From NCBI RefSeq assembly GCF_004944975.1, contig NZ_SPQG01000003.1, positions 1-47,987 on the forward strand: a DNA stretch of 47,987 bases, in the 5' to 3' direction. The DNA comes from Halorhabdus amylolytica (GTDB taxonomy: Archaea > Halobacteriota > Halobacteria > Halobacteriales > Haloarculaceae). The stretch's first letter is position 1. Every line of letters begins with the position of its first letter. Shown piece by piece: positions 1 to 47,987 of the stretch. Under the pieces are notes generated by a model. The model worked only from the letters and a program-made list of their open reading frames with translations, did no database searches and was not told the DNA's origin. A program made the position numbers and the translations under genes.

Positions 1-54
1 CTGCTCATCGTCGTCGGTGAGCGGTCGCACGGCGAACGTGTTGGTACGCTTCAC
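1..54 (-). CDS. tnpB: TnpB-type RNA-guided nuclease, N-terminal fragment cut by window edge
   Basis: Only the first 18 codons lie in the window. They read from a GTG at 54 towards the left edge as VKRTNTFAVRPLTDDDEQ, which is how one common haloarchaeal IS200/IS605-associated TnpB subfamily begins. The gene runs off the window, so the RuvC residues and zinc finger cannot be checked. It diverges from the small ribbon-helix-helix-like gene at 96, and the two starts share a 41-bp promoter region. This subfamily's start differs from that of the second tnpB (13764-14975). The assignment rests on the N-terminal match alone. Confidence 0.6.
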   Translation of the reverse strand, partial: MKRTNTFAVRPLTDDDEQ

Positions 55-65
55 GACAACAGATG

Positions 66-76
66 TTTATAATTTT
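66..76 (+). promoter_or_regulatory. TATA-like box for the small RHH-like gene
   Basis: An AT-only stretch, TTTATAATTTT, ends 20 nt before the ATG at 96. It is one of the few such stretches in this GC-rich region. Position and composition fit an archaeal TATA box driving a leaderless transcript. Confidence 0.5.
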
Positions 77-95
77 AGTCTTAAAGTCTTTTCGT

Positions 96-239
96 ATGAC
101 ACCAGATATTTACATTTCACACACGCTCGGCGGCCGAGTCAAAGATTACGCAGAAGCGAACGATTTGGACCTCTCGGAATCCTATGCAGAGGTTTTAGAA
201 GCGGGACTCGACACGTTGGAGACTCACGACCAGCAGTAA
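96..239 (+). CDS. Small ribbon-helix-helix-like protein carried by a tnpB element
   Basis: A 47-aa acidic protein beginning MTPDIYISHTLGGRVKDY. The pattern is a short beta-like segment (residues 4-8, DIYIS), a helix (about 10-22), a turn and a second amphipathic helix (LDLSESYAEVLEAGLDTLE, about 24-42). This is the size and layout of CopG/Arc-type ribbon-helix-helix DNA-binding proteins, although I do not recognise the family. A TATA-like box about 25 nt upstream supports leaderless expression. It is divergent from a tnpB start at 54 and lies between that gene and the branched stem-loop at 273-395, so it sits inside the mobile element. A role as autoregulator or antitoxin-like factor is inference only. 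Confidence 0.55.
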   Translation: MTPDIYISHTLGGRVKDYAEANDLDLSESYAEVLEAGLDTLETHDQQ

Positions 240-272
240 CACGGCGTTTTCACCAGAGCTTACGCGATTCAC

Positions 273-395
273 TCCCGCCCTGTCGTCCGAGAGACGGAGT
301 CTCTCGTGATCACGAAAATCTCTGATTTTCGAACGACTCAGTCCTCGGTTCCGACAGAGCGTCGGAAAACTCGTCCTTCGCGGGAAGGGCGGGAT
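273..395. repeat. Branched stem-loop: left end of the first tnpB element
   Basis: TCCCGCCC (273-280) pairs perfectly with GGGCGGGA (388-395). Between them are three hairpins: 288-306 (CGAGAGAC/GTCTCTCG), 313-331 (CGAAAATC/GATTTTCG) and 351-365 (CCGAC/GTCGG). The same plan is found upstream of the second tnpB at 15041-15112, in the same orientation relative to tnpB, including the shared string GGAAGGGCGGG. I therefore read it as the subterminal folded left end of an IS605-type element, with the boundary close to position 404 (shared CTCGCT). The TIM-like gene begins 25 nt further on, so the insertion may have replaced its promoter. Confidence 0.5.
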
Positions 396-428
396 TCTCT
401 CGCTGAATCAAGATAGCTACCCGAAAGA

Positions 429-1112
429 ATGTTACCGTACCCACACTTCCAGGTCAACCACAAGGTCTATCCGGGAACAGTCGGGACCGACGGCCTCGCC
501 CTCGCGGAGACGATCGAACGGATCGGCGAGGAGACTGACGCTTCCTTCGTGGTGACGCCACAGGTCCCCGACCTTCGACTGATCGCCAGCGAGACTGACC
601 TGCCAGTCTTTGCACCGGCCGTCGATCCCGTCTCCCCTGGACGCGGGATGGGAACACTTCTGCCCGAAGCGCTCGCAGAAGCGGGGGCGGCCGGGGCCGT
701 TATCAATCACGCCGAGAACCGCGACACGGTGGCGGACATCGAGACGAAGATCGGCCGCTGTCGAAAGGTCGGTCTGGACGCGATCGTCTGCGTCGATAGC
801 GTCGAGACGGGACGAGCAGTCGCCGCTCTCGAACCGGATCAGTTGCTCTTCGAGCGTCCGGAGGATATCTCGACCGATCGGGCGATCACCCGGACCCATC
901 CGGAACGCATCGATCGGTTTCTCGACATGCGGGACGACGTGGCCCCCGACACGAGAGTCCGCGTCGGTGGTGGCATATCGACGGCCGAAGACGTCCGGAG
1001 GGCCTTCGAACTCGGAGCGGACGCGACCGGCGCGGCGTCGGCGATCGCCACGGTCGACGATCAGGAGAGACTCCTCCGTGAGATCGGTGAGGTCGTCGAA
1101 TCGGTAAAGTAG
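429..1112 (+). CDS. Triosephosphate isomerase family protein (divergent TIM paralog)
   Basis: A 227-aa protein of archaeal triosephosphate isomerase length. Expected catalytic positions are present: Lys12 (in VNHK), His94 (in INHAENR) and Glu142 (in LLFERPED). The phosphate-binding GGGIST is at 180-185, where typical archaeal TIMs have CGAGIS. Loop 6, usually a GTG-rich hinge after the catalytic Glu (ELIGTG), reads DISTDRAIT here. It may therefore be a TIM with altered loop closure or a paralog acting on another aldose/ketose phosphate. Its start lies 25 nt beyond the apparent end of a tnpB element. It is followed 62 nt later by a co-directional aldo/keto reductase and, across the divergent kinase, by transketolase/transaldolase genes. 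Family is confident; substrate is not. Confidence 0.75.
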   Translation: MLPYPHFQVNHKVYPGTVGTDGLALAETIERIGEETDASFVVTPQVPDLRLIASETDLPVFAPAVDPVSPGRGMGTLLPEALAEAGAAGAVINHAENRDTVADIETKIGRCRKVGLDAIVCVDSVETGRAVAALEPDQLLFERPEDISTDRAITRTHPERIDRFLDMRDDVAPDTRVRVGGGISTAEDVRRAFELGADATGAASAIATVDDQERLLREIGEVVESVK

Positions 1113-1174
1113 ATCCTGCAGAGCGACGCGAGCGGTCACGTTAAGGTCCAGGGGAGCAAATCTCCACGTGAACG

Positions 1175-2014
1175 ATGACTGTCCCAACAACGACGCTTCC
1201 CAGTGACGACGAACTGCCAGTCGTCGGCAAAGGCACCTACGAACTCGAAGGTGAGACGGTCCAGGAACCGGTCGAGATGGCACTCGACGTCGGGTACACC
1301 CACATCGACACTGCCGAAGGGTACATGAACGAGCCGTCGCTCGGCGAGGTACTGGCCGATCACGATCGCGACGAACTGTTTCTGACATCGAAGGTCCTGG
1401 CCAAGCACCTCAATTACGAGTCGGTGATCGAAGCCGCAAAGACGACGCTCGAAGACCTACAGACGGACTATCTCGATCTCTATCTGATCCACTGGCCCAA
1501 CCCCGCGATCTCGGTGCGTGAAACGATGGACGCGATGGCGACGCTCGAAGAGCAGGAACTGGTCCGGAACGTCGGCGTCTCGAACTTCGATCTGTACCAG
1601 CTCAGCGCTGCCCAACACGTCACCGACGTCCCGATCGCCGTCAACCAGATCGAGTTCCACCCCTACCTTCAGCGTCCGGAACTCGTCGAGTACTGCCAGG
1701 AGAACGATATCGTCGTCGAAGCCGCGGCCCCGCTGGCACGCACTGAAGTGCTCGATGACCCCGTGATCGAAGAGCTTGCGGAGGAATACGACCGTACGCC
1801 CGCCCAGATCGTCCTCCGGTGGGCCGTCGAGAAGGACGTCGTCGTCCTGCCGCGCTCGACCTCCCGGAAACACATCGAGCAGAACTTCGACCTCTTTGAC
1901 TTCGAACTCGAAGCGGACGATCACGCGCGCATCGACGATCTGGATCGCGACGAGCCGGTCTACGACGATCGCGCCCGATCGTGGGACGACGACGTCTGGG
2001 GTATGGCAGAGTAA
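1175..2014 (+). CDS. Aldo/keto reductase family oxidoreductase
   Basis: A 279-aa NAD(P)H-dependent aldo/keto reductase, (beta/alpha)8 barrel, cytoplasmic. The catalytic tetrad is visible: Asp45 and Tyr50 in HIDTAEGYMNE, Lys73 in LTSKVL and His106 in LIHWPNP. The GVSNF segment and the C-terminal LPRSTS cofactor-binding segment are in place. It reads in the same direction as the TIM-like gene 62 nt upstream, so the two may be co-transcribed. Its neighbours suggest a sugar or small aldehyde substrate, which is inference. It converges on the histidine kinase gene, leaving a 19-nt gap. A second member of the family is at 31249-32061. Confidence 0.9.
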   Translation: MTVPTTTLPSDDELPVVGKGTYELEGETVQEPVEMALDVGYTHIDTAEGYMNEPSLGEVLADHDRDELFLTSKVLAKHLNYESVIEAAKTTLEDLQTDYLDLYLIHWPNPAISVRETMDAMATLEEQELVRNVGVSNFDLYQLSAAQHVTDVPIAVNQIEFHPYLQRPELVEYCQENDIVVEAAAPLARTEVLDDPVIEELAEEYDRTPAQIVLRWAVEKDVVVLPRSTSRKHIEQNFDLFDFELEADDHARIDDLDRDEPVYDDRARSWDDDVWGMAE

Positions 2015-2033
2015 CCGGTCCACCGACAGGAGC

Positions 2034-4730
2034 CTACTCGTAGAGTACGTCGACGCCAGTGAACTCGAACCGTGCGCCGCCGTTCTCGCTTTCCCCAAGA
2101 GAGACCGTCCAGTCGTGAGCGTCTGCGATCGCCTCGACGATCGCGAGCCCGAACCCAGTGCCGTCCTCGGCTGTGGAGTGACCTGGTTCGAAGATCGCCT
2201 CGCGGTCGTCCGCGGGGATACCCGGTCCGTCGTCTTCGACGTAGAACCCGTTTTCGAGCGCACCTACCCTGACAGCGACGTCCTCACCGGCATGTGTCAC
2301 TGCATTCGCGAAGAGGTTCGCGAGCAGTTGTCTCAATCGTCCCGGATCAGTGTCGATCGTCCGGTCGGTCTCGACGGAAAGGGTCGCCTTGGCCGTCATC
2401 ACCGTTTGCCAGCTATCCGCGGCCGCGTCGGCGAGCCCGACGGGTTCCGTCTCGATAGTCGCCATCCCCTCGACTGTGAGCGTCCGGATGTCCTCTATCA
2501 GCGAGAGGCTTCGCTCGATGGCTGTCGATGCGTGTGCGAGATGACCGCTGTCACACTCCTCCGCGGCGAGTTCGAGTCGGCTGCTCGCGACGTTCAAGGG
2601 GTTCCGGAGATCGTGACTGACGACGCCTGCGAACTGATCGAGGCGATCGTTTTGCTGTTTCAGGCGCTGTTCGTTGTGAATCCGATCGGTGACGTCCCGG
2701 TAGAGCCAGAGATTGGCCTCGCCGTCGGGCAGCGTGTAAGGCACGTAATCGCGTTCGAGTACGCGTCCGTCTGCGAGTTCAAGTCGCTCGTTTTTGACGG
2801 GTTCACGCGCATCGATCCGCTCGTCGACTCCGTCGATGAACCCCTCGGGATCGGCGAAGTAATCCTTGAAATTCTCGGCGGCCAGCGTACAGTCCTGACC
2901 GATCAACGCGTCGGTCGAATACGGGGCATCGAAGAGCGAGAGCAATCGCTCGTTGACCATCAGGACATCGCGGTCGGCGTCCTCGACGAGGACGGCCATC
3001 GGCAGATTCTCGACGATCGTCCGCAGGACCGTATTGGCCTGGTCGCGTTCCCGCTCGCGCTCCTTGCGGTCGGTGACGTCGACGTTGATCGCCACGAACC
3101 GCTCGACCGTTCCCTCCTCGTCCGTGACAGGGGTGATCGTCTGCTCGACGACGTAGTGTTCGCCGTCGCTGTCCTCGTTGACGAGTTCGCCAACCCACGT
3201 CTCGCCGTCGAGGATCGTCTCCCAGAGGTCCACGTAAAACGCCTCGTCGTGTTCACCCGAGTTGAGGATCGACGCGTCCTGACCGATCGCTTCCCCGGCG
3301 GTATAGCCGGACTGGCGTTCGAACGCAGGGTTGACGTACTCGATCACCCCGTCGGGGTCCGTCCAGTAGACCGCGTGGCCGGCGTATTCGACCGCCTGAC
3401 GGTACGCCCGGAGTTCGCGTTCCCGGGTCGTCCGGTCGGTGACGTCAGTGTACCATACGTAGTTGCCGTCGGGCGATCCGTCGTCCAGCCCGTAGGGGAT
3501 AATATGGATGATAAACTCCCGGATCCCGTCGGACGTCAGTCGCTCGACGTCGGCGGTAATGGCCTCCCCTTTTGCGGTCCGTTCGCGGAACTCGGCGTGT
3601 TCGTCCTCGTACTCCTCGGGCACGAGGACGTCCATGACGGCTTCGCCGACGACGACGTCCCGATCGAACCCGAAGACCGTCTCGAAGGCCTCGTTGACGT
3701 CAGTGATGTGTTGTCCGCCGTCCTCGCCCAGGGGACTGGAGGCCGCGACTGGCGTCGGCGCGTTCACGAACAGCGCCTCCCGGCGATCACGCTCCTCGCG
3801 GCGCTGTTCGTCGATGGCAAACGAGTGTAGGGCGTGGCCAACGTCGGCTCCAAGTTCCGACAGCAGACCGCACTCGTCCTCGTCGAAGGGGTGGGGATCG
3901 TCCGCGTACAGTGTGAGGACGCCGTAGAGTGTCTCCTCGTGAGCGAGCGGGACAGCCGCGATAGACTGGAATCCGCGGGCGATCGCCGCGTCGGCCCATC
4001 GATCGAGTTCGGCGTCCGCTGCGATGTTCTCCGTGACTGCGACGCGTCGTTCGCGGATCGCAGTCCCGGCTGGTCCCTGTCCAGTCGGGCTGTCCTCAGC
4101 CGTGACCGTGATCTCATCGAGATAGTCGTCGCCCGCCCCGGCCGTCGTTCGGGGCCGGAGACGATCCGTGTCCGGGTCGACGGCCCCGATCCACGCGAAC
4201 CCGTAGCGGTCGGTGTCGACGATCCGTTCGCAGACGCTGGATTCCGCCTCTTCACGGCAGTCTGCCCGTACGAGTGCCTGGTTGACGTCGCTGGCAAGCG
4301 TCCGGATCCGGTCGAGTTTGACCGCCCGTCTCTCCGAACGATACTGGGCGACAGCGTTGTGGATCCGGTTTTTGAGCAGGTCGTATTGCTCGGTTCCGCC
4401 GCCCTTCTGGAGGTAGTCGGTCGCCCCGGCGGTGATGGCCTCGCTTGCCACCTCTTCGCTTCCCCTCCCAGTGTAGAGGATAAACGGGAGGTCGGGATAG
4501 TCCGCCCGGACCGCCTCGAGGAACTCGATGCCGTCCATCCCCGACATCGCGTAATCCGAGACGACACAGTCGAATCGTCCTTCCGCGAGTCCGGCAAGCC
4601 CTTCCTCGGCGTCCGTCGCCGTCTCGACGGTGATGTCATCGTCCCGTTCGAGCATGTCAGCCACGAGTGCGGCCAGATCCGGCTCGTCGTCGACGTGTAA
4701 GACGGCGATTTCGACCGGTTCGTTCGTCAT
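2034..4730 (-). CDS. Hybrid sensor histidine kinase: REC-GAF-PAS-PAS-PAS-HisKA-HATPase
   Basis: An 898-aa soluble signalling kinase with no membrane segment. It starts with a receiver domain (1 to about 125; acidic pocket DDE near 14-16, phospho-acceptor Asp59 in VVSDYAMSG). A GAF domain follows (about 145-305), then three PAS domains (about 320-435, 440-565, 570-690; two end in the typical VTDR). The HisKA phospho-acceptor is His706 in SHDLRNPL. The ATPase has its N box near 805-809, DDGPGIP and GTGFGLAIV. This architecture is common in haloarchaea, usually without a dedicated regulator. It stands between carbohydrate genes, but whether it senses their metabolites cannot be told. An AT-rich stretch just upstream (4735-4746) may be its promoter. 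Confidence 0.92.
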   Translation of the reverse strand: MTNEPVEIAVLHVDDEPDLAALVADMLERDDDITVETATDAEEGLAGLAEGRFDCVVSDYAMSGMDGIEFLEAVRADYPDLPFILYTGRGSEEVASEAITAGATDYLQKGGGTEQYDLLKNRIHNAVAQYRSERRAVKLDRIRTLASDVNQALVRADCREEAESSVCERIVDTDRYGFAWIGAVDPDTDRLRPRTTAGAGDDYLDEITVTAEDSPTGQGPAGTAIRERRVAVTENIAADAELDRWADAAIARGFQSIAAVPLAHEETLYGVLTLYADDPHPFDEDECGLLSELGADVGHALHSFAIDEQRREERDRREALFVNAPTPVAASSPLGEDGGQHITDVNEAFETVFGFDRDVVVGEAVMDVLVPEEYEDEHAEFRERTAKGEAITADVERLTSDGIREFIIHIIPYGLDDGSPDGNYVWYTDVTDRTTRERELRAYRQAVEYAGHAVYWTDPDGVIEYVNPAFERQSGYTAGEAIGQDASILNSGEHDEAFYVDLWETILDGETWVGELVNEDSDGEHYVVEQTITPVTDEEGTVERFVAINVDVTDRKERERERDQANTVLRTIVENLPMAVLVEDADRDVLMVNERLLSLFDAPYSTDALIGQDCTLAAENFKDYFADPEGFIDGVDERIDAREPVKNERLELADGRVLERDYVPYTLPDGEANLWLYRDVTDRIHNEQRLKQQNDRLDQFAGVVSHDLRNPLNVASSRLELAAEECDSGHLAHASTAIERSLSLIEDIRTLTVEGMATIETEPVGLADAAADSWQTVMTAKATLSVETDRTIDTDPGRLRQLLANLFANAVTHAGEDVAVRVGALENGFYVEDDGPGIPADDREAIFEPGHSTAEDGTGFGLAIVEAIADAHDWTVSLGESENGGARFEFTGVDVLYE

Positions 4731-4828
4731 CTATTTTATATCTATTGACAGGCGAGGATCAAAAACCTGTGGTGACGATTCTCAGAACAGATACTCGCGA
4801 CGAACGGTGACGAAAAGCGACGAGAGGC

Positions 4829-5485
4829 TTACTTCAGCGCGGGACTCTCGCGGTCGCCCCAGTCGTCGAGGAAGGCTTCGAGCCCGCTGTCGGTGCGCGG
4901 GTGGTCGAACATCGAATCGGCGACAGCCGGCGGCAGGGTCGCGATATCGGCACCCGCCTTGGCGACCTCCTGGACGTGGTAGGGATGGCGGATCGACGCC
5001 GCGAGAATGTCCGTCTCGAAGTCGTAGTTGTCGTAGACTTCGCGGATATCCTCGATGAGGCCGACGCCGTCGTGGCCGTTGTCGTCGAGCCGGCCGATAA
5101 ACGGCGAGACCATCGTCGCGCCGTTCTTGGCGGCGATCAGGGCCTGGTTGACCGAGAACACCAGCGTGATGTTGGTCTGGACGCCCTCGTCGGTGAGCGT
5201 CTGCAGGGCCTTCATGCCGTCGCGAGTCATCGGCAATTTGACGGCGATGTTGTCGCCCCAGGTGTCGTACTCGCGGGCCTCTTCGAGCATGCCCTCGTAG
5301 TCGGTGGCGATGACCTCGACGCTGATGGGGCCGTCGACGAACTCGTCCAGTTCGTCGATGATATCACGATACTCCCGGTCAGTCGAAGAGACCAGCGACG
5401 GGTTCGTGGTGACCCCGTCGACCAGTCCCAGTTCGTCCGCTTCTCGTACCTCCTCGACGAACGCTGAGTCGATATATGTGCGCAT
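4829..5485 (-). CDS. tal: Transaldolase (TalC/MipB-like, small form)
   Basis: A 218-aa class I aldolase-fold enzyme that moves dihydroxyacetone units between sugar phosphates. The Schiff-base Lys83 sits in NIAVKLPMT, Asp6 in YIDSA, and VTTNPSL is at 25-31. The motif SPFIGR (127-132) has Phe129, where transaldolases have Phe and fructose-6-phosphate aldolases have Tyr. I therefore favour transaldolase over F6P aldolase. It is last in a minus-strand operon, 20 nt after the C-terminal transketolase subunit, so the two enzymes of the non-oxidative pentose phosphate pathway are transcribed together. The reaction is confident at family level; the exact substrate range is inferred. Confidence 0.9.
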   Translation of the reverse strand: MRTYIDSAFVEEVREADELGLVDGVTTNPSLVSSTDREYRDIIDELDEFVDGPISVEVIATDYEGMLEEAREYDTWGDNIAVKLPMTRDGMKALQTLTDEGVQTNITLVFSVNQALIAAKNGATMVSPFIGRLDDNGHDGVGLIEDIREVYDNYDFETDILAASIRHPYHVQEVAKAGADIATLPPAVADSMFDHPRTDSGLEAFLDDWGDRESPALK

Positions 5486-5505
5486 GATCAGTTGTGTTAG
5501 TGGAC

Positions 5506-6438
5506 TTACTCCAATAGCCCTTTCGCCGTCTCGGCGATGTCCTCGCCGGTGAAGCCGTAGTACTCGTAGAGGTCGAGTCCGTTTCCGGAGGTGCCGAACT
5601 CGTCTTCGATGCCGACGCGCTTCATCGGTGTGGGGCGCTGTTCGGCGAGTACCTCGGCGACGGCGCTACCCAGGCCGCCGTAGATGTTGTGGTCCTCGGC
5701 GGTGAGGATCGCGCCGGTCTGCTCGGCGGACTCGACGACCAGTTCCTCGTCGAGGGGCTTGATCGTCGACATGTTCACGACGCGGGCGTCGATGCCGTCC
5801 TCGGCCAGGACCTCGGCGGCTTCCTGGACGACGTGGACCATCGCGCCGTGGGCCATCAGCGTCACGTCAGACCCGTCACGAAGGATCTCGCCCTCGCCGA
5901 TCGTCGGCTCGTACTCGTCCTCGTCGTGGATGACGGGGACGGATTCCCGGATCAGTCGGAGATAGGCGGGATCGTCGTCGTCCGCCAGCGCGGTGACCAG
6001 GGCGTTGGCCTCGACGGCGTCGGCCGGCGAGATGACGCGCAGGTTCGGCAGGCCGCGATAGGCAGAGATGTCCTCGATGGTCTGGGCGCTCGGGCCGTCC
6101 TCGCCCGTGATGACGCCGGCGTGGCTGCCGACGACGGTCACGTTGCGCTTCGGGCGGGCGATCTGCTGGCGCACCTGCTCGAAGCCACGCTCGGAGAAGA
6201 TGGCGAACGTGTTGGCAAAGACCGGTCGGCCGGTCTCGGCGATGCCGGCCGCCGTCGCGAACAGATCCTGCTCGGAGATGCCCACGTTGATCCAGCGCTC
6301 GGGGTACTCGTCGCGGAACCAGCCGCCCCGGGTGGATTTGGCCAGGTCGGCGTCCATGACGATGAAGTCCTCGCGTTCCTCAGCCTCGCGCAGCAATCCG
6401 TTCCCGAAGCCGTTCCGGGTCGATATCTTCTCGCTCAT
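5506..6438 (-). CDS. tktB: Transketolase, C-terminal subunit
   Basis: A 310-aa protein matching the pyrimidine-binding and C-terminal domains of transketolase, as in split archaeal enzymes. The catalytic Glu56 (in VGISEQDL) activates the thiamine diphosphate carried by the partner subunit. GPSAQTIEDISAYRGLPNL is the typical middle segment, and the C-terminal domain ends about residue 300. Its ATG overlaps the stop of the N-terminal subunit by four bases (ATGA), a sign of translational coupling and 1:1 assembly. Transaldolase follows after 20 nt. It transfers two-carbon units between ketose and aldose phosphates. The gene symbol is only suggestive, as naming of split archaeal subunits varies. 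Confidence 0.92.
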   Translation of the reverse strand: MSEKISTRNGFGNGLLREAEEREDFIVMDADLAKSTRGGWFRDEYPERWINVGISEQDLFATAAGIAETGRPVFANTFAIFSERGFEQVRQQIARPKRNVTVVGSHAGVITGEDGPSAQTIEDISAYRGLPNLRVISPADAVEANALVTALADDDDPAYLRLIRESVPVIHDEDEYEPTIGEGEILRDGSDVTLMAHGAMVHVVQEAAEVLAEDGIDARVVNMSTIKPLDEELVVESAEQTGAILTAEDHNIYGGLGSAVAEVLAEQRPTPMKRVGIEDEFGTSGNGLDLYEYYGFTGEDIAETAKGLLE

Positions 6439-7316
6439 TTGGTCGTCACCTCCGCGGTCGCGGGGTCGAAGCCAAGTTCCTCGAGGGCCTCGTCGAACTC
6501 CTCGTCGGTCAACGCGCCGGCGTGATAGCCGTTGGGTTGGGCCTCCATGAAGTCTATCGGGTGACCCTTGACGGTGTTGGCGATCAGTAGCCGCGGGCCG
6601 TCGGTGGCGTTGATCTCCTCGAAGGCGTCGGCGATCTCCCCGAAGTCGTGGCCGTCGACCTCCCAGACATCCCACCGGAAGGCCTCGAACTTCTCGGCCA
6701 GTGGGTCGATCTCCATCGTCTCGGCGACGGGGAGGTCGTTCTGTTTCTTGTTGCGGTCGACGATCGCGACGATGTCCAGCTCCTTCTCGCCGGCCGACAT
6801 CGCGGCCTCCCAGATGTTGCCTTCCTGGGTCTCGCCGTCGCCCAGAATGGCGTAGACGTCGTACTCGGCGTCGTCGAAATCGGCACCCATCGCCTGACCG
6901 TTGGCGTAGGACAGTCCCTGGCCGAGCGATCCAGAGGGGAACTCGACGCCCGGGACCTTCGGTGAGGAGTGACCCGGGAGTGCCCCGCCGAGGCGACGGA
7001 ACTCCTCGTTGGGATCAACGTCGATGAAGTCGTACCGTTCTAGCAGTGCATACAGCACCGGACAGGCGTGCCCTTTGCTGTAGATGAGCCGGTCACGATC
7101 CGGATCGTCGGGATTCTCGGGGTCGACGTTCAGTTCCTCGTTGTACAACCAGAGCAGATACTCCACGGCAGACAGCGAGCCGCCCGGATGGCCCGACTGT
7201 GCCGCGTAGACCATCTCGACGATGTCCCTGCGGACCTCCTGTGCCGTCTGGCGATACGCTTCGATTCGCTCGTCCAGATCGCCGTCTGGCGCTCGATTAC
7301 CAGGCAAGTTTTTCAC
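6435..7316 (-). CDS. tktA: Transketolase, N-terminal (thiamine diphosphate-binding) subunit
   Basis: Contains the thiamine diphosphate-binding half of transketolase. AQSGHPGGSLS lies near the N-terminus, YSKGHACP binds substrate, and the metal/diphosphate motif is GDGETQEGN. I chose the GTG at 7316 (VKNLPGN...), giving 293 aa. This matches family length, and a TATA-like stretch (TTTTTA on the minus strand, about 7344-7350) sits about 30 nt upstream, as expected for a leaderless message. An ATG at 7364 in the same frame would add 16 unlikely residues. It is first in the operon with the C-terminal subunit and transaldolase. Confidence 0.9.
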   Translation of the reverse strand: MKNLPGNRAPDGDLDERIEAYRQTAQEVRRDIVEMVYAAQSGHPGGSLSAVEYLLWLYNEELNVDPENPDDPDRDRLIYSKGHACPVLYALLERYDFIDVDPNEEFRRLGGALPGHSSPKVPGVEFPSGSLGQGLSYANGQAMGADFDDAEYDVYAILGDGETQEGNIWEAAMSAGEKELDIVAIVDRNKKQNDLPVAETMEIDPLAEKFEAFRWDVWEVDGHDFGEIADAFEEINATDGPRLLIANTVKGHPIDFMEAQPNGYHAGALTDEEFDEALEELGFDPATAEVTTK

Positions 7317-7595
7317 CCACGAAAGATTCCCCTTCTCGCGAGTAAAAAGCTTCCCATTTCGCACGATTCACGAACTGAGAAGGCGGTATAGCCCAAATAT
7401 CGGGAAGAAATTGAACGTCTGGCGGGGAACGACGCAGGCGCGGAATAAATGATTGAACGTGATTGTCCCGGACGAGGAACACGATTCTGCCGGGACACTC
7501 ATCGGATTCGACGGACAAACTAGGTGACGCCCGTGGTCCGTCGAACGCCGGGAATCAGTCGGACGGTTCGCCAGAGCGGCCCGGACGCACAGATA

Positions 7596-8042
7596 TCAGG
7601 CGAATTCTTTCCGGTAGCTGCGGAACTCCGCGAGGTGGGCCTGTTCGTCGGCCAGCAGTTCGGTCGCGAGGTCTTCCGTAACGGGATCCTCGGCGGCCTC
7701 GGCCGCGTCGATCAGAGCTTCGTAGGTCGCGACGGCGTCCTCCTCGGCCTCGATGACGCCCTCGACGACCGCGAGCACGTCGCTCCCCTCGGCGGGCGGC
7801 TGCAGCGACTCCTGGTTGACCTCGAAGTCGGCAGAGGCCGGAGGAACCTCGCCGTAGAAGCGCAGCCGATAGCCCAGTTCCTCGGCGTGATGGAGTTCCT
7901 CCTCGACGTCCTCTTTGAGTGATTCGGCGACAGTCTCGCCCAGCACGGTCTCTAAGTAGATCGCGTTGGCGAGGTAGTTCATCGCGGTCTCCACTTCGTC
8001 TAAATAGGCCTGCTCGAGCAGGTCGACGATGTCCTCGGACAT
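7596..8042 (-). CDS. Ferritin-like di-iron protein
   Basis: A 148-aa protein predicted as a four-helix bundle. Metal ligands expected of the ferritin-like superfamily are seen: a Glu in helix 1 (Glu16/Glu19 in DEVETAMNYL), ExxH in helix 2 (EELHHAEEL, about 48-52), Glu98/Glu101 in helix 3 (VIEAEEDAV) and ExxH in helix 4 (ADEQAH, Glu133/His136). This full set supports a di-iron site, with a role in iron or oxidative-stress handling. It is smaller than bacterioferritin and lacks an obvious haem-ligand Met in helix 2. It is a single gene with no operon partner. The exact subfamily is not certain. Confidence 0.8.
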   Translation of the reverse strand: MSEDIVDLLEQAYLDEVETAMNYLANAIYLETVLGETVAESLKEDVEEELHHAEELGYRLRFYGEVPPASADFEVNQESLQPPAEGSDVLAVVEGVIEAEEDAVATYEALIDAAEAAEDPVTEDLATELLADEQAHLAEFRSYRKEFA

Positions 8043-8119
8043 GCGTTCTGTAGTTCCACCCGCCGAACATAAAGGATCACAGCCCGGTCCCAGCGACTGG
8101 GAACGATTCGGGAGGGCGA

Positions 8120-8209
8120 CGAAGACGTTCGGCCACTCGCCTCACCCACAGCGCGTTGATAGTCGCTGGTGTCCCTGACTCGTCGCGAAGGCGAAGACGT
8201 TCGGCCACT
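8120..8209 (+). repeat. Direct repeat of 18 bp between ferritin-like and permease genes
   Basis: CGAAGACGTTCGGCCACT occurs at 8120-8137 and again at 8192-8209, 72 bp apart, in a non-coding gap of about 190 bp. No gene or other signal was seen in the gap. It may be a regulatory duplication or a small recombination trace. Confidence 0.5.
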
Positions 8210-8235
8210 GACGTCGTCGGCGACGCGCGTACACG

Positions 8236-9144
8236 TCAGGGTACGACGGCGATCAGCGCCGAGAGGGTGATCGCCGAGGCGACCGTGGTAAGAAAGACGT
8301 TCACCGAGGCCAGCCGTCGATCCCCGCCCATTTCGGTAACGTAGACGAACGTCGAGACAGCCGCCGGCGCCCCGAACATGACGACAGCCGTCCGGAGTGT
8401 CCATGGATCAGCGCCGAGACCGGCGAAGACGAGCCAGGCGACGGCCGGCATGACCAGCAGTTTCAACACCAGGACGGTACCGACGATCGACCGGTCGAAG
8501 TCGATCGACTCGAGTTCGATCGACCCGCCGACACAGAGCAACGCAACGGGCAGGGCTGCCTCGGCGATCAGCGCGACGCCGTCGGCGGGTCGCCCTGCCA
8601 GCGTGAACGGGATCTGCGAGACCGTCAGTCCAACGAGCAACGCGATCAGGACAGGATTGGTGAGCAGTCGTGTTACCTCCTCGCGGACGTTCGTCCCGCT
8701 GCCGGTGATCCGGACGAGGAGTGTGACAGTCAGCGGGATCTGAACGAGCGCGCCGATCCCCAGGACGACACTGCCGATCCCCGCCGCCCGCTCGCCGAGC
8801 GCACTCGCCACGACCGGGAGGCCGATATACCCCAGATTCGTATGGTAAGACTGGACCGTGGCCGCGGCCCGTGGCCCGTCTGCGTCGATGCGTCGGTGGA
8901 CCGCCCACGCGATCGCCGCCATCGCGATCAACATACCGACCACGCCGACCAGCAGTTCCCGCGAGACGATCTCGCCGAGCGGCTGAGCGTGTGTCGAGTC
9001 GAACACCAGTACCGGCAGGACCACATAGAAAGCGACGCTGTTGAGCCAGCCGACGCGGGTGGCGTCGAGTACCTCGACCTCCCGGAGTGCGACGCCGACC
9101 GCCAGCAAGCCGATCATGACCACCAGCCGAGTCAGTACGTCCAT
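8236..9144 (-). CDS. AEC-family (auxin efflux carrier-like) permease
   Basis: A 302-aa integral membrane protein with about ten hydrophobic segments in two halves joined by a charged loop (about residues 145-165). It belongs to the bile/arsenite/riboflavin transporter superfamily, AEC type. The conserved YHTNLGYIGLPV and C-terminal FGAPAAVSTFVYV elements are visible. The start is the ATG at 9144 (MDVLTRLVVMIG), which places the first membrane helix at the N-terminus; the in-frame upstream extension is hydrophilic and unlikely. It follows ubiX by 127 nt in the same direction, so it could be a distal member of the mevalonate-like operon or separately transcribed. Family members export auxin, malate or other carboxylates; the substrate is unknown here. 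Confidence 0.85.
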   Translation of the reverse strand: MDVLTRLVVMIGLLAVGVALREVEVLDATRVGWLNSVAFYVVLPVLVFDSTHAQPLGEIVSRELLVGVVGMLIAMAAIAWAVHRRIDADGPRAAATVQSYHTNLGYIGLPVVASALGERAAGIGSVVLGIGALVQIPLTVTLLVRITGSGTNVREEVTRLLTNPVLIALLVGLTVSQIPFTLAGRPADGVALIAEAALPVALLCVGGSIELESIDFDRSIVGTVLVLKLLVMPAVAWLVFAGLGADPWTLRTAVVMFGAPAAVSTFVYVTEMGGDRRLASVNVFLTTVASAITLSALIAVVP

Positions 9145-9271
9145 CGTCCACCGCTCGACTGCGCGGCCGTTTGGAGTTTTCCAGTTGTTGCTGCTTTGGG
9201 TAGTGTGCTCGAACGACACGGGGACGACGCCGAGATCGATCGGGCCCGCCACCGTCTGGAATCCGTTCGGA

Positions 9272-9838
9272 TCACGTCGGGTCCCAGCGGTCGTAGCAGT
9301 CGTGATCGAGGTCGAAGCGTTCGAGAATCTTCCCGACGACGTGATCGACGAAGTCCGCGGGTTCCTGGGGATCGAAGTAGAATCCGAGCACCGGCGCCAC
9401 GACGTCGACGCCCATGCCTGCGAGTTTCGTGAGGTTCTCCAGGTGGATCTGGCTGAACGGTGTCTCCCGCGGAACGATCACAAGTTGGCGGCGTTCCTTC
9501 AGCGTGACGTCGGCGGCCCGGGTCACCAGCGAGTCCGCGCGGCCGGTGGCAACGGCCGCGACGGTGTTCATCGAGGCCGGCACGATCACCATGCCGTCGG
9601 TGTCGTACGAGCCTGAGGCGATCGGTGCGCCCACCTCACTCTCGCCGTACAGTTCCGTTGACGCTTGCCGAAGTCGACCCATCGTCGCCTCGCGTGAGCC
9701 GGACTCGTGGGCCATCACCGACTCGGCGGCGTCGGTAACCACGGTGTAGACCTCGGCGTGCTCGACGAGTGCTTCGACTGTCCGAACGGCGATCGGGATC
9801 CCCGAGGCACCCGTCACGCCGACGACGATCCGTTCCAC
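9272..9838 (-). CDS. ubiX: Flavin prenyltransferase UbiX/Pad1
   Basis: A 188-aa flavoprotein that attaches a dimethylallyl group to FMN, making the prenylated FMN required by UbiD-family decarboxylases. The N-terminal GVTGASGIPIAV binds flavin, PASMNTVAAVATG is the central nucleotide-binding part, and KERRQLVIVPRETPFSQIHL followed by FYFDPQ is the conserved C-terminal half. It is the last of four closely packed minus-strand genes, 2 nt after the aconitase X small subunit, with the UbiD-like decarboxylase at the head of the operon. That arrangement strongly suggests it serves that decarboxylase. Confidence 0.93.
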   Translation of the reverse strand: MERIVVGVTGASGIPIAVRTVEALVEHAEVYTVVTDAAESVMAHESGSREATMGRLRQASTELYGESEVGAPIASGSYDTDGMVIVPASMNTVAAVATGRADSLVTRAADVTLKERRQLVIVPRETPFSQIHLENLTKLAGMGVDVVAPVLGFYFDPQEPADFVDHVVGKILERFDLDHDCYDRWDPT

Positions 9839-9840
9839 GG

Positions 9841-10269
9841 TTACACCCGCCTGATGGTACCCGCGTCGGCGTCGACCGCGACGGTCTCGCCGTCCTCAAG
9901 GCTGTCCAGATCAGCCGCGGGCGAATCCACACAGGGTATCTCCCCGAGAATCGCCCCTGTCGCGACGATGGTTTCGGTCTCTTCGTTGACGATCGCTGCG
10001 GGCGCACAACCGTTGTTCGCCAGGCCGTAGAGGACGTACGAGCCCACCGTCGATCCCTTCCCGCGCGCGAAGACAAGCACTTTCCCAGTTATGTTTTCGC
10101 CCTCCAGGGGATGGCCGTCCTCGATGAACTCGCCGGTGTCGGGTTCGACAGCGCCGTAGAAACTGATCGGCACGGGTGAGCGCAGGACCTCCCCGCGACC
10201 CGTGCCCTCGGTGATCGGTTCGGCATCGATCGCTTCCGGGGCCGTCTCGTTGCTCGCTTCCGAAGTCAT
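9841..10269 (-). CDS. Aconitase X small (swivel, DUF126) subunit; probable phosphomevalonate dehydratase small subunit
   Basis: A 142-aa protein with an acidic N-terminal extension (1 to about 35) and then the swivel domain. The signature ARGKGSTVGSYVLYGLANN lies at about 68-86 and AILGEIPCVDSP at about 106-117. In archaea this protein pairs with the DUF521 catalytic subunit to dehydrate (R)-5-phosphomevalonate to trans-anhydromevalonate 5-phosphate. Its ATG overlaps the large-subunit stop by one base (TAATG), so translation is probably coupled. The KGSTVGSY form resembles archaeal two-subunit enzymes, not hydroxyproline dehydratase fusions, though this is from memory of the family. Confidence 0.85.
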   Translation of the reverse strand: MTSEASNETAPEAIDAEPITEGTGRGEVLRSPVPISFYGAVEPDTGEFIEDGHPLEGENITGKVLVFARGKGSTVGSYVLYGLANNGCAPAAIVNEETETIVATGAILGEIPCVDSPAADLDSLEDGETVAVDADAGTIRRV

Positions 10270-11447
10270 TACTCAGTCACCTCCGCCAGCAGCGTCTCCT
10301 TGTCGTTGAACGCCACGTCCTGGTTACAGAATCCCGGGAGATACGTCGCTGCCTTCGCCGAGTCGGTCGCGCTGGATTCGTAGCCCAGTTCCTCGATCGG
10401 CGAGACGACGTTGCAGGTGTCGGCAAGCACTTTCCCGCCGGCCGTTTCGATCGTCTCAGTCAGTCCGTTGCGATCGGCCCAGGTCTTGACCGATGCGCTC
10501 GTACAGACCCACAGATCGCTGGTGAGGGCCTTGCCTTCGACGGTCGCCGCCACGTCCTGGATCTCCTCGGGCGAGCAATGCGGACACCCGATGACGACGA
10601 GTTCCGGATCGTCGGCGGTGGTGAGTTCCGCGTACTCTTCTTCGAGTTCTCCTTCGCCGAACGTCACCGTCTCGACGTTTTCGGGTGGGTCCATCTCCGT
10701 CGTCACATCCTCGACGAAGTGGAGTGCGACCGCGCCGGTCGCAGCCATCGCCGCACCGAGTGATTTCAGGTCGTCCGTTCCGCCCGAATCGATCCCGGCG
10801 AAATACGGCTTGCCGTCCTCGACGAGTCGGCCCGTCCAGGAGCCAAGCGCTGCGAAGTCGGCCTGGCTCTCGATGTCGGCTTCGACGTCGATGCGGTAGG
10901 TCGGCTGGCGATTCTCCTCGAGATGGAGTCCATACTTCGGCGTCCGGCCGGTGATCGCCGCGGCCAGTGCCGAGGGACCGCCCTCACGGTTGGTCTTTGC
11001 GCCGACCACACTGTTGACAAAGGAAACGGCAGAGGATTCCGCCCAGGCGACGTGCTGGCCACGTCGCGGGAGATTCCCCGCGAGATAGGGGGTACAGGTA
11101 AAGGATAGGACGATCCCCATCTCCTTGAGCGCGTCTCGAATGCGCTTCTGTTTGTCGGCGAACGCCTCGTCGATTCCGAGTTCCTCCCAGCGCTCGAAGT
11201 CCATCCCCGCAGGGTTGGCGAACGTCGGAACCGAGGTCTCGGCGCCTTCCTCGGCGAAGCCTTCTAAGAACTCTACGCCGGGGTCACCGATCGACTTGTA
11301 GGAGATGCCCGAGGCCTGGGCGGACTCGATCTCGATCATTTCCTCGGCGCCGTAGATATCACCGAGTTTCACAAGCAGTTCCATCGCCTTCCGGACGGCA
11401 TCGTTGTCCGATTCGAGTAAGTCTTCCTCGTGCTGTGTCAGGTGCAT
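10269..11447 (-). CDS. Aconitase X catalytic (DUF521) subunit; probable phosphomevalonate dehydratase large subunit
   Basis: A 392-aa iron-sulfur dehydratase subunit beginning MHLTQHEEDLL. Three cysteine motifs that bind the [4Fe-4S] cluster in the family are present: TCTPYLAGN, IGCPHCSPEEI and ADTCNVVSP. GAKTNREGGPSALAAAITGRTP is another strong signature. With the small subunit directly downstream and a UbiD-like decarboxylase 29 nt upstream, the best reading is phosphomevalonate dehydratase of the archaeal mevalonate pathway. Alternatives are other aconitase X activities such as hydroxyproline dehydratase, but UbiD/UbiX company argues against them. The ATG at 11447 fits the family N-terminus. 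Confidence 0.87.
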   Translation of the reverse strand: MHLTQHEEDLLESDNDAVRKAMELLVKLGDIYGAEEMIEIESAQASGISYKSIGDPGVEFLEGFAEEGAETSVPTFANPAGMDFERWEELGIDEAFADKQKRIRDALKEMGIVLSFTCTPYLAGNLPRRGQHVAWAESSAVSFVNSVVGAKTNREGGPSALAAAITGRTPKYGLHLEENRQPTYRIDVEADIESQADFAALGSWTGRLVEDGKPYFAGIDSGGTDDLKSLGAAMAATGAVALHFVEDVTTEMDPPENVETVTFGEGELEEEYAELTTADDPELVVIGCPHCSPEEIQDVAATVEGKALTSDLWVCTSASVKTWADRNGLTETIETAGGKVLADTCNVVSPIEELGYESSATDSAKAATYLPGFCNQDVAFNDKETLLAEVTE

Positions 11448-11476
11448 GGCTGATAGTGATGGTTCTGTGGCAGTCG

Positions 11477-12778
11477 TTATCGATAGTCTTCGAGGTCGAT
11501 CTCCTCGGCACCGGGCACGGTCACTTCGGCGAAATCCGCGCGGTCCCGGTCGCCGGGCACAGTTGCGTCGACGATCCACTTCGCGAGCGTCCCGCGATCG
11601 TAGTCCTGGGACGGATCCAGGGACGATCCCTTGGCGTTCTCGATGAGGGTGATGTCCTCGTCGGGTTGCATCCGCGTCGCGGTTGCCCACTCGACAGCCG
11701 TCGGATCCGCGGGATCGATGTCGCTGTCGACGACGGTAACCTTCTTCATCGACGGGTGACCCGCAAGTGCGGCCATCCCGGCGTTTTTCGGATCCCCCTC
11801 CGTCCGCTTGTCGATCTGGACGACGCCGTGGAGCCACGAACACCCCCCGGGCGTCAACACGACGTTCTCGACCGTCGGGACGGTGTTCTCGACGATCCGG
11901 TAGATCCTGGGTTCCTGTGGGATCCCCATCAAGTGGGCGTGTTCGGTCCGGCCGGGGACGATGATCCGCGCGTACGGATCAGGACGCATATAGAGCTCCG
12001 CGACAGTCACGACTGGTTGCTGTCGCGTGCGATCCCACGTCCGGGAGAGGTCGACGAACGGCCCCTCTTCGCTTCGCTCGTCGGTGATCGTCGCGCGCAT
12101 GACCATCTCGGCGTCGACGGGCACGGCGATCCCGTCGGCGTCGGCGATAGCCAGGTCGCCGTCGAGCAGCCGATTGGCCAGTGCGAGTTCGCTCTTCTCT
12201 GGCGCGAAGGAGGTCGCCGCCGCGAGTTCGACCGCCGGGTGGACGCCCATCACGATCGCCACGTCGAGGCCACCCTCCGTCCGGGTATAGATGTCGTGAA
12301 GGTGGCGCTCGACCAGTCGCATGACGACCCGATTGCCTTCGTCGAACATCATCCGATGGAACGAGCAGTTGGTGACGCCAGTCTCGGGGTCCTCGGCGAT
12401 CACGACCGAGGAGGCGAAGTACTGGCGTTCGTGTTCGTCGTAGAAGATCGGAATCGGAACGTGCTCGTCGATCGTCGGATCGCTCGCGACGTGCTCGAAA
12501 GACGGGTCGGCTGTCTCCTCGACGGGTAGCGGATCGTCCATCGCCGACCCCATCGCCTCGACGATCTCGGTGGGTTGGATGCCCAGCGCCCGGCCGATCA
12601 TCTCCCGGGAACCGAGCGTGTTGGCGACCGCGCGGACGTCAGGATAGCCCTCGACGCGCTCGAAGACTGTCGGCCTGGTCTCGTCCGTTACGGCCAGTGC
12701 CGGGAGTTCAAAGCGCGGATCGACGGGTTCTGTGAGCGTTGTCTGCTCCTCTCCGGCCAGAAAGTCTCGTAAACCCAT
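11477..12778 (-). CDS. ubiD: UbiD-family decarboxylase; probable trans-anhydromevalonate 5-phosphate decarboxylase
   Basis: A 433-aa prenyl-FMN-dependent decarboxylase. Recognisable parts are an N-terminal MGLRDFL, the prFMN/metal-binding area around TNCSFHRMMFDEGN, and the active-site stretch RPDPYARIIVPGRTEHAHL with acidic residues in the usual places. Its length is close to that of archaeal anhydromevalonate phosphate decarboxylases and shorter than many bacterial UbiD proteins. It heads a tight operon with aconitase X large and small subunits and ubiX. Reaction inferred: trans-anhydromevalonate phosphate to isopentenyl phosphate plus CO2. The ATG at 12778 was preferred over an upstream one at 12796 because it starts at the conserved MGLRDFL. 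Confidence 0.87.
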   Translation of the reverse strand: MGLRDFLAGEEQTTLTEPVDPRFELPALAVTDETRPTVFERVEGYPDVRAVANTLGSREMIGRALGIQPTEIVEAMGSAMDDPLPVEETADPSFEHVASDPTIDEHVPIPIFYDEHERQYFASSVVIAEDPETGVTNCSFHRMMFDEGNRVVMRLVERHLHDIYTRTEGGLDVAIVMGVHPAVELAAATSFAPEKSELALANRLLDGDLAIADADGIAVPVDAEMVMRATITDERSEEGPFVDLSRTWDRTRQQPVVTVAELYMRPDPYARIIVPGRTEHAHLMGIPQEPRIYRIVENTVPTVENVVLTPGGCSWLHGVVQIDKRTEGDPKNAGMAALAGHPSMKKVTVVDSDIDPADPTAVEWATATRMQPDEDITLIENAKGSSLDPSQDYDRGTLAKWIVDATVPGDRDRADFAEVTVPGAEEIDLEDYR

Positions 12779-12917
12779 GATAGACGGTCCTTGCACGGCA
12801 TCCTATTCATGTGCTGGGGTCTGCTCCCGGCAGTTGGGAACGCCCGTCTGGACTGACCCGCGGACTCGCCATCGGCAGATCGGGAATTTAGTAGGGACCG
12901 TCTTCGTACCTCCGGAC

Positions 12918-13679
12918 ATGACCGAACTACGATACCTGCCCGACGCCGACGACGTGACCGACTTCGAAGCGACTGTCGTCGACGCCACCGAAGAATCGAT
13001 CGTCCTCGATGAGACGTACTTCTATCCCGAGGGCGGCGGTCAACCGGCCGATCACGGAACTATCGAGTGGGGCGTTGGCTCCGCACCGGTCGTCGACGTT
13101 CGGAAAGACCACGGCGAGATCCACCACGAGATTGACGAGGTAGAGGGCGTTCTGCCGGATGAAGGCGACCCTGTCACGGGCCACGTCGATGAGAACCGCC
13201 GCCAAGCCCACCGGCGGATGCACACCGCTCAACACGTCCTTTCGCGGGTGGTTCTCGAAGAGTACGACGCGACGACGGCGGGCAACCAGATACACGCCGA
13301 GTTTTCGCGGATCGACTTCGAACCCGCCGACTTCGACGACGAGGATCTCGAACTGATCGAGCAACGGACCAACGACGTGATCGAACGCGATCTGGCGGTC
13401 ACGAAGGACGAACGACCACGCGAGATCGTCGAGGAGAACGTCGCCGAAGGACGGTCGAATCTCGATCTGCTGCCCGATCACGTCGAGGAGTTGCGGGTCG
13501 TCGAGATCGGCGGTTTCGACATGTGTCCCTGCGGCGGCACCCACGTCGATCGAACGGGCGAAATCGGCCGAATCGAGATCACGAATCGGCTCTCGAAAGG
13601 TGCTGACGTCGAGCGTATCGAGTTCGAGTTGCGTGAGGAGTCAACTGCCCCGCGCACGGTGGGCGGGGCTTGTCAGTGA
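12918..13679 (+). CDS. alaX: Alanyl-tRNA editing protein AlaX with 3' end overwritten by a tnpB element
   Basis: A 253-aa trans-editing enzyme that hydrolyses mischarged aminoacyl-tRNA(Ala). It has an N-terminal AlaRS beta-barrel piece (FYPEGGGQPADHG, about 35-47) and the editing domain with zinc ligands in HTAQHVLS (about 104-111) and CPCGGTH (about 206-212). The natural family tail ends near ERIEFELRE. From codon 242 on, the sequence is the right end of the tnpB element (GTCAAC at 13640), so about the last 12 residues (STAPRTVGGACQ) are element-encoded. The catalytic domain is untouched, so the protein is probably functional. A start at 12918 matches homolog N-termini. Confidence 0.88.
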   Translation: MTELRYLPDADDVTDFEATVVDATEESIVLDETYFYPEGGGQPADHGTIEWGVGSAPVVDVRKDHGEIHHEIDEVEGVLPDEGDPVTGHVDENRRQAHRRMHTAQHVLSRVVLEEYDATTAGNQIHAEFSRIDFEPADFDDEDLELIEQRTNDVIERDLAVTKDERPREIVEENVAEGRSNLDLLPDHVEELRVVEIGGFDMCPCGGTHVDRTGEIGRIEITNRLSKGADVERIEFELREESTAPRTVGGACQ

Positions 13680-13800
13680 ACTCGGCCTCTCCCGACCATG
13701 GTTAGTCGGACGGGACAAAGCCCCGATTCGGCGTTCACGAGAGCGAAGCTCTCGTGCAGCCCATCAGGTTTCTACGAAACCTGAGGACGTCACGGTTCCT
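13640..13800 (-). ncRNA. Probable omega (right-end) guide RNA scaffold of TnpB
   Basis: This region overlaps the tnpB 3' end and the element right end. Read on the minus strand it forms successive hairpins: 13765-13783 (CAGGTTT/AAACCTG, containing the tnpB stop), 13736-13756 (CACGAGAGC/GCTCTCGTG), 13692-13711 (CCGAC/GTCGG) and 13647-13669 next to the end. In TnpB systems such a transcript folds here and its 3' extension beyond the element supplies the guide. The guide would thus be the minus-strand sequence just below 13640, which is the alaX 3' end. Function is inferred from family knowledge; the hairpins are seen directly. Confidence 0.6.
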
Positions 13801-14975
13801 GACTTCAGGGCGAGTTGACTGTCACCCGTCCGCCGCGACGACTGTAGGCCGCGACGGACGTACCGCCACCCAACATTCTTCGAACCCACGTAATCCGCAT
13901 TCTGAGTTACTCCGCACGACTCACACTCGAATTCCGCCTGTCGCACTCGGTTGCCCTTGCTCGTGTGCCCACATTCGGGACAGCGCCGACTCGTGTTCTT
14001 CGGGTCTACAAACTCGACGCTAATCCCCTCGGCGTCAGCCTTGTACTCCACGAGGTCAACGAGCTGTCGGTGGGCCCACTGGTGGAACTCTTTGACGGGC
14101 GGCGCACGCTCTCGGATGTGCTGTAGATTCTCGAATGCGATGTACTCGCAGTCGTGAGTACGTGCGTCTTCGAGAATCTGGTTCGCAACTTGATGGAGTT
14201 GGTCACGAAGATACCGTGATTCTCTCCCACTCATCTGCTGAATCGTCCGATGGGCGGATTGTGTCCCAGTCTGCTGGAGATTACCGCGAATCCGCTCGAA
14301 CTCTCGATGCTGGTGTCGAAGTTCTCTGCCGGAGGCGAAGTACGCTGTCGAGGTGGTGGCGATGTTGACGATGCCGAGGTCAACGCCGAGAACTGTCCTG
14401 TCCTCGTCGTCATCCTGTATTTCGACCTGTTTTTCGGGTTTGTCTTTGCGAAACCCGAGGTGCAGGTAGTATTCGTCATCACGCTTTGACAGCGTAGACT
14501 CTGTTACTTCCCACTCCTCATCGGTGAGGTATTCGTGTTGATACCCGTCTTCTTCGTTGGGGAGGTTCAGGTCACACCGAATCCGACCCTTGACAGTGGC
14601 AAGCGAAACAGACCCGTCCTCGAACAGTATCATCGTCCGGGTGTCGTATTTCACCGTGTTGCTGGTAAATTCAGGTCGGGACGTTTTGTCGTGTTCATCA
14701 AGCTCTTCGATTGCTTCGACACCATCGAGTGCGGCTGCGGCTTGGTGGGTGGCGAGAATTACGTGCTGACTCCCGAGACGTGTTTCCTCCAACACTGTGT
14801 CGTAGGCGAGGTCTTGGAGGTAGGTTTTCCGCGTCTCACCTGCATCCCATCCGATGCGACTGCTGATGTTGCAGGCAGTTTTCCACTCGCTGATGGTGGC
14901 GTCGAGCAAGTCCTGTTGCTCGTCGGTGAGGATGGGGCGGGTGATCGCAGTGCGTCTCAGGTAGTCGTCTGCCAC
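13764..14975 (-). CDS. tnpB: TnpB RNA-guided nuclease, intact
   Basis: A 403-aa OrfB/IS1341-type protein starting VADDYLRRTAITRPIL at a GTG; a TTG three codons upstream is an alternative. RuvC catalytic residues are all present: Asp199 in GVDLGIVNIAT, Glu282 in IAFENLQHI and Asp361 in QNADYVGSKN. The zinc finger Cys332-x2-Cys335 and Cys351-x2-Cys354 (CPECG, CESCG) is intact. It should therefore be able to cut DNA with its right-end RNA. Its 3' end overlaps the guide RNA scaffold. It is a different TnpB subfamily from the fragment at the left edge. No tnpA lies nearby, so movement would need one in trans. Confidence 0.93.
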   Translation of the reverse strand: MADDYLRRTAITRPILTDEQQDLLDATISEWKTACNISSRIGWDAGETRKTYLQDLAYDTVLEETRLGSQHVILATHQAAAALDGVEAIEELDEHDKTSRPEFTSNTVKYDTRTMILFEDGSVSLATVKGRIRCDLNLPNEEDGYQHEYLTDEEWEVTESTLSKRDDEYYLHLGFRKDKPEKQVEIQDDDEDRTVLGVDLGIVNIATTSTAYFASGRELRHQHREFERIRGNLQQTGTQSAHRTIQQMSGRESRYLRDQLHQVANQILEDARTHDCEYIAFENLQHIRERAPPVKEFHQWAHRQLVDLVEYKADAEGISVEFVDPKNTSRRCPECGHTSKGNRVRQAEFECESCGVTQNADYVGSKNVGWRYVRRGLQSSRRTGDSQLALKSGTVTSSGFVET

Positions 14976-15040
14976 TATTTTCAATAGAAGGTAGAGTTAG
15001 TTAATAGCCCGTGGTTTGTGGTAGCAAGTGTCGGCTTCAA

Positions 15041-15112
15041 CCCCGCCCACGGTGTTGACGCAAATCGAAGATTTGCGAAAGCCGAAAACCGGAGGTTTTC
15101 GGAAGGGCGGGG
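15041..15112. repeat. Branched stem-loop: left end of the second tnpB element
   Basis: CCCCGCCC (15041-15048) pairs with GGGCGGGG (15105-15112) and encloses two strong hairpins, 15059-15077 (CGCAAATC/GATTTGCG) and 15082-15102 (CCGAAAACC/GGTTTTCGG). It has the same plan and orientation as 273-395. It lies 66 bp upstream of the tnpB start. The CCCCGCCCACGG part is also an inverted copy of the element's right end. Confidence 0.6.
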
Positions 15113-15125
15113 AATCCGCCTCGCT

Positions 15126-15422
15126 ACCTGGTTTGAACAGAGCGATCCTGGTAAGCACGAGTGTTTCAGCAAGCACATCGTGAATTAACTGTTCAGTAGA
15201 TGGGCGAACTGACCGACGGCATTCGCACGAACTACCGGGTTCTTCGAACCACTCGTTCGCGCGATTCGCCGCGCTCGAAGCGCTCGGCCTTTTTCATCGA
15301 CGCTTTTCGAGAAGTGGCTCCAGCGGCGAACGAAGCGAGTGAGGAAACCCGACGATGAAAAAGGTCGCTGTATTACCCGTAACCGAGCAAGATGGGGCAA
15401 CTTCTCATCACAGGCCCGTTAG
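15126..15422. other. Non-coding stretch with inverted repeat and a possible protein-tail relic
   Basis: No intact gene is seen. A perfect 12-bp inverted repeat, CCTTTTTCATCG (15288-15299) and CGATGAAAAAGG (15353-15364), bounds a 77-bp unit. On the minus strand a GC3-rich reading ending at 15185 (SGSKNPVVRANAVGQFAHLLNS then stop) looks like the tail of a lost gene, but it cannot be assigned to a family and its upstream part is not convincing. Confidence 0.35.
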
Positions 15423-15572
15423 ACCCACTATAGTCTCAGTTTCTCCCGGCTCAGGATAGATGAGATTGGTGTGCTCAATGCAGATGAGTCAGAGGACGAT
15501 ACATTCACCAACGGAGACACTTTTGTCCTTACGGCAGGTGTTCGGACTGAAATTCCTGTCCGTACTGTTTGA
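15423..15572 (+). pseudogene. Possible C-terminal relic of a secreted/pilin-like protein
   Basis: After a stop at 15420 the frame reads RLRIDEIGVLNADESEDDTF.. and continues TNGDTFVLTAGVRTEIPVRTV to a stop at 15570-15572. The acidic, Thr-rich beta-like composition resembles tails of haloarchaeal extracellular or pilin-like proteins, but no family is recognised. Its codons are poorer in G+C than those of neighbours, suggesting foreign origin. It lacks a start and N-terminus. It overlaps by 44 bp the opposite-strand tail at 15529-15707, so at most one may be genuine in the overlap. Confidence 0.3.
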
Positions 15573-15707
15573 GCACGCGCAGGGTCGGACGAGCGGCGAT
15601 CCGGCGAGCGATCGATGTCTCCGGCGGCGAGATTCCAGCTATCTGGGTGGCCCACCCGGTCGTGTCTTGGAGTCGGTCACGGGCGTCTTCGGCAGCCGTG
15701 ATGACTG
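15529..15707 (-). pseudogene. Truncated C-terminal fragment of an unidentified protein, cut by the palindromic element
   Basis: On the minus strand the frame reads AAEDARDRLQDTTGWATQIA, then GISPPETSIARRIAARPTLR and VLKQYGQEFQSEHLP to a TAA at 15529-15531. Codon choice is typically haloarchaeal (high GC3), so it looks like true former coding sequence. Upstream the frame meets a stop inside the palindromic element at 15708-15789, as if that element had interrupted or deleted the rest. I do not recognise the family. Confidence 0.35.
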
Positions 15708-15789
15708 ATACGGATTATTGTCGTGATGTACCGGTATCCGTCGACCCCCGGGTCGGCGTCATCCGGGAATAATCTACAATAATCCGTAT
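15708..15789. repeat. 82-bp palindromic (MITE-like) element
   Basis: Perfect 14-bp terminal inverted repeats, ATACGGATTATTGT (15708-15721) and ACAATAATCCGTAT (15776-15789). The interior is itself an imperfect palindrome (CCGG....CGACCC against GGGTCGG....CCGG), so the whole unit can fold into one long hairpin. It contains no coding sequence. Its edges coincide with the broken ends of the relics on both sides. A small non-autonomous element, or a strong bidirectional terminator-like structure, are both possible. Confidence 0.65.
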
Positions 15790-15802
15790 AACTCCGGACG
15801 CA

Positions 15803-15885
15803 TGGGGCTTTGCGAAGCTTCACGCACAGATTCGCTACAAAGCCGCCGAGAAGGGGTTCCTGTCGAGACGGTGAATCCCGGCTCA
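15803..15885 (+). pseudogene. tnpB relic (frameshifted fragment)
   Basis: One frame reads WGFAKLHAQIRYKAAEKG. After a one-base shift at about 15855 it continues VPVETVNPGS. This matches the conserved TnpB stretch between RuvC-II and the zinc finger, where a Trp-containing helix, YKAxxxG and VxPxNTS precede the CxxCG motif. The zinc finger itself is gone. It is a short, decayed fragment on the plus strand, opposite to the intact tnpB, so it marks a third element. Confidence 0.6.
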
Positions 15886-15932
15886 ATCCAGGTGCCGAAA
15901 CCATCTTGCGATCCGTCGGAAAGATAACGCTC

Positions 15933-15938
15933 TTAAAC
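15933..15938 (+). promoter_or_regulatory. TATA-like box of tRNA-Gln
   Basis: TTAAAC in a GC-rich surround, 23-28 nt before the mature 5' end of the tRNA at 15962, as expected for an archaeal tRNA promoter. Confidence 0.5.
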
Positions 15939-15961
15939 ACTGATCGACAACTCTTCTGTGC

Positions 15962-16065
15962 AGTCCCGTGGTGTAGTGGCCAATCATAGAGGCCTTTGGA
16001 CGAGATCTGATACGTCAGATTCCGGAAGAAAGCCTCTGACGGCGGTTCGAATCCGCCCGGGACTA
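15962..16065 (+). tRNA. tRNA-Gln(UUG) with a 31-nt intron
   Basis: The acceptor stem AGTCCCG (15962-15968) pairs with CGGGACT (16058-16064), with discriminator A at 16065. The T arm is GGCGGTTCGAATCCGCC. The anticodon stem GAGGC (15989-15993) pairs with GCCTC (16032-16036); the loop reads CTTTGG then A after removal of an intron at 16000-16030. The anticodon TTG is at 15996-15998. The intron is in the usual archaeal place (37/38) and carries a hairpin ATCTGA-TACG-TCAGAT, suited to a bulge-helix-bulge for the splicing endonuclease. The mature length is 73 nt without CCA. A 31-nt tRNA-Gln intron is also known in Haloferax volcanii. Confidence 0.95.
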
Positions 16066-16274
16066 TATTTCAGTATTGTTTCAATCGGAATAAACTGGAT
16101 AGAGGCTTGCCGTCACGGTCCGGACTGAAGCCCCATCACAGAGCAATCCTTCACCCGAGCGGGTCGCCATAGCATGATGTATCTGAACGGACAAGGACGG
16201 ACCAGGACGTTAGAGTCGGGTGAATCGACTTACGCGACCGAACGGGAGCGGTACACACGGTCGAACGTTGGCGT

Positions 16275-16646
16275 TTAGTCGGCCATCACGTCGACGTCAC
16301 TCCAGGGTCGGAGCCAGGCCGTCGTCATCTGTCGGTAGGTATCCCAGAAATCCGTCCAGAGTTCGACTTCTGGCGTCTCTCTCGGCGGAGTTCCGTACGT
16401 ACCACGGGAACTACTCGCCGAGATGGGCGACGGCAAACGTGACTCCTCCAGCGACCGCGTCGGCCGGACAGACACCGCGTGACCACACTCTGGACACTGG
16501 TACCAGACCGACCGCGAACCGCGCCGCTCGTGGAGGACCCAGTCGCCCTCGACGTGGCTGTCGTGACCGCAGTTGGCACAGAACAACACGGACTTCCGTC
16601 TCGGCGATCCGCAGTTGCTGTCCGATACCGTACTAGAGGGGGCCAT
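16275..16646 (-). CDS. Small zinc-ribbon protein, haloarchaeal family
   Basis: A 123-aa protein with one C4 zinc ribbon: CANC (about 23-26) and CPEC (about 51-54), separated by an aromatic/charged strand region (GDWVLHERRGSRSVWYQ). The C-terminal third (ELWTDFWDTYRQMTTAWLRPW) is Trp-rich and probably helical. Small zinc-ribbon proteins like this are common in haloarchaea and mostly uncharacterised. Two AT-rich boxes upstream on the minus strand (TTTATACTAA at about 16683-16692 and TTTTTATC at 16672-16679) mark its promoter region. No operon partner. Function is unknown. Confidence 0.75.
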   Translation of the reverse strand: MAPSSTVSDSNCGSPRRKSVLFCANCGHDSHVEGDWVLHERRGSRSVWYQCPECGHAVSVRPTRSLEESRLPSPISASSSRGTYGTPPRETPEVELWTDFWDTYRQMTTAWLRPWSDVDVMAD

Positions 16647-16757
16647 CTTCTTCTGACAGTTGGTGACTGACGGATAAAAAGGTTAGTATAAATTATTTAT
16701 TTTTCCAAACGGCGGAAAGAAGGACTTTGAAAGGATATTACCGACAGTACTGCTTCA

Positions 16758-17738
16758 TTAATATTTATCTACTGTCACGACTTCGCCCCGCTCGGCACTC
16801 TCATAGAGGGCATCGATAACGGCCATGTTCCGGAGAGACTCCACGTCGTCGATCCGGGGGCGTTCTCCAGCTTCGACGGCGTCGGCGAAGTGTTCGACTT
16901 CCCGCTGGTACGGGTCGACCGGATCGAACTCCTCGGTCGTCCGTCGGCCGTCGACCTCGTACTCGATGGAGACAGTCTGGTCGGGAGCGGCTCCGAAGAC
17001 GTTCTCTGCTTCGAGCCACCCGTCAACGGCCTCGACCCGATAAGCCTCGGCCTCGGGAGTATCGAACCCGGAGTGGATCCGTGCCGTCGCGCCCGACTCG
17101 AACTCCAGAACGCCGGTCAATTGCGTGTCGACGCCGCTGTCACGGGTGTCGGCACTCCGGGCGTACACCCGCTCGGGTTCGCCGAGGAACAACCGCATCG
17201 CGCTGACCGTATAACAACCGAGATCCATCAGGGAACCGCCGGCGAGGTCGGGATCGAGGCGGATATCTTCGAGGTCGTCGAGCCGGAAGGTAAACGCCGA
17301 AGAGCCCGTACGGACCTCCCCGAGTTCTTCGTCGACGACTTCGGCTGCCCGTTCCGTCCGTGGGTGGAAGCGGTACATGAACGCTTCCATCAGCGTCACG
17401 TCCCTCTCGGCACAGTATTCGAACATCTCACGGGCCTCGTCAGCGTCGACTGCGATCGGTTTCTCACAGAGGATGTCCAACCCGGCGTCGGCTATCCGTT
17501 TCGTCCACTCGGCATGGAGACCGTTCGGGAGGGGATTGTAGACGGCGTCGATCGGAGCCTCCTCGAACATGGCCTCGTAACTACCGTAGGCGTTGGGGAT
17601 GTCGAGTTCGCCCGCGACGTTCGCGGCGCGATCGCCGTCCCGTGAGGCGATTGCCGTTACTTCGTGGGAACTCCGTTCGATCGCCGGCACGAGCGCGTTG
17701 CGGGCGATGTCGGCCGTGCTGATAATGCCAAATCGCAT
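16758..17738 (-). CDS. Gfo/Idh/MocA-family sugar dehydrogenase (D-xylose dehydrogenase-like)
   Basis: A 326-aa NAD(P)-dependent oxidoreductase with an N-terminal Rossmann domain (FGIISTADIAR at 3-13) and the family signature EKPIA at 92-96, whose Lys93 is near the active site. The C-terminal alpha/beta domain contains GGSLMDLGCYTVSAMRLFLG, which resembles the substrate-binding region. It is similar in layout to haloarchaeal D-xylose 1-dehydrogenases and other glucose-fructose-oxidoreductase relatives, and the sugar genes elsewhere in the window fit, but the substrate is not proven. Its start overlaps no neighbour, and the gene stands alone between a zinc-ribbon gene and an acetyltransferase. 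Confidence 0.88.
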   Translation of the reverse strand: MRFGIISTADIARNALVPAIERSSHEVTAIASRDGDRAANVAGELDIPNAYGSYEAMFEEAPIDAVYNPLPNGLHAEWTKRIADAGLDILCEKPIAVDADEAREMFEYCAERDVTLMEAFMYRFHPRTERAAEVVDEELGEVRTGSSAFTFRLDDLEDIRLDPDLAGGSLMDLGCYTVSAMRLFLGEPERVYARSADTRDSGVDTQLTGVLEFESGATARIHSGFDTPEAEAYRVEAVDGWLEAENVFGAAPDQTVSIEYEVDGRRTTEEFDPVDPYQREVEHFADAVEAGERPRIDDVESLRNMAVIDALYESAERGEVVTVDKY

Positions 17739-17918
17739 GCATTCAACTGCGTCCGGTTCCCTCTTGAAAACCCGGGTTCACCGGCCGTCGGGTGAGGACT
17801 TCATCTTCATCCTGGATGTGACGACGAAACGAACGAAAGGTCGGGTGAAAATGGGCCCAACGAGCGAACGCGAGTCGACGAACCGACGACCGACGAGCCG
17901 GCGGGCACGAGTGCCCGA

Positions 17919-18674
17919 TCAGAGGTATGCGGCGTCCCACCGGGTCGGTTTGCGCCGGTTCCCGCAGTCAGTGCATTCGATACGACCCATTGCATCCATC
18001 GCGTTGGCGAGCTGTCCGCAGTTGTCACAGTAGTACCCGTAGCGGTTCTCCCGGTCGGGATCGGTGTAGACGATGTGGAACGGGGCCTCCGATCCGCCTT
18101 CGGATTCGTCGTGGTCGACGTAGACAGTCTGTTCGCCGGATTCGAGCGGTTCCAGACCGGTAGGCTCGGCGACGTAACGATACTCGACGTGCGTGCGACC
18201 GCCGATCTCGATCTCGGTCCGGCCGACGCGTTCGAAGCCCTGTGACTCGAAGAAGTCGGTGCCGTCCTGATTGTTCGCGAGGACCCGTCCCTGGACCGTC
18301 GTCGCACCCGATTCACGGAGGCGATCGATCGTCTCCTCGAACAGTGCCGTCCCGATCCCCTCGCCGCGGTATTCGGGGTCGATGTGCAACCAAAGCAGGA
18401 GGGCGTCCCGACCTTCGTCCGCCTCGTCGGTAACCCACGGCCGGTCGGCCGTCAGCGTGCTCTCGGAGAACCCGACAATCTGTCCGTCGGATTCGGCGAC
18501 CAGTAGTTTTCGATCGGCAGACCCAAGACTGCTGTCGAGCGGTTCCTCCCCGTACCACTCCTCGACCCCACTGGTGATCGTCTGCGGACTCAGCGAGTAC
18601 GACGACTGGAGGGACCGCCTGGCAACGTCCCGGATCGCCGGTTTGTCACTCAGTGTCGCGGTTCGTATCTCCAT
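17919..18674 (-). CDS. GNAT acetyltransferase fused to a C-terminal zinc-ribbon domain
   Basis: A 251-aa protein. Residues 1 to about 165 form a GNAT fold, with the acetyl-CoA motif in PEYRGEGIGTALFEE and the later FFESQGFERVGR. Residues about 175-250 form a separate domain ending in a C4 ribbon, YYCDNCGQ...CTDCGNRRKPTRWDAAYL, seen in other haloarchaeal acetyltransferases. The acetyl acceptor is unknown; a protein or small amine are both possible. The ATG at 18674 fits a TTAAG box about 25 nt upstream (leaderless); an ATG three codons earlier (18683) is the alternative. Confidence 0.85.
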   Translation of the reverse strand: MEIRTATLSDKPAIRDVARRSLQSSYSLSPQTITSGVEEWYGEEPLDSSLGSADRKLLVAESDGQIVGFSESTLTADRPWVTDEADEGRDALLLWLHIDPEYRGEGIGTALFEETIDRLRESGATTVQGRVLANNQDGTDFFESQGFERVGRTEIEIGGRTHVEYRYVAEPTGLEPLESGEQTVYVDHDESEGGSEAPFHIVYTDPDRENRYGYYCDNCGQLANAMDAMGRIECTDCGNRRKPTRWDAAYL

Positions 18675-18900
18675 GGTACCCATTGTGGGATCGGCCCTCT
18701 TAAGCGAACCGGCGCATCGACCCCCGACACGCAGCGGCCATCGTGGTTGCGACGGCGTCGTGATGGAAGTGCTGATCAGTGACGGAGGCACGGTGGCTCT
18801 CGGAGGGGTTAGCCGGGTTTGGCGGCTCCTGTCGGTGTCGTAACGCTAAAGAGCCGAACCCACCATTTATTAGCCAAGATGAGTACTACGCGAAGCCGCC

Positions 18901-18908
18901 GGAGGTGG
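18901..18908 (+). promoter_or_regulatory. Shine-Dalgarno site for the HD-domain gene
   Basis: GGAGGTGG lies 4 nt before the GTG at 18913. It decides the start of the gene, because no ATG in frame is nearby. Most other genes in the window look leaderless, so this one is likely to have a short leader. Confidence 0.6.
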
Positions 18909-18912
18909 TTCT

Positions 18913-19605
18913 GTGGGTGTTGAGATCCGGGAGTCACCCGTCTCGGACGACGATGTCGAGGAGATGAAGCGGTTCGTCCACGACTATCTCGAAGCAAGCG
19001 TCGAGAACGAACAGGCGGGCGGTCGGATGCGGTGGTACCCCTGGCATTCCGCGGAGTACCGGTACAACCACATCCTCAATGTGGTCGAGCTGGCGGCCGA
19101 TATCGCGCGCACGGAGGGCGCAGACTTGCAGGTCACCCGCGTCGCAGCCCTCTTTCACGATATCGCGAAACTCGAGGCCGAACAGGACGAACACGCCGAG
19201 GCGGGAGCCCGCATCGCCAAGGAGTTCCTGACGACCCACGGGGACTATCCGGAATCCTTCGTCGAACAGGTCGTCGAGGCCATCCGCGAGCACTCCTATC
19301 AGGGCGACTTAACGGACCTGCCCCTGGAGACTCGCTGTCTCATCGAGGCGGACGTCCTCGACAAGGTCGGCGCCAATGGCGTCGCCCTCCTGTTGTTACG
19401 GATGGGATACGAATCCCGCGACCACACGGACGCCGCCGAGATGGTCGAACGGGTCGTCGAGCGCGGCGAGGACGCCCGCGAACGCATCGAGAGTGACGCC
19501 GCCGAGAGTCACCTCCACCGTCGGCTCAAGCGGGTCCGCTGGTTCAAAGAGTGGCTGGAGAGCGAAGTCGCCGCCATCGAACCCGGCGCGGATCCGGAAG
19601 AGTGA
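18913..19605 (+). CDS. HD-domain phosphohydrolase
   Basis: A 230-aa soluble protein. HD residues are present: His53 (in YNHILNVVEL), the His82-Asp83 doublet in LFHDIAK, and an Asp in EADVLDK (147/150). Such proteins hydrolyse phosphate esters or nucleotides; specific substrate unknown. The start is a GTG at 18913 preceded at good spacing by GGAGGTGG (18901-18908), a clear Shine-Dalgarno sequence of the kind less usual here, and TTTATT at about 18866 marks the promoter. The acidic C-terminal tail EPGADPEE is typical of halophile proteins. It converges on the LysE-type gene. Confidence 0.88.
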   Translation: MGVEIRESPVSDDDVEEMKRFVHDYLEASVENEQAGGRMRWYPWHSAEYRYNHILNVVELAADIARTEGADLQVTRVAALFHDIAKLEAEQDEHAEAGARIAKEFLTTHGDYPESFVEQVVEAIREHSYQGDLTDLPLETRCLIEADVLDKVGANGVALLLLRMGYESRDHTDAAEMVERVVERGEDARERIESDAAESHLHRRLKRVRWFKEWLESEVAAIEPGADPEE

Positions 19606-19623
19606 GTCGGGCGGCCCGGATCG

Positions 19624-20322
19624 TCACAATATGTCGAACGTGGCGAGGGCGTCCGACAGGAAGAGCACGCCGAAAGCCGCAAGGAAGACTGCGCTGAGCG
19701 CCGCCACGACGGGCGCGAAGCGATCGATTCGACGGCCAGCCCCGACGAGCGTCGCCGGGAAGCCGACGATCCAGAGGACGATGCCGCCGAACAGCCCGAC
19801 GATCAGTGCGGGGTCCCCGGTGTGGACGACCAGCACACCCGCGAGCGTGTCGCCGACGTAAGGAGTATGTGAGAAGACGTCGACAGTGCCGGGCGTCAAC
19901 AGCCCGACACCGACGGTCACCCAGAAGACGATCTGATACGGGTTGGTGAGTGCCAGCAGGAACGCTCGCCTGAAGCCGCGTGCGTCCGAACCGGGTGCCC
20001 CGTCGTCGAAGTCGGTGAAGGTTTGGTCGAGTTCCCGGACGGCGTCGACGGCGAAGTAAAGCATCAGGAGGCCACCGACGGCGACCATCGCACCCTGCAG
20101 ATAGGTTACCTCGCGGACGATCGAAACGACCCCTAGCGCGGCCAGCGCGAAGAACGTCGCGTCGGCAACCATGGCGCCACAGCCGGCGATGACGCCTGGC
20201 CGGAACCCACGGACGACACTCTCCTCGGCGATGACTGCGTTCATCGGACCCGGCGGGGCCGCAAGCGCCAGTCCGAAGACCATCCCGGCCAGCCCGGTCG
20301 CGACGGTTTCTGGGACTGCCAT
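19624..20322 (-). CDS. LysE-family exporter
   Basis: A 232-aa integral membrane protein with about six hydrophobic segments. The N-terminal GLALAAPPGPMNAVIAEES matches the LysE/RhtB signature (PGP near the first helix), and ALTNPYQIVFWVTVG the second conserved segment (NP). The family exports amino acids or related small compounds. The ATG at 20322 is preferred over the preceding GTG codon. It is a minus-strand gene upstream of which lies the PAC2 gene 97 nt away, so they may share a transcript. The actual substrate is not evident. Confidence 0.9.
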   Translation of the reverse strand: MAVPETVATGLAGMVFGLALAAPPGPMNAVIAEESVVRGFRPGVIAGCGAMVADATFFALAALGVVSIVREVTYLQGAMVAVGGLLMLYFAVDAVRELDQTFTDFDDGAPGSDARGFRRAFLLALTNPYQIVFWVTVGVGLLTPGTVDVFSHTPYVGDTLAGVLVVHTGDPALIVGLFGGIVLWIVGFPATLVGAGRRIDRFAPVVAALSAVFLAAFGVLFLSDALATFDIL

Positions 20323-20419
20323 CACCCGACAGTAGTCCGGATTCGCCGAAAAGGGTATCGAGTTGTGGCACCATCCCAGTCTGTCGATCGCTCGATTCTG
20401 CTCGGAGGAGGCGTCCTCG

Positions 20420-21154
20420 CTACTGGTACATCCCGACCGGTTCGGCCTTCGAACTCTCCTCGCTGGCCTGTTGCATCTGCCGGGCGAGTTTCTTCCTGGC
20501 CGTCCGGATCTCCTCGGCCTGTTCGAGAAGCGTCTCGGTCTCGACGTCGATCCCGGCGATCCGTTCGATCCCTTCCTCGAGAAGGATTCTCGCGGCCGCG
20601 GGATCGGGGAACTGCGAGGAGGCCTCGACGATCAAACCCAGACCGTCCAGGTCGCGACGGCTGGCTTCGTACATGAGCGCACCGGTCGGCCCGCTGATCG
20701 CCCCACGCTCGACCGGCGGGGGGACATCGTGGATCGACAGGAGTTCCGCCGCTTCGCCTGTCCCAACGCCGTACAGTGCCCGTTCCCCATCCGGGTCGGT
20801 CGGGATTCCGCTGAGGTAGAGGGGCAACGCGCTGACCTCCTCGAGCCAGCCGGTCACACAACCGGCGAACTCCCCGGCTGCCTGTGGCGAGACCGGGACG
20901 TCGCTCTGGAGAACCAACAGGTCCCGATCCACGTCGGCGTAGATCCGCACGGCACCGGTGATCGCTCTGTCGTCCTCGTGATAGACGGCGACCTCCGGCA
21001 GCCCATCGCAGTGACAGGTCGCGTAGTGGGCCATGTCGAAGGTCTCGATGATATGATCGGCGGCGATCTTCCCGACGAGGCCGATGCCGGGGAACCCCTC
21101 GACGAGGACCGGTTCATCGAGATCGAGGTCATCGTGGACGGCGACGTGTGCCAT
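20420..21154 (-). CDS. PAC2-family (proteasome assembly chaperone-like) protein
   Basis: A 244-aa protein beginning MAHVAVHDDLDLDEPVLVEG, with the PAC2 signature EGFPGIGLVGKIAADHII (about 19-36). The fold resembles nucleoside phosphorylase-like subunits found in eukaryotic proteasome assembly chaperone 2 and in archaeal homologs that bind the proteasome. The C-terminal about 40 residues (ETETLLEQAEEIRTARKKLA) are predicted coiled coil. It diverges from the RNA methyltransferase gene, with 149 bp between starts. Whether it acts on the proteasome in haloarchaea is not shown by sequence. Confidence 0.85.
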   Translation of the reverse strand: MAHVAVHDDLDLDEPVLVEGFPGIGLVGKIAADHIIETFDMAHYATCHCDGLPEVAVYHEDDRAITGAVRIYADVDRDLLVLQSDVPVSPQAAGEFAGCVTGWLEEVSALPLYLSGIPTDPDGERALYGVGTGEAAELLSIHDVPPPVERGAISGPTGALMYEASRRDLDGLGLIVEASSQFPDPAAARILLEEGIERIAGIDVETETLLEQAEEIRTARKKLARQMQQASEESSKAEPVGMYQ

Positions 21155-21303
21155 GCGTGAACATGGCCTGCTAGAACCAAAAACGTGCCGGGCGGGCCCA
21201 CCATCCCGACGGTATTCACAATCATCCGTTCGGACCAGTTTGCCCCCGGCCATCCGATCGCCCGTTCGAAACCGTCAAACCGGATCCATGCCAAGCGCCC
21301 CCG

Positions 21304-22212
21304 ATGGAAGTACTGCGGCGTTACGAGCCCATCGTCGAGGACTTCGAGGCCTTCCGGGCAGCCTGTGAGCGTTCGCTCCCGTCGGTCGTCAGGGTGAACA
21401 CGCTGAAGACGACGGTCGAACGGGCGCGGGAAGCACTCGCCGAGGAGGACATCAGCCACGAACCAACAGGCTGGCACGACGGGGTGCTCAAACTCCCGGA
21501 AGGCGATCCCGGATCGAACTGGCCGTACATCCAGGGGTGGCTCCACGGCCAGGAGGAGGTCTCGGCGCTCCCACCGTTAGTGCTCGATCCGCAACCCGGC
21601 GAGCGCGTCTGGGATGCCGCCGCGGCACCGGGGAGCAAGACCACGCAACTCGCCGCGCTGATGGACGACGAAGGCCTGCTCGTGGCGACCGACAACAACC
21701 TCGGGCGGCTCTCGGCGCTCCGATCGAACGCCGAGCGCCTGGGCGTGACGAACCTCGCGGTCACCAACGAGGACGCCCGCAATCACTCCCTGAAACCGTT
21801 CGACGGTAAGTCCTACGACCGGGCGCTTGTGGACGTTCCCTGTTCGTGTGAGGGGACGATCCGGAAGAACCCAGACGCTCTCGAACAGTGGACCTTCGAA
21901 CACGTCCAGGGGGTCGCTGGCGTCCAGAAGGGGATCCTCCGGCGGGCGATCGAGGCGACCCGCAAGGGTGGGACGGTCGTCTACTCGACGTGTACGTTCG
22001 CACCAGAGGAGAACGAGGCCGTCCTGGACTCCGCGCTGGAGAAGCACCCCTGCCGGCTGGTTGAGGTGGAACTGCCGCTGCAATCCCGTCCCGGCGTCAC
22101 GGAGTGGGAGGACGAATCATTCGATCCGAACGTCCGGAAGGCCCGGCGGATCTACCCACACTTCAACGACACCGGCGGGTTCTTCGTTGCGAAACTGGAG
22201 GTAACTGAATGA
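21304..22212 (+). CDS. RNA cytosine-C5 methyltransferase, NOL1/NOP2/Sun family
   Basis: A 302-aa SAM-dependent RNA methyltransferase. The AdoMet loop DAAAAPGSKTTQLAALM (about 103-119) is clear. The two family cysteines are in DVPCSCEGT (about 177-185; motif IV) and YSTCTFAPEENE (about 225-236; motif VI). The N-terminal about 80 residues form the usual ferredoxin-like RNA-binding part. No PUA domain is fused; instead a separate 178-aa partner follows with an ATGA overlap. Target (tRNA or rRNA) cannot be deduced from sequence alone. Confidence 0.93.
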   Translation: MEVLRRYEPIVEDFEAFRAACERSLPSVVRVNTLKTTVERAREALAEEDISHEPTGWHDGVLKLPEGDPGSNWPYIQGWLHGQEEVSALPPLVLDPQPGERVWDAAAAPGSKTTQLAALMDDEGLLVATDNNLGRLSALRSNAERLGVTNLAVTNEDARNHSLKPFDGKSYDRALVDVPCSCEGTIRKNPDALEQWTFEHVQGVAGVQKGILRRAIEATRKGGTVVYSTCTFAPEENEAVLDSALEKHPCRLVEVELPLQSRPGVTEWEDESFDPNVRKARRIYPHFNDTGGFFVAKLEVTE

Positions 22213-22745
22213 CCGACAGTGATCGAGACGGGGACACGAACGCCCCCGAGAACGATAGCGAGCGGTTCGATCGGCTGCCCGAAACCGAAGCGGAACGCGA
22301 GGTCCCGGGACGACCCACTCGCGAAGCCGTCCTCGACTTCTGGGCGGACCGGTTCGGCGTCCCGCCGGAAACGTTCGACGATCACACCTTCTGGGAGCGT
22401 GGCTCGGGCAAGATCTGGGCGTTCTGCGGGGACCTCCCGTCACCGGTCGAGATCGAGGCCCTCGGAATGACGTTCCTGCGGACGCGCCAGGAACACTGGA
22501 AGCCGACCCTGGAGGCCGTCCAACGGTTCGGCGGTCACGCCGAGAAGAACGTGATTCACCTCTCGCGGGATGAGTCGCGCAGGTTTCTCGCCGGCGAGGA
22601 CCAGGAACCCGCGTGGGACGGCGACTGGGGATATCTGATCGTCACGCACAATCTCGCTGGCGAGCGCGAACCGCTTGGAGTCGGGTTGTACGTCTACGAC
22701 GAACTCCGATCACAGGTTCCCAAGGGGCGGCGACGTAACCTCTGA
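22209..22745 (+). CDS. Partner protein of the RNA methyltransferase, PUA-like (DUF7122-type)
   Basis: A 178-aa protein with a disordered acidic N-terminus (1 to about 30). A globular domain follows, with FWADRFGVPPETFDDHTFWERGSGKIW, then PVEIEALGMTFLRTR and KPTLEAVQRFGGHAEKNVIHL. These patterns recall the C-terminal PUA-like domains of RsmF/NSUN methyltransferases and NIP7. Its ATG overlaps the methyltransferase stop (ATGA), so the two are probably translated together and may act as a split enzyme. That role is inference from position and resemblance. Confidence 0.75.
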   Translation: MTDSDRDGDTNAPENDSERFDRLPETEAEREVPGRPTREAVLDFWADRFGVPPETFDDHTFWERGSGKIWAFCGDLPSPVEIEALGMTFLRTRQEHWKPTLEAVQRFGGHAEKNVIHLSRDESRRFLAGEDQEPAWDGDWGYLIVTHNLAGEREPLGVGLYVYDELRSQVPKGRRRNL

Positions 22746-22809
22746 CAGGACCCGCAATTCCAGCGTCACTTCGTCCGAACCCATGTCACTGCTTCAATTA
22801 ATGCGATAA

Positions 22810-22815
22810 TTTATA
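22810..22815 (+). promoter_or_regulatory. TATA box of the surface glycoprotein gene
   Basis: TTTATA in an AT-rich window (ATAATTTATATT), 26-31 nt before the ATG at 22841, which implies a leaderless or very short-leader transcript. Confidence 0.6.
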
Positions 22816-22840
22816 TTCGATGTGAGCGTTCATTCGCAGG

Positions 22841-25114
22841 ATGACGGCGGGAAAACCGGATGTGACAGGATTCGATCGGAAAGCCGTTCTCGGGCTCGTG
22901 GTGACGGTCGTGATCGTCGCCATCGGTGTCGCGGGGTTGGGAGGGATAGCGAGTGGGGCCGAGGAACCGCGGGACAGGCTCGGGAACGTGTCGGCACCGG
23001 TCGTCGTCTTCGAGGGGGAAGTCCTGAACGTTACCGAGGTCAGACAGTCGGAGTCGGGCGATCCGATCGGTACAGGGTCCGTGAGTTTCGAGGGACTGGC
23101 GGGTAACGCCGAGGGAGAGTTCGAGCAAGCAGACGACGCCTCCCGGGTCGACTTCCGAAACTTCCGGACTGGGACATACGATACGAACGGAGACGGGCGG
23201 ACCGATGTCGTGGTCCGAGCGCCGGTCATCAGGTCGGTGACAGTCCGGACACAGAACGGCGCGAACGTAACGGGCGGACGCATTCCTGCCGACGCGGTCG
23301 TCGATATCGCCGCGCAGTTCAACTTCGAGGCGGCCGACCGGATCGAAGTGAGTGTCGAGGATCCGGACGGACTCGACGTGACGCGGGAAGTCCTCGGCTC
23401 GGGAACGGCGAGACACCTCACCGACGCCGAGGATAGCGTCCGGGCGAACTTCACGGACCAGCCGGAGGGTGCCTACCGGATCGAGGTCGAGGCGAGCGAA
23501 CTCGACGCGTCGCGGACAGCGACCGTCGTGATCAGGAGTAGCCGGCCGACGATCGCGCTCGACCGGAGCACCGTCTCGCGTGGCGAGTCGACGATTGCGA
23601 CCGTGATCGGCGATCCCGGCGAGCGGGTACTGCTCCGGATCAGGAGCGGCGACCTCGACGGCGTCCCAGCGACCGACGAGGGGGCCCACCAGGTGTTCGC
23701 CGCGTCGGGCGCAGTCGTCGATCGGATCGGGAGTGACGCCCCCGGCGCGGTCGCCGCAGTCGTCCGTCTCGACGACCGCGGTGAGGGACGTGTTCGCATC
23801 CACAGCGACGGGCTCAGATCGGATAACACGGCCCGGATCGAGCTCGTCCAGGGGACCAGCATCCGGGGGACATCGCTGTCCCGGGCCTCGTTGCGCGTCG
23901 ATCGCCGCGCAGTGAGTGTCACCGAGTACCCTGCCACGGCAATCCTCGGGTCGGAACTGACGCTCACCGGACAGGCGAGGGGTGCGTCGACAGTCACGGC
24001 CTACGCGCGGATCGACAACCGATGGGAGCCGCTGTTCCGGGACGGGTCGAGCGATCGGTACGCGAGGGCCGACGTCCGGAGCGACGGTCGCTACACGCTC
24101 CGGATCGACACCTCCCGAGTGATCAACGCCAGGGGGACCTACTGGATCGCCGTCGCGGCCGACGCTGGCGAGCAGTACGACCCGGACCAGCGGCTGTCTG
24201 CCGCCGAGTTCGCCAGCCTCGATGCCGAATCCGTATCGATCCGGATCGGAAGCGGGGAGCTGAGGGCCAGCCTCTCCCAGCCGGAAGTGGCCTTCGACAC
24301 TGGCGACGAGGTGACTCTCTCGATCGAGACCGGGACCGATCAGGAGGACATCCACCTCTACGTCGTGACGCCCCGGGGAGCCCTCCAGACTGCGGAGACG
24401 GCGGCCGTGCGGGACGGACTGCTCGAACGGGACCTCGGAGACTTCACCACTCGCGGGGAGTACCGGTTCGTGGTCGTCTCCCGCGGCGACGACGGGTCCT
24501 TCGAGTCGACGCCGAACTCCGTCCGGACGCACGTAACGGGACGGGAGTCACAGACGCAACTGCTGGCGAAAGTCCGGGACGCCTACACCCGGGCGGGCTC
24601 GGACGACCGGCTCCGCGAGTTGCGTCTCGACGTCACGTATCCACGGATCGCGATCGACGCGCCCCCGGCGGACGGGACCGTCGAACCCGGTGACGTAACC
24701 GTTTCCGGAACGACCAACCGCCAGGCAGGAACCGACGTGTCCGTCGAGGTTTACCGCGACGGCACCACGGTGACTGCCGAGACGACTCGGATCGGATCGG
24801 CCGGCGAGTGGCAGACGACGCTCGATCTCGCAGGCGAGTCGGCGGGGAGCTACACTGTCCGCGTCGAGGTCGACGGAACGACCACCCAGCGACGCTTCTC
24901 GATCGATCCGACGACCACCACTACCACCGCGACGGCGACGTCGACCACGGCGACCGCCGAGACGACGACAGATACGACTACCGTGACGACGACAGACGCG
25001 GCCGCCGAGACGACGACCGGAGTAACCGAAACCGACGGTCAGGGATTGACGGCCGTGCTGGCGCTGCTCGCAATCGTCGCTGTGGCGGCACTCGCGATCC
25101 GTCGCCAGACCTGA
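22841..25114 (+). CDS. Large secreted surface glycoprotein with Thr-rich stalk and C-terminal membrane anchor
   Basis: A 757-aa protein. Residues about 14-40 (KAVLGLVVTVVIVAIGVAGL then GGIASGAEE) are a signal peptide. The ectodomain is made of beta-rich repeats like those in haloarchaeal S-layer-type proteins (BGTF/DUF7827-like) and has N-glycosylation sequons near the N-terminus (NVS, NVT, NFT). A Big-type module with PADGTVEPGDVTVSGTTNRQ lies near 605-685. A Thr-rich stretch (about 690-727) suits O-glycosylation. The tail is GQGLTAVLALLAIVAVAALA followed by IRRQT, i.e. a helix plus positive end, but the PGF tripeptide recognised by archaeosortase is replaced by GQG. It is likely a cell-wall or adhesive surface protein. 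Confidence 0.82.
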   Translation: MTAGKPDVTGFDRKAVLGLVVTVVIVAIGVAGLGGIASGAEEPRDRLGNVSAPVVVFEGEVLNVTEVRQSESGDPIGTGSVSFEGLAGNAEGEFEQADDASRVDFRNFRTGTYDTNGDGRTDVVVRAPVIRSVTVRTQNGANVTGGRIPADAVVDIAAQFNFEAADRIEVSVEDPDGLDVTREVLGSGTARHLTDAEDSVRANFTDQPEGAYRIEVEASELDASRTATVVIRSSRPTIALDRSTVSRGESTIATVIGDPGERVLLRIRSGDLDGVPATDEGAHQVFAASGAVVDRIGSDAPGAVAAVVRLDDRGEGRVRIHSDGLRSDNTARIELVQGTSIRGTSLSRASLRVDRRAVSVTEYPATAILGSELTLTGQARGASTVTAYARIDNRWEPLFRDGSSDRYARADVRSDGRYTLRIDTSRVINARGTYWIAVAADAGEQYDPDQRLSAAEFASLDAESVSIRIGSGELRASLSQPEVAFDTGDEVTLSIETGTDQEDIHLYVVTPRGALQTAETAAVRDGLLERDLGDFTTRGEYRFVVVSRGDDGSFESTPNSVRTHVTGRESQTQLLAKVRDAYTRAGSDDRLRELRLDVTYPRIAIDAPPADGTVEPGDVTVSGTTNRQAGTDVSVEVYRDGTTVTAETTRIGSAGEWQTTLDLAGESAGSYTVRVEVDGTTTQRRFSIDPTTTTTTATATSTTATAETTTDTTTVTTTDAAAETTTGVTETDGQGLTAVLALLAIVAVAALAIRRQT

Positions 25115-25205
25115 CGGACCGTTCTAACCGCGTGATCGACAGTCGGACTGTCGCGGACCGAGACGCGATCGAGGCCGTCTGGGAACCGGAGAAAGGGGGA
25201 CATAG

Positions 25206-26720
25206 TCACTCCCCAGGTTTCTCGCGCTCCCGAACCACGCCGCCACCGAGACCCTCCCACTCGACACGATACCCCAACCGGGAGAGTACCGCGCTCGCAT
25301 CGTCGATCCCGTACTCCTCAAGGACCGTCTCCGCCTCCGCGAGGTCTATGCCGGCCTCGATCTCGTCCTCCAGCGCGTCCAGAACCGCCGGTCGAACGAG
25401 TGTCCGGCCGACGCGCTCGTGGCTGGGGACGGCTACTCGCTCGATCGCGCTCTCGCTGACGCCGTGCTCGGCGGCCAGGTCTGTGAGTGTGATCACGTCC
25501 GTCTCGGGGTCCAGCTCCGAAGGAAGCGACGTGGCCGCCTCGTTGACGAGATCGGCCTCGTAGCGCCGGAGGGCTTCCCGAACGTCCTTGATCCTGACCC
25601 GGCCGGAATACGGGATCGCCCGATGATCGCGCGCCTCGATCGCCTCGCCGACGCCGAGACTTTCGTCGAAGGCGACGAGCAATTCCACGTCCTCGATCGC
25701 CTCGAACTGGTCGAGTTTCTTCCCGACGTATTCGGGCGTCCAAAAGCCCATGATCTCGAAGTAGACCCGGAAGTCGGCGTGCCGGTAGTCGAATGCGAAA
25801 TCGGGGATAGCGACGCTCGTCCCGACTTCGAGGGGTTCCGGTTCGCGTGTGAGTTCCCAGGGGAGGGACAGCGACTCGAAGCGGGTCGCGAAGTCGGCTT
25901 CGACCTCGCTGTCGTAACTCGCGTCCGTGACGGGTTCGACGCCGGGGACCGAAAGGTCGGTATCAGACAGTTCCAGTCGGCGCTCGGTCCCGTCGTCGTC
26001 GATCGTCGCTTCCAGGTTCCACTCCGCGGTCGTCGCCACACTCCGGAGCAGACGGGCGAACCGGGTTCCGTACCGCCGGGTCGATTCAAAGAGCGCGTCC
26101 GGCCCCGTGACGAGTAATTCCCACTCTCCGTCGTCTTTGTTCACTTCGTAGAGCAGTCCCAGTCGCTTGACCGCCGAGACCAGTTTCCTTGGATCGTTCG
26201 ACCGAACCCGGACCTCGGTGGCGTCGAACAGCGCCGTCTGCGCGAGCGAGAGATCGTACTGGTCGAGCAACTCCGTCGGTGTCCAGCGCGGATCGAACGC
26301 CGTCAGGACCTGTTCGGCCTCCCGGTCCGCGTACAGTGATCCCGAGACGGCGTCGGCGTCAGCCCCCATCCGATCGGCGGCTCGTTTGAGTGCCCGCTGA
26401 CGGTCGTCCTCCGTGACGACGCCCACTGTCTCGGCGGCGGCGAACGCCGCACGTCGTGCACGCACGGGGGAGAGCGGCGCCCGCGTCTCGAAGGTCGCGT
26501 CGCGTTCGAGCAACGACGCGAACCCACGGACGAGTTTGAAGTCCGGTGCGTCCCGTTCCAGGTCGGCCAGCGCCGCATCGAGCACTCGTCGCCGGTGGCC
26601 CACGTGGCCCTGAAAGACCCCGACCGTCCGGGCCGCCAGATTACGGTGGTCCCCGTTGACGAATTGCGGGTGATAGCCGCCGCCGGCCCGCGAGACCCGC
26701 AACAGGTCTTTTCCCAACAC
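25206..26720 (-). CDS. bax1: Bax1-type nuclease (DUF790), partner of XPB
   Basis: A 504-aa protein beginning VLGKDLLRVSRAGGGYHPQF, the standard DUF790 opening; homologs begin MLTKDLLR, which is why the GTG at 26720 was chosen. In the second half VAIPDFAFDYRHADFRVYFE, followed by GFWTPEY, is a PD-(D/E)xK-like core (Asp, then Glu). The C-terminus has helix-turn-helix-like segments (DLAAEHGVSESAIERV). Bax1 binds and modulates XPB in archaea and cuts DNA bubbles. XPB lies just upstream on the same strand with a 115-bp gap, so they are probably one transcript. The GGAGG before the GTG is unusually close (1 nt), so its role is doubtful. Confidence 0.88.
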   Translation of the reverse strand: MLGKDLLRVSRAGGGYHPQFVNGDHRNLAARTVGVFQGHVGHRRRVLDAALADLERDAPDFKLVRGFASLLERDATFETRAPLSPVRARRAAFAAAETVGVVTEDDRQRALKRAADRMGADADAVSGSLYADREAEQVLTAFDPRWTPTELLDQYDLSLAQTALFDATEVRVRSNDPRKLVSAVKRLGLLYEVNKDDGEWELLVTGPDALFESTRRYGTRFARLLRSVATTAEWNLEATIDDDGTERRLELSDTDLSVPGVEPVTDASYDSEVEADFATRFESLSLPWELTREPEPLEVGTSVAIPDFAFDYRHADFRVYFEIMGFWTPEYVGKKLDQFEAIEDVELLVAFDESLGVGEAIEARDHRAIPYSGRVRIKDVREALRRYEADLVNEAATSLPSELDPETDVITLTDLAAEHGVSESAIERVAVPSHERVGRTLVRPAVLDALEDEIEAGIDLAEAETVLEEYGIDDASAVLSRLGYRVEWEGLGGGVVREREKPGE

Positions 26721-26835
26721 GCCTCCCCGTTCGGGACAGAGGGGTGAAAAGCCGACGGACGGGGATCGACAGTGGCCAGTCCCGCCATTCCGTCTCGAAC
26801 GTCCGCGACGGTGGCGAAGGCGTAATTTCCGTGGC

Positions 26836-28197
26836 TTACTCACCATCGGACCGCCGGCGTCGCGCGACCCGTTCTTCCGCAGTGTCCGCACAGATCACCT
26901 CGTACAGCAGGGCGCGGTCGTCCCCTTCCGTCGGCCGAAGTATGCGCCCGAGCCGCTGGGTAAACTCCCGCTGACTGCCGCTGCCGGCGAGCACGATCCC
27001 GACGTTCGCCGCGGGCACGTCGATCCCCTCGTCGAGGACGTTCGCCGTGACGACCGTCGAGTACGTCCCGGCGCGAAACCGTTCGAGGATCTCGCGACGC
27101 TCGCGGGTACCCGTCTCGTGAGTGATCGCCGGCCGGAGGAACCGCTCGGACAGCTCGTAGACGAAGTCGGTCGTAGCGGCGAAGCCGATGACGCGGTCGT
27201 CAGTGTGGCGATCGAGCAGGTCGGCGAGGACTTCGACCTTCCGATCGGCCGTCCGGACGACGTCACGGGCGCGTTCCTTCGCCAGCAGTGCCTCGCGGGC
27301 CCGTGGGTCCGAGCCCGAGCGCATCACGAGCTTGCGATAGTCCGAGCCGCTGGTCAACTGCAGATCCGAACTCGCGAGGTACTCGGTGAACGTCTCCTGA
27401 TTGGCCTCGTAGGTCCCGCGCTCCTCGTCAGTCAACTCGACCTCGATCCGCTTGATGTCGTAGGGTGCGAGGTGTTCACCCGCCAGGTCGTCCGGGTCGA
27501 GCCGGTAGAGCGGATCCCCCACCAGCTCGGCGATCACCTCGTGAGCGCCGTCCGACCGCTCGAAGGTAGCTGTCAGCCCGAGACGGGCGGGGGCAGCCGA
27601 TAGGCGAGCGATGTCGCGATATCCCTCCCCGCCGAGGTGGTGAACCTCGTCGAAGATCACCAGCCCGAAGCGGTCGCCGATCCCGTCGGCCCGGAGGTAC
27701 GCCGAATCGTACGTGGCGACGGTGACAGCTTCCAGGCGCTGCTCGCCGCCGCCCAACTGGCCGATCGGCACGTCGAATTCGGTTTCGAGTTCCGCGCGCC
27801 ACTGTTCGAGCAAGTCGATCGTCGGGACGACGACCAGCGCGGCTGTCCCCAGCGTCGCGATGGCCTCTATCCCGATCACGGTCTTGCCGCTGCCGGTCGG
27901 CAGTTCGAGGACGCCGCGCTCGTCTGCCTCGCGCCAGGCGTCAAGGGCCTCGCGTTGATAGTTCCTGAGACGATAGGAAGAGGTCACATCGACCGACGGG
28001 GCCGAGAGGACCGCGTCCTCGATGTCGCAGTCGGCCTCACCGAGCGCGCGGCGAACGGCCATGTATCGGTAGCCAGGGGCTCGCCAGGTGTCCGAACGGT
28101 CGTCGCGTTTGAGATCCGCCATCGTGGCGACCGACTCGGGGAGATCTCCCTCGACGCGGATCGTGCCGGACTCGTAGGTAAGCGCGAGCGGAGCCAC
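26836..28197 (-). CDS. xpb: XPB-like DNA repair helicase
   Basis: A 453-aa superfamily 2 helicase. A damage-recognition-like N-terminus (1 to about 70) is followed by the Q region, Walker A LPTGSGKT (99-106), DEVHH (183-187), TAT (209-211) and, in the second RecA fold, QRLGRILRP. Where XPB proteins carry an RED motif the sequence has ERSD (213-216), a variant. The protein starts with GTG (28197). It unwinds or melts DNA in nucleotide-excision-type repair. It is paired with the DUF790 nuclease gene downstream and diverges from grpE, with 123 bp between the starts. Confidence 0.9.
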   Translation of the reverse strand: MAPLALTYESGTIRVEGDLPESVATMADLKRDDRSDTWRAPGYRYMAVRRALGEADCDIEDAVLSAPSVDVTSSYRLRNYQREALDAWREADERGVLELPTGSGKTVIGIEAIATLGTAALVVVPTIDLLEQWRAELETEFDVPIGQLGGGEQRLEAVTVATYDSAYLRADGIGDRFGLVIFDEVHHLGGEGYRDIARLSAAPARLGLTATFERSDGAHEVIAELVGDPLYRLDPDDLAGEHLAPYDIKRIEVELTDEERGTYEANQETFTEYLASSDLQLTSGSDYRKLVMRSGSDPRAREALLAKERARDVVRTADRKVEVLADLLDRHTDDRVIGFAATTDFVYELSERFLRPAITHETGTRERREILERFRAGTYSTVVTANVLDEGIDVPAANVGIVLAGSGSQREFTQRLGRILRPTEGDDRALLYEVICADTAEERVARRRRSDGE

Positions 28198-28291
28198 TGT
28201 CCTTCTGTGGCCGGTCGGCAGCCAAAAGGTTGTTCCCGGAGGGCGTTTGGACGGACTCGACTCCGCGTCCGGACGAGGGCTTTCTCAATCC

Positions 28292-28297
28292 TTTTAT
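28292..28297 (+). promoter_or_regulatory. TATA-like box of grpE
   Basis: TTTTAT, 24-29 nt upstream of the grpE ATG at 28321, in the divergent region shared with the helicase gene. Confidence 0.5.
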
Positions 28298-28320
28298 CCG
28301 CTGACGGGCACCTATCGACC

Positions 28321-29055
28321 ATGACTGAGACCGAGCAAGACGGCGAGGACGTCGAACGGACTGAGGAGGGGGCAAGCGACGACGCGCCAGAGGGCTCGGC
28401 CCAACCCCCCGAATCCAGCGACGAAAGCGTCTCCTCGCTCCGCGAGGATTTCCTTGAGGATATCCGCGAAACCGACGACACCGAACTCGCCGACGAACTC
28501 GCTGCCCGCGAACTGGAGATCGAGACGCTCCGCGACGAGATTGACGAACTCGAGGCGAGCCTCGAGGAAAAGAACGAGGAGATCGAGGACCTCACTTCCC
28601 GTCTGAAGCGCAAGCAAGCGGACTTCCAGAACTACAAGAAGCGCATGGAACGTGAGCGCGAGAAGGAACGCGAGCGCGCCACTGAAGACCTGGTCGAACG
28701 GCTGCTCGATGTCCGGGACAACCTACGGCGCGCTCTCGACCAGGACGACTCCGACGATCTCAGAGAGGGCGTCGAATCGACGTTTAGACAGTTCGAGCGG
28801 GAACTCGACCGGGAGAACGTCGACCCGATCGAACCCGCGCCTGGCGACGAGGTCGACCCCGAACGTCACGAAGTACTGGCTCAGATCGAGGCCGACCAGC
28901 CCGAAGGGACGATCGCCGACGTTCACCGGCCCGGGTACGTAATGGGGGAGAAAGTACTCCGTCCGGCACAGGTGGCCGTCAGCGACGGGCCGAGGGACGA
29001 CGAGTACGAGACGGACGGGGATCGTCCGGAGGAGGGCGCGGACGACCAAGAGTAG
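28321..29055 (+). CDS. grpE: Nucleotide exchange factor GrpE
   Basis: A 244-aa cytoplasmic co-chaperone that releases ADP from DnaK. Residues 1 to about 50 are disordered and acidic, and about 55-120 form the long coiled coil. The dimer/head region follows with [31 protein letters not shown] and, at the C-terminus, [39 protein letters not shown], the typical GrpE head. An extra acidic tail ends the protein. It is directly upstream of dnaK, with a 139-bp gap that has its own promoter signal. Confidence 0.95.
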
Positions 29056-29159
29056 GACGGAACTTCTGTATAAAACCCTCGACTGTGAACGTCCCCGTCG
29101 AGACAAACCGCAAGACGGGAGCGACACCGGTCCGGAGCGTGGTTCGGCCTGTCTAGTAA

Positions 29160-29165
29160 TGTTTA
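29160..29165 (+). promoter_or_regulatory. TATA-like box of dnaK
   Basis: TGTTTAAC around GTTTAA, about 30 nt before the dnaK ATG (29195). It would allow dnaK to be transcribed separately from grpE. A second AT-rich box (TATAAAA, 29069-29075) lies further upstream. Confidence 0.45.
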
Positions 29166-29194
29166 ACCGGCACAAGCCGGTAGATGCGGACAAG

Positions 29195-31138
29195 ATGGCG
29201 AGCAACAAGATTCTCGGAATCGACCTGGGGACGACCAACAGCGCGTTCGCGGTGATGGAGGGTGGCGACCCGGAGATCATCGTCAACAGCGAGGGCGAGC
29301 GGACGACGCCCTCGGTCGTGGCGTTCGACGACGGGGAGCAACTCGTCGGCAAGCCGGCGAAGAACCAGGCCGTCAAGAATCCCGACCACACGATCCAGTC
29401 GATCAAGCGTCATATGGGCGAGGAGGACTACACCGTCTCCCTGGAGGACGAGGAGTATACGCCCGAGCAGATCTCGGCGATGGTCCTCCAGAAGATCAAA
29501 CGCGACGCCGAGGAGTACCTCGGCGAGGAGATCGAGAAGGCCGTCATCACGGTCCCGGCGTACTTCAACGACCATCAGCGACAGGCGACGAAGGACGCCG
29601 GCGAGATCGCCGGTTTCGAGGTCGAGCGCATCATCAACGAGCCGACGGCGGCCTCGATGGCCTACGGACTTGACGACGAGTCCGATCAGACCGTCCTCGT
29701 TTACGACCTGGGTGGTGGGACCTTCGACGTCTCGATCCTCGACCTGGGTGGGGGCGTCTACGAAGTCGTCGCGACCAACGGGGACAACGATCTCGGCGGC
29801 GACGATTGGGACCGGGCAGTTATCGACTGGCTCGCCGAGGACTTCGAGAACGAACACGGAATCGACCTCCGGGAGGACCGTCAGGCACTCCAGCGCATGA
29901 AGGATGCCGCCGAGGAGGCCAAGATCGAACTCTCCTCGCGCAAGGAGACGGAGATCAACCTGCCCTTTATCACGTCGACCGACGACGGCCCGGTCCATCT
30001 GGAGAAGGACCTCACCCGTGCGAAGTTCGAGAGCCTGACAGAGGACCTCATCGAGCGGACAGTTCAACCCACTGAACAGGCTCTGGAGGACGCCGGTTAC
30101 TCGAAGTCTGACATCGACGAGGTGCTCCTCGTGGGTGGATCGACCCGGATGCCACAGGTCCAGGAGAAGGTCGAGGAACTCACGGGCAAGGAACCGAAGA
30201 AGAACGTCAATCCCGACGAGGCCGTCGCGCTGGGCGCCGCGATCCAGGGCGGCGTCCTCTCGGGCGACGTCGACGACATCGTTCTGCTCGACGTGACGCC
30301 TCTCAGCCTTGGCGTCGAGGTCAAGGGCGGGCTCTTCGAACGGCTCATCGAGAAGAACACCACCATCCCGACCGAGGAGTCGAAGATCTTCACGACCGCG
30401 GCCGCAAACCAGACGTCGGTCCAGATCCGTGTCTTCCAGGGCGAGCGAGAGATCGCCGAGGAGAACGAACTCCTCGGGGCTTTCATGCTACAGGGGATCC
30501 CGCCGGCGCCCGCGGGCACGCCCCAGATCGAGGTCACGTTCTCCATCGACGAGAACGGTATCGTCAACGTCTCCGCGGAGGATCAGGGATCCGGTAACTC
30601 CGAAGAGATCACTATCGAGGGCGGCGTTGGCCTCTCAGACGAGGAGATCGAGGAGATGCAGGAAGAGGCCGAACAACACGCCGAGGAAGACCAGAAGCGC
30701 CGTGAGCGTATCGAGGCACGAAACGAGGCCGAGAGCGCCGTCCAGCGTGCCGAGACGTTGTTGGAAGAAAACGACGAGGCCGTCGACGACGACCTCCGAG
30801 AAGACATCGAAGACAAGATCGATGCCGTCGAGGAGGCTCTAGAAGACGACGATGCCACGAAGGACGACTACGAGAGCGCGACCGAGGAACTGACCGAGGC
30901 GCTCCAGGAGATCGGCAAGCAGATGTACCAGGAGCAGGCCGCCGAGGGTGCTGGGGGTGCCGGAGCCGCTGGTGGTGCGGCCGGTGCCGGCGGCATGGGC
31001 GGTATGGGCGCTGGCGGTCCCGCTGGCGCCGGTGGCCCGGCAGGTGCCGGTGGCGCTGGAACCGGTGATGCCGACGACGAAGAGTACGTCGACGCTGACT
31101 TCGAAGAGGTCCAAGACGAAGACGACGAGGACGAGTAA
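29195..31138 (+). CDS. dnaK: Molecular chaperone DnaK (Hsp70)
   Basis: A 647-aa ATP-dependent chaperone. The ATPase domain (1 to about 370) carries the phosphate-1 loop [28 protein letters not shown] and [10 protein letters not shown]. The substrate-binding domain follows with [12 protein letters not shown]. The C-terminal lid is helical, then a Gly/Ala-rich tail ([12 protein letters not shown]) and an acidic end, [11 protein letters not shown], instead of EEVD. The ATG at 29195 ([12 protein letters not shown]) is the family start, although the frame opens earlier. grpE is upstream, but dnaJ does not follow; the next gene is an aldo/keto reductase. Confidence 0.97.
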
Positions 31139-31248
31139 CACGAGTCGCGGGGCCGAGACCCGCTCCGATCGAACCGCGTTTCGATGAGTGAGGTGATTTT
31201 TCGCCGTCGATGATAATACCCATAGGTTTCGATCACGATCGATCACAC

Positions 31249-32061
31249 ATGACGGCATTACCCGAGATCGGCCTCGGTACCTGGCAGAACGAGGATCCGA
31301 AACAGTGTGCCGAGAGCGTCCGGACCGCCCTGGAGATGGGCTACCGGCACGTCGATACCGCGGAGTTCTACGGCAACGAAGACGCCGTCGGCGAGGGGAT
31401 CGCCCGGGCCGACGTCGATCGCGATGAGATCTTCCTCGCGACGAAGGTTCACCCGTCCGCGACGGGTGTCGCTTACGAGGAGGTCCTCGAAGCCGCCGAG
31501 AACAGCCGTGAGCGCCTCGGCGTCGAGTCTCTCGATCTGCTGTACGTCCACTGGCCGACCGGCGAGTACGATCCTGAAGAGACGTTACCGGCGTTCGACG
31601 AACTCCGCGAAAGTGGGCTGATCGAACACGTCGGCGTCTCGAACTTCGAGCCGTACAACCTCGATCGCGCTCTCGACGTCCTCGATGTGCCCCTGTTCGC
31701 CAATCAGATCGAGATGCATCCGCTGCTCCCCCAGGCGGAACTGCGCGAGTACGCCGACGAACACGACCATCACGTCGTCGCGTACTCCCCGCTCGCCCGC
31801 GGGGACGTCTTCGACGTGCCCGAGATCACCGAGATCGCGAAAAAGCACGGCGTCAGCGAGGCTCAGGTCAGCCTGGCGTGGGTCCGTCAGAAGGGCGCCT
31901 ATCCGATCCCGAAGGCCACGAGCGAGGCCCATATCCGGGACAACTTCGGGAGTCTCGACCTCGAACTCGACGCGGATGACATCGCTGCCATCGACGCCAT
32001 CGACCGGACCGAACGCCACGTCGACTTCGACAGCGCCCCCTGGCATCACCGCCCGGAGTGA
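31249..32061 (+). CDS. Aldo/keto reductase family oxidoreductase (second copy)
   Basis: A 270-aa barrel enzyme. The catalytic tetrad is visible: Asp36 and Tyr41 in HVDTAEFYGNE, Lys66 in LATKVH, His101 in YVHWPTG. GVSNF and the C-terminal IPKATSEAH cofactor segment are intact. It shares the fold of the gene at 1175-2014 but is not a recent duplicate. The ATG at 31249 follows a TGATAATACC region about 38 nt upstream. It stands as a single gene between dnaK and a NAD-kinase-like gene, so its substrate is not suggested by context. Confidence 0.9.
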   Translation: MTALPEIGLGTWQNEDPKQCAESVRTALEMGYRHVDTAEFYGNEDAVGEGIARADVDRDEIFLATKVHPSATGVAYEEVLEAAENSRERLGVESLDLLYVHWPTGEYDPEETLPAFDELRESGLIEHVGVSNFEPYNLDRALDVLDVPLFANQIEMHPLLPQAELREYADEHDHHVVAYSPLARGDVFDVPEITEIAKKHGVSEAQVSLAWVRQKGAYPIPKATSEAHIRDNFGSLDLELDADDIAAIDAIDRTERHVDFDSAPWHHRPE

Positions 32062-32144
32062 ATCCGTTCCGGTGTCGCAGACGGTTCCCGTCGTGATCGC
32101 CGACGATCCCCGTGTTTTTCCGGGATCACGGCTTATCTTCTGGT

Positions 32145-33227
32145 ATGCGCCGCGTCGGTATCCTGCTCAATCCGATCGCCGGCATGGGCGGACGGGTCGG
32201 GCTGAAAGGGACCGATGGCAAGGTCGCCGAGGCCCGTCAGCGCGGGGCGGAGCCACGCGCTCCCGACCGGGCGCGACGGGCGCTCGACGCGCTGGCGTCT
32301 CACGATACCGTGTCGGTGGTGACGGTGGCGGGGATCATGGGGGCCGATATCGCCCGCGAAGCAGGGTTCGATCCGACCGTCGTGGCCGAACCAGTCGCGG
32401 GACCAGCGGCGTCGATCGGCGAAACGACGGCGGCCGACACCCGACGTGCCGTCGCCGCGCTGGTCGCCGCAGACGTCGACGTGGTGGTGTTCGTCGGGGG
32501 CGACGGCACCGCCGTCGACGTCGCCGAGACGCTCGACGGGCTCGGGAGCGAGATACCGATGCTCGGCGTCCCGGCGGGCGTGAAAGTCTACTCGGGCGTC
32601 TTCGCCGTCGATCCGACGGCCGCCGCGGAGATCGTCACCACGTTCGAGGAGACCGAACCAGGTGACGTCCTGGATCTCGACGAGGACGCCTTCCGGGAGG
32701 GGGAGGTCTCGACGGTGTTACGATCGACAGCGAAGACGCCAGTCGATCGGCGACGGCAGTCACCCAAACAACGAGTCGGGGGGACGGTGGAGACGCTCGC
32801 AACGGGTGTCGCCGCCGGGGTCGATCCTGAAACGACCTACGTCTTCGGACCGGGGAGTACAGTCGGCGCGATCGAATCACAGCTCGGGTTCGAGGGATCG
32901 CCACTGGGCGTCGATGTCTGGCGGGACGGCAACGTCCTGGTCGAGGACGGCGGCGAGTCCGAGATCCTCGCGAGTCTCGGGACTGACAACGTCGTGTTCG
33001 TCTCGCCGATCGGCGGCCAGGGGTTCGTCTTCGGTCGTGGCAATCAGCAACTCTCCCCTGCCGTCCTCCGACAGTCCGACGTCCGGATCGTCGCTTCGCG
33101 CCGGAAACTAGACGGGATCGGCGTCCTCCGGGTGGATACCGGCGACCGCGCCCTCGACGAGCGACTGCGGGGCTGGCATCGCGTTCGAGTCGGGCGCGTC
33201 GAAACCCGACTCGTCCGGATCGTCTAG
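32145..33227 (+). CDS. ATP-NAD kinase-like protein (COG3199 family)
   Basis: A 360-aa protein with the diacylglycerol kinase/NAD kinase fold. The N-terminus MRRVGILLNPIAGMGG is the family opening, and VVVFVGGDGTAVDVAE (about 122-137) is the GGDGT nucleotide-binding motif. PMLGVPAGVKVYSGVFAVDP is the next conserved part. This group (also called AcoX/ATP-NAD kinase-like) is distinct from the main NAD kinase; its phosphate acceptor is uncertain, with NAD or a nucleotide-like metabolite as candidates. It overlaps no neighbours, and a PhoU-type gene follows 83 nt later. Confidence 0.85.
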   Translation: MRRVGILLNPIAGMGGRVGLKGTDGKVAEARQRGAEPRAPDRARRALDALASHDTVSVVTVAGIMGADIAREAGFDPTVVAEPVAGPAASIGETTAADTRRAVAALVAADVDVVVFVGGDGTAVDVAETLDGLGSEIPMLGVPAGVKVYSGVFAVDPTAAAEIVTTFEETEPGDVLDLDEDAFREGEVSTVLRSTAKTPVDRRRQSPKQRVGGTVETLATGVAAGVDPETTYVFGPGSTVGAIESQLGFEGSPLGVDVWRDGNVLVEDGGESEILASLGTDNVVFVSPIGGQGFVFGRGNQQLSPAVLRQSDVRIVASRRKLDGIGVLRVDTGDRALDERLRGWHRVRVGRVETRLVRIV

Positions 33228-33310
33228 GGCCTAGAGGTTTGCTTTCGGCGACCTAGGCATACCCTCGTAGTATTGATAGACTTAAGGTCGACTGGTCACA
33301 TAAGAGGTGT

Positions 33311-34345
33311 ATGGATACGCGGAAGGTCCAACAGCTCGGACCCTCAACGCTGGCGATGACACTCCCGGCTGACTGGACGAGCGAAAACGGGGTACAGAAG
33401 GGAGACGAAGTGACCCTGCGAATCGGTGGGAAAGGCATGTTGACCGTCTTTCCCGAGTCCGTCGACTCGGGGAAATCGGAGGCGACGATCCACGTGTCGA
33501 CGCTCGACGCGGACTCCGTCGAGCGGGCTATCGTCGCCCAGTACGTCCTCGGCCGGCGCGTGATCCACGTCGAGGCCGACGAAGGCAAGACACTGCCGAG
33601 TTCGCACATCAACGCCGTCTACAACGCCGAGACACAGTTGATGGGGCTGGGCGTCATCGAGGAGACCCCACGGCGGATCGCCATCCGGTGTTCGGTGGAC
33701 CCGGGGGACTTCCGTCTCGAAAACCTGCTTGAACGCTTAGAGAGTACGGGGAGTACGATGCGAACCGAGGGGATCAAGGCACTGGCACACGGCAATCCCG
33801 ACCTCGCCCAGCGGGCACTCAATCGCGAACGACAGGCCAACAAGATCTTCGTCCTGCTGTTGCGGCTGATCTTCACCGCCTACCAGAACCCCAATCTCGC
33901 CCACGCCGTGGGACTGGAGGATGGGTTCCCGCTGGTCGGCTATCGGTCAGTCGCGAAAAACCTCGAGTTGATCGCCGATAACGCCGAGGACATCGCGGAC
34001 ATCGCCCTCGAGACCGACGGCCACCGTCTCAACGTGGATTCGGAGACGATGGAACGGATCCGGGACCTGACCGAACAGGTCGACGAACTCACCGAGATGG
34101 CCGTCAAAGCCGTCGTCGAACGCGACTTCGAGATCGCGAACGACGTCCGTACACGGTTCCGGGAGATCGACCACTGCGAGGACGAATTGCTCGACGGGCT
34201 CGAAGAGATGCCCAACAGCGATCTGCTGGCGGTCAGGGACGTTCTGGTCGCGCTCCAGGAGACGGCCCAGTACGCGGTCCGCAACGCCGAGATCGCCACG
34301 AATCTCGCACTGAACGAGGAGTCCGAACACACGACGATCGAGTGA
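33311..34345 (+). CDS. AbrB/PhoU-domain phosphate regulation protein
   Basis: A 344-aa protein. Residues 1 to about 50 form a SpoVT/AbrB-like DNA-binding swapped-hairpin domain (MDTRKVQQLGPSTLAMTLPA, WTSENGVQKGDEV). The rest contains two PhoU helical bundles, with the second repeat around NLELIADNAEDIADIALE and the tail VRNAEIATNLAL. PhoU proteins inhibit phosphate uptake when phosphate is plentiful; the DNA-binding fusion is typical of haloarchaea and suggests direct transcription control. No pst genes adjoin. A TTAAGG box 17-22 nt upstream and a 3' region with short repeats frame it. Confidence 0.9.
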   Translation: MDTRKVQQLGPSTLAMTLPADWTSENGVQKGDEVTLRIGGKGMLTVFPESVDSGKSEATIHVSTLDADSVERAIVAQYVLGRRVIHVEADEGKTLPSSHINAVYNAETQLMGLGVIEETPRRIAIRCSVDPGDFRLENLLERLESTGSTMRTEGIKALAHGNPDLAQRALNRERQANKIFVLLLRLIFTAYQNPNLAHAVGLEDGFPLVGYRSVAKNLELIADNAEDIADIALETDGHRLNVDSETMERIRDLTEQVDELTEMAVKAVVERDFEIANDVRTRFREIDHCEDELLDGLEEMPNSDLLAVRDVLVALQETAQYAVRNAEIATNLALNEESEHTTIE

Positions 34346-34396
34346 GGAACGCGGGGTCGCTCGCAGCCTCAAGGGCGTCCGGCCCGTTCCAAGCGG

Positions 34397-34443
34397 TCAC
34401 TTCTCGAAGGCACCCGGTCCTCTAAGACATTCACTTCTCGAAG
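34397..34443 (+). repeat. 13-bp direct repeat at the folCP stop codon
   Basis: TCACTTCTCGAAG occurs at 34397-34409 and 34431-34443. The second copy contains the real stop and last codons (FEK) of folCP on the minus strand, and the first copy duplicates them 34 bp downstream. Confidence 0.6.
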
Positions 34444-36869
34444 CGATCCGAATCGGCGGCCGCGCGTACGACGTCGACGGCCGCGACGTTTGCCGCCGCG
34501 TCGTGGACCCGGATCACGTCGGCACCGCGGTCGGCCGCTAGCGCGGTGGCCGCGATCGTGGGTTCGTAGCGCTCCTCGGCGTCGCGATCGATCAGTTCAA
34601 ACATCGACTTGTGGGAGTGACCGATCAGGACCGGACAGCCCAGCCCGCGGAGTTCCTCGAGACGATCGAGCACTTCGAAGTTCTCCGCGGCACTCTTCCC
34701 GAAGCCAAGGCCGGGATCGACGAGGATCCGCGAGCGGTCGAGGCCAGCCTTCTCGGCCAGCAAGACGCGTTCTGTGAGTTCGTCGAGGATGTCCTCGACG
34801 ACGTCGTCGTAGTGGACCTCGTGGTCGGGATCGACAGGCGTGTCGATACTGTGCATGACGACGACCGACGCATCGTGTTCAGCCGCGAGACGCGCCATGC
34901 TGGGATCTTCGAGCCCGGAGACGTCGTTGAGAACGTCCGCGCCGGCTTCCAGGGCCGCCTCCGCGACTTCGACCTTCCGCGTGTCGACCGAGACGGTCAC
35001 GTCCCGGCCGGCGAGGCGTTCGATCACCGGGACCACGCGATCGTGCTCGGTCTCGACGGGCACTGGATCGGCACCCGGTCGGGTGCTCTCGCCCCCGACG
35101 TCGACGATGTCGACGCCCGCCTCGATCATCTCCTCGGCGCGATCGAGCGCGTCCGCGAGGGCGTCGTACTCGCCGCCGTCGTGGAAGCTATCGGGCGTGA
35201 CGTTCAAGATCCCCATCACGGCCGTGCCGTCCTCCCAGGGGAGACCCTGATCGTCGGGAACGACGTCGACGGAAAGCGCCTTCCGAAGTTCCTCAGCCAG
35301 CGACGATCCGACGTGGGATCGATCCCCGAGTCGCCCGACGACGCGTTCGAACTGCGCGTGGGTCCCCATGAGGAGAACGTCGACGCGTTCGCGCTCGCTG
35401 TCGTCGACGGCCGAGATCGCACACTCTCCGCCCACTGAACGGAGTGCGTCTCTGAGAGTCCGAGCTTCCCGAGGCTGGAGGCGCGTCTTCAGGACGCGAT
35501 GGACGCCCTGAGCCCGCATCTCCCAGGCGTCCTCGTCGGTGACGTGAGCGTCTTCGAGAACCGCCTGGGCTTCCGGAAGCGACCCGACGCGTTTGGGCAC
35601 CTTCGCTCGCGTCCAGCGCGACCGTGCCTCCCTGACGGCGTACAGCGAACCCACGACGAGGACGGCGTCGTCCGAGCCGGCGGTCTCGAGTGCCAGATCA
35701 AGCCCGTCCGCCACCGTCGACCGCGTCTCGACGTCGGCGTCAGTCTCGATCACGAACGCCCGGGCGAGGACCCCCTCGTCCTCCGCCCGGTCGACGTCCG
35801 GGCGAGCAGTGATCACGGTGTCGGGTTCGGGCAGCGCCGCGGCCATTCCTCGGTGGTCCTTATCGCACATCGCCCCGACGACGAGGTGCAGGTCGTCGTA
35901 CTCGAACGTCGAGAGAGTCTCGGCAACCTGCTCACAGCCGCCGGGGTTGTGTGCACCATCCAGGACGACCAGCGGTTCGCGATCGAGTACTTCGAATCGG
36001 CCTGGCCAGGTAGCCCGCCGGAGACCGCTTGCGAGTTCAGTCTCATTCACGTCGGCGACCTGCCGGGACAGGGCAGCCGCGACACCCGCGTTTCGAGCCT
36101 GATGGGTCCCTAACAGGGGGAGACGCGCTTCGACCGACCAGTCCGGGCCTGACAGCGTGACAAGTCCCTCCAGGCCGTCGCGACCGTCAGCCCCGACCGA
36201 GACCGTGGCATCGTCGTCGGTCCCCACTCGAAGTACTTCGCCCGCCTCACCGCGGATGGCGGCCAGCGCGTCGCCGGTCGCGGCCGTCACCAGCGGTGCC
36301 TCCTCGGGGGCGACCGCGGCCTTGTCGCTCGCGATCTCCTCGATCGTCTCGCCGAGGAAGTCCGTGTGTTCGAGGGTGATGCTCGTGACCGCGCTGGCAA
36401 CGGGGTCGACCACGCTGGTGGCGTCGTGGCGGCCGCCGATGCCGACCTCCAGGATCGCGACGTCGACCTCGCGGCGGCCGAACTCCCACAGCGCCAAGGC
36501 CGTCAGCGTCTCGAAGAACGTCGGCGCGTCGCCGGCAGCCGCGTTCTCGGTGACGTAGGGTTCGATCCGCTCGACGAACTCGACGAGCGCTGCCTTCGAC
36601 AGTTTCCGTCCGTTGACTCGGACGCGCTCACGGACGTCGTCGAGATGCGGCGAGATGTAGATCCCGACGTCCAGTCCCGCCTCTCGGAGCACCGTCTCGA
36701 GCATCCGGGCGGTGCTTCCCTTGCCGTTGGAGCCGGCGATCTGGACCGTAGTGAGTGGCACCTGTGGATCGTCCAGATACGCGAGCATCTCCCGCGTCGC
36801 CTCAGTTCCGGGACGCGGAGAGAACCGGCGGAGGTCGAAAAGAAAGTTCGCAGCCTCGTGATAGCGCAT
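34431..36869 (-). CDS. folCP: Fused folylpolyglutamate/dihydrofolate synthase and dihydropteroate synthase (FolC-FolP)
   Basis: An 812-aa bifunctional folate enzyme. The FolC half (to about residue 420) has the Mur-ligase P-loop GSNGKGSTARM, ISPHLDDVRERV, EVGIGGRHDATSVVD and DGAHNPGG. A middle region (about 425-545) rich in charged helices links it to FolP, which starts AVMGILNVTPDSFHDGG and continues with DVGGESTRPGA, SVDTRK, DPGLGFGKS and GHSHKSMF. It makes dihydropteroate from pABA and then adds glutamate. FolCP fusions are known in haloarchaea. The ATG at 36869 (MRYHEAANFLF) fits both the family start and a TAAAG box 29 nt upstream; an ATG at 36881 would add four residues. Confidence 0.94.
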   Translation of the reverse strand: MRYHEAANFLFDLRRFSPRPGTEATREMLAYLDDPQVPLTTVQIAGSNGKGSTARMLETVLREAGLDVGIYISPHLDDVRERVRVNGRKLSKAALVEFVERIEPYVTENAAAGDAPTFFETLTALALWEFGRREVDVAILEVGIGGRHDATSVVDPVASAVTSITLEHTDFLGETIEEIASDKAAVAPEEAPLVTAATGDALAAIRGEAGEVLRVGTDDDATVSVGADGRDGLEGLVTLSGPDWSVEARLPLLGTHQARNAGVAAALSRQVADVNETELASGLRRATWPGRFEVLDREPLVVLDGAHNPGGCEQVAETLSTFEYDDLHLVVGAMCDKDHRGMAAALPEPDTVITARPDVDRAEDEGVLARAFVIETDADVETRSTVADGLDLALETAGSDDAVLVVGSLYAVREARSRWTRAKVPKRVGSLPEAQAVLEDAHVTDEDAWEMRAQGVHRVLKTRLQPREARTLRDALRSVGGECAISAVDDSERERVDVLLMGTHAQFERVVGRLGDRSHVGSSLAEELRKALSVDVVPDDQGLPWEDGTAVMGILNVTPDSFHDGGEYDALADALDRAEEMIEAGVDIVDVGGESTRPGADPVPVETEHDRVVPVIERLAGRDVTVSVDTRKVEVAEAALEAGADVLNDVSGLEDPSMARLAAEHDASVVVMHSIDTPVDPDHEVHYDDVVEDILDELTERVLLAEKAGLDRSRILVDPGLGFGKSAAENFEVLDRLEELRGLGCPVLIGHSHKSMFELIDRDAEERYEPTIAATALAADRGADVIRVHDAAANVAAVDVVRAAADSDRFEK

Positions 36870-36904
36870 GCTTGTTGGCATCGGGCCGGCGCGCTTTAGC
36901 CTAT

Positions 36905-36965
36905 CGGAGTCAGATGCCTCCCGTCCTCCCGGAGTCAGATGCCTCCCGTCCTCCCGGAGTCAGAT
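36905..36965. repeat. 25-bp tandem repeat, about 2.4 copies
   Basis: The unit is CGGAGTCAGATGCCTCCCGT followed by CCTCC. Two perfect copies are at 36905-36929 and 36930-36954, and a third breaks off at 36965. It lies upstream of folCP and downstream of the lipoprotein gene, within 123 bp of non-coding sequence, and may be a polymorphic site. Confidence 0.75.
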
Positions 36966-37004
36966 CTCCCTGTCACGGCCCCATCTCCCCGACGGATCAG
37001 CCCC

Positions 37005-37826
37005 TCACTCCTCGCCGACGATGCTGGCGTCCGCCGCGCCCTCGGGGAGAGAGACAGAGACGTTCTCGTAGGTGAGTCGGGTGGTGATCTCACGGTCGAC
37101 ATCGACCGACTGCCCTTCGATCGTCCGGGTGAGTTCGGCCGTCCGCCGGATCTTGATCGGGCGAGTCGTCTCGGGGTCGATCCAGAACGTCGCCCGGAGG
37201 GTCGCGTTGGCCTCGACACCTGGCGGAAAGTCGAGCGTGTCCCGGAGCGCCGAATTCAGTTCCGCCGTGTCAAATGCGGCGTGCAGGACGTATGCCTCCG
37301 ACCCATCGAGAGTCACTGTCTCGAGGTCCGACAGCGAAGCATTGTCGAGGAATAACTGGTGTAGCCGGAGTTGATCGTAGAGGGTCCAGTGGCGCGCAAA
37401 GCTCTCCGAGACATCCCGTTCGATCCACTCGGAACCGTACTCCGCCCGGAACCGATCGCTGCGCTGATAGAGCGTCTGATCGAGGACGTACCGCTCGACG
37501 GTGACCCGCTGACCGGATCGAGTTACCGTCCGATGGGAAACCAGTGAGCGGCTGGTCCGGTTGAGGGCGTATTCGACGTCGATGGTGCTCGTCAGGTCGC
37601 CGTCCGCGAGGTGCTGGACGATTGTCGCGTTCTGGTCGGCGGTGTAGGCGGAGACGTTCTCCATCGCCGATAGCGTGTCGGCTCGCAGTGCGTTCGCCCC
37701 GGGGACCTCGCCTTCGACGGTCTCGGATGGCGTCGCTGTCGGCGTCGTCGATCCGCTTCCGACACACCCGGCAAGCAACACTGTCGCCAGGAGGAGAGCA
37801 CCCGCGAGGTGTGTTCGAGTCGTCAT
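37005..37826 (-). CDS. Secreted lipoprotein, haloarchaeal family (first of two tandem paralogs)
   Basis: A 273-aa lipoprotein. The signal peptide ends in the lipobox LLAGC at about residue 21, so it is probably anchored outside the cell by a lipid. The mature part begins with a Thr/Ser-rich spacer and then has a beta-rich domain. Shared features with the next gene are TLSAMENVSAY, YVLDQTLYQRS, AEYGSEW and the C-terminal TYENVSVSLPEGA. Such DUF7537-type lipoproteins recall LppX/LolA-like lipid or hydrophobic-ligand carriers, but no ligand is known. Multiple N-x-S/T sites suggest glycosylation. A GTTTATTT box about 25 nt upstream is likely its promoter. Confidence 0.82.
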   Translation of the reverse strand: MTTRTHLAGALLLATVLLAGCVGSGSTTPTATPSETVEGEVPGANALRADTLSAMENVSAYTADQNATIVQHLADGDLTSTIDVEYALNRTSRSLVSHRTVTRSGQRVTVERYVLDQTLYQRSDRFRAEYGSEWIERDVSESFARHWTLYDQLRLHQLFLDNASLSDLETVTLDGSEAYVLHAAFDTAELNSALRDTLDFPPGVEANATLRATFWIDPETTRPIKIRRTAELTRTIEGQSVDVDREITTRLTYENVSVSLPEGAADASIVGEE

Positions 37827-37908
37827 ATCGGTTCCAACGGGACCGACCGAAATAAACCCGGCTAAGCCGGGAAGGCGGGCGGGGCGGTCCAGAGACCCCA
37901 CCGTAGCG

Positions 37909-38706
37909 CTACGAACTGGTCTTGTTTCCGAGCGAAACCGCCGAATCGGCCGCTTCTGGGAGTGAAACAGAAACGTCACGGTCGTACTCGAACGCGAGTT
38001 CGATGTCCATCGTCAGGTCGGCAGTCTGTCCCGCTTGCGTGACTGTCGCGTTCATCGAGACAGTGCTTTTCACCGGACGATCAGTGTCTGGATCGACCCA
38101 GAGACGTTGTTCGACGTTGGTCACGTCGTACTCGACGCCCGACCCGGCGCCGAGGCGGGCCATGATCTGATCGCTCGTCGCGTCTTCGTCGACGTCGGCT
38201 TCGAGGAGCCGTGTTTCAGTTCCGTCAACGGTCTCGGTACCACCTGTCGTCACCGAAGCGTTCGTCAGGAACGCCCGCTGGCGGGAGAGGGTGTCTTGCT
38301 GGTCGAAGAAACTGTCCCCGATCTCGACGGTCACCCACTCCGAGCCGTACTGGCTGGCGTAGGCGGGACTGTACTCGTAGAGCGACTCGTTCAATACGTA
38401 GACACTGGCTTGCTGGGCCATCCCGCTCACCGAGACAGTCTGGTTGATCTGCAGCCGCTGGTCCGCCCGATCGAACGCTCCGTCGGACTCGATCGTCTGG
38501 CGCTGTGTCCGGTTGTTGACCGTCTGGACTATCGTCGTGTTCGAAGTAACGTGATAGGATTCGACGGCGTCCATTGCCGCGAGTGTCTCCGACTGGGCCT
38601 GTGATCCGTCGACCTTCTCGGTCGTCGCCCCACCACTACACCCCGCGAGGACCACCATCCCGAGGAGAGCAATCAGGGCAAGCGTACGTCGTCGCATGTA
38701 TCTCAT
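37909..38706 (-). CDS. Secreted lipoprotein, haloarchaeal family (second of two tandem paralogs)
   Basis: A 265-aa lipoprotein from the ATG at 38706 (MRYMRRRTLALIALLGMVVL), with lipobox LAGC at about residue 23. An ATG three codons later (38697) is the alternative; the chosen one lies 24 nt after the TTTTTA box at 38727-38733. It shares with its neighbour TLAAMDAVESY, YVLNESLYEYS, YGSEWVTVE, and the end DVSVSLPEAADSAVS. Similarity covers the whole mature region, so they arose by duplication. Function is unknown; it is a periplasm-like or cell-surface binding protein by inference. The gap between the two genes holds a CCGGCTTAGCCGG hairpin (37858-37870). Confidence 0.82.
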   Translation of the reverse strand: MRYMRRRTLALIALLGMVVLAGCSGGATTEKVDGSQAQSETLAAMDAVESYHVTSNTTIVQTVNNRTQRQTIESDGAFDRADQRLQINQTVSVSGMAQQASVYVLNESLYEYSPAYASQYGSEWVTVEIGDSFFDQQDTLSRQRAFLTNASVTTGGTETVDGTETRLLEADVDEDATSDQIMARLGAGSGVEYDVTNVEQRLWVDPDTDRPVKSTVSMNATVTQAGQTADLTMDIELAFEYDRDVSVSLPEAADSAVSLGNKTSS

Positions 38707-38726
38707 CCGTACTTTCCGTGGGCCCG

Positions 38727-38733
38727 TAAAAAG
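38727..38733 (-). promoter_or_regulatory. TATA-like box of the second lipoprotein gene
   Basis: CTTTTTA on the minus strand, about 24 nt before the ATG at 38706 and so favouring that start. Confidence 0.45.
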
Positions 38734-38786
38734 GGACCGTCTTTCCCTCGATACTGTCTGGAAACTGACAGAGTGGGGGCGGCGAC

Positions 38787-40367
38787 TCAATCGTGTCGGA
38801 ACGCCCGCGTGCCGGTGAAGACCATCGCCATGTCGAGTTCGTCGGCCCGTTCGATCACGTCGTCGTCGTTGACGCTCCCGCCGGGCTGGATGACCGCCTC
38901 GATGCCGGCCTCCTCGGCCGCGTCGATGCCGTCCGGGAACGGGAAGAAGGCGTCGCTGGCCATCACCGCGCCGTCGGCGTCCTTGCCCTCGGCGTCTGCC
39001 TCGGCTTTCATCTTCGCGATCTCGACGGCGTCGACCCGAGAGACCTGGCCTGCGCCCACGCCGACCGTCTCCGTGCCTTTCGCGAAGAGGATCGCGTTGG
39101 ATTTGACGTGCTTGATGGTCTGCCAGGCGAAGAGCATCGACTCGATCTGTTCGTCGGTCGGCTCGCGCTCGGTGACGACTTCGAGATCCTCGCGTGTGAC
39201 CGTCTGGAGGTCGCGATCCTGAACGAGTCGGCCGCCGACGATCGGCTTCTCGGTCACCGTCTCGGTGGGATCGAACTGCTCGCTCACGTCGAGAACGCGG
39301 AGGTTGTCCTTCTCGAAGAGCACCGCGAGGGCATCGTCGGTATACCCCGGCGCGACGACGACCTCTTTGAAGGACTCGACGATCTGCTCGGCCGTCGCGG
39401 CGTCACACGTCCGATTGAGGGCGACGATCCCCCCGAAAGCACTTTTGGGATCAGTCGAGAGGGCGTCGGCGTAGGCCTCGCTGATCGATTCGGCGACCGC
39501 ACAGCCTGCCGGGTTGGTGTGCTTGATGACTGCACACGCTGGCTCGTCGAACTCCTTGACGATGTTCAGCGCCGCGTCGGCGTCGTTGTAGTTGTTGTAA
39601 CCCATCCCCTTCGCACCTCCGTTGAGTTGCGGGGCATGGACGACGCTGGCCTCCCCACAGGTCCGATCGGCATAGAGGGCGGCGTCCTGGTGGGGATTCT
39701 CACCGTAGCGGAGTTCCCGAACGCGGTCGTCGCTCGCGATCCGCCGGGCGGGGTACGCGCCGCCGTCGTCACCCTCGACGGAAACCGTTCCGGAGTCCCG
39801 ATCGATCTCGACGCGGTCCTCGGCGAACCACTCGATTGCACGGGGATAAGCCCTGAATTCTCCTTCGTAGAGCACCCGCTCTTTGAGATCTTCGACGGCG
39901 TCACCCTCCCGGACGGGAACGGGTTCCTGGGTGACGATCGGTCCGTCGTCGACCGTCTCGTCGACGACGTGGACGGTACAGCCCGTCGTCTTCACGCCCG
40001 CTTCGAGGACATCCTCGTGGGGACTCATACCTTTGAACGCCGGCAGGAGCGCCGGGTGGACGTTCAACGTCGTCGGGGCAGCGTCGAGGAACGTCTCGGT
40101 GAGGATCCGCATGTAGCCGTCCAGCGCCACGAGTTCGAACTCGTAGTCACCGAGGGCATCGAGAACGCGCTTCTCGTGTGCTTTGCGGTCCTCCCCTTCC
40201 TCGCGTTCGACGACTTCAGTCGGGATGTCCCGGTCGGCGGCTTTCTCCAGCACCGGTGCGTCGGCGTCGTTGGTCAGGACGACGGCGAACTCCGCCCCAC
40301 CCGGCGCGCGGTCGGCGATGTTCATCAGATTGCGGCCGCGATTCGAGGCCATTCCGGCGAGCTTCAT
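38787..40367 (-). CDS. purNH: PurN-PurH fusion: GAR transformylase plus AICAR transformylase
   Basis: A 526-aa purine-synthesis enzyme. Residues 1 to about 185 are a glycinamide ribonucleotide formyltransferase-like domain (MASNRGRNLMNI at start, NVHPALLPAFKG with the active-site His). Residues about 215-526 are the AICAR formyltransferase half of PurH (RYGENPHQDAALYA, KHTNPAGCAVAE, GQVSRVDAVEIAKMK). The inosine monophosphate cyclohydrolase (MGS-like) part normally at the PurH N-terminus is absent, so a separate archaeal PurO should close the ring. The ATG at 40367 was chosen for the conserved KLAGMASNRG. It diverges from the permease gene. Confidence 0.92.
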   Translation of the reverse strand: MKLAGMASNRGRNLMNIADRAPGGAEFAVVLTNDADAPVLEKAADRDIPTEVVEREEGEDRKAHEKRVLDALGDYEFELVALDGYMRILTETFLDAAPTTLNVHPALLPAFKGMSPHEDVLEAGVKTTGCTVHVVDETVDDGPIVTQEPVPVREGDAVEDLKERVLYEGEFRAYPRAIEWFAEDRVEIDRDSGTVSVEGDDGGAYPARRIASDDRVRELRYGENPHQDAALYADRTCGEASVVHAPQLNGGAKGMGYNNYNDADAALNIVKEFDEPACAVIKHTNPAGCAVAESISEAYADALSTDPKSAFGGIVALNRTCDAATAEQIVESFKEVVVAPGYTDDALAVLFEKDNLRVLDVSEQFDPTETVTEKPIVGGRLVQDRDLQTVTREDLEVVTEREPTDEQIESMLFAWQTIKHVKSNAILFAKGTETVGVGAGQVSRVDAVEIAKMKAEADAEGKDADGAVMASDAFFPFPDGIDAAEEAGIEAVIQPGGSVNDDDVIERADELDMAMVFTGTRAFRHD

Positions 40368-40450
40368 GTGCGGGGAGGGGCGGGCCGCCAGCAAAGTAGT
40401 TGCGGATCGGGCGGGTCAGGGACAACCCGAAAGACGTTGCATCCCAATTC

Positions 40451-40456
40451 TTAATT
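40451..40456 (+). promoter_or_regulatory. TATA-like box of the SLC13-type permease gene
   Basis: TTAATT, 24-29 nt before the ATG at 40480, within the divergent region shared with purNH. Confidence 0.5.
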
Positions 40457-40479
40457 CCTGTCCCCCGAATCGACGGGGC

Positions 40480-42330
40480 ATGGCCATCGCGGGAATCCCG
40501 TTCGAGGCAGCCCTCGTGTTCGGACTCATCGGCGTGGCACTCGTCCTGTTCGTCTCGGAGGTGATCCCGAACGACGTCACGGCGATCGGCGTCATCGTCG
40601 CGCTGGCCGCGCTCGGGCCGACCATCGGGGTCACGCCACGGGACGCCATCGCGGGGTTCGCCAATCCCGCGACGATCACCATCGTTGCGATGTACATGCT
40701 GAGTGCGGGGATCCAGAATACGGGACTCGTCCAGCGACTCGGCGTCTCGCTCGCGGGGTTCGTCCGTGGCGACGAAGGTCGGGCCCTGCTGGCGACGGTC
40801 GGCACGACAGGGCCGATCGCGGGGTTCGTCAACAACACCCCGGTCGTCGCCGTGTTCATCCCGATGATCACTGATCTGGCCGAACAGAGCGACGTCTCGC
40901 CGTCGAAGTTGTTGTTGCCCCTGTCCTACGCGGCGATCCTCGGCGGGACGCTGACACTCGTGGGGACCTCGACGAACATCCTCGCCAGTGACTTCACCCG
41001 ACAGCTCGTTCCCGGGCGGGACGGTATCGGCATGTTCGAGTTCACGCAACTGGGTGTGATCGTCCTCGCGGTCGGACTCGCGTATCTGTTGACGATCGGC
41101 CGTCGACTCACGCCCGCACGGATCCCGGTCGATACGGATCTCGTTTCGGAGTTCAATCTCGAAGATCACCTCGACCAGTTACGCGTCCCGGAGACGTCGA
41201 CTATCATCGGCGAGCCAGTCGCCGACATCGAGAACCGAGAGGATGTTCCGGTCGACGTACTCCAGTTGCGTCGGAACGGTGAGGCCTACGCCGTCCCGGA
41301 CACCGACCAGCGGATCGCCGCCGGTGACGTCCTCGTCGTCAACGGACCGAGACGGGCGGTATCCCGGCTCCGCGACGCCTACGGCCTCCATCGCCTCGTC
41401 CGTGAAGACGTCACCGACGACACCTTCGACGACAGCCCAACCGAGAACACCCTCGCCAAGGCGGTTGTCCCGGAGGACTCGGCGTACGTCGGGGAAACGC
41501 TCGCGGAAGCGCGACTCGAAGAGTTCCACCGGACGACGGTCCTCGCGGTCCGGCGAAGCGACGAACTCATCCGTCAGGATCTGGACGAGGTCACTGTCGA
41601 GCCAGGCGACCTCCTGCTGGTCCGACTATCGTCGACGGCCATCGATTACTTCGCGGAGTCGGGTGATCTGATCGTGGTCGACGAGGGGGAGGCCGACCGG
41701 ATCGACGAGATCGAACCGGCAGAGGTCGCGCCGCTGTCGCCGAAGACGCCACTCGCGGTCGCGATCATGGCAGGGGTGATCGGTGCGGCGGCGTCGAACC
41801 TCCTTCCGATCGTGATCGCCGCCCTCGCGGGCGTCTTTGCGATGATCGTCACGGGCTGTCTGTCGCCAGCCGACGCCTACGACGCTGTCTCCTGGAACAT
41901 CGTCTTCCTGCTGGCGGGTGTGATCCCGCTCGGGTTCGCCATGGAGGCGACCGGCGGGGCCTCAGTGCTGGCCGACGCGCTGGTCGCTACCGATGCGTTC
42001 CTTCCGCTTATCCTGGTGATGCTACTGTTTTATGTCTTTACCGGCCTCCTGGCGAACGTCATCACCCCCGTCGCAACGATCGTATTGATGATCCCCGTCG
42101 CCGTTGATGCAGCCGGCGGAATGGAAGCCGACCCCTTCGCGTTCCTGCTGGCAGTGATGTTCGCTTCCGCGATGTCGTTCATGACGCCTGTCGGCTACCA
42201 GACCAACCTGATGGTCTATGGTCCCGGCGGCTATCGGTTCTCGGACTTCCTGAAAGTCGGCGGCCCGTTGCAGTTGCTGCTTGCGGTCGTGACGACGGTT
42301 GGGATCGCGACGATGTGGGGGCTCACGTGA
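40480..42330 (+). CDS. SLC13/DASS-type anion permease with two TrkA-C domains
   Basis: A 616-aa membrane protein with two halves of about five to six helices each, separated by a soluble insert (about 225-410). The first half has FVNNTPVVAVFIPMITDLA and TLTLVGTSTNILAS, the second ANVITPVATIVLMIPVAV and MTPVGYQTNLMVYGPGGY, all typical of the divalent anion/Na+ symporter family. The insert contains two RCK C-terminal (TrkA-C) domains (about 235-310 and 325-405), suggesting ligand control. Substrates in the family are sulfate, phosphate or dicarboxylates; not decided here. A metallophosphoesterase follows 112 nt later in the same direction. Confidence 0.92.
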   Translation: MAIAGIPFEAALVFGLIGVALVLFVSEVIPNDVTAIGVIVALAALGPTIGVTPRDAIAGFANPATITIVAMYMLSAGIQNTGLVQRLGVSLAGFVRGDEGRALLATVGTTGPIAGFVNNTPVVAVFIPMITDLAEQSDVSPSKLLLPLSYAAILGGTLTLVGTSTNILASDFTRQLVPGRDGIGMFEFTQLGVIVLAVGLAYLLTIGRRLTPARIPVDTDLVSEFNLEDHLDQLRVPETSTIIGEPVADIENREDVPVDVLQLRRNGEAYAVPDTDQRIAAGDVLVVNGPRRAVSRLRDAYGLHRLVREDVTDDTFDDSPTENTLAKAVVPEDSAYVGETLAEARLEEFHRTTVLAVRRSDELIRQDLDEVTVEPGDLLLVRLSSTAIDYFAESGDLIVVDEGEADRIDEIEPAEVAPLSPKTPLAVAIMAGVIGAAASNLLPIVIAALAGVFAMIVTGCLSPADAYDAVSWNIVFLLAGVIPLGFAMEATGGASVLADALVATDAFLPLILVMLLFYVFTGLLANVITPVATIVLMIPVAVDAAGGMEADPFAFLLAVMFASAMSFMTPVGYQTNLMVYGPGGYRFSDFLKVGGPLQLLLAVVTTVGIATMWGLT

Positions 42331-42369
42331 TCACGCCCGATGGACGGCTCGCTTCTCGACACCCAGGTC

Positions 42370-42414
42370 GGCACCGGGCGAGGGTGTTCCGGGCTGGCAC
42401 CGGGCGAAGGTGTT
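42370..42414 (+). repeat. 19-bp direct repeat upstream of the metallophosphoesterase gene
   Basis: GGCACCGGGCGAGGGTGTT (42370-42388) and GGCACCGGGCGAAGGTGTT (42396-42414) differ by one base and are 26 bp apart. They lie in the 112-bp gap before the gene starting at 42443, within its expected promoter. Confidence 0.7.
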
Positions 42415-42442
42415 TTGAGACAGCGCGCGCACTCGAAGACGA

Positions 42443-43777
42443 ATGGGTGACGCCGAGACGGTCTACTACGCGATCAGCGACCTCCACATCGGCGGCGACG
42501 AGCAACTGGAACACGTCGAGTTCCTCGACGAACTGCTCGCGTTTCTCGAACGTCTCGAGAGAACTGACGAGAACGCGGAGCTACTCATCAACGGGGACGC
42601 GTTCGGCCTCTGGGAGTTCACCACTCTGGAAGGCATCGAGAAGTTCGACGCGCTGGTCGATCGCTACCCGGAGTTGTTCGAACAGCTCCGTGCGACCGGC
42701 GAGAACGTCCAGATCACGCTTCTGCCGGGCAATCACGACCACGAACTCGCCGCCTACGACGAGTACGTAACGCGGTTCGCCAAATACAACGTGGATCTCG
42801 TCCAGAAACAATCGATCACCCGTCCTGTTGGCAAGCGAGTCATTCACTTCGAACACGGCAACCAGCGCGACCCGAACAACCGCTTTGTGGACTTCGGCAA
42901 CCCCTACGAGAAGCCGCTTGGCTATCACTACAACACGCTCGTGACCAGCCGAGCTGGCCAGGTATCCGACCGCGGACGACGCAACTGGCTGAAGGATATC
43001 CAGGCGGTCACGCCCACCGAGCGGGTCCCGGTGTGGTTCCTCTCGAAGTACTTCTACAACGAGATGCATCCCCTGCTGCGGTACGCCGCCGTCCCGTTCC
43101 TGTTGCTGTTCAATCTGAGCGCGCTTGTCGCGATCGGTGCCGGCCTCGACCTGATCGGGATCTGGTCGATGCCGACCGACGCCATCGAAGGGGCGTTCGG
43201 TCGACTCGGATCCGCCGGGACGTTCGCGTTCTCGGTGCTGGCGATCAACGTGGCTATCGTCGGGATACTAGTCCTGGTCTGGATCCCGCTGCGGTTCATC
43301 GTCCAGGATTTCAAGCGTACCATCGACCGGTTCGGCCTCGTCGAGACGGAGTTCACGGTCGATCCGAGCGAACCGTACGTCGCTGCGGCGAGAGACGTCT
43401 TCGAGGCGCGTCCCGAGACGGCCGTCTTCTGCTACGGACATACCCACCGACCGGCGGTCGAGGAGGTTGACGGACGGGCGATAGTCAACACGGGGACGTG
43501 GCTGAAGCGTTTCCATCGCCGGCCCGTGATCGCTGGATTGCTCCCTCCGGTCTTCCACCCGACCTTCCGGCTGAGTGTGGTCCGGATCGCCGCCGAGGAC
43601 GGGGGCGTGGCCGTCGAGTACGAGACGATAGACAAACCCGATCCCGCAAAAGAGGACCTGACGTTCACCGAACGGTTGCTGACTGTCGGCCGGGTACCTG
43701 ATCCGAGCATTCCTGATCGGGTGGTCGTCGGTGATTCCAGGGAGTTCGAATCAGCGACAACTGATCGAAAGCCATGA
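42443..43777 (+). CDS. Membrane-embedded metallophosphoesterase
   Basis: A 444-aa calcineurin-type phosphoesterase. Metal-binding motifs are DLHIGG (Asp13, His15), GD (Asp52), GNHDHE (Asn97, His98, Asp99) and GHTHRP near residue 333. Between these, two hydrophobic stretches (about 208-238 and about 255-285) interrupt the catalytic domain as a membrane hairpin, so the enzyme is probably held at the membrane. The family cleaves phosphodiesters or phosphomonoesters of lipids, nucleotides or UDP-sugars; here the substrate is unknown. The N-terminus fits the start at 42443. Confidence 0.9.
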   Translation: MGDAETVYYAISDLHIGGDEQLEHVEFLDELLAFLERLERTDENAELLINGDAFGLWEFTTLEGIEKFDALVDRYPELFEQLRATGENVQITLLPGNHDHELAAYDEYVTRFAKYNVDLVQKQSITRPVGKRVIHFEHGNQRDPNNRFVDFGNPYEKPLGYHYNTLVTSRAGQVSDRGRRNWLKDIQAVTPTERVPVWFLSKYFYNEMHPLLRYAAVPFLLLFNLSALVAIGAGLDLIGIWSMPTDAIEGAFGRLGSAGTFAFSVLAINVAIVGILVLVWIPLRFIVQDFKRTIDRFGLVETEFTVDPSEPYVAAARDVFEARPETAVFCYGHTHRPAVEEVDGRAIVNTGTWLKRFHRRPVIAGLLPPVFHPTFRLSVVRIAAEDGGVAVEYETIDKPDPAKEDLTFTERLLTVGRVPDPSIPDRVVVGDSREFESATTDRKP

Positions 43778-43994
43778 CCGTGTATCACATGGCATACCGC
43801 GAGTCGTCTACTTGATCGAGCGTCGCTCGTTTTCGCCGTCTCGATACCTCGATCTGAACCCACTCCGGACTAGCTGTATTCTGCACAGCCCGAATCGAGT
43901 ACGTAAGGGTGCTGTACGTCGACACACCGAATGACACTCCTGTAACTCCGCCCGGGATCGACACTGTTTTCCACGACTCAACTGGTGGGTCGGT

Positions 43995-44375
43995 ATGGAA
44001 CCGAGTGCGTTCCTCGACGGTGCAACCGTGACGATTTCGGATCGTACGTATGCAGTCTGTCGAACCGAGGAGACGTACGCTACTGCGTTCGCGACGGTTC
44101 GAGACGGGACCGAGACAACGACCATCATTGCGGAGGACGCCCTCGATAGCGTGGCGTACGAGTCGATCGAGCGGGGCTGGAAGCGCTTGACGTTCGACGT
44201 AGAACTCCCGTTCGAGCTGGTGGGATTTCTGGCAACGGTCGCGACGGCCCTGGCAGATGCGGAGGTCTCTGTCTTCGTTCTCTCTTCGTACTCGACGGAT
44301 CACCTTCTCGTCCAGACGGACGACATTGCTACCGCCGCCAGTACACTCGTGGATCTCGGTTGTGACGTGAACTGA
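43995..44375 (+). CDS. ACT-domain (ACT_7/CASTOR-like) protein
   Basis: A 126-aa protein with two ACT-like halves, the second with the typical LPFELVGFLATVATALADAEVSVFVLSSYSTDHLLV (about 71-105, including the GLA-type turn replaced by VGFLA). Such proteins bind amino acids or other small ligands and usually regulate an enzyme or gene. No partner is adjacent. Its start at 43995 is followed by haloarchaeal codon use. The 217-bp gap upstream holds no clear gene. Confidence 0.8.
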   Translation: MEPSAFLDGATVTISDRTYAVCRTEETYATAFATVRDGTETTTIIAEDALDSVAYESIERGWKRLTFDVELPFELVGFLATVATALADAEVSVFVLSSYSTDHLLVQTDDIATAASTLVDLGCDVN

Positions 44376-44477
44376 CGGCCATAGTTGGTTGCACCGAGTT
44401 TGGACGACACACTCCGCGTGTCATCTCCGAGTAGCAGGATTCGGTCGACAGTCCTCTCGAGGGCCAGATAACGAGAG

Positions 44478-45613
44478 TTATCGTATATTTTTGATCGTCG
44501 TGCCCACGAAAAGTGTGGCGACGACGCCCGCAGTCACGCCGAAGACCGCGACGACGCCGAACCCGGCCGCGACCGGACCGAACACCACTGGCGAGAGGAA
44601 CTGTCCCACGTACCCGAACATGGCGATGTACGAGCTGAACTGCCCCTTTCGGCTCGCCGGAACCAGCTCTTCGACCCAGAGCATCGCCGTCGGGAAGACC
44701 AGCCCCTGTCCGAGCCCGAACAACACGACCGGAGCGATCGCCACGACCGGGGAATTCGCGACCGGAACGACGGCGAAGCCGATCGTCCAGAGGAGAAACG
44801 CGATCCGGGCCAACTGGCCGTAGGAGAACAGCCGGTGGATCCGATCGACAGCGCGGCGCTAACACCGCCAGCGATCCCCATCACCGAGAGGTAGAGACTG
44901 ATCTGAAACGACGACTCCAGCCCGTAGGTCTCTAAGATCCCCGGATAGTAGACGACGATCGAGTAAAGCAGGACGTTCGCCAGGAAGTAAAGCAGGTAGA
45001 CGGCGAGGAGCAACGGCGTCCCCGTGATCACGTCCACCAGCAGCCGGAGACTACCACCCGCCCCGTCGCTCTCCGAAGGGTCCGACTCCATCGCCGGCTC
45101 AGGGACGAACAGCAGTGCGGCCACGCCGAGCGGGAGGCCAACGAGGTAGACGCCGAAGGGGACCTGCCAGGAGGCGGTCCCGAGGATTCCGCCGACGAGT
45201 GGCCAGACCGACGCCCCGACGCTGTTGGCGCCGGCTCGCAACCCCATCGCGCGGTCTTTCCGTCGGCCCGAATAGAGGTTGTAAATGAGGACCGTCACGC
45301 CCGTATAGACGAATGCGACGGCGACGCCCAGTGCCGCCCGCGTCACGAGCAAGACGGGAAACGACGTGACGACGAGCCCGGCACCGCCGGCAAGTGCGTA
45401 CACCACCAGCCCGAGGATATAGGGTTTCCGTGGCCCATATCGGTCGATAAGGACGCCGGCGGTGAGGCTCGCGAGAACGATGAACAGACCGTGAGTCGTG
45501 ATGATGAGTCCTGCCAAGGACTGCATGACGGCCAGTCCTGCCTGGATCTGGTTGACGACCGGCCCCAGTATCGCGCCGGCCATGACCGTCAGCGTCCCCG
45601 TAGCGACGATCAC
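44478..45613 (-). pseudogene. Frameshifted MFS transporter
   Basis: Two overlapping frames together encode one 12-helix major facilitator protein of about 378 aa. The N-terminal part (from the GTG at 45613, VIVATGTLTVMAGAILGPVV, with LTAGVLIDRYGPRKPYILG as the loop 2-3 signature) stays in frame to about 44850. The C-terminal part continues in the next frame as RIHRLFSYGQLARIAFLLWT to the stop at 44478. The join, at CTGTCGATCGG on the minus strand, lacks one base: CTG TCN GAT CGG would restore SDRIHRL. It could be a real mutation or a sequencing error. It lies just downstream of a MarR regulator, a usual pair for drug efflux. Confidence 0.85.
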
Positions 45614-45684
45614 CCAGAGTGCGACCCCCGCGGACGGTGACGGCGGGACCTAATCCCGAAGGCGACTTCAGATCGACGACGAGA

Positions 45685-46128
45685 TCACGTTTCGTCCTCC
45701 GGAAGATCCACGTCCAGGTTCCGACAGACCGTCCGCAAGTGCCCGACCAGCGCCGATCGCTCCTCGACTGACAGTCCCTCGGTTAGTTGGGACTCGACAC
45801 GGTCTTTCACGGCGGCGATATCCTCACGGAGTTCTCGTCCCGCGTCCGTCAGGTGCAGTCGCTTCCGCCGGCCGTCATCGGGATCCGGTCGCGTCTCGAC
45901 GTATCCTTTCGATTCGAGTTGAGCCACGACGCGGGCGATCGAACTCTTCTCCAGATGGTGTTGTTCGACGAGGTCGGTCTGGGTGAGGCCCTCGCGTTCG
46001 GCGAGCGCAAACAGGACCCGATACTCGCCGCGACCCAGGTCCTGGTCAGAGAGTTCGTCCTCGATCGTCCGACTGAGTGCCCGGCCGGCCAGGGAGACGT
46101 GCCAGGCGACGGGCTCGCGATCGGGCAT
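45685..46128 (-). CDS. MarR-family transcriptional regulator
   Basis: A 147-aa winged-helix DNA-binding protein. The recognition region TQTDLVEQHHLEKSSIARVVAQLE is at about 49-72 and the wing RPDPDDGRRKRLHLTDAG at about 80-97, both strongly MarR-like. The ATG at 46128 was chosen because it follows a palindrome at 46138-46153 at leaderless spacing. The downstream gene, 71 nt away on the same strand, is the broken MFS transporter. The regulator probably represses both by binding the palindrome, with an unknown inducer. Confidence 0.92.
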   Translation of the reverse strand: MPDREPVAWHVSLAGRALSRTIEDELSDQDLGRGEYRVLFALAEREGLTQTDLVEQHHLEKSSIARVVAQLESKGYVETRPDPDDGRRKRLHLTDAGRELREDIAAVKDRVESQLTEGLSVEERSALVGHLRTVCRNLDVDLPEDET

Positions 46129-46137
46129 AGGCCAGGT

Positions 46138-46153
46138 AGTTGCGTACACAACT
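46138..46153. promoter_or_regulatory. Palindromic operator candidate of the MarR gene
   Basis: AGTTGCGTACACAACT is a 16-bp palindrome with only one mismatched pair (AGTTG.GTAC.CAACT). It ends 10 bp before the regulator's ATG, so it covers the expected TATA/transcription-start area. MarR dimers typically bind such sites and autoregulate. Confidence 0.55.
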
Positions 46154-46279
46154 TCATTGCCACGAATGGGGCGTCCGGTCACGATATCGGTCCACCAACG
46201 AGGCAGGGGCTCGCAGCGTAGTGTTCGAAAGAATCGGAATTGCGTTCAGAGCACTGCCCGACGGCAGTGTTCGGATGAT

Positions 46280-46474
46280 CTATGCGCGAACGACGTTCGT
46301 CGCGCGCGGGCCTTTGGGGGCCTGCTCGATGTCGAATTCGATGTCCTGTCCCTCTTCGAGGTCCGGGCCGCCAACGTCCTCCATGTGGAAGAAAACGTCA
46401 TCGTCCTCGTCCTCAGTCGAAATGAAACCGTAACCGCCAGTGTCGTGGAAGAAATCCACCGTTCCGTTTGCCAT
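46280..46474 (-). CDS. cspA: Cold shock protein CspA-type
   Basis: A 64-aa single OB-fold cold shock domain protein. GYGFIST and VFFHMEDV correspond to RNP1 and RNP2 (aromatics at Phe8, Phe9, Tyr15, Phe17, Phe28, Phe29), and the end is KGPRATNVVRA. It binds single-stranded RNA or DNA. More acidic than bacterial CspA, as in haloarchaeal homologs. A TTATC box about 30 nt upstream suggests a short leader. Confidence 0.96.
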   Translation of the reverse strand: MANGTVDFFHDTGGYGFISTEDEDDDVFFHMEDVGGPDLEEGQDIEFDIEQAPKGPRATNVVRA

Positions 46475-46557
46475 TGCAAACAAACGTAGTGTCGCTCGGG
46501 GGATAACCCTTCTGAGAGTAGTGGTACCACGACCGTTGAGTGAACGTATCGCAAGAT

Positions 46558-46710
46558 TCAGGCGACCAGTGGCGCGAGTTCCTCCTCGTAACAACGCCGG
46601 CAGACGTAGTAATCGATCGCGCCCTCCTCGCTGTTCGTATGTACGAGCACATGCACCGTGCTGTCGAACGGGTACTGACCGCCGCAGACAGCACACGTCT
46701 CGGATGACAT
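46558..46710 (-). CDS. Small C4 zinc finger protein (50 aa)
   Basis: MSSETCAVCGGQYPFDSTVH, then VLVHTNSEEGAIDYYVCRRC and YEEELAPLVA to a stop at 46558. Two pairs, CAVC (6-9) and CRRC (37-40), form a C4 zinc finger like those in the abundant haloarchaeal micro-proteins. It lies 83 nt upstream of cspA on the same strand. Codon use and start are convincing. Function is unknown, possibly nucleic-acid or protein binding. Confidence 0.75.
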   Translation of the reverse strand: MSSETCAVCGGQYPFDSTVHVLVHTNSEEGAIDYYVCRRCYEEELAPLVA

Positions 46711-46903
46711 CTCCCAGTTGTGGTATTCGTTCACGACCTACATAGGTGTTTGCGATCGTTCACGGAGGGACTGCGGCCGCATGTCTCCGGAGGTCTCTCC
46801 TCGCTAGATATCTTTGATCGGGTCGTCCCACGGATAGCCCCTTTCGGGGTGGGGAGCCGTCGCAATACAGTGAGAGAATCCCGTCGTTCTGTCCTGGCAG
46901 ACG

Positions 46904-47677
46904 TCAGCGAGACGTATACCCGCCGTCCAGGACGATCGTCGACCCGGTCATGTATGACGAGGCGTCCGAAGCGAGGTAGACGACGAGTTCCCGGAGTTCC
47001 TCCGGACGGCCGAGTCGACCGAGCGGCGTGTTTTCGAGCCATTCCTCTTCCATGTCCGGGTTCGCTTCGAGAACGTCGTCGACGAGTTCGGTTCGCATGT
47101 ACCCGGGTGCGATGGCGTTGACCCTGACGCCGCGGTCGGCCCATTCGACTGCGAGCGATTCGGTGAGCATTGCGAGGCCGGCCTTCGTCGTGTTGTAACT
47201 CGCCTGCTTCTGGGGAACGTTGACGTCGATACCCGACATTGAGGCGATGTTGATGATCTTCCCCGTTTCCCGACGGAGCATCTGCGTTCCGACGTGTTTG
47301 GCACAGAGAAACGGACCGTCGAGATTCACCGAGAGTACGCGTCGCCAGGACTCAATCGATGTCTCCTCGGCGGGGGAGTTCTCGACGATACCAGCGTTAT
47401 TGACGAGCACGTCGATCGGCCCGAGCCGTTCGGTAACGCGTTCGACCATCTCTTCGACCGACGCCTCGTCGGTCACGTCCGTCTCGACGGCGATCACGTC
47501 GGTCTCGCCGTCGAGTTCTCTCGCGGTCGTCGTCGCTTTCTCCCCCTGCACGTCGACGATCGCCACGTCGGCCCCCATCTCCGCGAGGGCACCTGCCATA
47601 TGCTTACCCAGACCCTGGGCCGCCCCGGTGACGATGGCCACGTCGCCGTCGAGTGAAAACCGCTCCATGACGCTCAT
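46904..47677 (-). CDS. Short-chain dehydrogenase/reductase
   Basis: A 257-aa NAD(P)-dependent oxidoreductase. TGAAQGLG (17-24) binds the cofactor, NNAG is at 93-96, Ser146 in NIASMSG, and Tyr161/Lys165 in ASYNTTKAG form the catalytic site. The C-terminal LASDASSYMTGSTIVLDGGY is typical of FabG-like/gluconate 5-dehydrogenase-like members. Asp41 (IVDVQGE) at the end of strand 2 favours NAD. The ATG at 47677 follows a GTTTAAT box by about 28 nt; an ATG three codons downstream is possible. Substrate unknown. Confidence 0.92.
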   Translation of the reverse strand: MSVMERFSLDGDVAIVTGAAQGLGKHMAGALAEMGADVAIVDVQGEKATTTARELDGETDVIAVETDVTDEASVEEMVERVTERLGPIDVLVNNAGIVENSPAEETSIESWRRVLSVNLDGPFLCAKHVGTQMLRRETGKIINIASMSGIDVNVPQKQASYNTTKAGLAMLTESLAVEWADRGVRVNAIAPGYMRTELVDDVLEANPDMEEEWLENTPLGRLGRPEELRELVVYLASDASSYMTGSTIVLDGGYTSR

Positions 47678-47704
47678 AGGACGCTTTCGCTTGTCGCCGT
47701 GAGT

Positions 47705-47712
47705 GATTAAAC
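47705..47712 (-). promoter_or_regulatory. TATA-like box of the SDR gene
   Basis: GTTTAATC on the minus strand, 28-35 nt before the ATG at 47677. Confidence 0.45.
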
Positions 47713-47865
47713 CCCATGCACATCCATCAGACAGATGTCTGTTTCCTCTTCGGTGTTCGTTCGCGTACTCACGATGTCCTGCTGAACACCGCGAGGCAGG
47801 GCGCATCAGACGACGATAGGACTCTGACAGTGTGCTGTTGAACGGAGTCAGACAACACTCGTCGG

Positions 47866-47987
47866 ATGACGAACGGAATCCGACGGTGGGGCTGGGAGTT
47901 CGCCGAGTATCACGAGGCGAACGCCGATCGACTCGTTTCACTCGTCGATCGGAATTTGAACCACGTGAAGGTGGTCGCTCGCTTCGC
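47866..47987 (+). CDS. Possible partial gene at the right edge
   Basis: An open frame from ATG 47866 reads MTNGIRRWGWEFAEYHEANA, then DRLVSLVDRNLNHVKVVARF, and leaves the window. Composition and codon use are plausible, but only 40 codons are seen and no family is recognised. The non-coding 47713-47865 before it contains no other clear signal. Confidence 0.3.
   Translation, partial: MTNGIRRWGWEFAEYHEANADRLVSLVDRNLNHVKVVARF

Follow-up and report, generated by a model that had tools for sequence, protein, structure and literature searches.

Does a haloarchaeon that already has phosphomevalonate decarboxylase (PMD) also carry the archaea-type branch of the mevalonate pathway? According to reviews and to a survey of 229 archaeal genomes published in 2024, the Halobacteria rely on PMD alone (PMC10040528, PMC9385802, PMC11052028). 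The question is raised by four genes in a 47,987-nucleotide stretch of Halorhabdus amylolytica DNA, termed the window, which are predicted to encode phosphomevalonate dehydratase (PMDh), anhydromevalonate phosphate decarboxylase (AMPD) and a flavin prenyltransferase.

A four-gene operon in Halorhabdus

In the window, which comes from a Halorhabdus genome, the minus strand carries the genes one after another in the order UbiD, AcnX large, AcnX small, UbiX:

11477..12778, minus strand: UbiD-family decarboxylase, read as AMPD (433 aa, ATG start; UbiD domains, AcnX-linked clade)
10269..11447, minus strand: AcnX large, read as the PMDh large subunit (392 aa; AcnX domain and residues)
9841..10269, minus strand: AcnX small (swivel), read as the PMDh small subunit (142 aa; GKGSTVGSY motif)
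9272..9838, minus strand: UbiX flavin prenyltransferase (188 aa, GTG start; profile scores)

The tight spacing described in the sequence-only reading, a 29-nt gap, a 1-nt overlap and a 2-nt gap, is correct to the base. An alternative UbiD start is the GTG at 12796. Pfam matches comprise the N-terminal, middle and C-terminal UbiD domains, AcnX (490 bits), the AcnX swivel domain (113 bits) and Flavoprotein (134 bits). A family-by-family search of the host genome found that these are its sole copies, with one UbiD, one AcnX and one such UbiX. In PMDh (type IIb AcnX), the large and small subunits are distinct proteins with adjacent genes, as is the case here.

The arrangement is not a product of chance, because the identical order recurs in 18 of 18 haloarchaeal genomes that have an AcnX of the operon type, and dN/dS within Halorhabdus is 0.03-0.21 for genes of the set. 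Purifying selection acts on both routes, with values of 0.03-0.13 for AcnX large, UbiD and PMD.

AcnX subunits resemble phosphomevalonate dehydratase

PMDh has three cysteines for a [4Fe-4S] cluster, which are C122, C297 and C356 in Aeropyrum pernix. The large subunit from the window has C118, C288 and C345, which align with C110, C283 and C342 of the T. kodakarensis (Tk) enzyme and are found in 19 of 19 haloarchaeal sequences. The Tk PMDh (7CNS) contacts 5-phosphomevalonate through G48, V49, S50, N53, N79, P80, S130 and K361 (PMC10040528). The substrate-contact positions of the window protein are G47, I48, S49, S52, N78, P79, S138 and K365, and seven of the eight contacts are identical or conservatively replaced in all 19 haloarchaeal sequences. 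The exception is N53, which is serine in all haloarchaea and is variable in other archaea as well (T, N or M). A further reported contact is Thr63. The Tk large subunit has Arg at position 63, whereas the small subunit has S63 and T64 in a GKGST stretch that is kept in the window.

Both subunits match the Tk enzyme (7CNR) from end to end, with 337 bits for the large subunit and E = 5e-32 for the small one. Grouping with hydroxyproline dehydratases had been named beforehand as the outcome that would count against the present assignment; these enzymes reach only 184-189 bits, and the scores and residues together rule out that identity. AcnX proteins of the same superfamily with fused subunits give about half the score and have different phosphate-pocket residues. 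The two window subunits score 245 and 81 bits relative to a cut-off of 700. The haloarchaeal large subunits form a single clade in the AcnX tree (support 100/99). The large and small subunits of Halorhabdus utahensis are 95% and 92% identical to those of the window. Structure prediction with AlphaFold gave models of unusable quality for AcnX large (mean pLDDT 43) and UbiD (mean pLDDT 52).

UbiD and UbiX

The UbiD tree places the window protein with archaeal UbiDs that are linked to AcnX (support 100/98) and apart from other haloarchaeal UbiDs. It does not group with ordinary UbiDs, such as vanillate decarboxylase-like enzymes or the other haloarchaeal types. Residues 238-243 read EGPFVD, a signature that is common to AcnX-linked archaeal UbiDs and is present in nearly all UbiDs of the set and of the AcnX-linked group (the variants are one DGPFVD and one EGPYVD). 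Other UbiDs with a recognizable motif have EGPFG[ED] instead, and EGPFVD was not found among the unlinked haloarchaeal UbiDs that were read.

The UbiX protein scores 206.2 bits against a cut-off of 188 (NF004685) and 193.8 against 108.9 (TIGR00421). Its family occurs in nine of nine set-bearing haloarchaea, compared with none of the 11 others tested.

A predicted second route beside PMD

The sequence-only reading, which called the host haloarchaeal only conditionally, offered three possibilities: that both routes are present, that one was swapped for the other, or that the set serves a different acid. The genome is that of Halorhabdus, and it encodes PMD (MvaD, 591.8 bits against a cut-off of 475), mevalonate kinase (MVK, 270 against 163) and isopentenyl phosphate kinase (IPK, 177 against 120); the catalytic motifs of PMD are intact. 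Thus both routes occur together, and a swap is excluded, as PMD-family matches are present in all 391 haloarchaeal genomes as well as in the host.

The cluster cysteines, the 5-phosphomevalonate contacts and the UbiD clade with its EGPFVD signature bear out the earlier suggestion that the set most likely encodes PMDh and AMPD with their own cofactor maker. Together, the four genes very probably constitute an archaea-type mevalonate branch that runs parallel to the haloarchaeal PMD. The enzyme activities in the host organism are inferred from sequence. The AcnX subunits would dehydrate 5-phosphomevalonate to anhydromevalonate phosphate, and UbiD would decarboxylate the trans form of this compound to isopentenyl phosphate by using prenylated FMN, presumably supplied by the UbiX of the operon. 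IPK would then yield IPP. PMD would accomplish an equal net step in a single ATP-consuming reaction. A complete second, ATP-saving route in addition to the universal haloarchaeal PMD is therefore the most likely reading of these genes, and runs contrary to the literature on Halobacteria.

Distribution and clusters that include PMD

Although PMD is found in 391 of 391 haloarchaeal genomes, the four-gene set is confined to 18, which represent six of 86 genera: Halorhabdus, Halapricum, Halococcoides, Halodesulfurarchaeum, Halalkaliarchaeum and probably Halanaeroarchaeum. In a concatenated tree, which bears on vertical inheritance versus transfer within haloarchaea, the data remain compatible with a Haloarculaceae clade (AU p = 0.14).

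Four genomes from two genera (G001, G007, G093 and G346) have PMD as a fifth gene in the cluster, 67-82 nt after UbiX; these PMDs are annotated MvaD and score 572-590 bits. The presence of PMD inside the cluster ties the set to phosphomevalonate. As far as we have read, this clustering appears to be unreported in the literature. A polyprenyl diphosphate synthase gene lies upstream of the cluster in G001 and G007, the two genomes checked. Across genera, no conserved flanking genes of note were found outside Halodesulfurarchaeum and g53.

Alternative explanations

The set might instead be a catabolic dehydratase/decarboxylase pair that acts on a different hydroxy acid, leaving PMD as the only source of isopentenyl phosphate. 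A second route is evidently unnecessary for viability, given that PMD is universal in haloarchaea, and AcnX large is at most 46% identical to any AcnX large from outside haloarchaea in the set examined. However, the kept substrate contacts, the AcnX-linked UbiD clade with its common signature, and PMD in the same cluster in two genera make this alternative improbable. In the single further haloarchaeal AcnX (G271), by comparison, the NP and S contacts to the phosphate are gone, which is what use of another substrate would predict. Still less probable is that the four genes are a nonfunctional relic of an ancestral archaeal pathway replaced by PMD. AcnX is present in 159 of 164 genomes of the same phylum outside Halobacteria, and patchy loss inside the class would fit a relic. 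But a relic would be hard to reconcile with four genes that are open and in order in every genome that has them, with the low dN/dS, with the retention of all catalytic residues examined, or with a UbiX that accompanies the set and is kept by no other haloarchaeon tested.

The favored, but unproven, reason for having two routes is conditional use: the ATP-free, oxygen-sensitive route would be used in anoxic, energy-poor conditions, and PMD in air. Both might instead be constitutive and simply raise isoprenoid flux, with no oxygen or energy switch. This dosage explanation, which challenges only conditional use and not the enzyme assignment, is less likely than not. Where PMD is clustered with the set, co-expression seems indicated rather than alternation, and two obligate anaerobes of g17 (G007 and G001) hold a second PMD-like gene. 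In contrast, the Halorhabdus PMD is on a different contig from the operon, so regulation of the two routes can differ there, and the set occurs mostly in lineages with anaerobic members.

A possible link to anaerobic life

Holders of the set lean toward anaerobes, with exceptions. They include the obligate anaerobe Halodesulfurarchaeum formicicum HSR6 (G007; PMC5437934), the facultative sulfur respirer Halalkaliarchaeum desulfuricum (G359; PMC6176080) and the fermenting Halorhabdus utahensis (G050; PMC3035240). The link is imperfect: Halococcoides cellulosivorans (G002) has the set though described from aerobic cellulose cultures (PMC10267330), G346 has the set and also a terminal oxidase, G129 has neither COX1 nor the set, and strict anaerobes that rely on PMD alone exist (PMC11052028). 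COX1 is lacking in three of 18 set holders and one of 62 others (Fisher p = 0.034, for genomes that are not independent by descent), and its absence is a weak marker of anaerobes. Anaerobic ribonucleotide reductase is uninformative as a marker, being present in six of seven Halorhabdus genomes and nowhere else among the 391.

We tentatively propose, as an idea slightly more apt to fail than to hold, that a subset of haloarchaea has a two-lane mevalonate pathway. An ATP-free, oxygen-sensitive PMDh/AMPD lane with a private supply of prenyl-flavin and an ATP-using, oxygen-tolerant PMD lane would be chosen according to the supply of oxygen and energy, and the joint cluster in Halodesulfurarchaeum and its sister genus would be a living intermediate in the change from PMDh/AMPD to PMD that has been proposed.

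Relation to known pathways

Intact dual routes in cultivable haloarchaea, in some genomes within one cluster, would permit a direct test of whether PMD took the place of the ancestral archaeal branch, as has been supposed. Which lane carries flux, when it does so, and whether selection acts through oxygen or through the supply of ATP become testable questions. Salt-adapted, mesophilic PMDh and AMPD enzymes could also be useful for ATP-saving isoprenoid production.

The set shares its gene families, three cluster cysteines and substrate contacts with the archaea-type pathway of A. pernix and Methanosarcina mazei. Unlike these organisms, Halorhabdus has PMD as well, and belongs to a class that the literature excludes from that pathway. 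PMD, MVK and IPK are held in common with the haloarchaea-type pathway (PMD and IPK) of Haloferax volcanii, to which Halorhabdus would add another full path that leads from 5-phosphomevalonate to isopentenyl phosphate. Two mevalonate variants per genome are also indicated in Hodarchaeales (Asgard), where a single contig of metagenome-assembled genomes encodes AMPD/AcnX together with PMK/DMD (PMC11052028). There, however, the second variant is of the eukaryote type, whereas here it is of the haloarchaea type, occurs in cultured haloarchaea and is clustered with the set in Halodesulfurarchaeum and its sister genus. The order UbiD, AcnX large, AcnX small is also found in relatives within the phylum. 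In methanogen-side loci with UbiX nearby, UbiX precedes the set, whereas in Halorhabdus it follows.

A putative second mevalonate branch in Halorhabdus

The assembly that holds the window (as contig C20) has 26 contigs and 3.46 Mb and belongs to Halorhabdus (genus group g1), alongside Halorhabdus utahensis (PMC3035240) and Halorhabdus salina FL145. Four adjoining genes in it have names with which both Pfam and NCBIfam agree:

12778..11477, minus strand, UbiD
11447..10269, minus strand, AcnX large subunit
10269..9841, minus strand, AcnX small subunit
9838..9272, minus strand, UbiX

The order and spacing given in the sequence-only reading are exact: UbiD and AcnX large lie 29 nt apart, the two AcnX genes overlap by 1 nt, and UbiX follows after 2 nt. 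The set is very probably a phosphomevalonate dehydratase (PMDh, the AcnX pair) plus an anhydromevalonate phosphate decarboxylase (AMPD, the UbiD), an assignment based on sequence comparison. Each subunit aligns over its full length with its counterpart in the solved T. kodakarensis AcnX pair (337 bits for the large one, E = 5e-32 for the small one). When an alignment was checked against the residue list of PMC10040528, the three cluster cysteines were found in 19/19 haloarchaeal AcnX sequences. The 5-phosphomevalonate contacts are likewise kept in 19/19, N53 alone differing (S); this position is variable outside haloarchaea as well (T, N or M). The contact reported as Thr63 has no clear counterpart, as residue 63 of the T. 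kodakarensis large subunit is Arg.

The UbiD tree proposed as a check on this assignment groups the window protein with AcnX-adjoining UbiDs of methanogens and Thermoproteota (100/98). The remaining haloarchaeal UbiDs and 6H6X, which resembles vanillate decarboxylase, fall elsewhere. The window UbiD and AcnX-linked UbiDs have EGPFVD in common, at a position where unlinked UbiDs with a findable motif carry EGPFGE or EGPFGD. By comparison, EGPFVD is a signature of the AcnX-linked UbiDs and a candidate specificity determinant. UbiDs of some kind occur in 117/391 haloarchaeal genomes; the only set-free genomes with similar scores are G119, G308 and G326, and their UbiDs fall outside the AMPD clade.

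UbiD enzymes require prenylated FMN. UbiX was found in 9/9 set holders versus 0/11 other haloarchaea tested. With UbiX tracking the set and a single UbiD in the window genome, no further partner for the UbiX of this genome is apparent. Some set-free haloarchaea (for example, G061 and G016) encode a UbiD-family protein of ~500 aa but give no match to UbiX model NF004685.

Coexistence with phosphomevalonate decarboxylase

Among the options raised from the sequence alone was that the genome has both routes, and a genome search bears this out, as phosphomevalonate decarboxylase (PMD) and isopentenyl phosphate kinase are both present. PMD lies on contig C9 (NF040704 MvaD, 591.8 bits; cut-off 475) and keeps Lys, Ser, Arg and Asp motifs, whose roles we take to be those assigned in the decarboxylase family. 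Mevalonate kinase (TIGR00549, 270; cut-off 163) and isopentenyl phosphate kinase (177; cut-off 120) are separated by about half a kilobase on contig C12. Neither route has the look of a relic: comparisons among Halorhabdus genomes give dN/dS values of 0.03-0.09 (AcnX large), 0.10-0.14 (AcnX small), 0.09-0.13 (UbiD), 0.12-0.21 (UbiX) and 0.10-0.13 (PMD).

In four other genomes (G001, G093, G346 and Halodesulfurarchaeum formicicum HSR6, G007), PMD resides 67-82 nt past UbiX on the same strand. This clustered PMD scores 572 bits against MvaD in G007 and 590 bits in G093, and is the sole TIGR01240 match in G093 and the sole strong one in G346. A polyprenyl diphosphate synthase gene is ~1.8 kb upstream on the opposite strand in G007 and G001, and related open frames lie close to the set in genus g53. 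This neighborhood of PMD and polyprenyl diphosphate synthase is the strongest evidence for phosphomevalonate as the substrate of the set. Away from the cluster, G001 and G007 each have another PMD-like gene (loci L110 and L111), ~52% identical to the clustered one (L055 and L053). The second gene of G007 scores 389 against the MvaD cut-off of 475, yet its catalytic motifs are largely kept.

Halobacteria have been described as PMD-only (PMC10040528, PMC9385802, PMC11052028). Two mevalonate variants likewise occur in one genome in Asgard archaea (PMC11052028). What appears to be new is the coexistence and clustering of known enzymes with PMD in haloarchaea; earlier literature may already mention haloarchaeal holders of the set.

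Distribution and origin

PMD-family matches are found in 391/391 genomes of class Halobacteria, and AcnX of the set type in 18, all of which (18/18) have the set complete and ordered. The holders are 7/7 Halorhabdus genomes, 4/5 Halapricum genomes (including H. hydrolyticum), Halococcoides cellulosivorans (PMC10267330), and two genomes each of g17 (including H. formicicum HSR6; PMC5437934), its sister genus g53 (probably Halanaeroarchaeum) and g82 (including Halalkaliarchaeum desulfuricum AArc-Sl; PMC6176080). Outside Halobacteria, AcnX is present in 159/164 genomes of the phylum.

One further, divergent AcnX pair occurs in G271 (genus g25; contig C6, L056:5762-7494, minus strand). It is missing the phosphate-contact residues, neither UbiD nor UbiX is matched next to it, and it is probably a different dehydratase.

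Haloarchaeal AcnX large subunits form one clade (100/99) outside that of the rest of the phylum (100/99). Vertical descent within Haloarculaceae is not rejected by a tree of concatenated proteins (AU p = 0.14). The pattern fits an early single presence with many later losses, and equally a single gain that then spread.

A possible link to anoxia

Both lanes would start from 5-phosphomevalonate, made by mevalonate kinase. PMD would convert it to isopentenyl phosphate in one step at the cost of one ATP (PMC11052028); PMDh and then AMPD would do so in two steps with no ATP. The [4Fe-4S] cluster of PMDh is needed for activity, which is lost in air (PMC10040528). Isopentenyl phosphate kinase would complete either lane by forming IPP.

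Obligate anaerobes are found among the set holders, as are fermenters and facultative sulfur respirers. Since the PMDh cluster is air-sensitive and UbiD needs prenylated FMN, the second lane suits anoxia, and its conditional use there is a tentative reading that we rate slightly below even. COX1 is missing in 4 of 80 genomes checked, namely G001, G007 and G093, which hold the set, and G129, which does not (p = 0.034, uncorrected for descent). G129 (family f10, genus g61; 2.7 Mb), with neither a COX1 match nor the AcnX set, may also be an anaerobe and does not fit the proposed link; the set holders Halococcoides and G346 depart from it in the opposite direction.

NrdD, the anaerobic ribonucleotide reductase, is encoded in the window genome (C3:97732-99456) and in five other Halorhabdus (6/7 in all); a search of the remaining 384 haloarchaeal genomes found it in none.

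Other genes near the operon

Upstream of the operon, just past an AlaX-like gene, is a TnpB/OrfB-like transposon protein with a zinc-finger motif (13764-14984, minus strand), a homologue of which is also near the operon of G093. A few kilobases downstream are a predicted transaldolase and a transketolase apparently split into two adjoining genes (4829-7364, minus strand), which are unusual in haloarchaea.
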